From contig BCKK01000008.1 in the NCBI GenBank assembly GCA_001600615.1, positions 974,134 to 1,038,133 of the forward strand: a DNA stretch of 64,000 bases. The letters run 5' to 3'. Position 1 is the first letter of the stretch; every line of letters starts with the position of its first letter. Of the stretch, positions 1 through 64,000 are shown in pieces. Both the position numbers and the translations under genes were made by a program. The stretch is from Dioszegia crocea (Eukaryota; Basidiomycota; Tremellomycetes; Tremellales; Bulleribasidiaceae). The notes under the pieces were generated by a model. That model was not told where the DNA came from. It searched no databases and saw only the letters and a program-made list of their open reading frames with translations.

Positions 1-568
1 TGAGGCTGGGGGTTAATGACGCGTCGGGTATTGTCGACCTTTAAGGAGTCGGCCTCGGAAGTGACTAGATGTTCAAAGACGCACAAGACATGAAGTCTGA
101 GATGGAGGAGTAACTTGTGAACGGACACCCTCCACCGTTTGTTGGCTCGATATTTGTTTACCTCAAAAAGCTTCCGGCCTGCCGACCTTATTAGACGCTC
201 AGTCAAAGCTGCATGACATGTACATAGCTGGCAGCGTGTAAAACCTCAGCCAGCTAGCTCTAGGCAAAAGTCCATGTGTGGTTGGTTGATTGGGGTATAA
301 TGTACAGTCTGACCGCGATGGGTCGACTAAAGAATCCAAACGTCGTGATGCTCCCCTCTCTCCCCTTCCCTCTCCGCCTGCCCCCTGCCTGCTCCGGCAC
401 CTTCGCTCGCTATCACCCCACAAACCACACCCCTCATTTAAAGTCGTCATCCCCGCCTTTCCCCCTCTCGCATACCCCACCTTCCGCCAAAAGAGGTAAA
501 ACCAAAGTCGAATATACCGCTCGGACTCCCACCAACCCTCATCCACCGTCCTCTCGAGGCACTACTCG
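1..568. other. Gap at window start, no supported gene
   Basis: No reading frame here looks coding. The open frames are short, C-rich and lack splice or family signals. The stretch lies downstream of ROT1, which is transcribed leftward and stops at 569, so it probably holds the ROT1 3' UTR and spacer. Confidence 0.4.
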
Positions 569-1591
569 CTATAGCATCCCCAAACCCAGCACTGCCGCAC
601 TGACAGCGACACCCGCTACACCTGCCAAAGCCCCCATCTCTGATCCGAGCGCGAAACGTGGGCTCGCTGCGGATCGCTTGAAGACTAGGTCGATGACGTT
701 TCGTTTTCTGGTGACTGTCTGACCGGATGCCTTGGAGAGTCAGCGATAGTCCAGTGGGGCGAAAGGGTTAAGAAAGGCCGATAGGGAGGGGGATGAGGCC
801 GACACTCACATTTGTTCCAGTCAATACTTGGGTTGGCATCATGTTTGGGGGTTTGGCCCTGAGGTACATCTACCAAGTCAGCTAGGTCCTGCAAGTCCAC
901 ACGCTGCGGAAGACAACGTACGTAGGGCATCTTTGCACCGTCAAATCGGTTCATCTTCAACACGTAGTTCCCACTTGTGATATCCACCGTAATTCCCCAA
1001 TCGGCATAAATGGTCTGTAATCAGCATCCCTTCCTTCGTCCTTTCCAATGCCAGGGCCAACTCACCTGCTGGTTGTAGTAGGTAATAACGTTCGTGACAG
1101 CAGCACACGGATCCTGTACCTGGATCCGCCCATCGGGAGCGAAAGGGTACATTGTTATCGACCCATTGTTGTTTAATCTGTAGGTACCGTGTTGCCAGAA
1201 GATTGTAGCTTGGATACAGGATGGGTTAGACGCGTTGGATTGATATCGGTATTGGGCTTCTTCGAAAAAGCCTGTGTTTGTGCTGCGTCTATCAGCTTGG
1301 TTCCCCTGAGAGTTTAGATAAGGGTGGAAAGGACGTACAAGGAGTATGAAATTCCCGTGTTGTTAGGGTATGTAAATCTCATTTCTGCCGGTACGCAGAA
1401 ATCCTACCCGCGTCAGCTTATAATCCGTATACCAAAGCAAAAGAACCCACTCTTCCAGTCTGGACAGAAGGGTTACTACTCCATGTCCCTTCCAAATCCG
1501 TCACGTTGTTCGCCGCTGAGAGATCGCCTTGGGCGCGTACTTGGTTATCGCAAAGGAGGCACAGGGCCAGCGTTAGGGCAGACTTCCACAT
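569..1591 (-). CDS. ROT1: ROT1-type ER membrane chaperone
   Basis: Five exons: 1451-1591, 1339-1403, 1066-1282, 810-1014 and 569-714 (774 nt, 257 aa). This is close to the roughly 256 aa of yeast Rot1. Family landmarks join cleanly across introns: VTDLEGTWSSNPSVQTG, TYPNNTGISYSFT, FFEEAQYRY, WQHGTYRLNNNGSI and DPCAAVTNVITYYNQ. The N-terminus is a signal peptide (MWKSALTLALCLLC). The C-terminus is an Ala/Gly/Val-rich membrane segment (GALAGVAGVAVSAAVLGLG). In yeast Rot1 is an essential ER chaperone needed for beta-1,6-glucan synthesis and N-/O-glycosylation; that role is taken from the family. The last intron (acceptor at 715-717) is the least certain, because another nearby AG would break the frame. 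A 740 bp spacer separates it from the divergent RCC1-like gene. Confidence 0.9.
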
Positions 1592-2331
1592 GTTGGCGCG
1601 AGAAGTAGAGATGGATGAGTGAGATGAAGCTTCTGCTCAAGACGGCGACGGCGGCGAAAAAGGTAAAGGGTAGTTTGTTGATTAGGGTTGCAGAGGGGGA
1701 AAATGACGCGCCCGGGCGGGTAAGGTTTTGAAGGGATGTTATGGGAGGTTTTCCTTTGTCCAGCGCAGATCGGGGGCGAAGGGAAAGGCGGAAAGGATCG
1801 GAGTAGTCAGATAGGGCGAAGTCAGGCGGAAAGAGTTGAGAAGAGACTGTATGTATTGGATACAAGGATATGAGGTTGACAACGACAACAAGCAACACAG
1901 CTTCGAGCGGCGAGTGAGTTTGAAAAACATTCCCACTAAGGGAAAATTACCACTTTAGGTAATTCCGCCAACCCTTTGTGTGCCCTTTACCCTGAATCAA
2001 GGCAAGCTTGGCTCGCGTCATGCGCTGCTACACATTCCTCGTCGATGTTCTCTCTCCTTGCGAGTGCAGGTATGCATGCACAGTCGCCATACTCGCACAG
2101 ACCAGAGGAAATCTGTACATGGACCGTATGCATACAGCCATTCGATCCGGCGGAAATCTCATATGCATCGATCGTTGATAGGCCAAGTCACGTGGGCGTA
2201 AACAACACGCGAGAGCTAAGTTACTCCGTGCGTCCTTTCCGCCAAAATCTCGATTCTCGAAACATCGAAGATCGCAACAATATCGACACCCTGACTACGA
2301 CCAGCGGTGCAGCTTACAGTCCGGCCTTAGG
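1592..2331. promoter_or_regulatory. Shared promoter region, ROT1 / RCC1-like gene
   Basis: 740 bp between two divergent start codons. The open frames inside are short and unconvincing. No TATA box or named operator is clear to me. Confidence 0.35.
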
Positions 2332-3702
2332 ATGCACCTCTACGCGGCAGGCTCGAATGGCTCAGGTCAATTGGGCATCGGACACCAAGACGACGTCTCC
2401 ACTTTCACCCCGGCCCAATTCCACCCATCCGTCCAACACCTCCTACCCAATTCTAGTACCCTCGACCTTGTCTCTTCATCCACTCACGCCCTGCTTCTCC
2501 TTCGTACATCTACAGAACCAGGAGGCTCATCCCGGAATATCCTTCTGGGCGCAGGAACAAATACGCTTGGCCAACTCGGACCAAAATGTGCTCTATGGGA
2601 GGGAGTACGGGTACGGCCTGAACCGAGATGGAAGGCTGTTGATTTCCTAGGTGGTTTAGGAAAGGATGGGCATGAAGAGTGGGAGGCAGTCAAGATTGGG
2701 GTGACATGGACTACGAGCTTTGTGGTTTACCGCAGAATCTCATCGATGGATGGAGGTGTTGCACCCGGAGCAGAGGGGGATGGGGCAGAGGAGATGTTGG
2801 TTTCTTGCGGAAGCAACGATTTTGGGGAATTGGGCCATGATACGCAGGCTGGATTGGATGGAGTAGATGGATCACCATCGGATTTGCCAACTATCGTCAA
2901 TCTTGGTTTGGGCAAAGGGGAAAATGTAGAGCTATTGAGGGGCGGTCAACGACATGTTGTCGTGCTCATCTCTGGACCAGACGGTCAAAGGGTGATGGGA
3001 TGGGGAGCGAGTAGGAAAGGAGAGCTGGACATCTCCACCCTCGGATCTTTACCTCATACGGTTAGTACACCTGTGCCGGCCAATGGCAAAACAGAGGACG
3101 GCCGATCTAAAGGCAAAGGCAAGACCGCAGTTAATCCCCCCATTCGACCCTTCCTCCCTCCTACACCTCTAACCCTTCCCCTTCCTCCTCATTCCCGTAT
3201 GATCGACATCCGCCTCGGTGCCTCTCATACTCTCGCTCTCCTCTCCACCGGCTCTATCCTCGCCTGGGGCTCGAATGCCAAAGGCCAAATAACGAACCTT
3301 CCGTTTGTCGAAAACGCGGTGGGCATAGCGACAACATGGGGAGGAAGTTATATTCTCTGCTCAACTCCATCAGGACCGGAGCTGTTATCTCAAGGCGCCA
3401 ACACACATTCTCAACTTCTTCGAAAGACCGAGACAGAGGGGAATGGGGTGAATCTGCCAAACGGAAGGGTGGAGAAGGTCATAGCGGGCTCGGAACACAT
3501 TTTGGTTCTTCTCAATCGGGTAGAAGATATGGATGGGCAAGGGGAGTTATGGGCAGGAGGGTGGAATGAGCATGGGAATCTAGGTCTGGGGGATAGAGAG
3601 GACAGGGGGAGTCTGACTCGTGTGGACCTGGGATCAATCGAGGGAAAGGCCGTCAAGGGGGTTTGGGGAGGTTGTGGATCAAGCTGGGTATGGCTGGAGT
3701 GA
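2332..3702 (+). CDS. RCC1-repeat (beta-propeller) protein
   Basis: Single-exon frame of 456 aa starting MHLYAAGSNGSGQLGIG. Seven RCC1-type blade motifs can be counted in order: AAGSNGSGQLGIG, LLGAGTNTLGQLG, VSCGSNDFGELG, VMGWGASRKGEL, ILAWGSNAKGQI, LLSQGANTHSQLL and LWAGGWNEHGNLGLG. Seven blades make a complete propeller. The size and lack of an added domain resemble fungal Ats1/RCC1-like proteins rather than the nuclear Ran exchange factor, which is longer. Family members act as guanine-nucleotide exchange factors or binding scaffolds; the partner here is unknown. A start within the first blade suggests the first strand is completed by the C-terminus (VWGGCGSSWVWLE), as is usual in these propellers. 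Confidence 0.8.
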   Translation: MHLYAAGSNGSGQLGIGHQDDVSTFTPAQFHPSVQHLLPNSSTLDLVSSSTHALLLLRTSTEPGGSSRNILLGAGTNTLGQLGPKCALWEGVRVRPEPRWKAVDFLGGLGKDGHEEWEAVKIGVTWTTSFVVYRRISSMDGGVAPGAEGDGAEEMLVSCGSNDFGELGHDTQAGLDGVDGSPSDLPTIVNLGLGKGENVELLRGGQRHVVVLISGPDGQRVMGWGASRKGELDISTLGSLPHTVSTPVPANGKTEDGRSKGKGKTAVNPPIRPFLPPTPLTLPLPPHSRMIDIRLGASHTLALLSTGSILAWGSNAKGQITNLPFVENAVGIATTWGGSYILCSTPSGPELLSQGANTHSQLLRKTETEGNGVNLPNGRVEKVIAGSEHILVLLNRVEDMDGQGELWAGGWNEHGNLGLGDREDRGSLTRVDLGSIEGKAVKGVWGGCGSSWVWLE

Positions 3703-4375
3703 GGCTGTCAGCCGTGCCGATAGAAGTAGATTGTGGACTCTGCCTTTCCTTCTCATCCCCACTCGGATCCGGGCGCGAAAGGACGCATAGAATAATCACT
3801 CAACCTTCCTTTGGCGTCCTCGACTGAACAATAAACTCTCTTTTCCATACCGGATCCCCTGCTTTGTGAGTCGCTTTTGTTCACTTACAATGATATAGCT
3901 ATGGGCTGATGGTCAGGCGTATGTCGGATTGGACAAAAGCGCAGGGCTCGCAGTCCCCATCGAGAGTCTCATCATAGACTTGCATCACGGGAAATTGCCA
4001 AAATCCCTCATCAGACTCAACTCATCCTCATCCATACACACACCTGCTAGACCCGAGTCTGCTTCTTTCACAATCATCGATCTGCCGTGTTGCTACGCAG
4101 TGCAAAGTTCCACGCGTCAAATCTCGACTCGTGGGTGTTAGGACGACTGTGCAGGACCGGGGAGTTACACAGTATCTCGGACAGGATCTACCGGTATCTA
4201 CACGCCACAATGTCAGTATTCCCCCCATACTCTCAATCCCAAACTCCGGACCGTTCCCATCTCCTACACCTCAGGCATAGCTGACCCTTCCCAGCTCCAG
4301 TCTTGCCCAACCTAAATGACCCATCTCAACGCCCCCAATATCCTCTATATACCCCTCCCGACCCAAACACACACC
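3703..4375. other. Spacer, no supported gene
   Basis: 673 bp between co-directional genes. The open frames are short and contain no recognisable motif. The right end is pyrimidine-rich and runs into the ATG at 4376, consistent with the 5' leader of the next gene. An in-frame upstream ATG at 4316 has a weaker context. Confidence 0.35.
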
Positions 4376-7300
4376 ATGTCCTACACCTACACACCTACGC
4401 CTTCCCACTCGCCATCATCTCTCGAAGCATGGCGGAATAAACCTAAGCGTGTCGAGGGCTGGTCAAAGACACTCCCACCCCGAACCGGAGAACCGAGTTG
4501 GGGAAAGGGCGTAGGTGTCGGATCGGCAGAATGGAGTGGGACTACTGGGAATACAGGGTGGAGTGGTCCCGGTGGTGTTGGACACAGGCCTATACCCGCA
4601 GTTGCGAATGGTGTTGAAGACGAGGGCGGACAGCATGTTGGGGATAAAACAGACGGTGGAACCGAACCTACTACTTTCAAAAATGGCCGTTTGGCCAAGA
4701 ATGAACGTGCGGGTGAAGTCGTCCGTGAACAAAGAAGATTAGGGTCTCAAGGATCTACAACTAGTAAGAGCGCGCCACATCTTTCTTTGGGACAACACTT
4801 CGATCGGAGTCTGGATGTACCGATCATCATCCCCGCTCCGGCCAATAATCGACGACGACCCTCTCCTACCCCCTTTCTCGCTTTACCTACTTCCCATCCT
4901 CACCCCACTTCGATACACCCCTCGCCATCGGCTGGACCCTCCCGCCCCATTCCCGTCCGATCAGCAGGATCCGACATTTCCGCCCAATCTGCTCATTCCG
5001 CCCGATCGGTTCGAGACGCCTTTATCGAATCGGCACTTCATATCCCTATTGACCTCCTTGCTGAAGTTCAAGCTGAGAAGCCTCATCGGTCTGTACCCAC
5101 ACCGGCTAGCGCCGGGGAGCCAGTGAGGAAGTCTAAGTCGAATGTCGGTCAACGGGCGAGTGCGAGGATCGTATCAGGTTTGGGGTTGGCGGTAGCTGGG
5201 GGAGAAGTCAGGAAGGCGAAAAGCGGAGGAGGCGGAGGGGTCAAGGTTGCAAAGGACGTTAAGGTGTCAGATCAAGGAAAGAGGAACAGTAGGGTCCCGC
5301 TTGAGCCTGTCAAAACTTGGCCAAGTGCGAAACCTCGGATATCACCCAACGCCAACCCAATTATCCCCTCTATACCTCAGGATCATAAACTTCCCGCTCG
5401 AACATCATCCACCCAGGTCCGACATCCTCATACGTCTACTCCCGCACATCAAACAATCCTGCCCCACGCACCGTCCAGATTACCATCTCCTATACCCCAC
5501 CCACCTCCCACCTCACCCCCATATCTCCGCCCCACCCCTCCCGTCGCCCAACTCCCACAACTTCTCCGACCCGCACTTTCGCGCCCGGGCGGTTCGTTTG
5601 ATGCTCTCACTCGGACTCTCGGCAGAGGCCGGAGTCGACAGACTAGTTTGACGGGAGTTATGGGACCTGGTCATCAGACTCGGTTTGAGCCAAGTACGTA
5701 TCCGTTACCCATGAGTGGGACGACGACTAGTAGGGATTTAAGTCCTGTACGGCCGTTTGTGGATGAACGGGTAAGTCTGTGTTCCTCCATTTGGATGATT
5801 CTCAATATGTGCTGCATAATTCTGAAGCTCGCTTGGAATCTTTTGCTAATCACTCAGGGCCGATCACTAGGAAGCGCCAACTCCCATAAAGGCAAAATGC
5901 CAATCCGGATCGAATTAGAAGATGCAACTCTTACTCCAGGGTCATCAACAGACCGACAACTCTCATACGATCGAGACACGCACCACACCCACATTCCACA
6001 CACGGCCACCTCACACCCCGAATCATCCAGACGACATCAAGGCGAAGTAACCATGGGTCCAAGTACCCATCTCCGAGTGACTCAGTCCAACATTTCGCCC
6101 GGTACCAGTAATCATAGTCGGAGTCACGCAGGAGAGACAACCGGGGGCGGTGGGAGAGGAACAGACGATCCAGATCGGATATCATTTGAAATTCCTTCTT
6201 CTGGTACGAGGGGACGATTGAGAGTTTCCTTGGCGTGGTTTAAGGATGTCGGATCGCCTAGGAAATGGAGAGAAAGAAGTGGGATGTCGCCTAGGTCTTC
6301 AGGGAGTGAAGTACCGCCTCCTTTACCTTCCAAGGATCCTAGGTGGGCGAGAGGCGGTGGTCGGTCTCCTATTCCACTATCTCCCCAATCTCCGCAATCA
6401 CCTAGAAGAGGTGATCGACATCATCGTGCAGGGTCTAATCACGACCACTCTCCTCCCCGATCTCGACCTCGTTCCCCAATCGACCACAGACCTGACCGTT
6501 CCCGCTCGCGCGAAAGAGAAGGAAGGCGCGATTTCCTCGTCCCGCCCGAAAGAGAGCGTGATAAGGTCCGATTTTCCCCTTTACCACCACACGAGCTACG
6601 ATCACCTACAACTACGGGCTGGCCACCTCCCCCTCCACCTTCTCTCATTCATAATCCTTACCTCCAACCTAATGGTCCCATGCCTTACCTCCCCTCCGCC
6701 ACTTTCCCACAACGCCAAGGTCAACCATATCCATACGTCCAGCCAATACCACAGTGGCCTGGTCCAGGAACCCCATTCAACCCATACGGTCCCGCAATCC
6801 ATCCACATCCTCCTATGACGCAAGTTCCTGGTTCACCAGGAGGTAGCCTCGATTCTCAATCTGGCGGATCTAGATCTCCAAGGGGATATAACCAGCCTCT
6901 TCCTCCTTTTTACCCATCAACTCCACATCTCCCACCTCAACTTGGTCCCTTGGGTCAGCCATACCCCGGCGCAACTGGGTTTGGGTACGGAGGCGCTGGC
7001 GCCAATACACAAATTGGCCAAAATCAAGGCGTAGGAAATCTACCCTGGTCTGGGAGACCTACAATGTGGCAGAGGATGTTTCAGCCTAGGAATGAGGAAA
7101 GTCCTTGGGATACTGAGGGGCCTCGTCGGCCGGATATGAAAGAAGGGTGGATTAGGAATTGGAGGAGTGGGGTTGGGGATAGGCCGGGGGATGGGGGTAG
7201 GGAACGGGGCGGAACGACGGTATTTGGTGGTGGAGATACTCGAGTGGGGTATGGTGGAGGCACAGCGCAAGGAAGGGGATGGTTGGGAATGGGAATGCGA

Positions 7301-8101
7301 GGAAGGCGGACTGGAGGAGATACGGTCTATCCGGATAATACCGCTGGCAAACCATATCGACCGAACCCTACCGATAGGCGGAGAGGGATATGGGGAATGG
7401 GGAATAGGAACAACCGACCTGATCCTACGCGCATCGGTCAAAGTGGGTATCCTCACTCTACATACCCCACCTCTCGGCCAGGCGGTACAACCGGTATCTT
7501 CAACCGTAATCCTCGTACGAATCTCGGTACAAACGGCCCACTCTCGTCATTCCGGACTGGCGATCGTGATAAGAATGAACGTCGAGCTCAGAGGAAAGAA
7601 AGACGTGATCGAAGAGATGGAGACATAAATGGGTTGGGGGGGCGGACGACTATACATCCGTTCGACTCCATTACGAGGGTCGGAGTACCAGAGACGGTAA
7701 TGCCTGTACGGCCTCTGCCGAGATTGGGAATAGCGACTGGGCAGAGGGTTGGAGGAGGGGGAGGGGGAAGAGTAGGGGATTGGGTTAAAAGGGTTTCGGT
7801 TAATAGTCGGAATCTTGCCCCGGCTGGAGTGGGGGTGAATGGCCGGACGGGTGGTGCAGGTGGGATACCATGGAGAGATAGACTTAAGGCCAGGGGCGGG
7901 ATGGCTGTGCGGCCGAACTTAGGGCAGGCTGGTGTTGGAGGAGTTTTGGGAGGTACAGGTGGGAAATTGAGGAGAGGGGATAGTGGGAGACAGAGGCAAG
8001 GCGTGGGGATAGGGGTGAAGGGTGGATTGACGGGTTTGAAAATGCCATTCAATCTGGGAAGGGGTGGTGCGGCGGGGACGAGACTAGGGCCTGTAAGGTA
8101 G
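4376..8101 (+). CDS. Large disordered Pro/Ser/Arg/Gly-rich protein
   Basis: I do not recognise this protein. The start is chosen at 4376 because of its ACACACACCATG context, although 4316 is also in frame. One intron is likely at 5771-5857: donor GTAAGT, acceptor CACTCAG, 87 nt. It contains no stop and is a multiple of three, so the frame is open with or without splicing. Spliced product about 1,212 aa. The N-terminal part is Ser/Pro/Arg rich with many basic patches. The middle has SR-like runs (RSRPRSP, RSRSREREGRR). A Pro/Tyr-rich block follows (about 6600-7000). The C-terminal quarter is Gly/Arg-rich with RGG-like stretches. No folded domain or membrane segment is obvious. Such composition is common in RNA-associated or cortical scaffold proteins, but I assign no function. 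Confidence 0.7.
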   Translation: MSYTYTPTPSHSPSSLEAWRNKPKRVEGWSKTLPPRTGEPSWGKGVGVGSAEWSGTTGNTGWSGPGGVGHRPIPAVANGVEDEGGQHVGDKTDGGTEPTTFKNGRLAKNERAGEVVREQRRLGSQGSTTSKSAPHLSLGQHFDRSLDVPIIIPAPANNRRRPSPTPFLALPTSHPHPTSIHPSPSAGPSRPIPVRSAGSDISAQSAHSARSVRDAFIESALHIPIDLLAEVQAEKPHRSVPTPASAGEPVRKSKSNVGQRASARIVSGLGLAVAGGEVRKAKSGGGGGVKVAKDVKVSDQGKRNSRVPLEPVKTWPSAKPRISPNANPIIPSIPQDHKLPARTSSTQVRHPHTSTPAHQTILPHAPSRLPSPIPHPPPTSPPYLRPTPPVAQLPQLLRPALSRPGGSFDALTRTLGRGRSRQTSLTGVMGPGHQTRFEPSTYPLPMSGTTTSRDLSPVRPFVDERVSLCSSIWMILNMCCIILKLAWNLLLITQGRSLGSANSHKGKMPIRIELEDATLTPGSSTDRQLSYDRDTHHTHIPHTATSHPESSRRHQGEVTMGPSTHLRVTQSNISPGTSNHSRSHAGETTGGGGRGTDDPDRISFEIPSSGTRGRLRVSLAWFKDVGSPRKWRERSGMSPRSSGSEVPPPLPSKDPRWARGGGRSPIPLSPQSPQSPRRGDRHHRAGSNHDHSPPRSRPRSPIDHRPDRSRSREREGRRDFLVPPERERDKVRFSPLPPHELRSPTTTGWPPPPPPSLIHNPYLQPNGPMPYLPSATFPQRQGQPYPYVQPIPQWPGPGTPFNPYGPAIHPHPPMTQVPGSPGGSLDSQSGGSRSPRGYNQPLPPFYPSTPHLPPQLGPLGQPYPGATGFGYGGAGANTQIGQNQGVGNLPWSGRPTMWQRMFQPRNEESPWDTEGPRRPDMKEGWIRNWRSGVGDRPGDGGRERGGTTVFGGGDTRVGYGGGTAQGRGWLGMGMRGRRTGGDTVYPDNTAGKPYRPNPTDRRRGIWGMGNRNNRPDPTRIGQSGYPHSTYPTSRPGGTTGIFNRNPRTNLGTNGPLSSFRTGDRDKNERRAQRKERRDRRDGDINGLGGRTTIHPFDSITRVGVPETVMPVRPLPRLGIATGQRVGGGGGGRVGDWVKRVSVNSRNLAPAGVGVNGRTGGAGGIPWRDRLKARGGMAVRPNLGQAGVGGVLGGTGGKLRRGDSGRQRQGVGIGVKGGLTGLKMPFNLGRGGAAGTRLGPVR

Positions 8102-8639
8102 TGTTGGTATTTTTCTTGGTATGTAGGAGGGTGGACGTGTTTTCTACTGAATGATACTAATGTGCTGATTCGGATAAAGTCAAGTTACTGGCGCCTCGAG
8201 CTCATCGGGTTTATCGGCTACTTTCGGCCGGGGCTTACTCACTCTGACCCCTGTCGAGGAGAAGGTGCTGTAAGGATGTGAGGATGTATCGTGTTTGACC
8301 AACAGCGTTACTGGCGTGATTTGACGTGCTACCCCTACTGCCTTCTCCCTGATGTCAGAGGCCTATCACGTGCTCTATGTTTCACCCTGAATCCAATGGA
8401 AGACAGGGGGACGTTACAACCTCGTGAAAGGAATCCTTGTCACTGACGTCACAAGCAGGGGAATTACAGGGCAGACGCCGGATGGCTAAAAGAGAGACTT
8501 CGACACCAGCCTGCTCTTGTGTTCTCTCTTCTACACCAAGTGCCTCTCGAACCCCCTAGCTCCTATCTTCAAGCTTCCATCCTACCACCATTTCACACGA
8601 CAGGTACTTTCCGCAAACGCAGGGCAGAAACAGACGATC
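8102..8639. promoter_or_regulatory. Upstream region of the 8640 gene
   Basis: 538 bp with no convincing coding frame. It contains the perfect palindrome TGACGTCA at 8444-8451, listed separately. Confidence 0.35.
8444..8451. promoter_or_regulatory. CRE/ATF-type palindrome TGACGTCA
   Basis: A perfect 8-bp CRE palindrome lies 189 bp before the start codon of the small gene at 8640. In fungi this sequence is bound by ATF/CREB-type bZIP factors. Binding here is inferred from sequence alone, and an 8-mer can occur by chance. Confidence 0.4.
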
Positions 8640-9272
8640 ATGGACCGAAGCTTTTATGGACATCCGGGTTGGCCGGCGAATACGTACCCAACAGACTCCA
8701 AAACGGCAGATATCCAGAAATGGACATACAACTCCAGCAAAGCAGTTGCCGAGCACTCACTTCATCACAACGTCGGCAATGGACCTGATGGCCACCCATA
8801 CGTGCCCATACCGACTGAATATGCCAAAGGGCCTGCGAAGAGGGACAAGCGACCAATCAAAACACGGACGAAGAAGACAAAAACCCAAGCTGATTCAACC
8901 ACTCCTTCATCATCATTCTTCTTCACCGATTCCACTGTCGATCAAATCTCTCCTTACGACACCGCCGTCACTGAGCTCTATGGAGCTTACTCCCAACTCT
9001 GTGCGAGCGACTATCGGGGGAGTACACCTGGGCTTCATGATGCCATGAACAAAGTCAGGCAGCAGGTCTGGGATGCTACACAGATCTGCGTGAGGGGGCC
9101 ACCGTCTGTGTCAAACATGACAGACCTGGAAAAGCTCATGCTCGGAGTCATGGAGGGGTTCACGCTTGGTGGTACCACTAGGAATGAGCAGTGTGACAAC
9201 GCTATCACCCGAGGCAGGGAATCTCTGAGGACTTTCAGTGAGCGCTACAAGGGAGAGTGTGGCTACAACTGA
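8640..9272 (+). CDS. Small lineage-specific protein
   Basis: Not recognised. Single exon. The ATG at 8640 (TCATGG context) gives 210 aa; an upstream in-frame ATG at 8517 would add 41 residues of poor composition. The N-terminal half is polar and basic, with a Lys/Arg/Thr cluster (KRPIKTRTKKTKTQ). The C-terminal half is predicted helical, ending in MTDLEKLMLGVMEGFTLG and RESLRTFSERYKG. It lies just upstream of another small protein at 9799 with the same architecture, basic and disordered then helical, and a comparable protein sits at 55316. A distant relationship is possible but weak by eye. No signal peptide or membrane span. Confidence 0.55.
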   Translation: MDRSFYGHPGWPANTYPTDSKTADIQKWTYNSSKAVAEHSLHHNVGNGPDGHPYVPIPTEYAKGPAKRDKRPIKTRTKKTKTQADSTTPSSSFFFTDSTVDQISPYDTAVTELYGAYSQLCASDYRGSTPGLHDAMNKVRQQVWDATQICVRGPPSVSNMTDLEKLMLGVMEGFTLGGTTRNEQCDNAITRGRESLRTFSERYKGECGYN

Positions 9273-9798
9273 GCGGCTGGGAAGGGAGAATATTGGGCAG
9301 TGCCAAAGTGGATACGTGCATGCTAGAGGATTTACGACCGGATGCAGCGAATGGGAAGTGCCTAGCTAGCCACTAGTTATGGGTATAGAGGACGGGATGT
9401 TCGTGTTTGATGCATGTGTCACATCAGCGACAGATACGGGCTGCACATTGTCATTGATGATTGAAGCAACGGCTAGACAGTTGACGCCCCGGCATAGCGC
9501 TGTACTCCCACTCGCCCTTGCAGCCCTGACACGTTCAATGGTTTTGAACGTCGTGCAACGTGTGTGGTACACTGCATGAAAGGAAGAAGATAGCTACCTC
9601 GGTCGATAATCAAGGGAGTTCCCGGTCCTGCTATCTGAAGACGTCATGAGGATATGCAGGTCTTACCTTCGCTGCTCTTGACATATGATATGCATGTCGA
9701 TTACGAAGTTATTTAATCTCCAACCCTTGAGCACTCTCTAAACTCCGCACTCATCCGACCCTTCGCTTCATCCACAATCACCAGCTCCAGAAAGCAAG
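9273..9798. other. Spacer, no supported gene
   Basis: Overlapping open frames on both strands at about 9366-9579 are shadows of each other, with no splice or motif support. The right end probably serves as the promoter of the 9799 gene. Confidence 0.35.
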
Positions 9799-10530
9799 AT
9801 GAGCAACAAGCGCAAGGCTGATAAATCCAAGAAGCCCCGTTCAAACGCAGAGGTTCTCTTCGGCAGAATTGCTCGTAGCAGTGCCGCAGCAGACAAATTA
9901 CTCACTAGTCCGCACAACAGCCAAGCCCTCACCAGACGATCACATCACACAAGCTCATACTATCCCCCTCCCCGTGAAGATAACAAATACTCTTCACCCG
10001 ATCACGCACTTTCCACCTGCTCTACTTCCTACATCTCCGATCTTCGCCCAGGTCGTCTTACTCAGTCTCAATCCAGCCCTGATCAGGCAGATGACATCAC
10101 GCGTCTTCAAGAAAGGATCCGCGATATCGAAGCCTACTCCCTATGCCGCACCGGTTATGATGAGAGTCGCTCACCTCACCTCCCAAACTTCTATACAACG
10201 GTCGACACGCTCGCCAACCTCATGAAGGTAGCAGTGAACGATGCCCTGTACTATGATTCCCTCCGTATCCCAAATCAAGAGAGAACTACACAGTTGTCAC
10301 AAACAGACCTCAATGTTTTCTGCCTGGCTGCGAACGAATGCAGCCAGCAGGGCTTCGAAGCGGAGGCGGAATGGAATATTATCGCCCATACCTATAGGGC
10401 TTTCACGAACTTTCGTTCACCGTCCATGGAACAGATGACTGAGGATAATCTAGAAAAGTTCATGGATATCTCTGCTACCCAAGGCGACAGGCTGAGCAGA
10501 CCTAAGGGGCTTGGCACTCGGCGGAGTTAG
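9799..10530 (+). CDS. Small lineage-specific protein
   Basis: Not recognised. Single exon, 243 aa, starting MSNKRKADKSKKPRSNAEV after CAAGATG. The N-terminus is strongly basic and resembles a nuclear localisation signal. A Ser/Tyr/Pro-rich linker follows. From about residue 95 it is helical (DDITRLQERIRDIEAY, then MEQMTEDNLEKFMDISATQ). The end (LEKFMDISATQGDRLSR) resembles part of the 55316 protein (LEILASTGDTLRR). It is the co-directional neighbour of the similarly built 8640 gene, 526 bp away. Function unknown. Confidence 0.55.
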   Translation: MSNKRKADKSKKPRSNAEVLFGRIARSSAAADKLLTSPHNSQALTRRSHHTSSYYPPPREDNKYSSPDHALSTCSTSYISDLRPGRLTQSQSSPDQADDITRLQERIRDIEAYSLCRTGYDESRSPHLPNFYTTVDTLANLMKVAVNDALYYDSLRIPNQERTTQLSQTDLNVFCLAANECSQQGFEAEAEWNIIAHTYRAFTNFRSPSMEQMTEDNLEKFMDISATQGDRLSRPKGLGTRRS

Positions 10531-11267
10531 GCCTAGGAGGGGGTCTAACATGGTGCAGGACTAGGACATGTGAGATATGTGACGGGACACTGGAAGGGAG
10601 AAGGTTCGTCTTTGACCAGGACATGTATATCAGTTTAGTCACTTTGAATGATGATCGCTGTTGCGATATTAGACCTGACCATATACGCACTGGTCATTGT
10701 AAGCTAATAGCACTGCAGGGATGCCCTACGTATGGCCTATAGCCATGCGCCTCGTTTCACATGCCAGATGTCAAACTAGGTTCCGGGGGACCGGCATGAC
10801 GTGGCTTTCTTTGATCCTCGGCAGTCCTGACCAGGGCGCCTATTGGGCGCGTAGAGTGTCCTTGTAGTTAACAACCAGTCACAGAATCACTTAACACTAC
10901 TAGAAGAATGTAAGGCGTTCGATCTCTCAGACTGCTAAGGCTATGATACTGACGCGCGTTAGATTGACTGGACACCTTAGCCAAAGCTTTACGCCGTACA
11001 AGGAGATAAGAACCACTGGTTATCGATCGGAGACCGAGTACATCTATTGCCCTGCGCCCTTTTCTGAGCGCATCGAAGGTATGTTCTATCTCGGGCGGCC
11101 AGGGCGTAGTACTTACGAGCAGCGAATCTATCCGATACTTCCGCCAACACATTCCAAGGAAGTTTGACCACCGATCACCTTTACGAGCTGTCGTAAATCG
11201 ATTTCCTGCGCCTGCACACTTTGACTTGAGCCCTTTCAATTCTAGACCCTCAACACAGACACTCAAC
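10531..11267. other. Spacer, no supported gene
   Basis: 737 bp. A leftward frame at 10868-11269 and a rightward one at 10943-11167 overlap each other. Neither shows family motifs or plausible splice continuation. The right end serves as upstream region for the 11268 gene. Confidence 0.35.
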
Positions 11268-11687
11268 ATGTCTTACCTTAATCCAATCTTCAAATGGATT
11301 ACTGTCATACACGGCCTCGCTATGACATACACCGGTGCCTGGTCCCTCGTCGACCAAGCCGGCTTTGCGGCAGGCTTTGGTTTGCCCATAGGTTCTAGCG
11401 CCCAATCAGCCTCTGCCACTCCTTATAAACCCACCAATACAGACGTTCTCAAGTCATTCATCATGCTTGTGGGCGTTCGACAACTCGCTACCGGATTGAT
11501 CGTTCTTATATTCGCCTACCAAAAGAAATGGCCCGAATTGGCGACTATGCTCTCCATCACTGGCGTGGTGGTGGCTGGGATGGACGGCGTGGTTCTGATG
11601 CAGAATGGATATATGGGAGCGGGCGCTCGTCATGCTGTTCCAGGCGTGATCATCTCGGCTATTGCTATGGCTTTCCTTTGGGCCTGA
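11268..11687 (+). CDS. Small four-helix membrane protein, DUF4267-like
   Basis: Single exon of 139 aa starting MSYLNPIFKWITVIHGLA (CAACATG context). Four hydrophobic segments are visible: about residues 5-25, 60-85 (FIMLVGVRQLATGLIVLIFA), 88-110 (LATMLSITGVVVAGMDGVVL) and 118-138 (VPGVIISAIAMAFLWA). The pattern GVRQLATGL and the overall layout match fungal DUF4267-type proteins, small integral membrane proteins of unknown role. An upstream in-frame ATG at 11226 would add 14 residues before the first helix. No enzyme motif is seen. Confidence 0.7.
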   Translation: MSYLNPIFKWITVIHGLAMTYTGAWSLVDQAGFAAGFGLPIGSSAQSASATPYKPTNTDVLKSFIMLVGVRQLATGLIVLIFAYQKKWPELATMLSITGVVVAGMDGVVLMQNGYMGAGARHAVPGVIISAIAMAFLWA

Positions 11688-12119
11688 TGCGGCATGTGGG
11701 CAATAGGAGATATAAGCTGGTGGAGCGGGGTTGAGAGGGAGGCGAGCGATGAGGAGGGATCTACAGCTGAACATTTGTACATATTGCGAAAGTGTGAATG
11801 ATCGATCTTGATAAGCTTGACTCTGCGAAGCCAACGTGCCATCGGACACTAGCTCAATCTTCATTGGTGACACCGCCATTCATGGGATCTTGACGTCTAC
11901 ACCTTCCATAGTTCACCCCGCTCGGTGTATCTAGTAGATCATCCCATATACCAGCTTCGTTCTAGCAGATCTCTTCTCACAATCGGGCGAGCACCAGACG
12001 TCCAGACATCATGCATCACAACGATGCCGTAATGAGTTTCATCCCACCTATCAATCAGACTGGTCCAGAAGGTACCATACTTACTGATCACTCACTTCAG
12101 AGCTGCCTAACTACCTGCG
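11688..12119. other. Spacer, no supported gene
   Basis: 432 bp. An ATG at 12011 opens a frame toward the next gene, but the frame that joins all downstream exons starts at 12120. This stretch is therefore best read as 5' leader and promoter. Confidence 0.35.
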
Positions 12120-13738
12120 ATGGCGCGCCCAGCGTGGGTACTGCAGCAGATAGTCCCACCTCTAGGGCTGACGTATTTCTTGTAAGTCCAACCTCGCTAC
12201 TGAACCCGGCTGATACAACTTCCAGCGTTTGTTGGCGGATTTGCACATTCGACCTGGGCCGTAGGTCCATCTGCCACTCATCCCCATCATAAGGCTGATC
12301 TATTTTAGCGGGATACATTAGCGCACTTTCAGGTTCCAGATATGTGGGGAGTACGTCCTCATGCTTCGGTCTCATAAAGCTATAGCCCCAACTGACCAAA
12401 AGCGTAGACAAATATTCCGCCTTCGCTACTATCACCATCAGCCTCATAACCATCCTCTACCTCCGCCTGTACTTCTTACCCCACAATCAATCCACTCCAC
12501 CATTCAATCCCCCCACAACCATCCGAGCCAAAAAAGTGATCTTCGAGTGTCTTTCGCCCGCTGAGGCTTCCACTCTCCGCTCAGCGCACCCCGAGCTGAG
12601 AAGTCCGCCGGCCAATGACAACTCGGACTTACTCTCAGAAGCAACACCTACTTCTTCTTCCCCAAATCCTCCACCACTATCGGCCGACGAATCTGGCGAA
12701 CCCCTAGTAAACAGGTGTTATCGCGATACCTGCGCAGGCCGATGGAAACCCCCACGAGCACGTCATTGTTCACTCTGCAAAACCTGTCGAGCAGGATTCG
12801 ACCACCACTGCGCGATATTCGCCAATTGCCTCACTGCACCTCATATCCCCGCTTTCCTATGTCTACTATCCATCACCCCGCCGACTGTCCTCACTCTTGT
12901 TGCGCCCCTATTACCACCGCTTATTCGGCGAGCGAGGACAGCTTGGGGGATAGCATGTGAGAACGAGGATATAGCCCGGAGATGGTGGGGTTGGAAACCC
13001 TCTTGGATTGTCGCGGGTGGTCCGGTTGGTCGGTGGGCTGGAGGTCTGATATTGGGGTGGAAAGTCCTGGATCGCCAAGATGAAGGAGGGGAATACGGGG
13101 CTGTAAGGCTGCAGATTGGGATACTGGTTTTCCTTGGATTGATATTTTCGGCTATTTGCATCGTACGTTTCCCTCACATCTCCACTAAGACATCTTTCAC
13201 AGGCTGATAACGGCAGGCACTAGCATTCGCAACCACCACCGTAATTCGCGCAGGCAACCTCACAGTGGATCGCGAGCGTCTCCGTTCCTACTCACGCGCC
13301 ATCCGCGCCGCATGGCAACACCCACGGTCCACACCATCTGATCCGATTCCCCAACATCTTCAAGATCAAATTGAGCGATATACTGAACGACATTGGTTCT
13401 TTGTGCCCATCCCAATTCATAAGAACGGAGGTGTTATTCTGCCTACACTGGCCCATGAGCGGGCGTACGATCTGGGTGGACAAGGAGATCCGGCTTGGGC
13501 GGTGGTAGCGAGGCGTAGTTCGGGTGCAGATGCGAATTGGACGACGATCATGGGTGAGGGATGGGGATGGCTCTTGCCGTGGATTGCGTTAAGGAGGGGG
13601 ATGAGTATGGAGGAGGTGTGTCAATGGCCTATCGCTAAGGAGGTCGAAGAGAGATTGAGGGGGGAGGGCGTGAAGATAGCTAGGGAAGAAGCGGAGAGAA
13701 TAGCCAGGGCTGGTTCGGACGAGTTGACGGAACTTTGA
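12120..13738 (+). CDS. DHHC-type protein S-acyltransferase (divergent)
   Basis: Five exons: 12120-12181, 12226-12260, 12309-12350, 12408-13162 and 13217-13738 (1,416 nt, 471 aa). All phases agree. The Cys-rich domain reads CYRDTCAGRWKPPRARHCSL, then CKTC, then the DHHC catalytic motif in GFDHHCAIFANC. Four membrane segments surround it: WVLQQIVPPLGLTYFFVC, YSAFATITISLITILYL, PAFLCLLSITPPTVLTLVA and IGILVFLGLIFSAICIALAF. The family transfers palmitate from CoA to protein cysteines at the ER, Golgi or vacuole. Oddity: the residues after DHHC (AIFANCLTAPHIPAF) replace the usual PWVNNCVG-type segment. I cannot decide between the Swf1 and Pfa subfamilies. Confidence 0.8.
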
Positions 13739-13805
13739 TCATGGAGAGAATCATGAAGGAGTCCCTAGATCATGACGAAACTCGGACATTATGCAATGGG
13801 GCAGA

Positions 13806-16800
13806 TTACAAATTATCAAAGAATGATAAATCCTGCGCCGACAATCCCTTCCCGCCTCCCATCGCGGCAGGAGCCACAAGCTCCCTCTGGGCCGGACTGA
13901 CACTTCTAGGCGGAGTGGGCATCATAGCCGACCGGTCGACAGAAACAGGACTCATCAATTGCTGCTGCAACCCCTGGGTCCCACCTCCCTGATCCGATCC
14001 TTGGATCCCCAGACCAACAGACTTCTCCTCCCCTTCCCCACCGAGCATATCGCGCATTTGCGATCCTGCGCGTGATCCCGGCCGAGGCGGCGGTGGTGGA
14101 CTGAGGAATGGGAACCCTCCGCCACCGCCACCGAAAGAAGGGTTTGTACGTCCAGGTGGGGGAGGCAATATATCCGGCATTTCAGGTGAAGGAGGTGCAG
14201 GCCAGCGCCTCCCTTTAGTCGTACTGGCATCATTGACCAGATTAAGAGTTGGCGTATGATCTAAGCTTCGTCGGGGCTCGTGAGTCTTTATAGACGGTGT
14301 GAGGCGGGGTGCGATGGGTAGTGGAGATCTGTATGATGTGGGGGGTGGTTGAGAGGGTTGAGCAGGAGTGAGGAGGAATGGGATTCGGGCTGAGGGGCCG
14401 GAGGGGCCAGGGAGGGAGGGTGTGGGGACAATAGGCCGATTTTGGCGCGGAGGAGGAGGTGGGGGAGGTGTGGAAATGTCATGGTCGTCATTGCCTTGGT
14501 CGAATGCTGAGAAGTCGCCAAAATCGCCAAAATCGCCCTCACCAGTAGGGCCTGAAGTGAAGCCGTTGCTTGTGGCTTTTTGAGGCGTTCCGAAATCGTC
14601 AAACTCTGATGAAGGACCGAGAGTGCCGTTATTCGATTGTGGGGTTGGGGCAGAAGCGGTAGGTTTAGCAGAGAATGAGGGTAAACGAGGGGCCGACGAG
14701 GGTTTTGCGGGCGCAGCGGGAGCAGGAGAAGGACCGAGGAAATCGTTCCATCCTATTGGGTCGGTCTGCCCATTCATCCCGGCCAAAACTCCCTGCTTTT
14801 CGCCTCCCGACCCATCTTCTTCATCATACAACCCCGATAACAAATCCATGTCATTCCTCCTTCCCTCAGCTCTTTGCCCAGAACTACTCGCCGTCCTAGA
14901 TCCCATACCCGCCCGACCAGGCGGCGGGGCCAGCGGCGCAGGTAATGGAGTGGGACGCGATGCAATCATATGCTCCAGACTCGCCATCTCATGGGTAGGT
15001 TTTTCGTGCGTGTCGAAAAGGTCCGGTTGGGGTGGAGCAAACGAGGGGACTTGACCGAGGTATGAGAAATCCTCTTCGCCTAATTCAAGATCTTTGGCTG
15101 ATAATTCTGGATCTGCGGGATCTGAGGGGTCGGTTGGCGGGCCTGTTGAGGGATTCCGGCGTAATCGGCCAAAGAATCGAGAGACGGCTGATGGGCCGGG
15201 CGTCATACTTGCCGAAGTGGGAGCTGAGGCAGGGGGTACTTGGGCGGTGGATGTGGTTGGAGGATTGACAGCGGGTGGAGTTGCAAGATCTGCAATGGGT
15301 GGAGCTTCGAATAAAGAGGTAGGTCGAGATGATTCTGGGGATTTCAGACTAGGGGATGATCGTCCCGCTACAGCTGCAGGGAAATGTTGACTTGTAGACT
15401 TTCTCAATTCCCCAGCTTCAGACACCGCCGATGTTGGACTCTTCACTTCCAGTACACCACCGCCTGACGTGATTAATTGCTTCTCGGCAGCTTTCCGGCC
15501 CCAGAACGCCCAACGACTCTTGGCTTCTTGTTCCGCTGGAGCCGCCTCGCCAGCCGATACTTCAGGCTCGCCAAGCCTTGATCGGCTCAACCATTCAGTT
15601 CCAGCTCGGTCATTGGGATCGGTCCGTCGGGCTCTCTTGGATCCCAAGTTGGAGTGGAGGAGGGAGGTGCCTGGGGAAGGATTTGGACGGGAGAGTGAAG
15701 TGAGGTAGGTCGTATGTGTTGTCATGGAAGATAAGACTGGTGGATAGGTATTTATGTTGGATGGGATAGCTGCGAGCGAACGGAGGGTTTCGTCCCTGCC
15801 CATGTCAGCGACGATTGCTGAAGGGGAAGCCTATTGACTTACCGGTCATTCTCCAATTTACGCAGCGACGCCTCCAGACTCTGGATCTCCTCGGGTGTGG
15901 GTTCTGGTAACTTCCGCAAACCAATGACTGCCCCTGCTACCTCTTTCCAACCCGTCTTGAGCCTTTCGACCTTGTCATGCGGCTAAGACCATCAGCTCTC
16001 GGCCATCTACGGTCAAGGTCTACTCACAGCCAAGCTCTCTTGCAGCTGTATCTTCTGCTGCGCAGCCTCCCAATCCTGCTCCATCTTAGGTGCAGGCGCC
16101 TCAACTGGAGCTGGACGAACATAACCCCAACCCTCTCCTGATTCATCCTCCCTCTCCTCGACTCCAGCATCATACTGCTCTTCTACACGCTCATCACCAC
16201 TCCATCCCACTTTCTCTCCTCCGCCCCATGGATCTCCTAGCCCACTTGAAAATCCTCCAAAATCCCCTTCTCCAAAAGAGGGCGATTTCGGCATATCAAA
16301 TTTCGGCATATCGCCAGATGAACTTCGGGGCAGAGCAGCCGCGAAAGCTGCTTCTGGATCATCTTCATCGTCTACAGGATGAGAGACTGGCGTCATGGAT
16401 CGATGAGAGTGGGGTGAGTGGTGCGATAAGGGAGATCGAGGGGCTGCGAAGTCTGGGAGAGCAGAGAATGGCTTAGGGAGTGTCTGATGATCCATAGCCG
16501 GAGCAGAATCGAATGAGATTCTCGGTGGAGGTGATACTGGGGATGTGAGGTCTGTTTCGCCCCATGATGAGTTATTGTCATTGGGGGATATGTGGGTACT
16601 CGCATGACGCGGCGTAGGGGATTGCGGTTCGGGCGGTCGAGGCGCTGGAACGTCGCCTGAGGACCATGATGCCTCATGGCCCCATCCAGGAGTTTCTGGT
16701 GCTGAATTACCTGCCTCCCTATCTGCTGGCTCATTCGGATATGTCATAGTAGGAAGACTTTCGGTCGGCACTGGGGCAGCAGGGGCACCCCATGGATCGG

Positions 16801-16921
16801 ACACGTCGAACGATGCCGCACCTCTCGGTGGGCTCATAGACATCGCTTTCGCTTGAGGGGAAGACGACGAGGATGGTTTGGCGGGGGTCGACCACGCTGG
16901 GGCTGCCCATGGGTCTTCCAT
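13806..16921 (-). CDS. Disordered adaptor with DPW and DFG-type trafficking motifs
   Basis: Three exons: 16028-16921, 15843-15982 and 13806-15795 (3,024 nt, 1,007 aa). Start at MEDPWAAPAWS; an in-frame ATG at 17050 would extend it. Most of the protein is Pro/Ser-rich and disordered. Short linear motifs recur: DPWAAP, DPWGAP, DPWGGG, FGGFSSGLGDPW, and acidic FGDFGDFSAF and FDDFG. Such DPW and Phe-Gly acidic motifs are typical ligands of clathrin-adaptor appendage (AP/GGA ear) domains. A helical segment crosses the exon 1-2 junction (KMEQDWEAAQQKIQLQESLA, then KVERLKTGWKEVAGAVIGL). Poly-Pro tracts near the end could bind SH3 domains. I infer a post-Golgi or endocytic accessory role; no named orthologue is claimed. 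Divergent from the 17104 gene. Confidence 0.65.
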
Positions 16922-17103
16922 CTTGACTTGATGACCCTCTGTGCGATGATGTAGTGTTCGATGAATACTCTTTGTATGTGCTTGAGCTATCTCAACGGCA
17001 CTTATTCGATCCCTCCCAATTACGTACTCAGGCACTGGCGCGTGATCCATGTCAACATTCAGACGCGTCCATCTTGATACTGCCCATATCTCTACAATCT
17101 ACC
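16922..17103. promoter_or_regulatory. Short bidirectional promoter
   Basis: Only 182 bp separate the divergent start codons at 16921 (-) and 17104 (+), so both genes must share regulatory DNA. I see no obvious TATA box. Confidence 0.5.
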
Positions 17104-19188
17104 ATGTCGCAAGAGGAAGCAGAGGCAACCACTCCACCGCGGACAGGAAGGGAAACGACGCAATCCGAGACGCTTAAAAACTTCCTGGCATCCGCACAAA
17201 GCCCAAGAAGGCTACGCCAACTCCTGTCAAATCCGAGCCGAAGTCCGCGCGACGTTCTGCCCATCAAGCGAGGAATAATGATGCTGCGTATGAGGCGGGT
17301 CCATCGTCGAGGCCTGCTCCTGGTACGAGGGCGCCGGTGGAAGGGGATGGATCACCTAAGCGCCCTTCATCACGGGCGGAGAGGGATGATACGGGGGATA
17401 ATCGAGCGGAGAGCAAGAACTTGAGGGTGCGGAAGACGGTGAATTATAAAGAAATCCCGCCGGAGTCTATGGATGTAGAAATGGGAAGTATGGCAAGCGG
17501 GCCTAGCTCAGAAGGGGCCGCTGGGTCTGGTACGTCTTTCTCTAGGTGAAAGTCGAGTATTGGGCTGATGAATAGTTGCAATGGCGAAGAGAAAGGGCGG
17601 CAAATCACGCTCGACAGCCCCAGTCTCAACATCCACAGAGACGTCCAACGCTCCGGCGCCAACAGCTCCTGCTCCAGTCACATCGAAACCAGCCGCGCGT
17701 CCGCGTGCGAAACCTCGGTCCAAAGCAACATGCGACGGCACGGTGGCTAAACGAGCCACAGGCGGTCATAAGATCAGATGGGACAAATTTCGTGCAGATA
17801 AGGCAGCCAACGCATCGGCTGAAGGGGACAACGGGGCCATCACGCCTTCAGAAGGAAAGGGGGACGGGTCGGCCGCGGGTGATATCAGCGGTAATACCCT
17901 CATTGGGGATTTCCCACTGGAAGATATTTTACCTGATAACCCCATCGGCACGGAGGTTCAGGCGACAGGAGATCATTCACCCGAATCCACACCTCCCTCC
18001 ACCCTCCAAGGGAATCTCGCCGCTTGCGCGGAATCATCGTCCGTACATGCCACCCAAAGTAGCCCGTCAGTCCTTGGCAAGCGGAAAGCTGCCGTGCTGG
18101 ATTCTACCGACGATGACGAAGGAGGGACCGGGACTGGAGGATGCGAAGCGGCCTTCGAGGCATTCAAACGAAGTCGTCCAGAGTCGTCTTCCCAAACGAC
18201 CGAATCTTCCCTTTTACCCCGTCATCAATCCTCCGGCGGAAACTCCTCATCAACCGCCGTAGGGTCCGACCACGCGCACCCTCCTATCCCACGTACATCC
18301 CTCCTCAATCCCGGGTTTCGGAATCCCAGATCCCAGCCAAAAACTCTCCCCTTCCACCCCGAACGACATCCCAACAACTAGCATTTGAGCTTGACTCATA
18401 CTCCGCTTCACTGGGCTATCAACCTCGGCATCCACTCGTCACGTCTTCGTCCGTCGCTGGAGCCAGTGGTTCTAGCGCATCTATACAACCCTACTCCAGA
18501 CCCCCCTCTACCGGTCGTCCATCAGGAATTCGATGGGCCAATGAACCAGATGTCCCAAACATTCTCTGGCTCATCTCACACTCGGTCTACCTCCGATCTG
18601 GGTCCTATCTCCCGAAACTTCCTATCACATTCTTCCAATGATCAACTCGACCCGTCTCAAATCTTTCATAATCCAATGCGCGCAGCCCTTCAGGGCCTGA
18701 CCCCCTCGAGCCTATCCGCCCTGTTCCCGACCGCAGCATCATCACATCATCCCCCACCGACTCCACACCCCTTTCTGCAACCCTACGAAATCGTAGCTCA
18801 ACTACTTTCAGCCCAGCAGGCATCACTGGCAAATCTCACCTCTTTCGCAGCAGGATGGGCCGACACCCTCGGCCCGACTATGGAGAGATGGAACGAGCTG
18901 TCCAACGAACGAGAGGGCCTACTGGGACGTGTGCGGGAGTTGGAGAAGGATTCGAGAGAGAGAAAGGCTTTCGCAGAGCATCAATCTGCAGCGCTTGAGG
19001 GAATGACAAGGGAGAGGGACGAAGCGAAGAAGGCGGAAGGGGAATTGGGGATCAAGCTGAATGAGGCGAATGAAATGAGTGTCAAATTGTTGAGATTGAG
19101 GGATACGGCGTTACATCAGCGGAATGTGGCGCAGACGGAGATGGATAGGTTGGAGAAGGAGAATGAAAGGCTGAGAGGTGGGCATTAA
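17104..19188 (+). CDS. Basic disordered protein with C-terminal coiled coil (model incomplete)
   Basis: Not recognised. Start MSQEEAEATTPPRTG at 17104. The frame changes near the A5 run at 17176-17180, where no GT donor is available, so an indel or another start is needed. The next coding stretch ends with KNLRVRKTVNYKEIPPESMD. Introns are likely at 17530-17575 (joining to VAMAKRKGGKSRS) and at 18293-18336, with a third somewhere in 18438-18525; these keep the frame open through the apparent stop at 18379. Content: Lys/Arg/Ala-rich basic region, acidic linker (DSTDDDEGGTGTGG), Ser/Pro-rich middle, then an ordered C-terminus with a long coiled coil at about 18880-19185 (LLGRVRELEKDSRERKAFA, MDRLEKENERLRGGH). 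Probably nuclear from its composition; function unknown. Confidence 0.5.
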
Positions 19189-19858
19189 TGGAGGAAGAGA
19201 ATTGGGTTGGAGTGTTTATAATTGTGCGTGAGTGACTATAGCAACCATGACGCCCGAGGCTGATCTGAGTAGGTGCTCGTTGAAAATGTTATCTCCGGAT
19301 TCTCATGCTTGCCCTGCCTCTTACTGTTGTATATTAGCCGCCGGAGCAATTCCCTCAGTGTGCATATGGACTTTAGACGATCGTAACCGGGGCTTGCTTG
19401 ACTAGAGTGATTTCAAGTCGACCCAAGACTTCGCGTCAAGTATGCTACACTACATGTATTCAAGTAATATGCGCCGCCCTACGTGAACACAATCTGACCA
19501 ACTTTCGCGATGTTTACTATGAGATGATCAGCGATGTTCCTGCAAAACTTGGTAAGAATTGTCACAATTCGACTTACGCAGCAAATACGATGCTCGCTCG
19601 AAACCCATACCGGGCCTATCAATTCGGGCACTTAAAGACCATTGACCGCCTCGAACCTCATTCCCCTCCCTCCGAGAGACCGAGCGCGAATGTCTGGGAA
19701 GGATGCGATGCAGCCAATGGGATGAAACGATGATTCCTAGGCCTGGACTATCAGCCAGCTGCCACTGCGCACGATCAATAATTGTAACTCACTCACGAGG
19801 CTCGCTAGTCGTTAGAGCTATCCAGATTACCAATTGCGTTCGGTTTCGAAATGGATGC
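19189..19858. other. Spacer, no supported gene
   Basis: 670 bp between convergent genes. Short rightward frames (19398-19733, 19703-19897) have no motif or splice support. It probably holds 3' UTRs. Confidence 0.4.
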
Positions 19859-21738
19859 TCAACGTCTAATCAAGTCAACCTTAGCTTCAATGCGTAATGA
19901 CAGAGGAAGCGGAATTGCTCACCTATAGCAATCCTCAATCTCCTCCAACTCTTCGTCGTCTTCTTCTTCCTCCTCTTCCAGCAGCTCATCGTCTCCCGCT
20001 CTCTCTTCCTGCTCCTCTTCATCCATATCTGACCCATATTCCTGCATCCCAAACAAGCCACCAAACCCAGCCCGAGCGATACTCGCTGAAGCCTCCGAAT
20101 ATCCCCGTCCGTCATCTCTCTTACGTTTCCCTTTCTGCAAGCGTTCAATGATCTCCACGCCATCCTCCTCCAGCGTAAAAATGTGACCCTCCTCATCTTC
20201 AGGACTGTCCGCAATGCCGATTGGCCGTGCTCGCGGGTCAATCTGGACGTACACAATCGGAGCACCCGCCCTTCTCTGCGGTCCTGATCCCGTACCCGCC
20301 TTGGCGGTAGTTACATGAGACCGAGTCTGAGGTTGCGTAGGGGATGGGTGTGGTCTGTCGTTTCGCTTGAACTGTCCTGTGCCCAGATTTCGCTCTGTGC
20401 TCCGATGATGGGGTGAAGATGAGGGTGCTTGGTGAGCGGACGAAGGGGCTTGAAGTTGAACCCGAGCTCTGGTCGTAGGGGTACGAGGAGGTCGGATGGA
20501 GGAGGAAGAAGGACCTTTCGGCAGCGGAGAGGAAGGGAACCAAGGACGTGAAACAGCAAAGGATTGCAAATTGGGGCAAGCGACGAATGGCCTCGGATCC
20601 GACGGCCGGAGGAACGTAGGCGTACTCTCATCGTGCTCCGATTTACAGTGCTTTATCACCCCATGCAGAGTGACACCGTAATGTGAGCAGAAGCGGCACG
20701 CGTAACCGTCCGCGGTAAAGATGTAGGGGATGTGGGCCGGATGAGGATTATCGACAGAGAGTGAAGGGGATAGATAGTCGTAAGGGTCACCTTCGGGGTA
20801 TCGGCTTTTAATCGCTTCCAGGCGATGCAGGGATGCTTGGACACCTTCGTGATTTCGGCCATACTTTTGATTCACTGCTGATCGTCCGGTCTTTCGAAGA
20901 TGAGCTTCGATATTTTGGACGGGGATGTTGCAAGCGTTGCAATAGTAGAATCTGAAGCCAGGATGGTATTCGATAGGGAGGGGGCCAAAGAGTGATTTGT
21001 CCTGTATGTATGGGTCTGCGGCAGTAGGACTACTGGCCAGAGGCCCCGAGGGGGGATCACGCCGCTTCGTGCCCGCTGGTCGTGATGCCTTATCTCTCCT
21101 CGAGGACGCCACCGCCGCCACTCCCGACCTGGGCTGCGAAGGGGGGGCACGTCCCTCGCAGGCCGGACTGGCGTCGATGGTCCCGCCACGGGCGCTTGAG
21201 ACACGGAGCCAACAGGCCACAGAGCCTGCTGATCCATAATCTTCTTCCAAGGGCGACGCCGCAGCTCTCTCCTCGGAGTAGCTACGCCAGCCTGCACCTC
21301 CTCCTCCTGCTGAGCAGCCGCCGGCGTCGTCTCCCGCACTGGCGATGTGTTCGCCGCGGGTTCAGCATCTGGAATGACCACGATAGGACCATGATTCCCC
21401 TGCAAGTCCGAAATGACCGCCTGCTGCCGACTGACAGTCTCAAGCGTCTTCTGCACCGTAGACTCTAGCGCTGATATTCGCTTCATCGCCGCGGACAAAG
21501 CCGGTAGATCAAGCTCAGCCGATGGCGCCACTGTGGATCTTAACGCTTTCTGGGTCTTTCGAGCTCGTTTATTCGAGCTGGATGAGGATCTGGGATGATC
21601 GACATCGTCTTCGTCTGAACGGGGCGTTTTGGAAGGACGGGGAATGGATGTAGTAGGGGGTTCGGCATCTTCGATTGGGAATCGCTCGGGGGGCGGAACA
21701 GGAGGTGCAGAGAAGATGCTAATGATTCGGCTAAACAT
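19859..21738 (-). CDS. OrsD-like (DUF3505) double zinc-finger protein
   Basis: Start MFSRIISIFSAPPVPPP at 21738. A helical segment follows (LSAAMKRISALESTVQKTLE). The frame changes around 21134-21150. Either a roughly 71-nt intron ends at CCCCCCCTTCGCAG, or a C7 homopolymer has lost a base. The second frame carries two Cys/His fingers spaced as in OrsD-type proteins: FYYCNACNIPVQNIEAHL and YACRFCSHYGVTLHGVIKHC followed by KSEH. The tail is highly acidic (LLEEEEEEDDEELEEIEDC). At 19919 the frame meets TGA inside GTGAGC, a good donor; splicing to 19869 gives stop at 19859. Without that intron the protein ends at 19919. OrsD-type domains are common in basidiomycetes, often near mobile DNA, and their function is unclear. 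Confidence 0.65.
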
Positions 21739-22238
21739 CTTGGGTTGTAAGAATGTGCGCAGATGCAGTGAAGCCGCTGACAATAATCAAACACAACAAT
21801 AAGGGGGATTTCCGCATCCGGATTTTGCGTCATGAGCTGCTTTATTACCGGATTTGGCCGACTCCACATTCCTCATGCCGTAACCACCGGTTTGGCTGCG
21901 GGATGTCGAGCTTCAAGCGTCAGTCTCCGGCTAAATTTATGCAGCCATCTAGGCTGTAATGGCAGGGCTGAACGATTAAGGGATGGTCTGCGAGTGTTGA
22001 GGATTACGTCGCTGCCTGTTTGACTAACTGCCCATACGCTTACGTGTACAACGGACATCTCCGTCATCTCCGTCACCAAAATGTAAGGCAGCTAGATCAG
22101 TGCAGCCTGAAGCTTGATCAACCGCGGAGCAGTATACATTTCCACCATACGACGACGACGGTGCGACGAAGGTGTAAGACGCCTCGTATCATTCTGTGAT
22201 ATCTACGCGGTCTTTACCTCCGGACCGTCGCTTCCATC
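21739..22238. promoter_or_regulatory. Divergent promoter region
   Basis: 500 bp between the OrsD-like gene (-) and the 22239 gene (+). No convincing coding frame. Confidence 0.35.
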
Positions 22239-22751
22239 ATGGTCAAATCAACTCTCAAACAACAAACATCCCCCAACCCCAACTCCAACATCACCGCGGA
22301 TTCCACACCCCACTCTCACACCCGACACGCATCACTAAGCATCGCGCGCTCTCCCCACCTGACACCCTCCTCGTCAGCCTACATTCCCTCTACTCTGCAG
22401 ATCAGCCCACCTAAATCGCTAAACACTTCGAGTCGGAAAGGATCTTACGTCCCCATTATGGGACTGGACCGGACCTCCGAGGAAGGCGCTTTTCCTCATA
22501 AGAGCCGGAGCTCTACCGCAGAGAATGGTGGCGAGGAGAGGGACAGGGAGGAACTGCACCGGGATCTCGAAGCTTTCGATCTCATGCTTGATCCCGATGG
22601 TGCCGGGGACCGGGAGGATAATGTGAGATATAATGGACCTTTCCAGCCGCCAGTGGGGAAGGAGATGGTCGGTATCTTGGCTAGTCTTGTGGGTGTGCTG
22701 GTACTGGCGGTAGCTGCGGGGTTTACGACGGTTTATGATTGGGTGCTGTAG
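22239..22751 (+). CDS. Small tail-anchored membrane protein
   Basis: Not recognised. Single exon of 170 aa, starting MVKSTLKQQTSPNPNSN. The first 75 residues are Ser/Thr/Pro-rich. A charged middle follows (EERDREELHRDLEAFDLMLD). The protein ends in one hydrophobic segment (EMVGILASLVGVLVLAVAAG) and a few residues (FTTVYDWVL), so a C-terminal tail anchor is likely. No signal peptide. The membrane it inserts into cannot be read from the sequence. Confidence 0.6.
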   Translation: MVKSTLKQQTSPNPNSNITADSTPHSHTRHASLSIARSPHLTPSSSAYIPSTLQISPPKSLNTSSRKGSYVPIMGLDRTSEEGAFPHKSRSSTAENGGEERDREELHRDLEAFDLMLDPDGAGDREDNVRYNGPFQPPVGKEMVGILASLVGVLVLAVAAGFTTVYDWVL

Positions 22752-23823
22752 TGGGTTGATTGGAGCCGCGATGGGAAGCATCGGGGCAAGGTCAGAAGGA
22801 CTGGCGACGGAAGAGCCAGAAGGGGAAGGAGCTTGGACAACGGCGAGATAAGCGTGGGACACCGAGGACGAAGCGTCACCGTTCTCAGCAAGATCGATTA
22901 GGAAGGAGCTGAATTCGTCGAGGAGGAGGCCACAAGCAGGAGAGGGAGAGTCCGCTTGAACTGGGAATGAGGCAAGATAGGCTCAGTCGATGTCGACGGG
23001 AACGGAAAGATGGTCGAGAGTACCAAGGAGCTGGGGATGGACGAAGGCTGGGTTGCCAAAGACCGCCCCACAGTCATCACCAGTCAGAATCTGGGAGGAC
23101 GTGTAGAAGGGTAAAAGCGCGGGTCTGATCTGTACCTGTACGCCCTTTTCTTCTTCGTACCATGACTTGAATCAGGACTGACTCTTCAGAGTATAACTAA
23201 ACTGTACTGAACGCCGTCTCCACCACCCATCGGCGACTCCGCACCAGCAAGGGCATGAATGTCGCTGACTTGCCACATTCTCCGCCCTTAGCTTGGTGTT
23301 CTGGGGGCAGCGGCCTGCGCAGCCATAGTGGACCGTTGTCATTTCCAGCTGATTGTAAGTCTGACTGAAACCGATTCCTATCAACGGTAGTACAGACCTG
23401 CGGCTCCTGTCGATGTTAGATAAACCAAGGAAAACGCTGACAAAGCTTGCAGATCTGCTCGGTATGCCACCCAAATCAGTCTTCACATACGATAAGCTAT
23501 CTATCTCTGCACCCAATCGACGCTCCTCATGAGCGCTGCCTGGAGATATACGTGGACAAATAGCTGGATCTGGCCGTTTGGGACAGATAGCAGAGCATAT
23601 CTGGGATGTCTGGATGGCAAATTTAGAAGGCGGAATATGGATGAGCTGTCTGCTCGCGTAGTCAGCGAGGCTGCGCATGGACTATAGTCACTCTATATAG
23701 GCTTAACGATACATGTAGCTTCACACCGGCCCTCACCCTCGGCTGAACCTGCAGCAAGGCAGACTAAGCACTGAAAGTCCCCAGGGACCAAATCTGAGAG
23801 TGGCACTCTGGGTGATGAGCTGC
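22752..23823. other. Spacer, no supported gene
   Basis: 1.07 kb. The longest leftward frame (23172-23678, 168 aa) has mixed composition without motif or splice continuation, and I do not support it as a gene. The stretch lies between the ends of two convergent genes. Confidence 0.35.
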
Positions 23824-26800
23824 CTACAACTTGGACTGACCCTCCTGCTCGACGTCCAGATCTGCCCCTCGTACCCTCCTATCACTCGCCCTAGCATACA
23901 ATTTCGCCTCAACCATATCCTTGACGAATTTACCGGTCCGAGCAACCTTGAGTTGAAAGATGCCTTTATGCTATATGTATCAGCACTGTACTTCGTCCCA
24001 ATATTGTAGACTCACTCGTTTATGTAAAGCCTTTGAATGAGCCCTTCGTTTATTCATAAATCCCTCATCACTCTCATCCCCATCATCCGGTATACTCAAT
24101 CCGCTCACCCCAATCCGCGCACTCGCCCCTCCTAGACTTTTCCCACTAGGTGTTCTCTTAACTTTCGGATTCCCACCCGTCTCACCTCCCACTCCATCTT
24201 CCTCCCCGCTTTCACTCTCTTCATCACTACTCTCTTCATCGGCTTCATCCGTCTTGCCCACCCCAGCTCCAGCCCGATCTTGATCGTGTCTCACATCCCT
24301 ATCCGTTTCCCATGCCTCATAAACCCTCTTAAATCTCAGATCCTTCTTTGCCAACTTCTTATGCGCCTTGCTCACTCCCGGTTTGAGCGCAAATCCTAAA
24401 GAGACAAACCCTATGATGGGTAGATCCCTCGTTGGAGCCCTGGTGAGAGACCCTTGGCCACCCGGTTGATTGTGAACCTCGGAGTATGCCTGTCCGGCGA
24501 CAATAGCATCCTTCACCGAAGAAGTAGCGAAAATCGGTACTGAGCGGTGTACATCATGATTATCCTCGACGTCGTTGAGGCGTATACTGGCAAGACCGAC
24601 GGCTCGCTTCTTTCGCATGACGCCATGACGAGTGACAAATGAGATGAGGACGGAGCACGAATGTCGATATTCGACTGCGAGACGAATGGGTCGGTTGATA
24701 TCCCACTCCATCTCGGTATCGGTATCGAGCGGAGGATTGGCGGATGCGCCCGCTGAGAATCCGGGGGACGAAGGAGAGGGTGGGATTGCTCGGGGACTAG
24801 AAGCGGAGGGAGTGAGGGATAGGGAGTTTCTGGCTGATGGGACATTATCGGAGGTATCGGATGATAAGACGAAGCTGTCTGCTTCGGTTTCGAGAAGGAC
24901 CGAGATGCCCTTCTTGTCGGCTAGATGGGAGAGATCGGTCGCTGCGACGGATTTGATTTCGAGCGTGGCCACTTCGAAGGCAGATACTCGAGGGGGGAGG
25001 TGAATATCAATAGGTTTCCATAGAAGGGATATTCGGAGTCGACCCCACCCAAGACCGCCAACGAGGGGATACCACCTAGATACATCAGCCATTTCTCCAT
25101 CCTGATCTTGCCCCTCATTCGCCTGACTTACCTGGTGAATTGACTGCCTTCGCTGAAAGCCTCTCCCAATCTCAGCGTCACAATTCCCAAGATCGGATCG
25201 TGCTCCCGATCCCTCTCATCCCTGACCACAAACACCAGTTTCGCCATCCTCCAATCTCTCAAGAACCTCTCGCTCACAGCGTTGAAATATGGCATGGGGG
25301 TGACCTGCTTGGTACGGGTGCGGAATACCATCCGATCGTTGAGGTGGACTTCGACATATGAGGATGGAGGTTCAGGGTTTTCGGCGGATGTACGATCAAT
25401 CACATCTCCTAGAGCAGGACGACCGCCAGCAGCTGATTTCCGGGCTGAGCTGTTGGCAGAATAGGTACCTTCCAAACGCTCCATTTCCAGATCTGACAGT
25501 CAGCTAGTATACCCTCTGTAGCGTCTGAAATAGCTTACCTGTACATTGATGTATGTGGAATTGTAATACTCCACTCCTGTATTCTTCTGTCGGTTTCACC
25601 ATAACTTCCATCTCATCCTTCTCCCTTTCACCCGTAAACCACTTAGCAGTCTCTTTCCTCCTCTCATCTCTCTCTCCAACCCAATGTGGCCGTTCGCCCA
25701 TGAATCTTTCGACGTAATCGAACCACCACGGTGCAGGCTCATCACAATCTCCCTTTCTCCCTTCCGTCTTGGCCTTTGACAGTCTGCTCTGAGCATCCTC
25801 AGGTGTCATTTGCCATAACGGTGCAAAGCGTACAGACCAGGTTATTGATCCCGATACTCTCATGCCCGGTTTGTCGGCCTTCAGAATGTCGGTCCGTCGA
25901 ACGGGTGCAGAACCGGGGGATGAAGAGGCATGTTCGAGTAGATCGGCAAGTTCGACTTCTACTACGCCTATCGCGTCGTCTGCTGAAAATCTGTCGGCGT
26001 CGCATATGCGTAATCGTAGACTCTCGCCAGACTCGATTTCATCGGACGTGATGAGGACTGGGGATTAGCCATCGCCCTTAGCGCAGAATTTTATACACTT
26101 ACCGAAAGCGGGCTCTTCCCATGTGGGGTTCTGATTGTCGATGATAGTCCGCGTGCTGAAGACTGATGTCTTAGTTGCACATCCTCGCAATCATTCATTT
26201 TTGTTGGAGAACGCACCTGGCTTGTGATACTTGGCAAATCCGACTGCGACGTACGGATCACACGATCCGACCGTGTCGACTTTTGGCAGATTCTCAGCCG
26301 AGTGGATGATGACGTGCAGGACTCCGATACTGGCCGTCCGGAAGGCTGCTTCGCGACCAAGCAGAAGTCTGTCGATGTCGAGGGTGTATGATTCGGGACG
26401 GACAAACGTTCTCGCCACAGCTGCTATGGAGGATTGGACTATGATTAATCAGCTTAAATAAAAGGTGTCCGATCAGACCTGACTCACCGTAGGGTTTCAT
26501 TCCCGGTAGACTCATTGCGTTGAATGTAGACCGAGTGAGAGGTTTTGCCGAGATGTCGAATTCAGGCAGTCTCACAAAGCTTACCGTGGCCGTACGAGCG
26601 AAGGGGGGAGTGGCGGAGAGTAAGATCCGGACATTGATGGTCCCCTTAATAGCCAGCATATCGATATACACCGGCAACTCCGTCCGCCCCAGACCCTTGA
26701 TCCCTGCTCCAAAGTACCCAAGCACATGTAGACCGTACCCTTTCCGATTCTTAGTCGATTCGGGCCGTTTGTATTCGAAGCCGACCTGGAAATTGACGTA

Positions 26801-28260
26801 TTGACCTGATTCTACACCATCATCCGGAGGCTGACTATGTTCGGCGTCGCCCGGGGATGTCGGTCCCTTGGTCGATCCCGGAGATAAGGACGAGGATCCC
26901 TCGTGCTCTGCACTGGGTCGAGCCCCTTCTTCCGCATCAGGGATATGCTTGACCCGCCTCAGAACCCTGTCCCTCCGCCTTCGCTTTTCCGCCTCGGCAT
27001 TCCCCACTCCAAGATCCAGCGCACTGTTCACGCTACTCCCAGACAAGCTCCTCTCACGGCCTGTAGCACCGGTAATGCTTCCCTCACTCTTCCCCCTTTT
27101 GTGGCCCCTAACGAAACCGCTGAGATTACGCGCGTTCGCCGCTATCTTGGACCCCAGCTCTCCGCCCTCTTTCGCTTCTGCAATTTTGGAAGATGGAGGC
27201 TGCGCGACAGACGCGAACCATTCTTCGTCCGACATGGCTCGCATGGAAGTGAGAAGGAGTGGCTGACTGCCAAGTGCGGGAGCTTCGAGTCGGACGGATG
27301 TGACTATTGGGGGGATTTGCTGGATCAGGGCGTCTTCAAGTAGATCGATGAATGGTACGAGAACGTCGGTCGATATCAGGGGGAAGAGAGCATATAGCAG
27401 ATGATTACTGGCAGTCAGCTATGGATCAACTCCGCGCAGTAGTATATGTTGGGAAGTAAAAAGGCAAGAGGGGGAATGACCTACACCCATCCGACGGCAT
27501 GGCTCATTTCTGCCCTATCTCTGCCCAAAGCCCTCTCCGTCTCCTCGTCCTCCACTCTGGGGATTGCCGGCTGTATCATATACCCCCCTCCGCCTACACC
27601 TAACAGCACCAGCCAGAGAGGCAGCATCCTCGTATACGCCAGCACGGCCACTGCGAGGGTCATGGCGATCCCGGACGTCATGAGCGGCAAAGCGTCCGAT
27701 CCGACCGCAGTGAGAGACACTGGTGTTGTCGCAGGTTGGGCCGGACGACGAGGGAGAGGTGGAGGAACGGACGGAGATGAGTTTGACAGGACGGCAGGCG
27801 CGGTCTGTGGGGGTTCGGGCAAGGTTGAACTGGGAACGCCTTCGGTAGTGAGATAGGAGGTCGGGATTGCCGTTACTGGAGGATCTCGTGTGGTAGGAGG
27901 CAGAAAAGTAGAAGGACGTGATGAAGGTGGAGTTGCGGGAGAGAGTATCTGAGGTGTGGCAGGGATCACTTCGACCGAGATGGGCCTAGGTACAACCCGA
28001 GCGGGGACCTCTTCGGCGGGAGCGGAGGCCGGGGGTATATTCGACTGCAGCTCGAGAGGTGCTGCTAGAGCCTCTGCAGCGACCTGCCTAGGCGGTCGAG
28101 AAGGAAGAGGTGGTGGCGTGGAGACATTGGAGGTGGGTAGGGGCGCGACCGTATATGGAGCATCATTGCTAGCTGCAGGAAGCTCGGGCAGAGCGCGGAT
28201 TGGGGCTGAAGATACCTTGCGAGGAGGTAATGCTGGTGGTAGGGTATCGGCTTGCGACAT
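23824..28260 (-). CDS. mug190: Mug190/tricalbin-like SMP-C2 membrane tether
   Basis: Eight exons: 27485-28260, 26488-27407, 26217-26423, 26103-26162, 25539-26057, 25132-25492, 24016-25075 and 23824-23970 (4,050 nt, 1,349 aa). Every phase agrees. Order: Pro-rich N-terminus; membrane hairpin (ALPLMTSGIAMTLAVAVLAY, LPLWLVLLGVGGGGYM); SMP-type lipid-binding region (HLLYALFPLISTDVLVPFID through YIDMLAIKGTINVRILLSAT); C2 domain (GVLHVIIHSAENLPKVDTVG, SCDPYVAVGF, NPTWEEPAF); a second C2-like stretch (YVEVHLNDRMVFRTRTKQ); a third C2-like region near 24900; acidic and basic C-terminus. Such proteins tether the ER to the plasma membrane and move lipids. The start at 28260 follows CAAAG; no earlier in-frame ATG is seen. 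Confidence 0.88.
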
Positions 28261-28753
28261 CTTTGGTAGATCTTGCCGGTCAAGATAGGGGTATAAAGTA
28301 GAAGCAAGCGGCCGAGCTGCTTCCACGATACCCAGCCTAAGCTAGACAAAGGACGTCGACACCGGTGCCAAGGTCGCTCTTGCGCAGCAGCAGCTGCCGT
28401 GGCTCGGGCCCGACGGGTGCGAGATCCCCGGGGTACGGAAGGTAGGCTTGAATCCTGTCAGAGATAATCTCTGTTTCGACACGACTGCCTGCTGGCTGGA
28501 TGTAGGTGAGGAGTGTATGCTCATATAGCAATGTCACCATCTATCAAACTGGTCCAAGCTGTGCTGCATTCTGGCAATTTTCAGGCACGACTGCGGTGAC
28601 GTAACGACAACATCGGCCTTCGGCGGTAAATTTCTAGAGCGGTATGTATGGCAGGTATGCTGCGGCCTGAAGGGGTACTGGCATCGGCTTGCATGATGGA
28701 GACATGGAGACTGCACATCCGTCATGCAGCTTCTTCAAGTGCGGGATCTACAG
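28261..28753. other. Spacer, no supported gene
   Basis: 493 bp between two leftward genes. It holds the upstream region of the Mug190-like gene and the 3' end of nothing recognisable. Small leftward frames at 28337-28725 overlap one another and lack motifs. Confidence 0.35.
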
Positions 28754-30453
28754 CTACAGGACCGCCCAACCTCCAGCTAACGTCCACACCGTCGCCATGG
28801 CGGCTGCTCCCAATGTCCATCCCATCCCGGATCCCTCGGCATCCCATAGCGTCTTGATCGCATAGCTCTCCGTTCCATTCCCCATGGTTCCATTCCACTG
28901 CGTTCCATTCGTCCCATTCTTCCCACTGCCCGAGACAGTAGCGTTGCCGGACGGCTTGGTTCCCGTACCTGAAACTGTACCGCTCGAGTTGGTAATCAGT
29001 GAGCTTGCGCTGACGTTTACCGGAGTAACACCAGTAATAGCTCCGCCGACTGAGCCCGAGGATTGCGCGGAGGCTGTCGGTCCAGCACCACCTGCGCCGA
29101 TGACTGTCGGCGTCCAGGTCGTAAAGCAACATTGACCGTCCTTCGTCACTGTCTCCTCGGCCCTCTTCAAAATCAACGCGCCTGAAGAGGGGGCTGGAAT
29201 GAAGCTCGGCATACTGGTAGTGCTCTCTTTGGCAACAACGCCTTCGGTAACTTTGGTGACTCCTTGCTGGATCGTGCCGGAAGATGCTTGCGTCGAAGAT
29301 GCGGGGGCTGAGGTAGATGGGGCGGGAGTCGAGGGAGGTGGGGAGGTAGGAGATGATGATGAAGAGGCAGAAGATGATGAGGCGCCGGTACAGGGGATGC
29401 AGGTAGGGACACCGACCCAGCTAGTCGATGGTGATGCTGCGGATGATTTGGAGCTTTCGCCAGTTTTGGAACTCCCTGGTCCACCTGCCCAGGCAGGCTG
29501 CACCCCTCCACCGTCATTCCCACCTGTCTTACAGTCCGTCCACTCGGGCGCATGATCGCCTTGCTTGGCCGGTGGGAGGCCGTCTTTTGAAGTACAGGAT
29601 TGGAATGTACCGTCAGGGCCGACGCCATTCGAGAGAAGGTCGTAGCACCCCTTATCGGCGAATGTAGTGGGGCAGTATCTGATCGTCAGCTCGGCCTTCG
29701 GCTCGACATCATGGACACTCACGAAGCATCACCAAAACATGCCCTGAAGCAGAAAAGATTAGGAGACATCAACGTCTACTTGTCAGCTTTGGAGTATCGT
29801 GGACAGGAGGAGATACTTACAACCCAGCTGGAAGCTTCCTTCTTATCCGCCCCACCCATGACTTTGGCTCCTTCGGGTGTATGCTCCACCGAATCGAATT
29901 GTCCTCCCCAATCTCCAGGTTTGATATTGATCTTCGTCAGATCCCCACTATCGTATCAGCATTACACAGAACAAGACGAGAAACGTGTAATCTTACACGC
30001 CTGACACCTGGACCCAATTCTGCGCCTTGATATAAGTCACGCCAGTCAATGCTCCCTTTGGTATCATTCTGGTATTGTGTCCTTCCTGACAAGATCAGTC
30101 TCTTGCATACGATAGGAGTGGCATGATCGACTGACCTTGTTGCACCAGCTAACGACATTCCGATCTCCCTGCGAGAGTGCGGGCCCAGATGTCGCTGGAC
30201 CAAAAAGGCAAAAGTCGTCATGACCCGCAATATAGATGTCACGGCTTGAAGAGCTTTGGGACTGTAGAGTTTATCAGCTACTGACTAACCTGCCGCCGAC
30301 TCTGGTACGTACGTCTCGTTTGACATGCCGGGATCCGTGAGGGCGGGGTGCATCAGGAATGTATTGCCCGGCTACTTGTTGAAGTTGCAAGATGATTGGT
30401 AAGATGGCGAGCAGACTAGGGCCAGTCTGATGTCTAAGGCGTATGACTACCAT
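28754..30453 (-). CDS. Secreted GPI-type glycoprotein, 'macrophage activating glycoprotein' family
   Basis: Six exons: 30313-30453, 30136-30261, 29997-30085, 29821-29947, 29723-29775 and 28754-29678 (1,461 nt, 486 aa). Signal peptide: GPSLLAILPIILQLQQVAG. The conserved secreted domain reads IYIAGHDDFCLFGPA, VVSWCNKEGHNTRMIPKG, VGDLTKINIKPGDWGGQFD, SPNLFCFRACFGDASYCP and ADKGCYDLL. These match basidiomycete proteins annotated 'macrofage activating glycoprotein', first described from Cryptococcus surface mannoproteins. A long Ser/Thr/Pro-rich region (about residues 245-360) suits O-mannosylation. Repeated NGT/NGS sequons lie near the end. The C-terminus is hydrophobic after a small-residue stretch, fitting a GPI signal. 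The exon at 29723-29775 was placed by FCFRAC family continuity. Confidence 0.82.
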
Positions 30454-30962
30454 CGTGTGGGGCCTGGATCTCGTGTATATCGGATTGGCTCTGACACAAG
30501 GTCTAGTCAAAGATCAGTAGAGCGAGATGGTGAGTTGATTCTGAGTAGAGTCAAGCCCGAAATCCCTGGGATATCCCTCATGTGTTCGTCTCATCCTGCA
30601 GCTAGGACTCGCCACTAGGGGATTAAGATGAAAGGACCGAAGGATGGGATCAGGGGTGTTGCAAGGGGCTGATGAAAGGAGTGCCGATCTTTCAAGGGCG
30701 TTTCTGGGTCGTTCTCCTGACAAATTTCTGAAGTTTTTCTTAGTGCAAAGTGCCGCAGCTGGCCAAAGGGCACTCTGGGAGTGGGTAGATCGACCATATG
30801 GGTGATATAGGGCTCGGATGAAGGTGACAATGAAGCAGGATAGGGTGACCGGGAGCAATTTTGGGTGGTGGAAATCGCGTCCATTTTGAGGAATGCTGGC
30901 TTTGTATGGTGCACTCGACATCCATCTACAGCATCACCAGATAATCACTTTGCATCGGCAGG
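30454..30962. promoter_or_regulatory. Divergent promoter region
   Basis: 509 bp between the secreted glycoprotein gene (-) and the L-type lectin gene (+). Leftward frames inside (30514-30921) overlap each other and look non-coding. Both flanking genes encode secretory-pathway proteins, so co-regulation is possible but not shown. Confidence 0.35.
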
Positions 30963-32614
30963 ATGTGGTCACTGTCATCGATAGTTTTGGCGCTGGCGCT
31001 TGCACGTACATCGATAGCAGGAGCTGACGATGGCTCTGCGGACACAATGAGCCATATGATCGAAAAGGTACGCGAGATGTCGCGTCTACACTGCGGTTTG
31101 GCGGCTGATGCAGGATGCTGACAGACAGACCAATAACCTGAGGACGCACAGTCTCGCGCCGCCATATGTGGATAGTGACCTGCAAAATCGATGGTGAGTC
31201 AAGCTGCCTAGCCCCATGAAGATCCAATAGCTGATCTAGCAGGTGGGATTTCGGTGCCGACACCATCATAGTCAGTTGCGCTTCAGCTCGATGTCAGGAC
31301 TACTGATGGTCAAGATCTGTAGGGGATCATGCTGATGAGACAGAATACGAACAAACACGTCCGTCTAGTACAAGACAAGCCGTCTCAAAATGGATACCTG
31401 TGGTCCCGGATGCCGCTCTCTGTGCTTAATTGGCAAGTGGAGTTTGAGTTCAAAGTGGATGGGTCCGCACATAATATCTTTGGGGATGGGTTCGCTTTAT
31501 GGGTGTCGAAGGAAAGGGCGAAGACTGGACCTGTGTTTGGTAGTGTTGGTGAGTTGGCTGCTCGCGTCGGGATTGGTCCTTATAAGGAACGGTTCCATGA
31601 TCTGGCTAGGGTCAAGCTGACTGAGTAGATTTCTTCGATGGGCTCGGGATCTTCTTTGATACGTACGTCCATGTCTATTCCAAGATGTCCACGTTCTCCT
31701 CCGACGCCGGTGCTGATAATTTCAGATACGCAAATTCACGACATTCTTACTCTTGGCCCAGAATCACAGCAATGATGGGTGACGGCAAGACCAAATATGA
31801 CCATGATCACGATAACGAAGCGAACGAAATTGCTGGATGTTCTGTATGTTCATGCGAATCTGTCTACCTTGGCCGAGCTGACAACGTACAGGAGAACTTC
31901 CGCCGACGAGATTTCCCAACCAAGGCAAGATTGACATACCTCAAATCTAGCCTGTTACAGGTCAGTCTCTTTTCCTTAATTGATCAAGCTGAATGCTGAT
32001 GTTATAGCTCCAAGTAATGGCTCGACATGCCGACGAGTGGACGACATGTTTCGAGATTGAGGCTAAATTACCTGATCAACCATATCTTGGATTCACCGCC
32101 GCGACTGGGGATGTTTCGGACGATCACGAGTAGGTCTAAATTCTCACCCTAATCCTATCCCCTCGTCTATCTTTCACTCCGATACGTACTGACGTACTGT
32201 AGTATCATATCAGTCACTACAAATTCCGTTACTCTTAAAGAGGAATACCGACCACAATCAGGAAAACAACAGGTCGGAAAAGGCGCAGGAGTAGGCGGTG
32301 TGAATCAACAGGCCGTAATGGGGATTAAGCTTGATGATGTCGCCAAGAAGGCAAAGCGGAAGGTCAAGAAACAGAGTGGGGGAGCTGCGAATGTGTTCCT
32401 GTTCATCTTGAAGGTGAGTTGCGCGTGGTCGAGTGGGCCGATATGATGGGGACGGAGAGCTGATTGGGGCAGATGATTGGTGTGTTGGCTTTCATCGCTT
32501 TCGCCTGGGCTGCAATGGTGCGTACTGCTTGAAATCCATCCCCTGGGTGGGATGTCATGCTGATTGGTATAGCGGACGTACAATGCTCAGCAAAAATCAA
32601 AACGGACTTGGTAG
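30963..32614 (+). CDS. L-type lectin cargo receptor (Emp46/47-VIP36 family)
   Basis: Eleven exons: 30963-31067, 31129-31193, 31243-31270, 31344-31548, 31629-31662, 31726-31843, 31892-31960, 32008-32129, 32203-32413, 32473-32517 and 32573-32614 (1,044 nt, 347 aa). Signal peptide MWSLSSIVLALALARTSIAG. Lectin-fold landmarks: LAPPYVDSDLQNRWWDFGAD, GYLWSRMPLSVLNWQVEFEF, DGFALWVSKERAKTGPVFG, VDFFDGLGIFFDTYANSRHS, TCFEIEAKLPDQPYLGFTAA and TGDVSDDHDIISV. One C-terminal membrane span (MIGVLAFIAFAWAAM) is followed by a short cytosolic tail ending KSKRTW. The family binds high-mannose glycans and cycles between ER and Golgi. The tail lacks a clean KKXX signal, so the retrieval signal, if any, is unusual. 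Confidence 0.9.
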
Positions 32615-33026
32615 ACATATATGCAGCAGAATTAGCCGTCAACTGATCATCCTCAGGACTGCAGGCCTCACCAGTTGTAGCCAAACTAATTATCACCAGA
32701 CATGTGTACCGCTTCGACTCCAAGATCGACTCACGCAAGAAGCCCAGCTGCTTTCGCGCATGTAGGCTACTCATCAAGGGTCTGCTAAATGCTGCAGAGG
32801 GCGCATACCTCATATCTCAGTCAACGTATGCGGCCCCTGATAGGGCTCGCCTTTGCGAAGCTGACTCGTACACCGTATCCTGACCATCTCATGCTCAACA
32901 ATTCAGGGCAGGCCTATGCGAATGAGGAATACGCAAACGAGACAAAATACATGATAGCAAAATTGGTCAAGATAATCTGCCCAGAATCTCACACTGGACA
33001 CAATGGAACGCGCTCCACGCCATTCA
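32615..33026. other. Spacer between convergent genes
   Basis: 412 bp. No convincing frame; it probably holds the 3' UTRs of both neighbours. Confidence 0.4.
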
Positions 33027-33809
33027 CTATCGGCACAGCTCCAAAACAGCGATCCCGCCTTCCAGATCTGCACAGAGCTCTTCCCAACCATCCGCAGTCT
33101 CCTGTTTGCATTTCGCTTCATCTGCGAGCGTGGCAATTTCCGCCATGGCAACATCCAAGGCTTCGATCACCTCCTGCCTCGACTGCGTGTCCATACCCTG
33201 CAGCCCATCCGCGTACGTCTGCCATTTCTGACCCTGAGCCAACGAGATTGACAGATCCTGCTTGCTCTGCTCCCTTTCCGCCGATGCTCTCTTCAGATCC
33301 TCGCGAAACAACCGGGATATGGGCGCCTCGCCTCCACTGTGCTCGAGGGTTGTGAACGCATCATCGATGCGATCCACCGAACGGATGAGGAGGTCCCGCA
33401 GTCCGAACGCAGACTCCTGGTGTAGCTGAGCGAGGGCCTTCGCCAAGGTGCGCGTATAATCTGGGCGACGCCAGACATTGATGTTCCAGAATGTCTTGGG
33501 TTTGTGGAAATGACCGATTGAGGATTGAGATCCGATGTCGATCATATCCTTGACGTAGCTGAGGAGATGCTCGATTCTGGCGAATGATGAGCGGACAGGC
33601 TCGCCCGCTGTGTAAGTGCTGAGAGCGCCGACATCTGAGCTTTGGACAGCGACACGAAGCTCATCCAGACTTTCATCGACTTTGGTCATTTCGGAAAGGA
33701 ACCACTCAGGAGTTATGGTGAGTGTGACGCCACTGAACTCGGGAGACTTGAGACTGCTGGCAGGAGCATCAGAGTGGAAGCTCGCTCCACGATGACGGGC
33801 GCTCGGCAT
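33027..33809 (-). CDS. Unknown helical protein, paralogue of the 34751 gene
   Basis: Not recognised. Single exon, 260 aa, starting MPSARHRGASFHSDAP. Apart from about 35 polar N-terminal residues it is predicted almost wholly helical: WFLSEMTKVDESLDELRVAV, FARIEHLLSYVKDMIDIG, LAKALAQLHQESAFGLRDLL and AMAEIATLADEAKCKQETA. The segment FGLRDLLIRSVDRIDDAF matches FETRDLLVSTVDLLLPKM in its leftward neighbour 941 bp away, and the preceding helices also line up. The two are therefore probably an old tandem duplication. No membrane span, signal peptide or catalytic motif. Confidence 0.6.
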   Translation of the reverse strand: MPSARHRGASFHSDAPASSLKSPEFSGVTLTITPEWFLSEMTKVDESLDELRVAVQSSDVGALSTYTAGEPVRSSFARIEHLLSYVKDMIDIGSQSSIGHFHKPKTFWNINVWRRPDYTRTLAKALAQLHQESAFGLRDLLIRSVDRIDDAFTTLEHSGGEAPISRLFREDLKRASAEREQSKQDLSISLAQGQKWQTYADGLQGMDTQSRQEVIEALDVAMAEIATLADEAKCKQETADGWEELCADLEGGIAVLELCR

Positions 33810-34750
33810 GATGGAATCGCAGGATGTGGATGTGAATGAACGGCGAGGTCGCGAAGATAGGGGAAGAGCGCTGTGCCTGTGCTTGACGATCTTGAAATGC
33901 GAGTGAACTCCGAGGGGACAGATCGGATTCGGAAGGTAGGTGCTTGAATTGAGCGTCTCGGGGCTTGGAGAGAGGGATATTGGAAGAGGTCTGGAAGGGG
34001 AGCGAGGTGATCAGCTTGTATTATACTCGGGAGCGGGACCCCCAAAAGCTGCATGGCACCCCTCGCCCCAGATTGCACCGACCTTCTTCCATTGACCGAC
34101 TCCTGCACCCCCTTCAAACCCCAAAGCGAACGTCCTATCTGGACGATTGTCAAGATCCGGGGTGTCTCACCCCATCATATCCTTTGTTTGGCCCATACGG
34201 CGTTGTGTCCGAGACGTCTCGCCCGGCCGGGTCTTGTCTTGTTGTTCACCTTTGTTAATGCACATTCACTGACTGAACTGTTCTCAATTACTCCTCTGGC
34301 GCGCCTGGTACGAGGACGTCTGGTCTATAGTCCGCCTAGAGACGATGTAGGCTGTGTCAAGCTCCTACCCTGGACAAAGAGGGGGTAAAGCAGGGCAATA
34401 TGAGGATCGGATCTCACAGCTTGGTATCCGCCCAAATGTCAAGCCCCTGTACAATCCAGTTCAGCAGACCTTCACTCTGAATATCAGTGGTTCGAGAGGG
34501 CAAAGAGAGAGACGCTCGCCCTCAATCAAGACCCAAGCCCAACGTACTCGTACATGTAAAGGCAGGGGTACAGAACTTCCAAAGTACCCTGCAAACGTGA
34601 ACAATATCCGCTGTCTTGACCCCCCAAACAAATAAGACCCGATTCCCGCCTCCTACGCGCTGTATGAGCCACTTGGATTCTCCCATCTCAATCACTCTCC
34701 TCCTTCCGATATCGCACCCAGCTCAGCGCAAGTCGCCGGCCAAAGGCGCC
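33810..34750. other. Spacer, no supported gene
   Basis: 941 bp between two paralogous leftward genes. Several overlapping short frames on both strands (for example 33965-34258 and 34053-34388) have no motif support. Confidence 0.35.
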
Positions 34751-35449
34751 TCAGAAGTATCCCAAATACTTCCCGTCGGTCCCGAAGAAATCGACAGCGT
34801 GCTTCAGTGTGCTGAGTCTCGCCTTCAGGTTGAGCTCCACCTCCTCGACACTCTTCGCAATTTCCAGCAATGACTCCAGATCAGCCGATCCGACAGGATC
34901 TGTGCACTCCCCATTGACCATCTTCCCCTCCTCCAGCAAGATGTCGGAGCGAGCTTGATACCTCACAAACGCTCCTTCAGAATTGGCACTTGCCTCCTTC
35001 CGCTGAGTCTTCAGGACCGTCTTCGCGTCCAAGAGCATTTGAAATGTGGGATAATCGTATCCCTGCATCTTGGGCAGAAGTAAGTCGACAGTCGAAACAA
35101 GGAGGTCGCGTGTTTCGAAAGGCGTTTTGGAGTCAGCCAAGATTGTCGCGAGATTGTCAAGGGCGTCATCGTCGAAGAGCTCCGTATCCTTCAAGCCGTC
35201 GCCTGACGCCAAAGACGTGGCGTACATCTGCAGATGTCGGAGAGCGTCCACGCGTACGTTGCGCATTTCATCCGTACATAGTGGAACGCTTCCGAGGGTC
35301 GATTCTTGGTCTTTCAGATTCTGCAGTTGATCTTGCCACTCTGCCAGTTTCTTGACGTACAACTCGAAGTTCGACCTCTTCTCCTCTTCCGTCATGATGA
35401 CAGGTGTACGGACGCTTGACCAATGTATGGCGTGGTTCCGTGTAGCCAT
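34751..35449 (-). CDS. Unknown helical protein, paralogue of the 33027 gene
   Basis: Not recognised. Single exon, 232 aa, starting MATRNHAIHWSSVRTP. A second possible start (MTEEEKRSNFELYVKKLAEW) lies 18 codons in. The protein is mostly helical: FELYVKKLAEWQDQLQNLKD, VRVDALRHLQMYATSLASG, FETRDLLVSTVDLLLPKM and LESLLEIAKSVEEVELNLKA. It shares the RDLL-x-x-S/T-VD segment and helix order with the 33027 protein. Cysteines are few. The role is unknown, and pairing with its neighbour as a duplicated lineage-specific family is the main clue. Confidence 0.6.
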   Translation of the reverse strand: MATRNHAIHWSSVRTPVIMTEEEKRSNFELYVKKLAEWQDQLQNLKDQESTLGSVPLCTDEMRNVRVDALRHLQMYATSLASGDGLKDTELFDDDALDNLATILADSKTPFETRDLLVSTVDLLLPKMQGYDYPTFQMLLDAKTVLKTQRKEASANSEGAFVRYQARSDILLEEGKMVNGECTDPVGSADLESLLEIAKSVEEVELNLKARLSTLKHAVDFFGTDGKYLGYF

Positions 35450-36011
35450 AATGAGGTGTCAGGCGGTGTGGGGGTGATGCGCAAGGGTAAGGTCTGATGA
35501 TGGAGTGTTGTCGTCGAGGTTGGGTGTCTGATAGCAGAGGTAGGCTGTGTGGATGAGTAAGTATGTGAGTGATCTTGTTGCTAAATGGCGGTTTGGGAAT
35601 GAGGTGGCAAGAAGTAACGGATCGAGGGGCAAGAGCGTAAAGTCCGGATCATACCTGTAGACCCCCAAAAAAGCATACCAGTGCTTCATACATCGCAGAT
35701 CCTTTGATAAACCAACTCGCCCCTGACGCATGAGCCTGAGCGTTTCATCCGGGCATACGTCAAGATCCGGGATGTACTTGGTTGATCCATTGAGTAGCTG
35801 TGAGTATGTCTCGCAAGTTAAAGCGAGAAGAGTCTGAGCTGATAGACGGCGGTGACCTGTTACATGAGTCTATTCCATTTACACACTTGCCCAAAAATCA
35901 ATCTGACCGCCACATCACACCTCCGCTCTCTCGCCGCCATATCTTCTCCACGACCCACGACTCTTCCCTCCTACCCATGAACTCCCCGCCCGCCCCCTCC
36001 CCTAGCCCCTC
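35450..36011. other. Spacer, no supported gene
   Basis: 562 bp. A 90-codon leftward frame (35459-35731) and a 71-codon rightward one (35800-36015) lack support. The left part is the upstream region of the 34751 gene. Confidence 0.35.
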
Positions 36012-38294
36012 CTAATGTCGCCAAGTCGACGTAATCTCATTAGCGAGCTTCTCAAGCTCTTCCGTCATCCTCGCACTTTCCTCCGATTCATCATCCATCA
36101 TCGCCCCCGTGCCCCCGCCAGCTCCCAATACCCCAACTTCCTGACTATCCTCCCTAACCCCAAACGTCGGAGTAGGCACCGTAACCTCCTCCCCACCCAC
36201 ATCACCGACCGGCTCGGCATGGAGGGTAGTATCGGCAGGATTATGGACATGTGGCAGAGTGGGTGTGGATATAGATGTCGAATTCGCCTCGGCGGTCGTT
36301 ATTGAATCGGACGGAAGAGCATCATTGAGATGATGATGTAGGTTATCGTTATCGTTATCGGTTTCATCGTGCGGATGGTGGGAATGTGGATCATCATGAC
36401 CATTGACAAGATCGTCGAATGTGAAATCATCATTAACCATGTAGATTTGTGCCTGTTGTTGGTTATGGTTGGAGGTTGAAGAAGATTCACGTTGATGATT
36501 GTGAATATCCACTTCGTGGCCTTGGCCCATGGTATTCCCGTCCCCTAGCCCAAGTCCTTGGCCATTACCGACTTGTCCCAACTCGACATCATCTCCAATT
36601 TCTTCAATTGTGCCTGATACCCCTACCCCAGTCCCAACATCCATATCCATATCCGCCTCAACCTCTTTACCCTTCCCTTTCTGCCTCTTTGAACCACTGA
36701 CCCCCGATCCCGACCCAATCTTCTCAATTCCATCCTCCGCATCTCCCCCTTCCCCATTCTGACCCTTCCGCTTCCGCCCTCTTTTCCCAGCTCCAACTTT
36801 CGCTGCAGGCTTATCACCACTCTGCCCAACCCTCCCCCTGTCCACCAGTCCAGACTCCGACTTCCGACTCCTCAACGGCGGCCCGACTTTCCTATACCGA
36901 TTATACAAATCCGGATATTTGATCTGAAGACCATAGGCGATAATTGGCGGGAGATCTTCATCATCTACCGCTGTAGGGTTTTGCGGTTCGTCACCTACGA
37001 CACCGACCCCAGCGCCCGTGACGCCTCCGTGGACCGCGTCGGATAAGGCGTCAATATGGATAGGGTCCGGGTTTAAGAGGTAGGCAGAGGATGAATCGGT
37101 ATTGCCGGTGATATTGGGATGAGTGGAGGGATTGGACAGTGCGTTGGTTCGCCGGATCCGTTCGAGTTTTTCTTCGACGGGGATGTTGAGCATTTTGATG
37201 ATATCCTCTGGCTCTTTGCCTTTTTGGAATTGGGCAATGAGCCAGTCTGTGACGCTTTGGGGTAGGCGGTAGGTTTCGGCTTCCTTTTCGGTGAATGGGT
37301 CTGGAGATTAGCGGAAATTCTGAAGCGGGGATAACTTGTAACTCACCATGCCCATTGTGTTTCCACCAGAATGCAATCTTAATCTCCCCATTCTCCATCT
37401 CATTCATCACCACTCGACTCAAACAACCGCACTTGACTGATACTTTTGTATTCATCCTCAGTCGTTCTTGCGGTAATTCCGCTTTGTGCTGAGGTTGATA
37501 CCTGATGAATCAGCACAGATTCTAGGCACAACAAGATATACGGTAAGACGTGAAAAGGACGATACTCACTTGCCAGCATGATGACATGTATAGGTAATCT
37601 TGTGTACCACTTGTGAAGTTCGGGTACGGTGTCGCTTCTTCAATGGCGGTTCTCGGGCTGCTTCTTCCGGGTCCATCTCTGAAGTGTTGTATCAGCTACT
37701 AGTTCGCGATCACGCTCACTCCAAAGCTGACTCACCTGCCAATCTCAACTCATGAGCCTTATCTCTCGCCTTCGCCCTCTCATCCGCCCTCTTCTCCGGA
37801 TTCGTCACCCGTCTCTGAACATAATGACACCAGCTATCCTCCGCCGCCATCCAAACATCAAACTCTGCCCGACTCGTAAATGTCTGTTCGACCGGACAAG
37901 GTGTCGAGTCATCCCTCTGTGGCGGAACATAAGGATACAGCGACGGTGTAGACTGAACGACCACATTGCCCGAACGCGTCGTTACCCGAGTGGACGGACC
38001 GGCTGACGACTCCTCCCCTTCTGGCTGATACTCCAGTTGATCCCCCGATCCAGACGTAGCTTCAGCAACAGCCTCAGCTACTACAGCCTCTGCAGCCTCT
38101 GCCTCTGCTTCGGCTGCTGCGGCCGCATGAGCCTGAGCAGCAGTCCGGATAGACGCGTTGATGATCTCCGCGGTTGCCGCGTCGATATCTTCCTGAGCGA
38201 GTGCGGGATCGAGGAAAGATGGGTCGTGATCATCATTGTGCCCATGATTATGGTGGTGTGCTGTGGCACTTGCCAGAGTGAGCCCTGGGTCCAT
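36012..38294 (-). CDS. FAR1/WRKY-GCM1-like zinc-finger regulator
   Basis: Four exons: 37736-38294, 37570-37678, 37347-37501 and 36012-37300 (2,112 nt, 703 aa). The N-terminus has a His/Asp-rich start and an Ala/Glu-rich helix. The conserved core spans the three introns: EFDVWMAAEDSWCHYVQRR, HKITYTCHHAGKYQPQHK, KVSVKCGCLSRVV and IAFWWKHNGHDPFTEKEAE. The Cys, CxC and HNGH spacing, with a Trp before the His pair, resembles the transposase-derived FAR1/WRKY-GCM1 DNA-binding fold. A helical extension follows (VTDWLIAQFQKGKEPEDIIK). The C-terminal half is disordered with a basic cluster (GAGKRGRKRKGQN, GSKRQKGKGKEVE) and acidic runs. No transposase catalytic core is present. A DNA-binding role is inferred, not proven. 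Confidence 0.7.
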
Positions 38295-38599
38295 TTTGAG
38301 TGGAGGACTAATGTGGAGGCTGTATGGTATGGGGAGGGAAGAAGTAAAGAAAAGAGTAAGTGGAAGGCCTAGGGTAAAGTGGGGGGACGTTGTTGATTAT
38401 GTGAGGGGCGGGAATAAGGTTCAAGCTTTTATCGCCGAAAGAGGCAGCCTGTCACGTGGCGGTATTTGTCACGGAAAGTTCAGCCGGGGTTTATCCGGGT
38501 GGCAAATCGGTCGAGTAAGGATCAGAAAAGTTGAATCAGCAAGGGATACACCCATACATCTGCCACTGTCACAGCGATTGAGAGCGATAGAGCCAGTCA

Positions 38600-40927
38600 T
38601 GACATTCTCAGGAGCACTTGTGAGTCGGCGGCTGAGACTGTGTGGAAATTTGTGCCCAGACTGATCAGTAGACCATCACGGATTTGGATGATTTCTTAAC
38701 TCCATCGCAAGCCTGTATCATCCCTGTTCGGAATGGCAAGGCTCAGTCAGATCTGACGGATGGATCTGTATGTAACCTTACCATATGAGAGCTACAGCTA
38801 TAGAGCTTGCTTCGATGTATGGTCAAGCAGCTGACGGCGCAGACCGAAATCCACATTGATGGTGATAATAATTACTACGAGGTCTCGACGTACTCTACAG
38901 CTGTAGCGGGTCCGTCAACGGCTCGAGCTGGGCTAGAAAAGAAGGTATTGGAAAAGGCAGAGATCAATCTGAACGATTGTCTAGCTTGCAGGTGAGCTTA
39001 GAGTCTCGCGGAATTTGGACCAGAAGAGCTGACATGACCAGTGGCTGCATCACATCCACCGAGTCCCTCTTAATCACCCTCCAATCCCACCTTGAAGTAT
39101 TGACATACATCAACTCCATATCAAACCCTGCATCTATCGACGCCGAATCTACACCTGAAACTCGCCGTCCATTTCTATCTATTTCACCCCAGACATTAGC
39201 AAGTCTATCAGCCTATCACTCTGCCCATATCTCCCGACCCCCTCTTCCTTTCGCTTTGCTTCTACGTCGAATCCGACATTTCCTCTCTACACCAGAGAGG
39301 GGCGGATGGGTAGTGGGAGACACGACATTCGCCCGGCACTTATCGCTCAGAGAGAGCGTGGCGGAATTTGAAGAACGACGAGCGTACGCCAAGGGCAAAT
39401 GGGTCGATCGGGATGGCGCATCTGAGAAGGGTTACAAACCGGGACCTTTACCCATACTTGCCAGTGCTTGTCCAGGATGGGTATGTTATGCGGAGAAGGC
39501 ACAAGGAGACTTGTTGCCCCTCATGAGTTCAACGAGGAGTAGTCAGGGTGTGGCGGGCGCGCTTGTTAAGCAGTATTGGGGAGGAAAGGCGGGATTGAAG
39601 TAAGTTTCCTGCTGGACACTAAGTTGTTCCAAGCTGATATTGCAGACCGAACGAAATCTACCATGTCACTTGTATGCCATGCTACGATAAAAAGCTTGAA
39701 GCTTCGCGTTCGGATTTTTACTCTGAAGCGCACGAAACAAGAGACGTCGATTGCGTCTTGACGACTGGCGAGCTCGACCTGCTTCTTCACGATCTGGGGT
39801 TCGATCCTTATCGTCCAACGCCTCTCGACTCTCCTTCATCCCTTCCCTCCCCCTCTCCGGACACACCCCACGTCCCCCCTTTGTCCAACACAAATGGTCA
39901 TCACCCATCATCACTCGGCGCATCACCATGGCCCGACCTCCTCATGCCTCCCGGAACATCATCCGGCTCATACCTCCACACCATCCTCTCCCATCTCTCT
40001 TCCGCCCACCCCCGATCGACCGCACTACACATCCGCAAAATCCGAGATTCCCCCGATAATGAAGAATACATTCTCTACGACCCTACAACGAATGAAGTCT
40101 TATTTAAGGGTGCAAAAGTGTATGGATTCCGAAATCTTCAAAATCTTGTGAGGAGAGTTGGCAAAGAGACGGGATTGGGTAAAGGGAAGGGTGCGGGGAA
40201 ATTGGGGGCGGCAGTTGCTGCTCGTCGGAAGAAGGCAAAAGTTGGGGCTGGAGAAATGATAACTCCGGGAACGGAAGTTGGGACACCGGCCAGTGGGGGT
40301 GGGGAAGATTTGGGAGTGGGTCTGGAACGAATGAGGCTGTTCGAAGAGAAGAAGTTGGATTATGTCGAGGTGATGGCTTGTCCATCGGGGTGTGTGAATG
40401 GTGGTGGGCAGATGAAGCCTGTTGCCCCAGGCGTAGGATCGGGTGGTGTAGAGGGGGTAGGAGGGGTGGAAGGTGTTGATGCGCCTGGGTTAGGGGCAGT
40501 GTCAAATGGGATGGAAGTGGATGAAGAAGGATATCCTAGGCCAATACCAAATGAAGGAACGGACGCTCAGCCTAAATTGGGTAAAACGGCGACGGACGGA
40601 GGAGGAGGAGGGCAAGATGTTGAAGAGGGATGGAAGTGGTCTACGAAAGAATGGGTACAGCGGGTGGAGGAGTTGTATTGGGTTGGAGAGGGGGGTTTGG
40701 TTACTCCGCCGCCTGACTCGCCCGGGGCGGATGGGCGGAGTGGAGAAGAGTCGAATGTCAATGTGGAGAAAGCGGACGTATTGGCGGAAACTATCTGTGA
40801 GGATGTTGAGCGGCAATTTGGGCCGGATGGGAGGTGGGAGTTTCTGCGGACTAGGTTTAGGAAAGTTACGGGTGATGTCTTGGGTGGTGATAGTGGCGGA
40901 GTGACACTTGAGGCTGTTAAGTGGTAG
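38600..40927 (+). CDS. NAR1: Cytosolic Fe-S cluster assembly factor Nar1
   Basis: Five exons: 38600-38620, 38672-38767, 38831-38991, 39042-39599 and 39646-40927 (2,118 nt, 705 aa). It starts [20 protein letters not shown]. Iron-hydrogenase-like landmarks: the N-terminal cluster ligands (SQACIIP, then CLACSGCIT), and the H-cluster-like ligands ([43 protein letters not shown]). The ending RTRFRKV is typical. Nar1 joins the CIA targeting complex with Cia1, delivering Fe-S clusters to cytosolic and nuclear proteins; it has no hydrogenase activity. It is longer than the roughly 490-aa yeast protein because of two low-complexity inserts, one Pro/Ser/His-rich (about 39830-39960) and one Gly-rich (about 40180-40620). 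A 305 bp spacer separates it from the divergent 38294 gene. Confidence 0.93.
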
Positions 40928-41352
40928 GCAGTGCATTGACGTCTGCTTTTCGGCTGGATCGAGCTTGGGCGGAATGGATCTGAAGCTTGGGGGGAGCCGA
41001 ATGGAGTGGAGAAGTTCCATAGTGGGACTAGTTGCATTTCTTCATACATCTAGCCTCTCCATAGTACTCTTTCCAAGGACGCCCAGTCATCCTTCGAGGC
41101 AGGATACTCCCAAAACGACCCAGATGCAGTATCAGATACCCGTATGCCACATTTGCCACCCAACCTCCACACCGCCACACCGGCGTTACAACCATGTGTT
41201 CACGTTCCCGCCCCTCCTTTGTCTTATCGTTGTAACCTCCTCTTCCTTATCTCCACACCTACACAACACGACCCCAACCCATCCCCCACTCCCGCCAGTC
41301 AACTCCCCCACCCTCCTACACCTACCCACCCACCCACCCACCCCGGAGCACA
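40928..41352. other. Spacer with short CCCA repeat
   Basis: 425 bp. No convincing gene. The right end is C-rich and includes a small CCCA microsatellite at 41324-41344, just before the ATG at 41353. Confidence 0.4.
41324..41344. repeat. CCCA microsatellite
   Basis: About four to five tandem CCCA units lie immediately upstream of the BED-finger relic. Confidence 0.6.
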
Positions 41353-42106
41353 ATGCCACCAAGCCGTGATCCGGTATGGGATCACTTCTACTCCCTAAAA
41401 ACAGATTTCAGAGAACCTGCCATAGACCTCGAACTCCAAGCGCGTAAAAACGCATCATACGATAATGCGTGGTGTAAAGCGTGTGTAGACCATATGTTGG
41501 GTCAGGTGGAGTATAGTCATTGGGTACCGGTTGGGCAATGTACCCAAGAGTACTTAGATCTATTGAGACGATATCGAGGTGAGTCTACTCTCTGGCAGAC
41601 CATCCCGGAGCTGATTGTCAGTGATGAAAGTAATAACTCCAATCCGAGGCCAGCCTAAAAATCTCGATAGGCATATGAGGACCTGTAAACAAGTCCCCGA
41701 CGAATTAAGACCACCACCACTTGAGAAACGTATTAAAGAGTTTAAACCTAAACTTGAAACGAACACTATGGCTGGTCCTTCCACATTGGCCGATATAACC
41801 CTCTCCAATCCCAATCCCAATGGCAATACCCACACCCAAGCCAACGCCAACGCCAACGCCTCATCCTCACAACTTCTTATCTACTCCTTACCCCCTCCAC
41901 CGATCGATACGTCTATACCCCTCGACCCATCTCTGCCCCAAACACCCTCACGCCTCACCCGCCAGAAACAGGCCGAGCTGGATGCGGATATTTATAATCT
42001 GTTTATGGGGCTCGGGATCCCGTTTGATGATCGGACATGCTCGGTGTATGGGCAGTTTGTGAGGAAGTGGATACCGGGGGCGAAATGGGGTGATCAGCTG
42101 GGATGA
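41353..42106 (+). pseudogene. hAT-type transposase relic with BED-like zinc finger
   Basis: Two exons, 41353-41578 and 41622-42106 (711 nt, 236 aa). The N-terminal part has BED-finger spacing: VWDHFYSLKTDF, AWCKACVDHM, then NLDRHMRTCKQ after the intron. The end resembles the start of a hAT transposase body: a helix (AELDADIYNLFMGLGIPFDD), then SVYGQFVRKWIPG. An in-frame TGA at 42104-42106 stops it. The same frame stays open beyond it (VDLWRLYKKDYWMISRR), with a splice-like GTACGT at 42175 and a further short stretch to about 42278. No catalytic Asp-Asp-Glu region follows. I read it as a decayed or domesticated element fragment; a functional truncated zinc-finger protein remains possible. Confidence 0.55.
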
Positions 42107-42547
42107 GAAGTGGGGATGGATTGGGTGGATTTATGGCGGTTGTATAAGAAGGATTACTGGATGATCAGCCGGAGGTACGTCTGATGGACGCTTGCCCAAG
42201 GCAAAGAAGCTGATGTATTAGAACTAGCGAGGATCAATTGATAGGTCGATGGCCTTTGTATTGGTCTTTGGTGAGCTAGCGAGCTCCCCCTGCGGGGGGG
42301 TCTGTACGAAGTCCCCTAGACGCATAAAAGATGTTGTACATACCAGGAAATCGAGGTTTCATGTCTCGTTGACGTCGGGGAATACGCTCATCTGGATAAC
42401 AAGTCTCACTTCAGAAATATTGACATCTCGAGATACATAACTTGATCTACTTATCACTTGTTTCTCAAATTTCCTCAGCTCGTCCGCGTTGGCGCGGGCA
42501 TCAAAACCCTTCCATTCTTGGCATCTCCGCAACTCCTCCGCCAGCAT
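42107..42547. other. Decayed 3' part of the transposase relic and spacer
   Basis: The frame of the upstream relic continues past its TGA to about 42278, through a splice-like junction (GTACGT at 42175 to an AG near 42220). The rest, to 42547, shows no gene. Confidence 0.35.
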
Positions 42548-42904
42548 CTAGGCGATCAAATCAGTAACCTCTCCAAGCGCCCACCCCGTCACCCCAAACT
42601 CCTTACACACCACATCGATCGCCGTATTCAACGCAAGCCCTTCCCTCGTACTGATACACTCTGACGTCCAGTCCGACCCTAGCCTGAGCCAAAGGCGTAA
42701 TGTCTCAGCCGCTCTCCAACTTGCCGTTTCTTCTTTCAGGAACAATTTGAGCAACTGAGCCCTCATACCGTCTCCGAAAGCCGAGGCTGTCTTCTCCAGC
42801 ATGTTGCCGGGAGAGGTGCAGGTGATTCTGAAATCCCAGCCGTTCAGTGTCGAGGAGGTGCTTGGGAAGATGGTAGCTTTGAGAATGACTGTATTGGCTG
42901 ACAT
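42548..42904 (-). CDS. X-A: small protein of a three-member unknown family
   Basis: Single exon, 118 aa, starting MSANTVILKATIFPSTSS; the ORF extends upstream to 43087 with poorer composition. It aligns by eye with X-B (43379-43807) and X-C (45781-46233). Shared features: an N-terminal strand-like TVILKATIF; DFRITC with a conserved Cys; a variable helical middle; a WLRLGS motif (WLRPGS in the others); and VVCKEFGVTGWALGE, matching DCKERGVEDWALEE in X-C. X-A is the most divergent copy and lacks an adjacent RidA partner on its left. No signal peptide or membrane span. Function unknown. Confidence 0.6.
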   Translation of the reverse strand: MSANTVILKATIFPSTSSTLNGWDFRITCTSPGNMLEKTASAFGDGMRAQLLKLFLKEETASWRAAETLRLWLRLGSDWTSECISTREGLALNTAIDVVCKEFGVTGWALGEVTDLIA

Positions 42905-43378
42905 TGTGGATATGAGTGTAGGGTGTTTTAGAGCTGTAAGCAGGGGTCTTGGTATTTTGCAGACAAGAGGGAGATTGTGGAGCCTTGAGCTGATCAGAAG
43001 GCTCCCTCTCTTCAAAGGGAGAATCATGTGCGGCAAAAGATGGCAAGTAATCCTATGCAGCTTCGGTATACAGGCCGCAAAGCTCATCAGAAGTGTAGGC
43101 GTGGAAGGCCAGGTCGTGCCTTCGTGAATTCTCTACTTCGATCGCGCAGCAACGGGGTAAGACACATTGCGTCAGCTGGCAAAGCTCATCACCGAGTAAA
43201 GTTATGATCGATATATCATATTGTTGCGGTTACTCATATGATGTGGGCTCGCTCCGCTACTTATATCTTCCTGATTTGAGGTGCTAGCAGCAAAAGCTCA
43301 AAAGATATTCATAACTATACACGGTTGCTCTCGGGACACAGTCAAACGGGCGCTGAAACCCCGCGGCCGGCTCCCAAC
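42905..43378. promoter_or_regulatory. Spacer upstream of X-A
   Basis: 474 bp with no convincing separate gene. The CACGTG block found upstream of X-B and X-C is not seen here. Confidence 0.35.
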
Positions 43379-43807
43379 CTAAGCCTGTCCAGCATCGCCA
43401 CTGACGCCCGCAGCAACCCCGCCGGTCTTGGTCCCCGCGTCTGTAGGCACTTCAGGGGCTCCCCAAGGCACCCACTTGCGCACTCCGTATTGATCGAGTT
43501 TGCACACCCCATCGATGCCCCTGAGCTCCGAGTCAGACGGTGAGCTTGACACACCCACCGAGCCCGGACGAAGCCAACCTCGCACAATGTCAGCCGCCTC
43601 CCCACTGGATTTGCGCGTACGGTCCAGACGGGTGTTGGCCGTCCAAGACAGATGGCGCTGGAGCGTACCAGTCTCGGCGTCGGACAATGGAGAATTGTGG
43701 CATTTGATCTCGACGCCCCCTCCGCCGTCGCAAGGGGAAACGTCAACCCCGGTGACTTCGAGGATCATGGTGTCTGCGCTGACTGTGGATTGGTTGTAGC
43801 TGGACAT
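43379..43807 (-). CDS. X-B: small protein of the three-member unknown family
   Basis: Single exon, 142 aa, starting MSSYNQSTVSADTMILEVTG; an in-frame ATG at 43879 is less likely. It shares with X-C the blocks VEIKC (VKITC in X-C), a following LS...T-L--HL--AN pattern, AADIVRGWLRPGS (AVDQAKAWLRPGS) and VCKLDQYGVRKW (DCKERGVEDW). The C-terminus is a Gly/Ala/Thr-rich tail, also seen in X-C. Its upstream DNA contains a CACGTG block homologous to that upstream of X-C. It lies 603 bp downstream of RidA1 on the same strand. Confidence 0.65.
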   Translation of the reverse strand: MSSYNQSTVSADTMILEVTGVDVSPCDGGGGVEIKCHNSPLSDAETGTLQRHLSWTANTRLDRTRKSSGEAADIVRGWLRPGSVGVSSSPSDSELRGIDGVCKLDQYGVRKWVPWGAPEVPTDAGTKTGGVAAGVSGDAGQA

Positions 43808-44410
43808 GATTGCGTGAGAGAGTGTGTAGTAGTTGATTGGTAGGCTGATGTGAATGTTGGAGATGAGTCGATTGTGCACTAGGATGTGTGAAGGGGAGGT
43901 AAGAGTAGGGGATTCGCCACTTATGTACTTCCCCCCACCCCCGGCCTCAGGGCGAGCACGATCCTGCTCAGAGAAGCCGAGAGCAGAAGCTTACCCCTCT
44001 CCCTCCTTTGTTGCAGGCTGATCCTTTGAGGGTTTCACATGAACTTCACCTTTGGAGGTACAGCCACGTGCGAACTCGAGCTAGTCCAGCGCGGTAGACT
44101 TCATACGTCCTGATCCCTTGAGAATCGCTTCAGTGAAGGCGAACTTACTGGTGTCTTCTGCAACGCGATACGTATCGACGGGATTTGCTAGAGCCTGGAG
44201 AATCAGATATTACAAGTGGGTCTGTCAAATTGCCGTCAGTGTATGAGCGACCATTTTGAGTGTTGTGAGTTACTCGAACAGCCAACGACCAAACGGCTTA
44301 CAGATCACGAATCGAATTCCCACTTGAGCATACTCCTCCCAAGATCCTAGCCGCGACAATGACTGCATTTCTGTCTGAGCCAAGCTCCGTCCCCTCCTCC
44401 TCCGCCCACC
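43808..44410. promoter_or_regulatory. Upstream region of X-B, duplicated promoter block
   Basis: 603 bp. The block at about 44008-44072 (ATCCTTTGAGGGTTTCACAT, then GGTACAGCCACGTGC) matches the block upstream of X-C at about 46421-46475. A second shared piece is GATTCGCCAC at 43911. No gene is seen. Confidence 0.5.
44065..44070. promoter_or_regulatory. CACGTG box upstream of X-B
   Basis: Palindromic E-box 258 bp before the X-B start. It lies inside a block conserved upstream of X-C, so it is more than a chance hexamer. In fungi bHLH factors such as Cbf1 or Pho4 types bind this sequence; the actual factor is unknown. Confidence 0.5.
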
Positions 44411-45034
44411 CTACTTGCTTTGAGGATCATGTGCGACCACCTCGACCTCAACGCGCATATCATCGTACCCCAACCTAGTGACGCCGATACAAGTCCAGAT
44501 GGGCGAGTGGTTCGGCATCCATTTCCTGAAGTTTCGAACCATCGCTTCGAGGGATTCATCATTGAGGGGGATGTGGTATGAGTTGACTCGGTACACCTAG
44601 AGATATGTAAGCTTGGCCCTTCAGGTCGTCCGTAATAAAATGACAGAAAGAATGTGTTAGAAAGACAAAAAGAAGAATCGCCCTGTGGCCCAAACATACC
44701 TGCTCAAAGCCCTTTCCACCTGCGTCCTTCAATGCCAAATCAACATTCTCAAACGCTTGATCAATCTGCGCATTGATCTCTCTGATGATCTTGCCGGTTT
44801 TAGGATCCCAGCCACCTGAAATACATCAGCAAAGGTCTTAGCAGCATAGCCACCCCGTACCCTGACATCCCCAATGGCTCGGTTAAAGGGAGGATAACTA
44901 GTTACTACAGCCAGTAACTCACCCTGTCCCGAAAGTTCAATCTTGTCTCCCACTCTGACACCCTGGCTATAGTGCTGGCGCTTCACAGCGTCGGTCCCGT
45001 ATCCTTCATAGGCGGAATATTGGAGGTGGCTCAT
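44411..45034 (-). CDS. RidA1: RidA/YjgF/UK114 family protein
   Basis: Three exons: 44923-45034, 44700-44815 and 44411-44596 (414 nt, 137 aa). It starts MSHLQYSAYEGYGTDAVKRQ. Family landmarks: KIELSGQGG followed by WDPKTGK; INAQIDQAFENVDLALKDAG; VYRVNSYHIPL; and WTCIGVTRLGYDDMRVEVEV with a terminal VVAH. RidA proteins are homotrimeric deaminases that hydrolyse reactive enamine/imine intermediates such as 2-aminoacrylate from PLP enzymes. The usual catalytic arginine of RidA lies in the segment aligned with IWTCIGVT, and no Arg is there (Thr-Cys instead), so this may be a non-archetypal subgroup. It is a close paralogue of RidA2 (46741-47294). The 44816-44922 and 44597-44699 introns are unusually long for this window. 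Confidence 0.85.
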
Positions 45035-45780
45035 CTTTTAGTGATCAAGTTGAATTTGAGGTTGGTGGAGTGAAGGTAAATTGTGAGTTCTGTTCCGAAG
45101 ACATCTTCGAGAGATACGAGCGCTTTATAGAATGTAGTTGCTGATCAATCATCTGATGAAAAAGGCCTTACTAATGTCAAGTACGAAAAAACGTTCGTCG
45201 GTCTTATGTATGACGCTCGGAATCTCGGATGGATAGGTGGGCCATATGCGGATCCGGGGGGCATGAGGCGGTATAAGGCGGTATGAGTCAACATTCCTCT
45301 AAATTTAGACTCCGGCCCGCGGCCGGCTCTGAGCTGTCGCTCTGTCTTTGGGCCTCGTATACTCGGGTCTGCCGCTGTCAACGTGCACTGAACGAGCAGC
45401 AATCCAGCACATCTACTCTGTCATTATACTCAATTATTATGCGACACCTATGTCAATCGCATAGTCACTACAGCCATCAGAAACGCGAAACGTCCGGGTC
45501 TCCCCGGGACCCCTGTTTAAACCTTTGTTGTAGCTTCTTCCTTTATATCCTAACGTGGACGGACCTCCCACCGTATCTCTGAAGTCGACGACAAGGGGGG
45601 ATCCATGCTAGGCCTAGCGTCGACACAGTGGACTGATCTATCACTCGTGACTCTTGTGAGATTTCCATCATTTCCTCGCTTCAGCTGTTCTTATGATAGA
45701 CACGGCGGCCAACGATCCAAAGATATTCATCATGAAAACACTCAAAGTTAACACGGTCTGGAGTCTGGACTCTGAAGACA
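45035..45780. other. Spacer between RidA1 and X-C
   Basis: 746 bp. The left part is the RidA1 upstream region. Short frames on both strands (45145-45402, 45283-45582) are shadows without motifs. Confidence 0.35.
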
Positions 45781-46233
45781 CTACCAAATGGCTGCAACCC
45801 CAGCAGCAGCTCCGTGAGCGTCGGCATATGTGCCGTTCCGAGGTTCCCCTTCCGCACTCGCCCCAGCGTCCTCTTCAAGAGCCCAGTCTTCCACTCCTCG
45901 CTCCTTGCAATCCAAGTCAAAGCACCGGGTTTGCCACGCCGAGTTCTCCATGGTGAATGGGCCTGAGTTTGACCCCGGCCGGAGCCAAGCCTTGGCTTGA
46001 TCCACCGCCATGTCACTGGTCCCACCATCTTCTTTCCAAGATGACAGAAAACAGTTCGCTTTGAAGGTCAGATGCTCCCCCAATTTGGTAGAGGCCCTCT
46101 TCGAGAGATGGGAACTCACGCATGTGATCTTGACCTCGGAGATGATCACCGAGCCAAGAACGTCAACATGATTCCTGGCAACCTTGAGGAACGTGGTGCC
46201 TGTGCCGGAGGTGCTTTGGGTGAGCGTCACCAT
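45781..46233 (-). CDS. X-C: small protein of the three-member unknown family
   Basis: Single exon, 150 aa, starting MVTLTQSTSGTGTTFLKVAR. An apparent intron (GTGAGT near 46117) is rejected because the unspliced frame aligns with X-B along this stretch. Conserved: EVKITC; LGEHLTFKAN; AVDQAKAWLRPGS; and DCKERGVEDWALEED. The tail is Gly/Ala-rich. Two conserved cysteines (in KITC and DCKE) could form a disulphide or bind metal; that is inference. No secretion signal. It is co-directional with RidA2, 507 bp downstream of it. Confidence 0.65.
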   Translation of the reverse strand: MVTLTQSTSGTGTTFLKVARNHVDVLGSVIISEVKITCVSSHLSKRASTKLGEHLTFKANCFLSSWKEDGGTSDMAVDQAKAWLRPGSNSGPFTMENSAWQTRCFDLDCKERGVEDWALEEDAGASAEGEPRNGTYADAHGAAAGVAAIW

Positions 46234-46468
46234 CGCGATGCAGCAGTATGGGTGAGGATGTAGGTATTGGGATAAGGAGATAGGTAGTCGACTTTGATGC
46301 GCCTGGTGAGAATGGTGGTGACGATGTTGATATGTCGAAAAGAGAAGCGGTACGCAGAGGATTCGCCACTCTTATAGCCCCCATGTAGGTGCTGGCGAGC
46401 TGAGCACTATTGTGCATCCCTTGTTCCTGCCGGATCCTTTCAGAGTTTCAGATGCCTTGGGGTACACC

Positions 46469-46474
46469 CACGTG
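46469..46474. promoter_or_regulatory. CACGTG box upstream of X-C
   Basis: E-box 236 bp before the X-C start, in the same sequence context (GGTAC, four bases, CACGTGC) as the box upstream of X-B. Confidence 0.5.
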
Positions 46475-46524
46475 CAACAGCAAGTTCAGATGTCAGTAGA
46501 ACGGTTCCTGTTATGACCCTGATG

Positions 46525-46540
46525 ATCGATGATCATCGAT
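46525..46540. repeat. 16-bp perfect palindrome ATCGATGATCATCGAT
   Basis: The sequence equals its own reverse complement over 16 bases. It lies between RidA2 and X-C, 292 bp upstream of the X-C start. It could be an operator-like site for a dimeric factor or a structural element. No second copy was noticed near X-B. Confidence 0.5.
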
Positions 46541-46740
46541 GCGGGTGTCAGCAGTTGCAAGTCAGTGCTCAGCCAGTATCAGCCGTGCAAGAGCCCCACA
46601 ATCAGTACACGAGCATTGAGTGAAGTACCAGCACGTGGGATACGATCCTCTACAGGGAACGAGAGGATTTCTCAGACTGGAATTTGCTGACTTTTCCGTT
46701 CCCCATACCGCCCTACGCTTTCCGGTTCCCACCCTTGAGT

Positions 46741-47294
46741 CTACTTGCTCTCAGGCTCATGAGCCACAACCTCAATCTCCACTTTCATATCCTCCAGTCC
46801 TAGACTTGTAACGCCCACACAAGTCCAAATAGGCTTATGGTCCGGCATCCACTGTTTAAGGTTTCGGATCATGGCTTCGAGCGCTTCATGGTCGAGTGGG
46901 ATATGGTATGAGTTTACTCTGAACACCTGTGCTGATCAGCAGTGATTGCAAGAGGGATAGAATGAGGAGCGGAAGTACATGCCTGAGACCATCCCTTGCC
47001 GCCTGCATCTTTGAGGGCCAGATCGACATTCTTGAATGCTAGGTCGATCTGCGCAGTGACACCAGCGACCACGTCTCCGGATTTGGGATCCCATCCGCCT
47101 ATACCATCAGCTTCAAATCTAACTCTGAGCTTCACGAGGAGCGTCATTGAGTAAAGAATAGCGCGAAACCTACCTTGCCCGGCAATCTCAATCCTCTCGC
47201 CTCCAGCCGGAATTCTCACAGTCTGGTTATAGCCATAACTCTCCAGATTGGTCTTGCCCACTCCTTCGTATGCGTAGTATTTCAGATGGCTCAT
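46741..47294 (-). CDS. RidA2: RidA/YjgF/UK114 family protein
   Basis: Three exons: 47174-47294, 46983-47098 and 46741-46926 (423 nt, 140 aa). Exons 2 and 3 have exactly the same lengths as in RidA1. Landmarks: MSHLKYYAYEGVG; RIEIAGQGGWDPKSG; AQIDLAFKNVDLALKDAG; VFRVNSYHIPLDHEALEAMI; and IWTCVGVTSLG. The two proteins are highly similar from residue 40 on, while the first intron differs in length. The second intron begins with GC (CAG|GCATGT) instead of GT. The usual RidA catalytic Arg position again reads Thr-Cys. It is divergent from IST3/RBMX2, sharing a 273 bp promoter. Confidence 0.85.
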
Positions 47295-47567
47295 GTTGGC
47301 TGTGAGATGATGTATGAACTGGGGCAGCGAAGTGAAGGGCAAGAGTGGGCCGTCGGCTATCAAGACACTGGTCAGCAGCTTCGGGTCCGCTGTTGTTCGG
47401 GTTCGGGAACCGAAGCTAAGTGGGGGGAAAAGTGGGGGTGTGGAGACTCCAGGTTTGGGTGAGCTTACGTGAGATGGCGAGGCCCGTGCGTTGATAAATG
47501 GCTTTGGGCGAATCCGCCCGCCAAATCAAGGCTCTACTTACATTCAGCTCTGTATCAGTAGGTCAAG

Positions 47568-49079
47568 ATGAAGTAGGTCCTTTCGCCTCGGCTACCTGGC
47601 AGTATCAAGTGCATAAGCTGATACTGAAGCTCGATACAAGAAATTAATCGCATAAACCAGCGCGAGCTGGATCTGGGCCTAACAGGGTCGGCATCGTGGC
47701 ATCATCAATATAGCCAGTCGGCGTATGTGCACGTTGGAGGTTTAAGCTATGAGATGACGGAGGGGGATGTGTTGGCTGTTTTCTCACAGTGAGTTTGGAA
47801 GGATCCGGGTATTCTGGAAGATAGCAGGAAGGATTGGCAAGGGGTTGGAGGGATTATGGCGCGAATTGTGGAATGGGCACCCGATAATTATCCTCAGCTC
47901 CAAGGATCGCCCCTTTGCTTATCGCTGATCATAGGTTTGGCGAAATCATGGATATCAACATGCCTCGAGATCAAGATTCTGGGAAATCCAGAGGGTTCGC
48001 TTTCCTCATGTATGAAGATCAACGCAGTACAGTACTGGCGGTGGATAATATGAATGGGGCGTTGGTTTTGGGTCGGATGTTAAAGGTGAGTCTTAGGCTG
48101 GGTCCCCCGAAACTCCTTTAGGTACTTGGAAGAAAGGCAGCTGACGTAGGCTAGGTCGACCATGTGCATAAATATGAACAACCGGGTAAGAGGGATGAAG
48201 AGGGGAAATATCAAAAACCGGAGGAACCGACGTATAACGCTATGCCTCCAGAATTATCAGGTATGATCCATCTCACTATAATACCGCTTTCACGTCAGAT
48301 CGGCCCCAGCTCGCCGAGCGCGTCTACGTTGAGCTGACAATACAGGCTCTGACGACTCGTCAGGCTCTGAATCTGACGATGACCCCAATTTCGACGCCAA
48401 TGACCCTATGGCTGCCTTCTTGCGCGATGAAAAGCGAAAGCTCAAGTCATCCAAGAAGAGTGGAGGGAAAGAAGAGAAGAGGAGACGGAAAGAGGAACGG
48501 AGGAAGAAGAGGGAAGAGAGGGAGAGACGACGACTTGTTAAGGCGTTGAAGAGTAAAGAGAAGGGGCAGCGTGTGAAGCTGGACAGGGGCGATGAGGGGG
48601 GAGATGGAGGGTCGGGAGGGAGGGTCAGGGATGGAGATGAGAGGGGAGGGGGGAGTGGGAGTCCGAAGAGGGAAAGAGTGAGCCCTGGGCTTGGGGCAGG
48701 TTCGGGAGTATTCAGGTCTGTAAGGGATGGGCGGGATGAACGAGGTGGGGGGCACAGAGCGTTGGGAGGTAGTGGCAGGGATGAGAGAGGGGATGAGAGG
48801 CTGGGGAATGGGTCAGGATGGCCAGAAGGTCGGGATGGGTCAATGTACGACAGGAACGGATCAAATGGGCGGATTGGGAGGGATGGGCGGGATGCTACGA
48901 GGGATAGGGCTTCGGATATGAGTAGAAGACCTCCAAGTGGAGGAGAACGAGAACGCGAACGGGAACGAGAGAGGGAGAGGGAGAAGTCTCCGATACGGAG
49001 TAGTGGGCGTGAACGACTAGAACATGAACGGTTCTATGGAAGGAGAAGTGATGAGTACGAAAGAAGGGATCGTAGATAG
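47568..49079 (+). CDS. IST3: RBMX2/Ist3-type spliceosomal RNA-binding protein
   Basis: Five exons: 47568-47572, 47630-47788, 47935-48085, 48155-48260 and 48346-49079 (1,155 nt, 384 aa). The first coding exon is only ATGAA. The protein starts MNSIQEINRINQRELDLG. One RRM: RNP2 YVHVGGLSYEMTEGDVLAVF, FGEIMDINMPRDQDSGKSRG with RNP1 GFAFLMYED. It is followed by the RBMX2-type VDHVHKYEQPGKRDEEG. In yeast Ist3/Snu17 forms the RES complex with Bud13 and Pml1 on the activated spliceosome. The long C-terminal Arg/Glu/Ser/Gly-rich tail (RERERERERERE and many RDGRD repeats) is typical of the metazoan and basidiomycete form. It converges with mitochondrial uL15, with 50 bp between stops. Confidence 0.9.
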
Positions 49080-49129
49080 TAGATAATGTCATATGTCACT
49101 GCATTGTAATCCCCAGTAGAGAGAATAAA

Positions 49130-50204
49130 TCATGCTGAAGCTTCCGAGGCTGGTGTTTCGTTCAGTCCTGGAGCTAGATATCCGAATTTCTTGGGATTGG
49201 AGTAGTATTCTGCAGGTGTCAGCGGCTAGTCGGGTGCATCGAGCGTCCTCCGATTCGTATCTCTGGCTGCTGTCCCCAAATGTCCACCTCCCGACTTCAC
49301 CTCCACCAACTTCATTCCACTATCCTCATGCTCCCTAACTCGATCACTCCGGGGGTCTCTTCTCAGTCCACAATCTCCTATCGATCCCATTCCCTAAGCG
49401 CCTTTCCACTCGCTGTCCCAACCCAAACCCAACCCACACCAGAACTCACGTATATCAGCCTTCCTAACAGGTGCCGCATCTCTCGCTTGAACCTTCTCCG
49501 GCCAGACCTCTTTCCTCAACGCCAGCCTATTCTTATACACAGCCAACACACTCCCTCCTGCCGCCCTCACAGCCTCCGCCGCGCTCTTTGAGAACCTCGA
49601 CAATTCCAGATTGAGCGGTGGGAGCGGTAAGTCCGGATCATGAGGACCTAATAGCTTTACACCTGAAAAGCCTGAGATGCCGTGAATTAGGTTTGAACGG
49701 ACTATATCGCCGATCGTTATAGGTAAAGAAGGGTCGAGTTTGCCTGATAGGATTGAGGATTGGAGTCGAGCGAGAGGGAGGGGAGCGTAGGTTCTTGCGG
49801 TGCTACCGAGTCAGCTCTTATCTCCTAGTATGTTGTGGAATTTGCTAGCTTACAAATTTACAAATCCCCGCTTGGGGACTAAACGATGCATGGGTGTCTG
49901 ACCACCTTCGAACCCTGGTGTAGGTTTCCCATTCCCCGATCTTGCCTTTTGACCCTTATGACCTCTACCTGACGTTCCACCTTTTGTCGATCCTTGACCT
50001 CTACCATATCTTATCGCCTACAACAATCAGCTCAGCGCCTCCACATCGGAGCGTGGACAGACGGACATCTTTCGTGGACCCCTTGATGGGTGCTAAATCG
50101 CCCAAACTGGCTCCGGGGGCTGTATGGACATACCGGGCCGTCGATGGACCGGCTAGTGTCGACAGGCGAGACCAGAGACGAGACGAAGTGGCTGTCAGGG
50201 ACAT
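49130..50204 (-). CDS. MRPL10: Mitochondrial large-subunit ribosomal protein uL15m
   Basis: Four exons: 50067-50204, 49854-50017, 49450-49802 and 49130-49209 (735 nt, 244 aa). The N-terminal 30 residues are Arg/Ser/Thr/Leu-rich and suit a mitochondrial presequence. The diagnostic uL15 segment reads [40 protein letters not shown] and [11 protein letters not shown]. It continues through [13 protein letters not shown], and the last exon gives [15 protein letters not shown]. The last intron (49210-49449, 240 nt) is long for this window. The first donor is GTCCGT, slightly unusual. Confidence 0.92.
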
Positions 50205-50375
50205 GATTAATAGGGCTGTTATAGGTATAGTGATGCAGAGATGTATGGTGGTGGTGGTATCAATTTGCCTCTATGCTGCCTTGCCCTAAAGTCCACGTCA
50301 CACAGCCAGTTTCGCCCCCTTTTACCCCGCTATCACTATCGACTCGCTTCATCCAACCTCCTTGGAATACATTGC

Positions 50376-52737
50376 ATGCTCAGAGGGATAGTCACCACTC
50401 TAGCATCACTCAGAACATACGGTCAGCTCCCCCGAGTATCCCATCAGCCACTTCAACGGCAATTCCAACCTCATAACTTCACCCGTATCGCATCGTTTAC
50501 AATGTCCGCTCCGGCAGAGGGTACACACAAGGATGAAGTGACGGGCGAGATGATTTCCAAGGGGTAAGATTAATCGATATCGAGGGTATGGACTTAGCTG
50601 ATAGGTAGTGAACTCAAGAGACGACAGAAGGAAAGAGCGAAGGAAGCTGCTAAGGCTGAAAAGGCCGCCAAGGCACCTGCGCCTGTTCAGAAGGCTAAGA
50701 AGGATGATGCTGAGCCGGAGGCTGAGCTCGATGCGAATGTAAGTCGGGCGATGTGGATCTTCAGTAGCAAGAGTCTTAGCTGACAAGGTAGGCCTTCTAT
50801 GATTGGCGATACAACCAGATCAAAACTCTTCGTCAGACCAAGAAGCCCGACCCGTACCCTCACAAATTCCACGTTACGCAGAGTGTGCCTTCGTACGTGC
50901 GGGAATGGGGAGCGGAGGGTAAGGTGCCAGAAGGGACGAGTGTCAATGATGCCAAGCCTGTGAGTGAACCGCCCAAAGAGGAGACTAGGAGCTGATGGCA
51001 GATCTCCCTCGCTGGTCGAGTCATGAGCATCCGAGAGTCCAGTGTCAAGCTGAGGTTCTACGACTTGAAGGCAGACGGGCAGAAGGTCCAAATCATGGCC
51101 AATGCAGCGTAAGCTATGTCATCCATTCCGAATTGAACGTCAAGCTGACTCTCTAGCAACTCTGCCTCACCCGATGACTTCCAATCAACTCACACCCTGA
51201 TCCGCCGAGGCGACATCATTGGCGTTACAGGTATTCCCTGCCGAACCAAATTAGGCGAGCTCTCACTATCCATCACGCACATCCAGCTACTTTCGCCATG
51301 TCTACACCAGCTACCCGGTCGAGAAGGTCTAGTCGACCAAGAGACACGATACCGTAAACGATACCTTGATTTGATTATGAATCAATCTACGCGAGATATC
51401 TTCATTACTCGAAGTCGAGTCGTCAACTACATCCGAAAGTTCCTGGATCAACAAGGATTTATCGAGGTCAGCCCTGCTCGCCAAACGAGGGAATTGAGCT
51501 GATTGTCCTAGGTCGAAACACCCATGATGTCCCTTATCGCAGGCGGAGCAACAGCCAAGCCCTTCATCACACACCATAACGATCTGAAGCTCGATCTCTT
51601 CATGCGTATCGCCCCCGAACTCTACCTGAAGGAATTAGTCGTGGGAGGCCTTGACCGTGTATTCGAAATTGGTCGAGTGTTCCGAAATGAACAAATCGAC
51701 ATGACGCATAATCCTGAATTTTCAATTTGTGAATTTTACATGGCCTATGCGGACATGTACGATTTGATGGATCTTACGGAGAGTTTGATTGAGGGGATGG
51801 TATTACACCTTTATGGAAAGACGGCAATTACGTTCCATCCTCAAGGGAAGGGAGAAGGGAAACCATCGTACGAGATTGATTTCAAGGCGCCTTGGAAGAA
51901 GTTTGATATGATTGAGGAATTGGAGAAGAAGACTGGGCAGAAATTCCCACCGGGAGAGACATTGCATGATGAAAATGCCAATAAGTTCTTGAGGGATTTG
52001 TGTAAGACTGTGAGTTTTGCCTCTCTTACTCTGAGAGTACTTCTTCTCGTTCTTCCTACTTCTCTCTCTTTCCTCTTTCCCATTCTCTCCTCCGCCTGCT
52101 TATTTCCTTCACTCGCTCATCTCCACCCCTCCTCGCATTATCCCCGTCTAAGCTGCCGACATACCCTCAGGCCAAAAGTCGACTCTAAATTATGCCCATT
52201 ACTCGCTCCACATGAACTGTGCTAACCCCACAGCACAACGTCGACTGCTCCGAGCCCAAGACCAACGCCCGAATGCTCGACAAGCTCGTCGGCGAATTCA
52301 TCGAAACGCAATGTATAAACCCATCCTTCATCGTCGGTCATCCACAAGTCATGTCCCCCTTGGCGAAATACCACCGATCCCGACCTGGGTTATGCGAACG
52401 ATTCGAGGCATTCGTAGCGACCAAAGAAATCTGTAACGCCTATACGGAATTGAACGACCCCTTTGATCAGAGGGAGCGATTCGAAGAGCAGACCAAGCAG
52501 AAGAATGCGGGTGATGATGAGGCTCAGGGCGTTGATGAGACCTTCATCAATGCGTTGGAGTATGGTCTGCCGCCTACCGGAGGGTGGGGTCTGGGGATTG
52601 ATAGGCTTGTCATGTTCTTGACGGACTCGTCGAATATTAAGGAGGTGCTGCTTTTCCCGGCTATGAGGCCTGAGGGACAGGCGACGCAGGCTGTGGGCGC
52701 GGCGGTTCCGGCGACGGAGGCGGTTAAGGAGGCTTAG
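50376..52737 (+). CDS. KRS1: Lysyl-tRNA synthetase, cytosolic/mitochondrial
   Basis: Seven exons: 50376-50563, 50609-50738, 50792-50959, 51002-51108, 51157-51476 region ending at 51466, 51512-52009 and 52234-52737 (1,905 nt, 634 aa). Domains: Lys/Ala-rich N-terminal extension, OB-fold anticodon-binding domain ([20 protein letters not shown]), then the class II catalytic core. Motif 2 is [20 protein letters not shown] and motif 3 is [16 protein letters not shown]. It charges tRNA-Lys. Two in-frame starts exist. [16 protein letters not shown] at 50376 opens an Arg/Ser-rich, acid-free presequence typical of mitochondrial import. [15 protein letters not shown] at 50502 gives the 592-aa cytosolic form. 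Intron 6 (52010-52233) is 224 nt. Confidence 0.93.
50502..50504 (+). promoter_or_regulatory. KRS1: Alternative (cytosolic) start codon of KRS1
   Basis: The ATG in TTTACAATGTCC begins the conserved cytosolic N-terminus and has a good context, with A at -3. The upstream ATG at 50376 has a weaker one (TTGCATGC). Leaky scanning or alternative transcription starts could therefore make both isoforms. Confidence 0.6.
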
Positions 52738-53245
52738 GCTAGGGGGTAGATGGTATTAGGGTGGATTGATCATGGATGACAGATAGCTTTTGGTCCCGAA
52801 GTTGATGACTGGCATTTCCTCTTTCTGACATCTGACACTGATCAACGTTCAACAGCGATAGTCCACAATGCTGGGTAAGCGCACCGTACAGCCGCGCCTC
52901 GACCATTATGCTCTAGCACTCACCCCTCCCGCCTTGACTACTGAACTAAGGCACACCGGTCAAGGTATGGAGACACCTGCAAAGACTAAGGGGGGATGAT
53001 AAAGGATGGTAGGGGGCTTGAAGGGAAGGCCTGACCGGGAACGTGCAGGGACGACTGTTACCTGACCATTCGCCTATAGCAGGAATATCATCTCATCAAG
53101 GTACGACTTCATACAGATTCGGTTGCTTTACACACATCCAAGTAAGAGGTCGATTTCCCCCATCACATCAACGATTACAATCATCAGCAAGACGCCGATA
53201 ATAACAGACACAAATCCCTCCGTCGAACGATTCGCCGCCTACAGT
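52738..53245. other. Spacer, possibly 5' exons of the next gene
   Basis: 508 bp. An ATG at 52868 can be spliced (GTAAGC at 52875, AG at 52949-52950) to MLGTPVKVWRHLQRLRGDD, and through a further GTAGGG donor into the frame that contains the 53246 start. This is possible but unsupported by any family. Confidence 0.3.
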
Positions 53246-54631
53246 ATGCGCTTGTTCAAAAGTCAGAAACAAAAGTATCGGAACAATGCGAACACGAAAG
53301 CGCATCTCGGAGCGTGGGACGATGGAATGGGGAGATACAGCGATAGATCGTCGCTGGGATCCGAGTATGCCAGCGCGAGCGAGCGAGAGCCAAGGTCTGA
53401 ATGGCGAAGTGGAGCATACACCGGCGATTTCACTGCAGGTTCGATGAGACGTGATGATGACTGGTTAGAGACGGAGGTCAGGCATACGATGGAGTGCATG
53501 GATGGATATGAGAAGGAGAAGAATCCGGTCTCAGGGTCATTCGTCTCGCGGAGCAGGACGGAGACCTCGGCAAGGTTGGGAAGAAGGACACGGGATGGGA
53601 GAACATTCACCGAGGATGATAAGAGGAAAGAGCTGTACAAAGTGTATCGCTCTCAGCGGAAGGAGAGGAAACAGACAGAGGGGAAACGTACCAAGCTTGC
53701 GGCCCAAGAGATGTTTACAGCGCTTCAAGATATCAATGAGACGAAATTGAGGTTGGGAATCAATAACCTTACTCGAGAATCTGGCCTCGCTTCGAACGAG
53801 GTGACCAACTCCAATACGGTCTCATACATGCTCAACAAACTCAGCTTGTTGCTTACCGATAACATCGACCGCTACGAGGCGGACTGCGGAGACAACACAA
53901 ACGCTTCGATGTACAAACCTAGTACAGTGTACTCGACATGCGGACAAGCATTTGAGGAGATCGGTCGGCGACTGAGCCGCACTTTCCAGCCTAGATCGAC
54001 AAAATTGACTCAGGTGATCGCACCCTCAGATCATGGTCGATACACCGTTGATGCTCGAGCCCAGGCTGTATGGCCTCCTCCGCCATTAGCTGAGAACTCC
54101 ATCTGGGCTCCGACAGCAGAAGCAAGAAGGCGCAATAACCTCTTGTTTTGCAACTCGATTCGCCTTGCCTCGCATTCGAGCATCGACACCAACACATCGA
54201 AAACGCAGTCTTGCCTTCTGAACGGATTGTCGGCGTTGACGAACGTCTCACGCTCGCCCTCGCAGAAGACGGTAGGGCGGGGGTTTCTCGATAACCTTAT
54301 TGCAGATTTCGCCGATCGTCAAGCCGAATGCACGGATAAGCTAGACAGGGAAGAATGGGAGGTGGAGAGGAAGCGGAGTGCGTTGCTTGAATCAGACGGA
54401 CTGAGCACGCACATCAGCCCCAGTTCTGCCGAAAGCGATAGCCTATCATTGGTTCGCACATCGATCAACATGAAAAGTTCGCAGAATCAAGATAGCTATC
54501 AAGTCTCTATGGACGAGACCAAGGCAGAATCGGACCGGAAAGTCAAAGAGATAGAGGCTGAGATGTACGAGTGGGAGGAGTGCTATGATGCCGGCCTGAG
54601 AGCCCGAGAGGCGCTGTCTATGGATGTCTAA
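53246..54631 (+). CDS. Unknown charged protein
   Basis: Not recognised. Single long exon; the ATG at 53246 (MRLFKSQKQKYRNNANTKAH) gives 461 aa, and the frame is open back to about 53091, so upstream exons may exist. The N-terminus is basic, then Ser/Arg-rich (SEYASASEREPRSEWRS). A Lys/Arg/Glu-rich helical part follows (YKVYRSQRKERKQTEGKRTK). A longer helical segment (FTALQDINETKLRLGINNL, VSYMLNKLSLLLTDNIDRYE) comes next, and then coiled-coil-like stretches at the end (KAESDRKVKEIEAEMYEWEE). No membrane span or signal peptide. Confidence 0.55.
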   Translation: MRLFKSQKQKYRNNANTKAHLGAWDDGMGRYSDRSSLGSEYASASEREPRSEWRSGAYTGDFTAGSMRRDDDWLETEVRHTMECMDGYEKEKNPVSGSFVSRSRTETSARLGRRTRDGRTFTEDDKRKELYKVYRSQRKERKQTEGKRTKLAAQEMFTALQDINETKLRLGINNLTRESGLASNEVTNSNTVSYMLNKLSLLLTDNIDRYEADCGDNTNASMYKPSTVYSTCGQAFEEIGRRLSRTFQPRSTKLTQVIAPSDHGRYTVDARAQAVWPPPPLAENSIWAPTAEARRRNNLLFCNSIRLASHSSIDTNTSKTQSCLLNGLSALTNVSRSPSQKTVGRGFLDNLIADFADRQAECTDKLDREEWEVERKRSALLESDGLSTHISPSSAESDSLSLVRTSINMKSSQNQDSYQVSMDETKAESDRKVKEIEAEMYEWEECYDAGLRAREALSMDV

Positions 54632-55315
54632 GACAGGAGGGCTAGTAAATCATCCGGTCTATCTGCATATATATGACTGCCTCAGGCGAGTGCTTCAGCT
54701 TACCATAGTAGACACGTAGGGCACTTTTAGTTTGCGTGGAGAAGTGACTGACGACGGCAATCGCCGCCGAAAGGAATGTGTTGTTGAGCGTTTCAGGCAC
54801 GCACGGCACGACCGTCATTGTCAAGCGCAAAAATGGAACGTGCGACAATTCGGATGCCCGTTCCCGGCATAACACACGTGCGATACGACTGGCGCAATCG
54901 AATCAAGCCCCTCTCAAGGTCAAAGTCATTTAAGGGCACGCAGCACTCGCACCTCAAAGGATCGGCGATAAGCTGTTCGTCGAAACGCGTCACAGCGCGT
55001 CGATCCTGCGTGATACGCGCGTCAACGTATCCACCAAGCTGTCTTATCGGGTCGTCAACACGCGTTTGAAAAGACTTACACACCCAGCTCCGGACTTCGC
55101 GCCATACGCGTCGGAGGACAGATAAGGAAATGGAAGGCAATGCACAGCTGCGGCTCTGACTTTGGCTCAGCCGTGCAATGCCTCACAGCTCCTTGATTCG
55201 ATTTAGATTCTCACTTCACTCTGACATTCACTCCACCCCGTCAACCGCTACAAAAATCTCGTTAACCTCCAAGTCTCACACTATCTCCCACTTCACACAA
55301 CACGCCTGTTACATC
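54632..55315. other. Spacer with one unsupported small frame
   Basis: 684 bp. A leftward 115-codon frame at 54793-55140 contains a Cys pair (RCECCVPLNDFD) but has no family, splice continuation or partner. I list it as only a possibility. The right part is the 5' region of the 55316 gene. Confidence 0.3.
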
Positions 55316-55906
55316 ATGCAGAAACTCGCAAAGCTGAAACCCGCTGTCACGACGATCGGCGCTCGCACGTCTCGAGCACCAAGGCCTCTTAGGTCTTCTA
55401 CCCGTTCTTCTATGGTACCTTCAACTCGCGGCGACGCCGCCGACAGCCTTCGAAAACTTCGTGTCTCTTCAGGCTGGGCCAAGCTTCAGGCAAGTAATTC
55501 CTCGCAGGCATCCCAAACAATCTCTGAAGAAGACCGCAACACCCTTCTCACGGGGGCGCACGCCACTCTCAGGACTCTTTCGTTGAGCTTTCCCAAGAGT
55601 CAGGAATACCAGAGTCTGAAGACCGATGATCAACACACAATCTCCGGCCTGACTGAAGGTCAGAAAACCCTGTGCGAATCAATGCTCAACTGGTCTCACA
55701 TCTACGGCGGTGATACATCCCTTGCCGGAGTCTTCGATGCCGAGAAGTCCGCTCAGAGCATCGAGGCTCCGACCATCCTTGAGATCCTGGCGTCAACGGG
55801 GGACACTTTGAGGAGGGTGTCGATGGTGCCGGAGCCCGAGATGTACTCCCCGCGCTGGACGGACCCATCTTTCGCTGGCGCCGGTGTCAATAGCTCGGCG
55901 GAGTGA
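55316..55906 (+). CDS. Small lineage-specific protein
   Basis: Not recognised. Single exon, 196 aa, starting MQKLAKLKPAVTTIGARTSR after ACATC. An in-frame ATG at 55178 exists. The first 50 residues are basic, Ser/Thr/Arg-rich and free of acidic residues apart from one Asp, which could be a mitochondrial presequence or a nuclear signal. The rest is helical: SEEDRNTLLTGAHATLRTLS, LTEGQKTLCESMLNWSHIYG and APTILEILASTGDTLRRVSM. The last block resembles the end of the 9799 protein. Confidence 0.55.
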   Translation: MQKLAKLKPAVTTIGARTSRAPRPLRSSTRSSMVPSTRGDAADSLRKLRVSSGWAKLQASNSSQASQTISEEDRNTLLTGAHATLRTLSLSFPKSQEYQSLKTDDQHTISGLTEGQKTLCESMLNWSHIYGGDTSLAGVFDAEKSAQSIEAPTILEILASTGDTLRRVSMVPEPEMYSPRWTDPSFAGAGVNSSAE

Positions 55907-56090
55907 TACACCCATACCTCATCCCACTCCATGCAAGGTACAGTACTAGTATCAGTGGCTCAGGTCACATTCTGCATGTATTACGTTTTGCGCGTTCCAT
56001 ACCAATATACGTACTATACACATTCCACTTCTCGGCACGTTCTACTCCAAACGTCCCGTTCTCCCATCCAAAAGTCCCGCCATACACCTT

Positions 56091-59000
56091 CTAATCCTCG
56101 ACGAAGATATGATCAACTCCCTTCCAACTCTCCGGCGCCTTCTCCCTCTGATTCCAAAACAAAACCTCTCCCTGACCTTCTTCCCTCTTAGGCTCCCACA
56201 TCCTCTCTCCAGAATCAGGATCCGTAAGACTCCTAAACCATCTAGGTTCATGAGGCGGTAATCGACCTTGGGCCCTGGCGTTTCGGGTATCCCTCTGCCT
56301 GTCCTCATTGGCCGTTTTCAGTTCCTGCGCACGATCGTAATTTGCATTTTCGAATGCGCGCTGGTCGGTTCGGAGACGGCAATCGGTGGGGCATAGGTAG
56401 GGTTCGAGTCCGGTAGGAATGTCATTCTGTCTATCAGCAAAGTCAAGGTGAATCAACATTAGGGTACGTACAAGGGTGACTGCGAATGGAGTCAAGTTGA
56501 AAGGCGCAGCAGGTTTCTCGCTGTTTCGCCATAGGAGCAGATACTCCTTCTGCGCCTTGTCGAAATGGGTGTCGACGTCTAAAGGAGCGGAGCGTGCGTT
56601 GGCGGCACGGGCGATAAGTTGTGTATCCCAACCTATGATATCAGCACGGAGTATACACGCTGTTAGGTAGAACTTACGTCCGGCGATATCCCAAGCTGCA
56701 TGTCCGGCAGAATCTTGGACTTGTCCCTTGATCTCCATGGCGTCTTTCCCTCGCCAAGTTCGGGGTTTGAAAGTCAGCGTGCAGGTCTCGCCGGTACGGT
56801 GGTTGGCTGTACCATCAGCTTTACTCGAGAGTCATAGGAAGGGGTGCACGTACTGACGACCAAATCTCCATAATGGTCAATAATGGGGGTACCCATGATG
56901 AAGTTGGAGATATTCGTAGTGACCTTCTTCCACCTTTATGTCAGCCTGGCTCACGATATAGACTTACGAATAATGCTCCACCACGCTACCCGGATCGTAC
57001 TCAGGTCCAGCATCTGGGTAACCCAAACCCTCTTTGACCCATTTGCGAGGAATGATCAAATCGGCATGCGCAACACCCGTCGGCTTAATCTCGAAACTCT
57101 TGCCCAAGAATTTGTTTTGTGCATCCACTTCACCATAGTACCTCCACGTTGGCGCTTCAGAGTAACAAGCCGAGATGGGCTATTATTAGCCAAACTCACG
57201 AGGGGGGACTTACGGGATGATGAGAGACTTGTTCCGAGATGTATCGGTATCGGTTCGGAATGGCGTATTCGAAGCTCTGGCTCAAGAGTGGGTTGAAGGG
57301 CTTTGCAATTCGGCCGAGAGTGGAGCTGTAGTTTGACATGGCGAAGGCTGCAACGAATGCGATCCGGCGTAAAGAGTCTTCTTCGGATGCAGCTACAGTG
57401 AGACAGGCATCATATTCCATGTCCTCCGCTGGAGATTAGCTTTTGGGTCATTACATCACTTACCCATTCTTTGAAGCATGGAGGTACACTCGTTGAAGCT
57501 GACTGGGAACGAAATCTTGGTAAGATCTTTACCGACCGAACTCTTAAGGATACCCCATACTGTCATCAGCGATGCTCTTGTCTAATACTCACAGCTGACT
57601 GAAGGCCGCTTATCATCTTTGATGGGCAGCTTGTTCCTCACACCACTGTACGGCTGTAGACTCTGCCTGCCCAAGTAACTCTTGATAGTCCCATCAGACT
57701 TTGAGGGCAACTCCAACTTCTTCTCCGCACCGCCAGTGAGGGGCGTCCCGGGCCTCTCTTTATCCGGGTTGGCGATCGACTCGTATTGACGTAAGTTCGG
57801 AATACCAGTCTCGATCGCGTCGAAGAATTCGTCCTCCTCGTCATCCGAGTCCGCATCGGCCAAAGCAGCATTGACTTCCTGGATGTTGGAGATCGAGAAG
57901 CTCTGTCCGCGAGTCCGAGCGGTGTTGAAGGAGTCGCCAGTGGCTGATGAGGCCACTGTCGATGCGGTCGGAGGAACCGGAAGCGATCTGGTAGGCCCAG
58001 ATAGGGTTTCGTCGATACCCGGTGTGTTGGGTAGACTCCCAGCGGCAATTTCCTCCAAGACCCCCCTGGCCTGCTTCAAAGCCCGCTTCTTGCGCTCATT
58101 CTGATGCGCCGCCTCTGTCAATTGCCGATCCATCTCCTCTTGCTGCTTCGCCACAGTCAACATGTTCTCCTCCCAGAGATTCCGAGCCACGATCTCCCGA
58201 TCGATCCGGCCGAGAAGGTATCGCTCTCTATCCTGCGTCATGACCTGCTGTTGGCTGACGAGGCTGGCAAGGGTGGAGAGAGATTCACGGAGTGCCTCCT
58301 TGATCGCTTGTTGTCGGGACGGGGTACGCTGCATTGCGACGCCCCGCTCCGGAGATCCGGGACCGAGGTAGAGCGAGTCGACCAATTGCTGGGTCAACTC
58401 AAGCTGAGCTTTGATGTTGATAACTCCCATATCAAAGGTGGCTTCGTGAGGGAGTCCAGACGAGTTGTCGTTGGCGGTGATGATACTGCGGTCATCGGCA
58501 GCTTCGAAGATTGACATATTGTCTGTATCTTGAATACCGGAGGGGGAGCTGGGGGATGGGGCGATACCTGCGATGCTGGCACCGCTTAGACCGGTAGTGG
58601 ATCGGATAAGACCGGGACTGAGGAAGTTGTCGGTGGGAGGAAGGGCGTTCAGGGTGTGGGTAATGTCGTTACTGCCCCGACGGACAGGTATGGGACGGGT
58701 GGTAGGTTTCCCAGCTTTGGAGTGATACTCGATGTTGAGCTTGATCGCTTGAACCCAGCGAGCAATCTCGCCACGGTGCGAAGATTTGACCATGATTTTG
58801 GGAACGGACGATGAGGCTTTGGAATGGAGCTCAAAGCGAGAGTTGTCGGATGAAGGGGTTACGGCAGCGACGGCCATGGCGATAGATCCGCGACAAGCAA
58901 CGGGCTCGTCTTCCCTTTGGCGGTCTGAGATTAGCTCAGACGTGCAAGAGGCTTACAATAACTGAGGATCCCATTCTCGAGCACGAACCACCTGGTCCGC

Positions 59001-59959
59001 CAGCCACTCTTGTAGTTTGTCCACTTGCTGAGGTATCCCCTGAGATCGGGTGGGGTACCGTCACTCTTTGCCTGGACTAGGCCTTCTTGATTCGAGACTG
59101 ATATCAGCTATGCCAGAAGGTATCTCACATTGCCGCAAGAAAGATTTGATCCTCTCGTCAGGAGACTTCTCCCCGTCCAGCACCCGCTTCCCCTTCTTGT
59201 CCCTCAAGAACACATCTGCGCCTTTCTTCACTGCCATCTCAACCAAGCGAATATCTCGGCGACTAAGATTAGCTCGTTCGGACCCAGACTCACCGAGCAG
59301 CCTCGTGTAGCAGACTTGTTCCGCTCTTCTCGTCCAGGGTATTTAGGTTGAGGATCTCGGCCCGCGGGCTGTCAAGGAATCCCGCCATGGCGTTGCTCTC
59401 CTCCGCGTTGCTGAGCGGACTGGCAATGTATGCTGCCAGTCGATGTAGGTAGAGCTCTTGTAGACGAGTACGCGAATCTAAAGTCAGCACTGAAACACAG
59501 CAGTCGGCTTACCTTCGATGACCGACGCGATCTCCGGGGTCGCCGCTGCCTCCAGCACCGTACGTCCGTGCTCATCTCGAATGGTATCGTTCACCTTGGG
59601 TTGTGCCATCAGGAGCAGAACTTAAATTAGCAAGGTCTCCAGATCAACCTACCTGCATCCACTCGCCCACTCTCTGCGGCGGCGTGCAAAGCGGTAGCTT
59701 TGGCTCCCTCAGCTATAGGCGCATTAATGTCGATGTTGGGTAGAGCTAAAATTGACTGAATTATCGCGACTGTCATTAGCATACCCAAGTAGTCGTACTC
59801 ACTCGTTCCCACTCTCACTGCCATCCCCAGAAGCGGCCCAGTACGCGCTGGACCCGCAGTCGAGACCTCATCGAGGAACGGCTGAACCTGGGCGGGGTCA
59901 TCTGAGCGGAGGGCGGACAGCAGGCGGAAGTTATAGAGCACGCCCTGTGCCGACGACAT
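56091..59959 (-). CDS. Oxysterol-binding protein with ankyrin-PH-FFAT-ORD (Osh1/Osh2 type)
   Basis: Multi-exon, about 10-12 exons; exons 1-2 are 59803-59959 and 59653-59745. Order: ankyrin repeats ([54 protein letters not shown]); a PH domain ([20 protein letters not shown], through [15 protein letters not shown]); a coiled-coil linker; an exact FFAT motif EFFDAIE at 57810-57830; and the C-terminal ORD with signature EQVSHHPPISACY and [10 protein letters not shown]. It ends GVDHIFVED at 56091. Ank-PH-ORD proteins (yeast Osh1/Osh2) exchange sterol and PI4P at ER contact sites. The FFAT motif binds the ER protein VAP (Scs2). I leave the Osh1-versus-Osh2 choice open. Confidence 0.9.
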
Positions 59960-60178
59960 CTTGCGATTGTTTGGCGGATCTGGTGTGTCGGTTTAGCAGT
60001 TCCCTGAAGCCTCAGGAGGTGTCGAAAAGTATTCCTTATCAACAAAGGAGATGTATAGTGAAGGGTAGCTTGATCATAGTGGGGATGTATGAGGGGGATG
60101 GTTTTACGTAACCTATCCCCGAGCCAAACAAAACCGCTAAGATTAGATGACGGCGAGTCACCGCTCCACACCACACCC
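59960..60178. promoter_or_regulatory. Short bidirectional promoter
   Basis: 219 bp between the start codons of the oxysterol-binding protein (-) and the arrestin-related protein (+). Both work at membranes and could share control. Confidence 0.5.
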
Positions 60179-63100
60179 ATGTCGCACCCAGCTCGCCTCT
60201 CCTTAAGAGCTCCCCCTCACCTCCCCTTCATACAAGGATTCCCAGGTGTTCCAGGCGGGAAAGATCGAAAACAGGCAGCCGTTTGCGGGACAGTCGAAGT
60301 CCGCGTCGGGGCGCAACCCATCAAAGCGAAATGGGTCCGGGTTGAGATACGGAAGCATGAGTCGCTCCCGCCGGGCTTTCCAGCCCAGGGAGATTCATGG
60401 GAGCTAGTCGGAGAGATTGTGACTCTATGGCAGGCGCAGGGGAAAGAATTCGATACTCTGCAAACTGCGGATTTTCGATTTTTCTTGCCCCTGCCAGAGT
60501 CGCTGCCTCCGACGGTGGAGATGGCCAAGGGGACGGGTGTGTGGTATGAGCTGGTGGCTGCTCTGAGCTACAAGAAGAAGGGAGGGATCTTCAAGGCGGA
60601 TGGAGCGAATATCATGAAGATATCCGAACCACTTCGAATCACCAAACATGAGCTACATGCGGTCTGGCCGGTCTACAACAATCCAGATCAGAAATCGGTA
60701 GCTGGTCAGGATCTGACCATGACGATTCAACGACCTGGTGTTGCCTTTGGTCCAGGCGACAGAATCCTCCTCACTGCTTCTCTCCGCTCGGACCGCTCTC
60801 TCCCGTTCAAATTGCGCGGATTCGAATGTACCCTCCTCGAAGTCGTCTCTTCCATTCCTGATCTCACCACTGCTAAAGATAACAAGCGGAAATCTAAACC
60901 CTCCTCGAACCCGGTGATCAAATCAAGGCCGATCGCGCAGGCGAGATGTGCGGTGGATGAGAGTGTAGGGCGAGGAGGTGAAAAGTCGGCGAGGATTGAC
61001 ATGGCGGTGCCAACGGACGTGTTGGTTACTGTGCGGAATGCCAAGACGCTGGAGGTGGGGTATGAGATGCAGGTCAAGGCGGTCTGTGATGGATTTGAGG
61101 GCCCGGTGGTGCCGGGCATCAAATATGTCGTGGGGCAATATACGAGAGGATCAGCACAGCAGGCCATGAGGTGAGTTCTATGCTGGGCGAAGCTGACGGT
61201 AGGGATATTGGCCATGTAGATGCGTTATGTGGCGGTCCTCTACGGATCCCCCAACCCCCATCCACCCCTTCATTCGTCTTCAACACTCCCCCAGATAGCG
61301 GTACCCAAACTCCAGTCCTGCAGGGCTTTGCCACAAATCACCGTCGTTTGTCAGCATCTACCATTACAACCAATACCACTATTGACCGACATGGAGACTT
61401 CTCTCCAGACCCCTCCACACGCCCATATTCCGCCACAGTGCCCAATCGTCAATCCTTAGCCTTCCCAGTTGCTCATCCTGCCCCCACTCCCAATCTAAAC
61501 AGCCCAACCGCTACATCCATCAACGAATCATCTTATGCTCCCACTATCGACCGCACCCAAAGCGAGATCAGCCATACCAACCGTCAATCGACAGCCACAA
61601 TGGGGACATTCGGCCCCTGGGATCGGTCGCTGCAGACCGATGTGAAAACTCCTCCAATCTCCCAAGCGCCAATACCCCCTCCGAAGCCTAATTGGGATTC
61701 GGCCGAGAGCGAAAAGGCCAATCTGTACAATACAGCTCGACAAGCTGCAGCTTCAACTCAAAGAGCTGGCGGGGTCTCACTGGATAGATTGGGATTGGCG
61801 GATATCCCAGATGCGGATGTCGCTCCTCCGGAATATGCCCCTCCTGTCCCTGCTCAGCCCAAGGGGAAGTATCAGGCACCCATCCGGCCGGTATCGGCAT
61901 ATGTTTCGCCTGATCCGAGTATTGCTAGCGGGCTGAGTTCACCGGAACTTGGTAGTGGGGCAACTCCATTCGAGTTTCGGCAGAATGGGGCGAAAGATGT
62001 GGTCGGGCGGGATACCGAGAGTGTAGCGGCGTCTGGATCTGGGTCTGGCTTTGGCCCGGCCACAAGTTCTGGGTCCGTGCCAGGGGCATTAATGGCGGGC
62101 TTGAGCGAGAAGGAACAGATGAAGAGGTACTACGAAGCCAAGGATAGAGTGGAGAATCGAGGTGAAGGGTCGGGGTCGGGGTCGGGGTCTGTGCCCGCGG
62201 TGGCGGTGGCGCCTGGCCTTGCGAATGGGGCAACATCTACTACCCCATCCGGACTCAGCGAGAAGGAGCAAATGAGGCGATATTACGCTGCAAAAGATAT
62301 GGTGGATTCTCGAGCCGGATCCTCATCTGCGCCAGTATCCGCACCTTCCCCAAGTCAACCCTCTACATCCCAAACGCCAGCCAACCCCTCACACCCAATT
62401 AGCGAGAAGGAGCAGATGCGGCGGTATTACGAGGCGAGAGACCGGGTTGAACAGACTCAGAATTCAGCTTTCCCGCCTAGCGCATCGGCGTCGGTTTCAG
62501 GACCGAGCCGGGATATGGGGATGGGATCGGGGTCAGGGTCGGGCTCGGGATCAGGCTCAGGATCGATAATGGGGATCAACGGCACAGTGGGCACTTCCTC
62601 GAACTCCACCTCGCAAACCTACCCCTCAGCGACAGACGAGAAAGACATGATGCGTCGTCGGTACGAAGAAGCCACCAACAGAGTCACAAGAGCCGGTACA
62701 TCCAGTCCACCTATGGCCTCACCTTCGACATTCTCCCCTCCCCCAACCCCGTTCGCATCAGGCTCTACATACCCCTCTCACCCTCCACCTTCATCCACCT
62801 CAACATACCCTTCGGCTACAGATGAGAAAGAGCGTATGCGAGCTTTATACGAAGAAGCCAATCAACGCGTTAGCGCTCGGACGCGTCAATCCCTCAGTCC
62901 ATCTCTGGAGGCCTCACCTCGATCTTCACAACCTCCCATATTGTCCAATTCGGGTATTTCAAATTCGACATCTGGACCTGGACCCCCTCTGCCCCCAAAT
63001 CCTTATTCGAATGGTGGCTCGGGTTCTTCATACCCCTCTGCAGAACAAGAAAAGGAGTCGATGCGAAATCGATATGAATCTGCGTCGATGGCGGTGGATA

Positions 63101-63372
63101 AGGCCAGGGTGGCGTCAGGTGGTAGTGTCGGTGGGCATGGGACTAGGGGTGCGAGTGGGGATGGAGGTGAGGGATCGGGAGGGATTTCGTACTTTGGGAA
63201 TCCGTCAGGAGGCGGGAGGTCGATGTCGGGATCAGGATCGGGATCAGGGATTGGGATGGGGGAGGAGTCTGGTCCGCCCCCACCATTACCATCTCGACCG
63301 CCAGCGGATTATATCACCTTGTTGAGTCCGGTTACGGAGACGCCGCCTGAGTCTTGGAGGGGCTATAGATAG
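60179..63372 (+). CDS. Arrestin-related trafficking adaptor with C-terminal helical repeats
   Basis: Two exons, 60179-61170 and 61203-63372, joined by a 32-nt intron (GTGAGT...CTGACGGTAG). About 1,053 aa, starting MSHPARLSLRAPPHLPF. The first 330 residues are arrestin-like beta strands (VCGTVEVRVGAQPIKAKWVR, SWELVGEIVTLW, FRFFLPLPESLPPTVEM, SYKKKGGIF, FGPGDRILLTASLRSDRSLP). A PPEY motif (VAPPEYAPPVPAQ, about 61830) is a PPxY ligand for Rsp5/Nedd4 ubiquitin ligases. ARTs bring such ligases to plasma-membrane transporters for endocytosis; that role is by family. The C-terminal half is Ser/Pro/Gly-rich and carries six copies of a helical repeat (62101-63108) of the form S-x-x-EKE-x-M-R-x-Y-Y-E-A. 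These repeats are not part of the known ART layout. Confidence 0.82.
62101..63108 (+). repeat. Six degenerate EKExMRRYYEAxxRV repeats
   Basis: Copies of about 20-24 codons start near 62101, 62254, 62398, 62623, 62812 and 63036, separated by Ser/Gly/Pro-rich linkers (period 144-225 nt). Core forms: SEKEQMKRYYEAKDRVENR, SEKEQMRRYYAAKDMVDSR, SEKEQMRRYYEARDRVEQT, DEKDMMRRRYEEATNRV, DEKERMRALYEEANQRV and QEKESMRNRYESASMAV. Copies 1-3 are closest to each other, and 4-6 form a second group usually preceded by YPSA. Confidence 0.8.
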
Positions 63373-63642
63373 TTTAAGTAGGTCTTGTAGAGAAGAGGAA
63401 GAAGGGAGAGTAGGGGTGATCTTGATATACTCATAGCTGTTAACAATGCCCGGGCTGATCACTAATGGGCTCCAAATCAGTACTGCTCATGGTCGCTAAT
63501 GCTTTGCTGCCCCATGTGGTCCAATCTGAACTCTCTGTCAAGTGGACTGATACACGTGGCGTCATCGGCCTCGTTTAATAACGATACTGCTACCCAGCTT
63601 CCCCTGGTAGATACACATCTGCGTCTGACACTACCTCGCCAT
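63373..63642. other. Spacer between convergent genes
   Basis: 270 bp of 3' flank between the arrestin-like gene and the truncated membrane-protein gene. No gene is seen. Confidence 0.4.
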
Positions 63643-64000
63643 CTAGTTTCCTGACTTGGGATTCCTCCTGGTGCATCCACAGTCCGCTGCTACCACCCTC
63701 CGTTTCCCGAACCCCCGAATATCGACTTCGCTGACTTTCTCGTGACCCTTGAGGTCGATGCCCCCGCATTTCTTGCAGTAGATGCGGCCGCGGTAACAGA
63801 TGAAGCGAATGAGGAGAACGAGGAGGATGAGACCGAGGATTCCTCCGCCAATGCCACCTTGAGCTTGTCAGCCATTGCCCGAATTGGGGAGGGCGCGAGT
63901 TATAAGTAAGATCCAGAAAGTCAGGGGGACAGCTAGCTTCTGCACATGGGCGCGTGACATGTAGACTACCCGGATCGATGAGACTACTCACCTCCTAGCT
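63643..64000 (-). CDS. 3' part of a single-pass membrane protein (cut by window end)
   Basis: Last exon 63643-63863, preceded by an intron 63864-63991 (donor GTGAGT, acceptor GACAAG after a CTGAC branch point) and at least 9 nt of an upstream exon at 63992-64000. The exon begins with a Gly-rich membrane segment (GGIGGGILGLILLVLLIRFI), then CYRGRIYCKKCGG with a CxxC pair, then a basic cytosolic tail ending NPKSGN. Other frames here (starts at 63875 and 63991) are shadows. The layout suggests a type I membrane protein with a short Cys-containing tail; the family is not recognised. Confidence 0.55.

What the first reader, a model, noticed from the sequence alone, without database searches (positions are those of the whole stretch)
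43379..47294. Tandemly duplicated [RidA + X] two-gene module
In transcription order the region reads RidA2, X-C, RidA1, X-B, X-A, all on the minus strand. RidA1/RidA2 are paralogues, X-B/X-C are paralogues, and spacing is similar (603 and 507 bp between RidA stop and X start). A whole unit was copied and both halves kept, hinting that RidA and X work together. RidA enzymes neutralise enamine/imine by-products of PLP enzymes; whether X acts in that pathway is inference.
Basis: partly seen in the sequence, partly recalled or inferred. Interest (0 to 1): 0.75.

Follow-up and report, generated by a model that had tools for sequence, protein, structure and literature searches.

The report
Repeated Rid-like and orphan gene pair
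A fungal chromosome carries two copies of a neighbouring gene pair, one gene a cousin of the metabolic clean-up enzyme RidA that lacks its key catalytic residue and the other a fast-changing gene with no relatives found, so the copying is real but the suggested detoxification role is not supported.

Summary
On the minus strand lie Rid (47294-46741), X (46233-45781), Rid (45034-44411), X (43807-43379) and a third X (42904-42548). The Rid copies are 65% identical with matching intron places; the X copies are weak but real paralogues. The two X genes that follow a Rid share a promoter block (62 of 86 alignment columns identical) whose 15-bp core occurs exactly only twice in the 20.57-Mb genome. 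The copying looks old (Rid dS 1.85, near saturation).

The "RidA" proteins are not RidA-type: the arginine needed for imine deamination (Arg105) is tryptophan in both, and in 120 of 120 listed homologues. This is the Rid4/Rid7 (YjgH-like) signature; the Rid7 protein assayed in print showed no imine hydrolysis. Five other Rid genes of this genome keep the arginine. X has no relative found in a 5.8-billion-protein search of limited reach, no Pfam or NCBIfam match and no usable fold match. Its promoter block was not found before either Rid gene, so nothing here supports co-regulation.

Most likely this is an old tandem duplication of two neighbours with later divergence. A working Rid-X partnership is possible but untested, because no other fungal genome could be searched.

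The parts
46741..47294 (-).
   Evidence: gene model; PF01042 at 7.3e-19; Trp113 in place of RidA Arg105. A GT-AG alternative for intron 2 gives 143 aa.
45781..46233 (-).
   Evidence: no Pfam or NCBIfam family at E up to 1
44411..45034 (-).
   Evidence: gene model; PF01042 at 2.7e-21; Trp at the Arg105 place
43379..43807 (-).
   Evidence: protein search empty
42548..42904 (-).
   Evidence: promoter block not found (90 of 200 and 121 of 200 shuffles reach the scores against the two X promoters)
46417..46489 (-). Promoter block of X-C, 73 bp (holds GCACGTGGGTGTACC)
   Evidence: score 50 against shuffle maximum 31 (200 shuffles); core exact only twice in the genome
44004..44089 (-). Promoter block of X-B, 86 bp (holds GCACGTGGCTGTACC)
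   Evidence: as above
46359..46369 (-). Second motif shared by the X promoters, GTGGCGAATCC, beside a TATA-like stretch
   Evidence: this 11-mer occurs only here and at 43920-43910 in the window; the stretch's alignment is reached by 25 of 1000 shuffles, so suggestive alone
43910..43920 (-). Second motif shared by the X promoters, GTGGCGAATCC (X-B)
   Evidence: as above
45705..45730 (-). Short match after the X-C stop (partner after the X-B stop: 43287-43312)
   Evidence: family D5 (81%), 1 of 1000 shuffles reaches the score

Best explanation
An old tandem duplication of two neighbouring genes, Rid and X, in a basidiomycete-type genome; X has one further copy without Rid. Shown: order, paralogy, shared intron places, shared X promoter block, Trp in place of the RidA arginine. 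Inferred: the Rid copies are trimeric, cleft-bearing proteins of the Trp type (Rid4/Rid7, YjgH-like) that bind or turn over a small metabolite but do not deaminate 2-aminoacrylate; Arg-type Rid genes elsewhere in the genome cover that task. Inferred too: X encodes a small soluble acidic protein that changes fast and is switched by its own promoter (a CACGTG-containing block plus a TATA-like stretch). The pairing is kept mainly because the block was duplicated and both Rid copies stayed useful; no step in a shared Rid-X pathway is shown.
For: Rid pair 65% identical; dN 0.24, dS 1.85, so purifying selection and an old split. Trp at the Arg105 place in both and in 120 of 120 listed homologues, aligned with PH0854 'kparvav' and YjgH 'pnwtav'. 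The other Rid genes found in the genome (two on C1, one each on C7, C9, C11; gene models not built) read PAR at that place by eye. YjgH is the best PDB match by single sequence and second by profile. X paralogy above all 2000 shuffles and best in the sense frame. Shared X promoter block, core exact only twice in the genome. No X hit in the 9.5 kb fetched around the C1 Rid tandem pair. X proteins: pI 5.05-5.30, highest 19-residue mean hydropathy 1.35.
Against: No DNA match was found between the sequences just after the Rid stops (717 of 1000 shuffles reach the score) or the Rid promoters (881 of 1000), so the joint copy rests on order and X-side homology. Each Rid is closer to some listed fungal homologue (best 72% and 77%) than to the other (65%), and the tree does not firmly join the two (both on long branches, weak support). 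They may be older than the array, or have changed fast. One review suggests that YjgH activity may overlap with enamine/imine deamination (PMC5270733, passages read).
Confidence: 0.6

Rival explanations
1. Functional module: Rid and X act in one pathway or complex, and the unit was copied and kept because they work together.
For: Alternating order and similar spacing; both members of both units stay open and alike as proteins.
Against: The X promoter block was not found before either Rid gene (81 to 173 of 200 shuffles reach the four scores); X-A has no Rid directly before it; X changes much faster than Rid (dN 0.74 against 0.24); no relatives could be checked.
Confidence: 0.2
2. Independent local duplications: Rid and X each duplicated by unequal crossing-over in one neighbourhood, and the alternation is a by-product.
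For: A third X without Rid; homologous non-coding DNA found on the X side only; Rid copies no closer to each other than to outside homologues.
Against: It needs more events to give Rid-X-Rid-X with similar spacing.
Confidence: 0.18
3. The Rid copies are still imine/enamine deaminases despite the tryptophan, so the first reader's chemistry is right.
For: Both belong to PF01042 and match the 'Rid family detoxifying hydrolase' model, below its cut-off (37.2 and 52 of 106.25 bits); the fungal group is strongly conserved; PMC5270733 (passages read) suggests overlapping deaminase roles for YjgH.
Against: Trp in place of Arg105; PMC4433059 reports no hydrolysis of the leucine-derived imine by S. enterica Rid7, and PMC8113886 says that none of Rid4-7 has shown deaminase activity (passages read).
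Confidence: 0.08

Closest known systems
Rid7 / YjgH-like Rid proteins (E. coli YjgH, PDB 1pf5; S. enterica STM1549)
   Same: PF01042 by sequence; Trp in place of Arg105; YjgH is the best PDB match by single sequence; some database names of the fungal homologues are 'RutC family protein YjgH', and fungal transcriptome papers list 'YjgH family protein' genes
   Different: Fungal, not bacterial; only 26.7 bits to YjgH; the profile search does not separate YjgH (46.1 bits) from an Arg-type protein (46.8)
RidA / UK114 / Mmf1 imine deaminases
   Same: Same superfamily; five Arg-type genes were found in this genome, two of them a tandem pair on C1
   Different: The window pair lacks Arg105; Mmf1 and UK114 chains are weaker matches than YjgH
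Fungal 'L-PSP endoribonuclease family' proteins of the SHLQYY...GQGGWDP type
   Same: 58-71% identity to RidA2 in the listings, similar length, Trp conserved in 120 of 120
   Different: The window has two tandem copies on long branches, each followed by an X gene; whether other fungi have this was not testable

Membership tests
Rid superfamily (PF01042) | Match over the curated cut-off | tested here: met
   68.4 and 76.2 bits against 27.3
RidA imine deaminase subfamily | Arginine at the RidA Arg105 place | tested here: not met
   Trp in both copies and in 120 of 120 listed homologues (alignment to solved Arg-type chains)
RidA imine deaminase subfamily | NCBIfam TIGR00004 curated cut-off | tested here: inconclusive
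   37.2 and 52 bits against 106.25, below the cut-off; the models are made for prokaryotes and no fungal Arg-type control was scored
RidA imine deaminase subfamily | Deaminase activity on 2-aminoacrylate | not testable with these tools
   Needs an assay
Rid7 / YjgH-like (or Rid4) | Tryptophan in place of Arg105 | tested here: met
   criterion from PMC4433059 (passages read)
Rid7 / YjgH-like | Closer to YjgH than to Arg-type Rid proteins | tested here: inconclusive
   YjgH first by single sequence, second by profile, 46.1 against 46.8 bits
Rid7 / YjgH-like | Match to the CDD YjgH_like model | not testable with these tools
   CDD is not held
X as member of a described family | Match in Pfam or NCBIfam | tested here: not met
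   No family at E up to 1 for all three X proteins
X as RNase J C-terminal-domain-like fold | Structural match well above unrelated chains | tested here: inconclusive

The most novel reading that the evidence does not exclude
X is a lineage-specific partner or client of a Trp-type Rid protein, and the array is the first eukaryotic locus that ties a Rid protein of the arginine-less, functionally unknown kind to a dedicated second protein.
Probability: 0.12. Interest if true: 0.6.

Novelty: new member of a known kind. Interest (0 to 1): 0.3.

Why it matters
What Rid proteins without the arginine do is unknown (PMC4433059 of 2015 calls the functions of Rid4-7 completely unknown; passages read), and the three Rid papers read in part describe the non-RidA groups as prokaryotic or largely bacterial. 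The best 120 of 724 homologues of this protein all carry Trp and are fungal where I recognise the name. So 'RidA' as a label for such fungal genes can mislead. This locus gives two natural paralogues and a neighbour that can be deleted and tested.

Tried and rejected
Rejected: that the pair are RidA-type enzymes by residue (Arg105 replaced). Rejected: that X belongs to the Rid family (X-C against RidA2 scores 28, 921 of 2000 shuffles reach it). Rejected: a fourth X found through a WLRPGS-type DNA pattern. Its 10 hits include the two known X genes and lie at control level (12). In the loci scanned (window, L001-L003, L009-L012, L028-L040) the best further profile hit has 12 bits, E 0.024, near C8:1204095, and covers only 17 residues around the motif. 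The pattern does not cover X-A-like WLRLGS copies, and genome searches with single X proteins found two, one and two of the three copies, so distant X copies could be missed.

Papers: seven searches. For YjgH with 'fungal' (3 papers), YjgH alone (12) and Rid7, YjgH_like or cd02198 (10), no title or abstract start shown described a function for a fungal Trp-type Rid; some searches returned mostly unrelated papers. Two fungal transcriptome tables list a 'YjgH family protein' gene as changed in expression, without a role (PMC8150946, PMC4791870; one passage each); whether those are of the Trp type was not tested.

Full report
What is there. The minus strand reads Rid, X, Rid, X, X between 47294 and 42548. 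Spliced, the Rid proteins have 140 and 137 residues and are 65% identical over 137. Introns sit at the same two places in both; intron 2 of RidA2 (46982-46927) is best read as GC-AG, since the GT-AG alternative inserts three residues. The X genes are open without introns.

Is it more than chance? X-C and X-B align with score 102, X-C and X-A with 76, X-B and X-A with 61; 0 of 2000 shuffles reach any of these. Among all 36 frame pairs the sense pair is best each time: 102 against 53, 76 against 46, and 61 against 55, the last margin being small. So X reads as a protein family, with weaker coding constraint than Rid. Identities at codon positions 1, 2, 3 are 0.54, 0.50, 0.47 for X-C/X-B, 0.48, 0.50, 0.38 for X-C/X-A and 0.47, 0.50, 0.39 for X-B/X-A, against 0.72, 0.85, 0.50 for Rid; NG86 gives dN 0.74 and dS 1.11 for X-C/X-B against 0.24 and 1.85 for Rid. 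The X alignment was made on the protein, which favours positions 1 and 2, and dS this high is only rough.

Non-coding traces of the copy. A block upstream of X-C (46489-46417) and X-B (44089-44004), 62 of 86 columns identical, scores 50 against a mean of 20.5 and a maximum of 31 in 200 shuffles. Its core GCACGTGGNTGTACC occurs exactly twice in the genome, at these two places. A second motif, GTGGCGAATCC, lies nearer the start in both and occurs only twice in the window; the stretch around it is reached by 25 of 1000 shuffles, so it is suggestive alone. A 26-bp match follows both X stops (1 of 1000 shuffles). The block was not found before X-A (90 and 121 of 200 shuffles reach the scores) or before either Rid gene (81 to 173 of 200). 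Nothing comparable links the Rid promoters or the sequence just after the Rid stops (881 and 717 of 1000). As far as tested, the block belongs to X and not to the Rid-X unit.

What the Rid proteins are. Both match PF01042. Of 724 proteins at E up to 1e-20 for RidA2, the best 120 were listed. In 120 of 120 the residue at W113 of RidA2 is Trp, as in RidA1. The solved Arg-type protein PH0854 has Arg there and E. coli YjgH has Trp. Five other Rid genes were found with PF01042 (two in tandem on C1, one each on C7, C9, C11); by eye they read PAR at this place, but I built no gene models for them. In PMC4433059 (passages read) Rid4 and Rid7 are the subfamilies with Trp here, Rid7 is the YjgH-like one, and S. 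enterica Rid7 did not hydrolyse the leucine-derived imine. PMC5619798 (passages and Introduction read) and PMC8113886 (passages read) tie deaminase activity to the arginine. Against this, PMC5270733 (passages read) suggests, from co-evolution and synteny, that YjgH may share in enamine/imine deamination. The call Rid7 rather than Rid4 stays open: a profile of 23 sequences scores YjgH at 46.1 bits and Arg-type PH0854 at 46.8.

Organism. A thioredoxin reductase of the genome, as three joined exon pieces, matches PDB 5w4c at 329.8 bits against 239.6 for the next; from recall 5w4c is the Cryptococcus neoformans enzyme.

History and mechanism. Order, spacing, intron places and X promoter support an old tandem duplication of a Rid-X block, with X-A as an extra copy. 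Against a simple story, each Rid is closer to some listed homologue (best 72% and 77%) than to its sister (65%), and the tree leaves both on long, weakly supported branches. Either the split is old or both changed fast. My best account is that two useful Trp-type Rid copies were kept, that they handle or sense a small metabolite other than the RidA substrate, and that X is an independently switched small protein that rode along; the metabolite, the trimer and the switching are inference. A functional Rid-X link remains possible at about one in five; the decisive comparison with related fungi could not be run.

Noticed in passing
G000:C1:1657153-1658385 (L009 about 4150-5390): A second tandem pair of Rid genes, of the Arg-carrying type; no X hit within the 9.5 kb fetched.
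   Followed up: partly
window 47888-48121 and nearby, + strand: An RRM-type stretch resembling a splicing factor such as IST3/RBMX2 (by eye, recalled, no search) that seems to be transcribed away from the upstream Rid gene.
   Followed up: no
window 49394-49810 -, 51512-52225 +, 39638-40927 +: By eye (recalled, no search) the flanks look like housekeeping genes: a mitochondrial ribosomal L15-like protein, a lysyl-tRNA synthetase and a Nar1-like protein.
   Followed up: no
window 46927-46982: The second intron of the upstream Rid gene is best read with a GC donor.
   Followed up: partly
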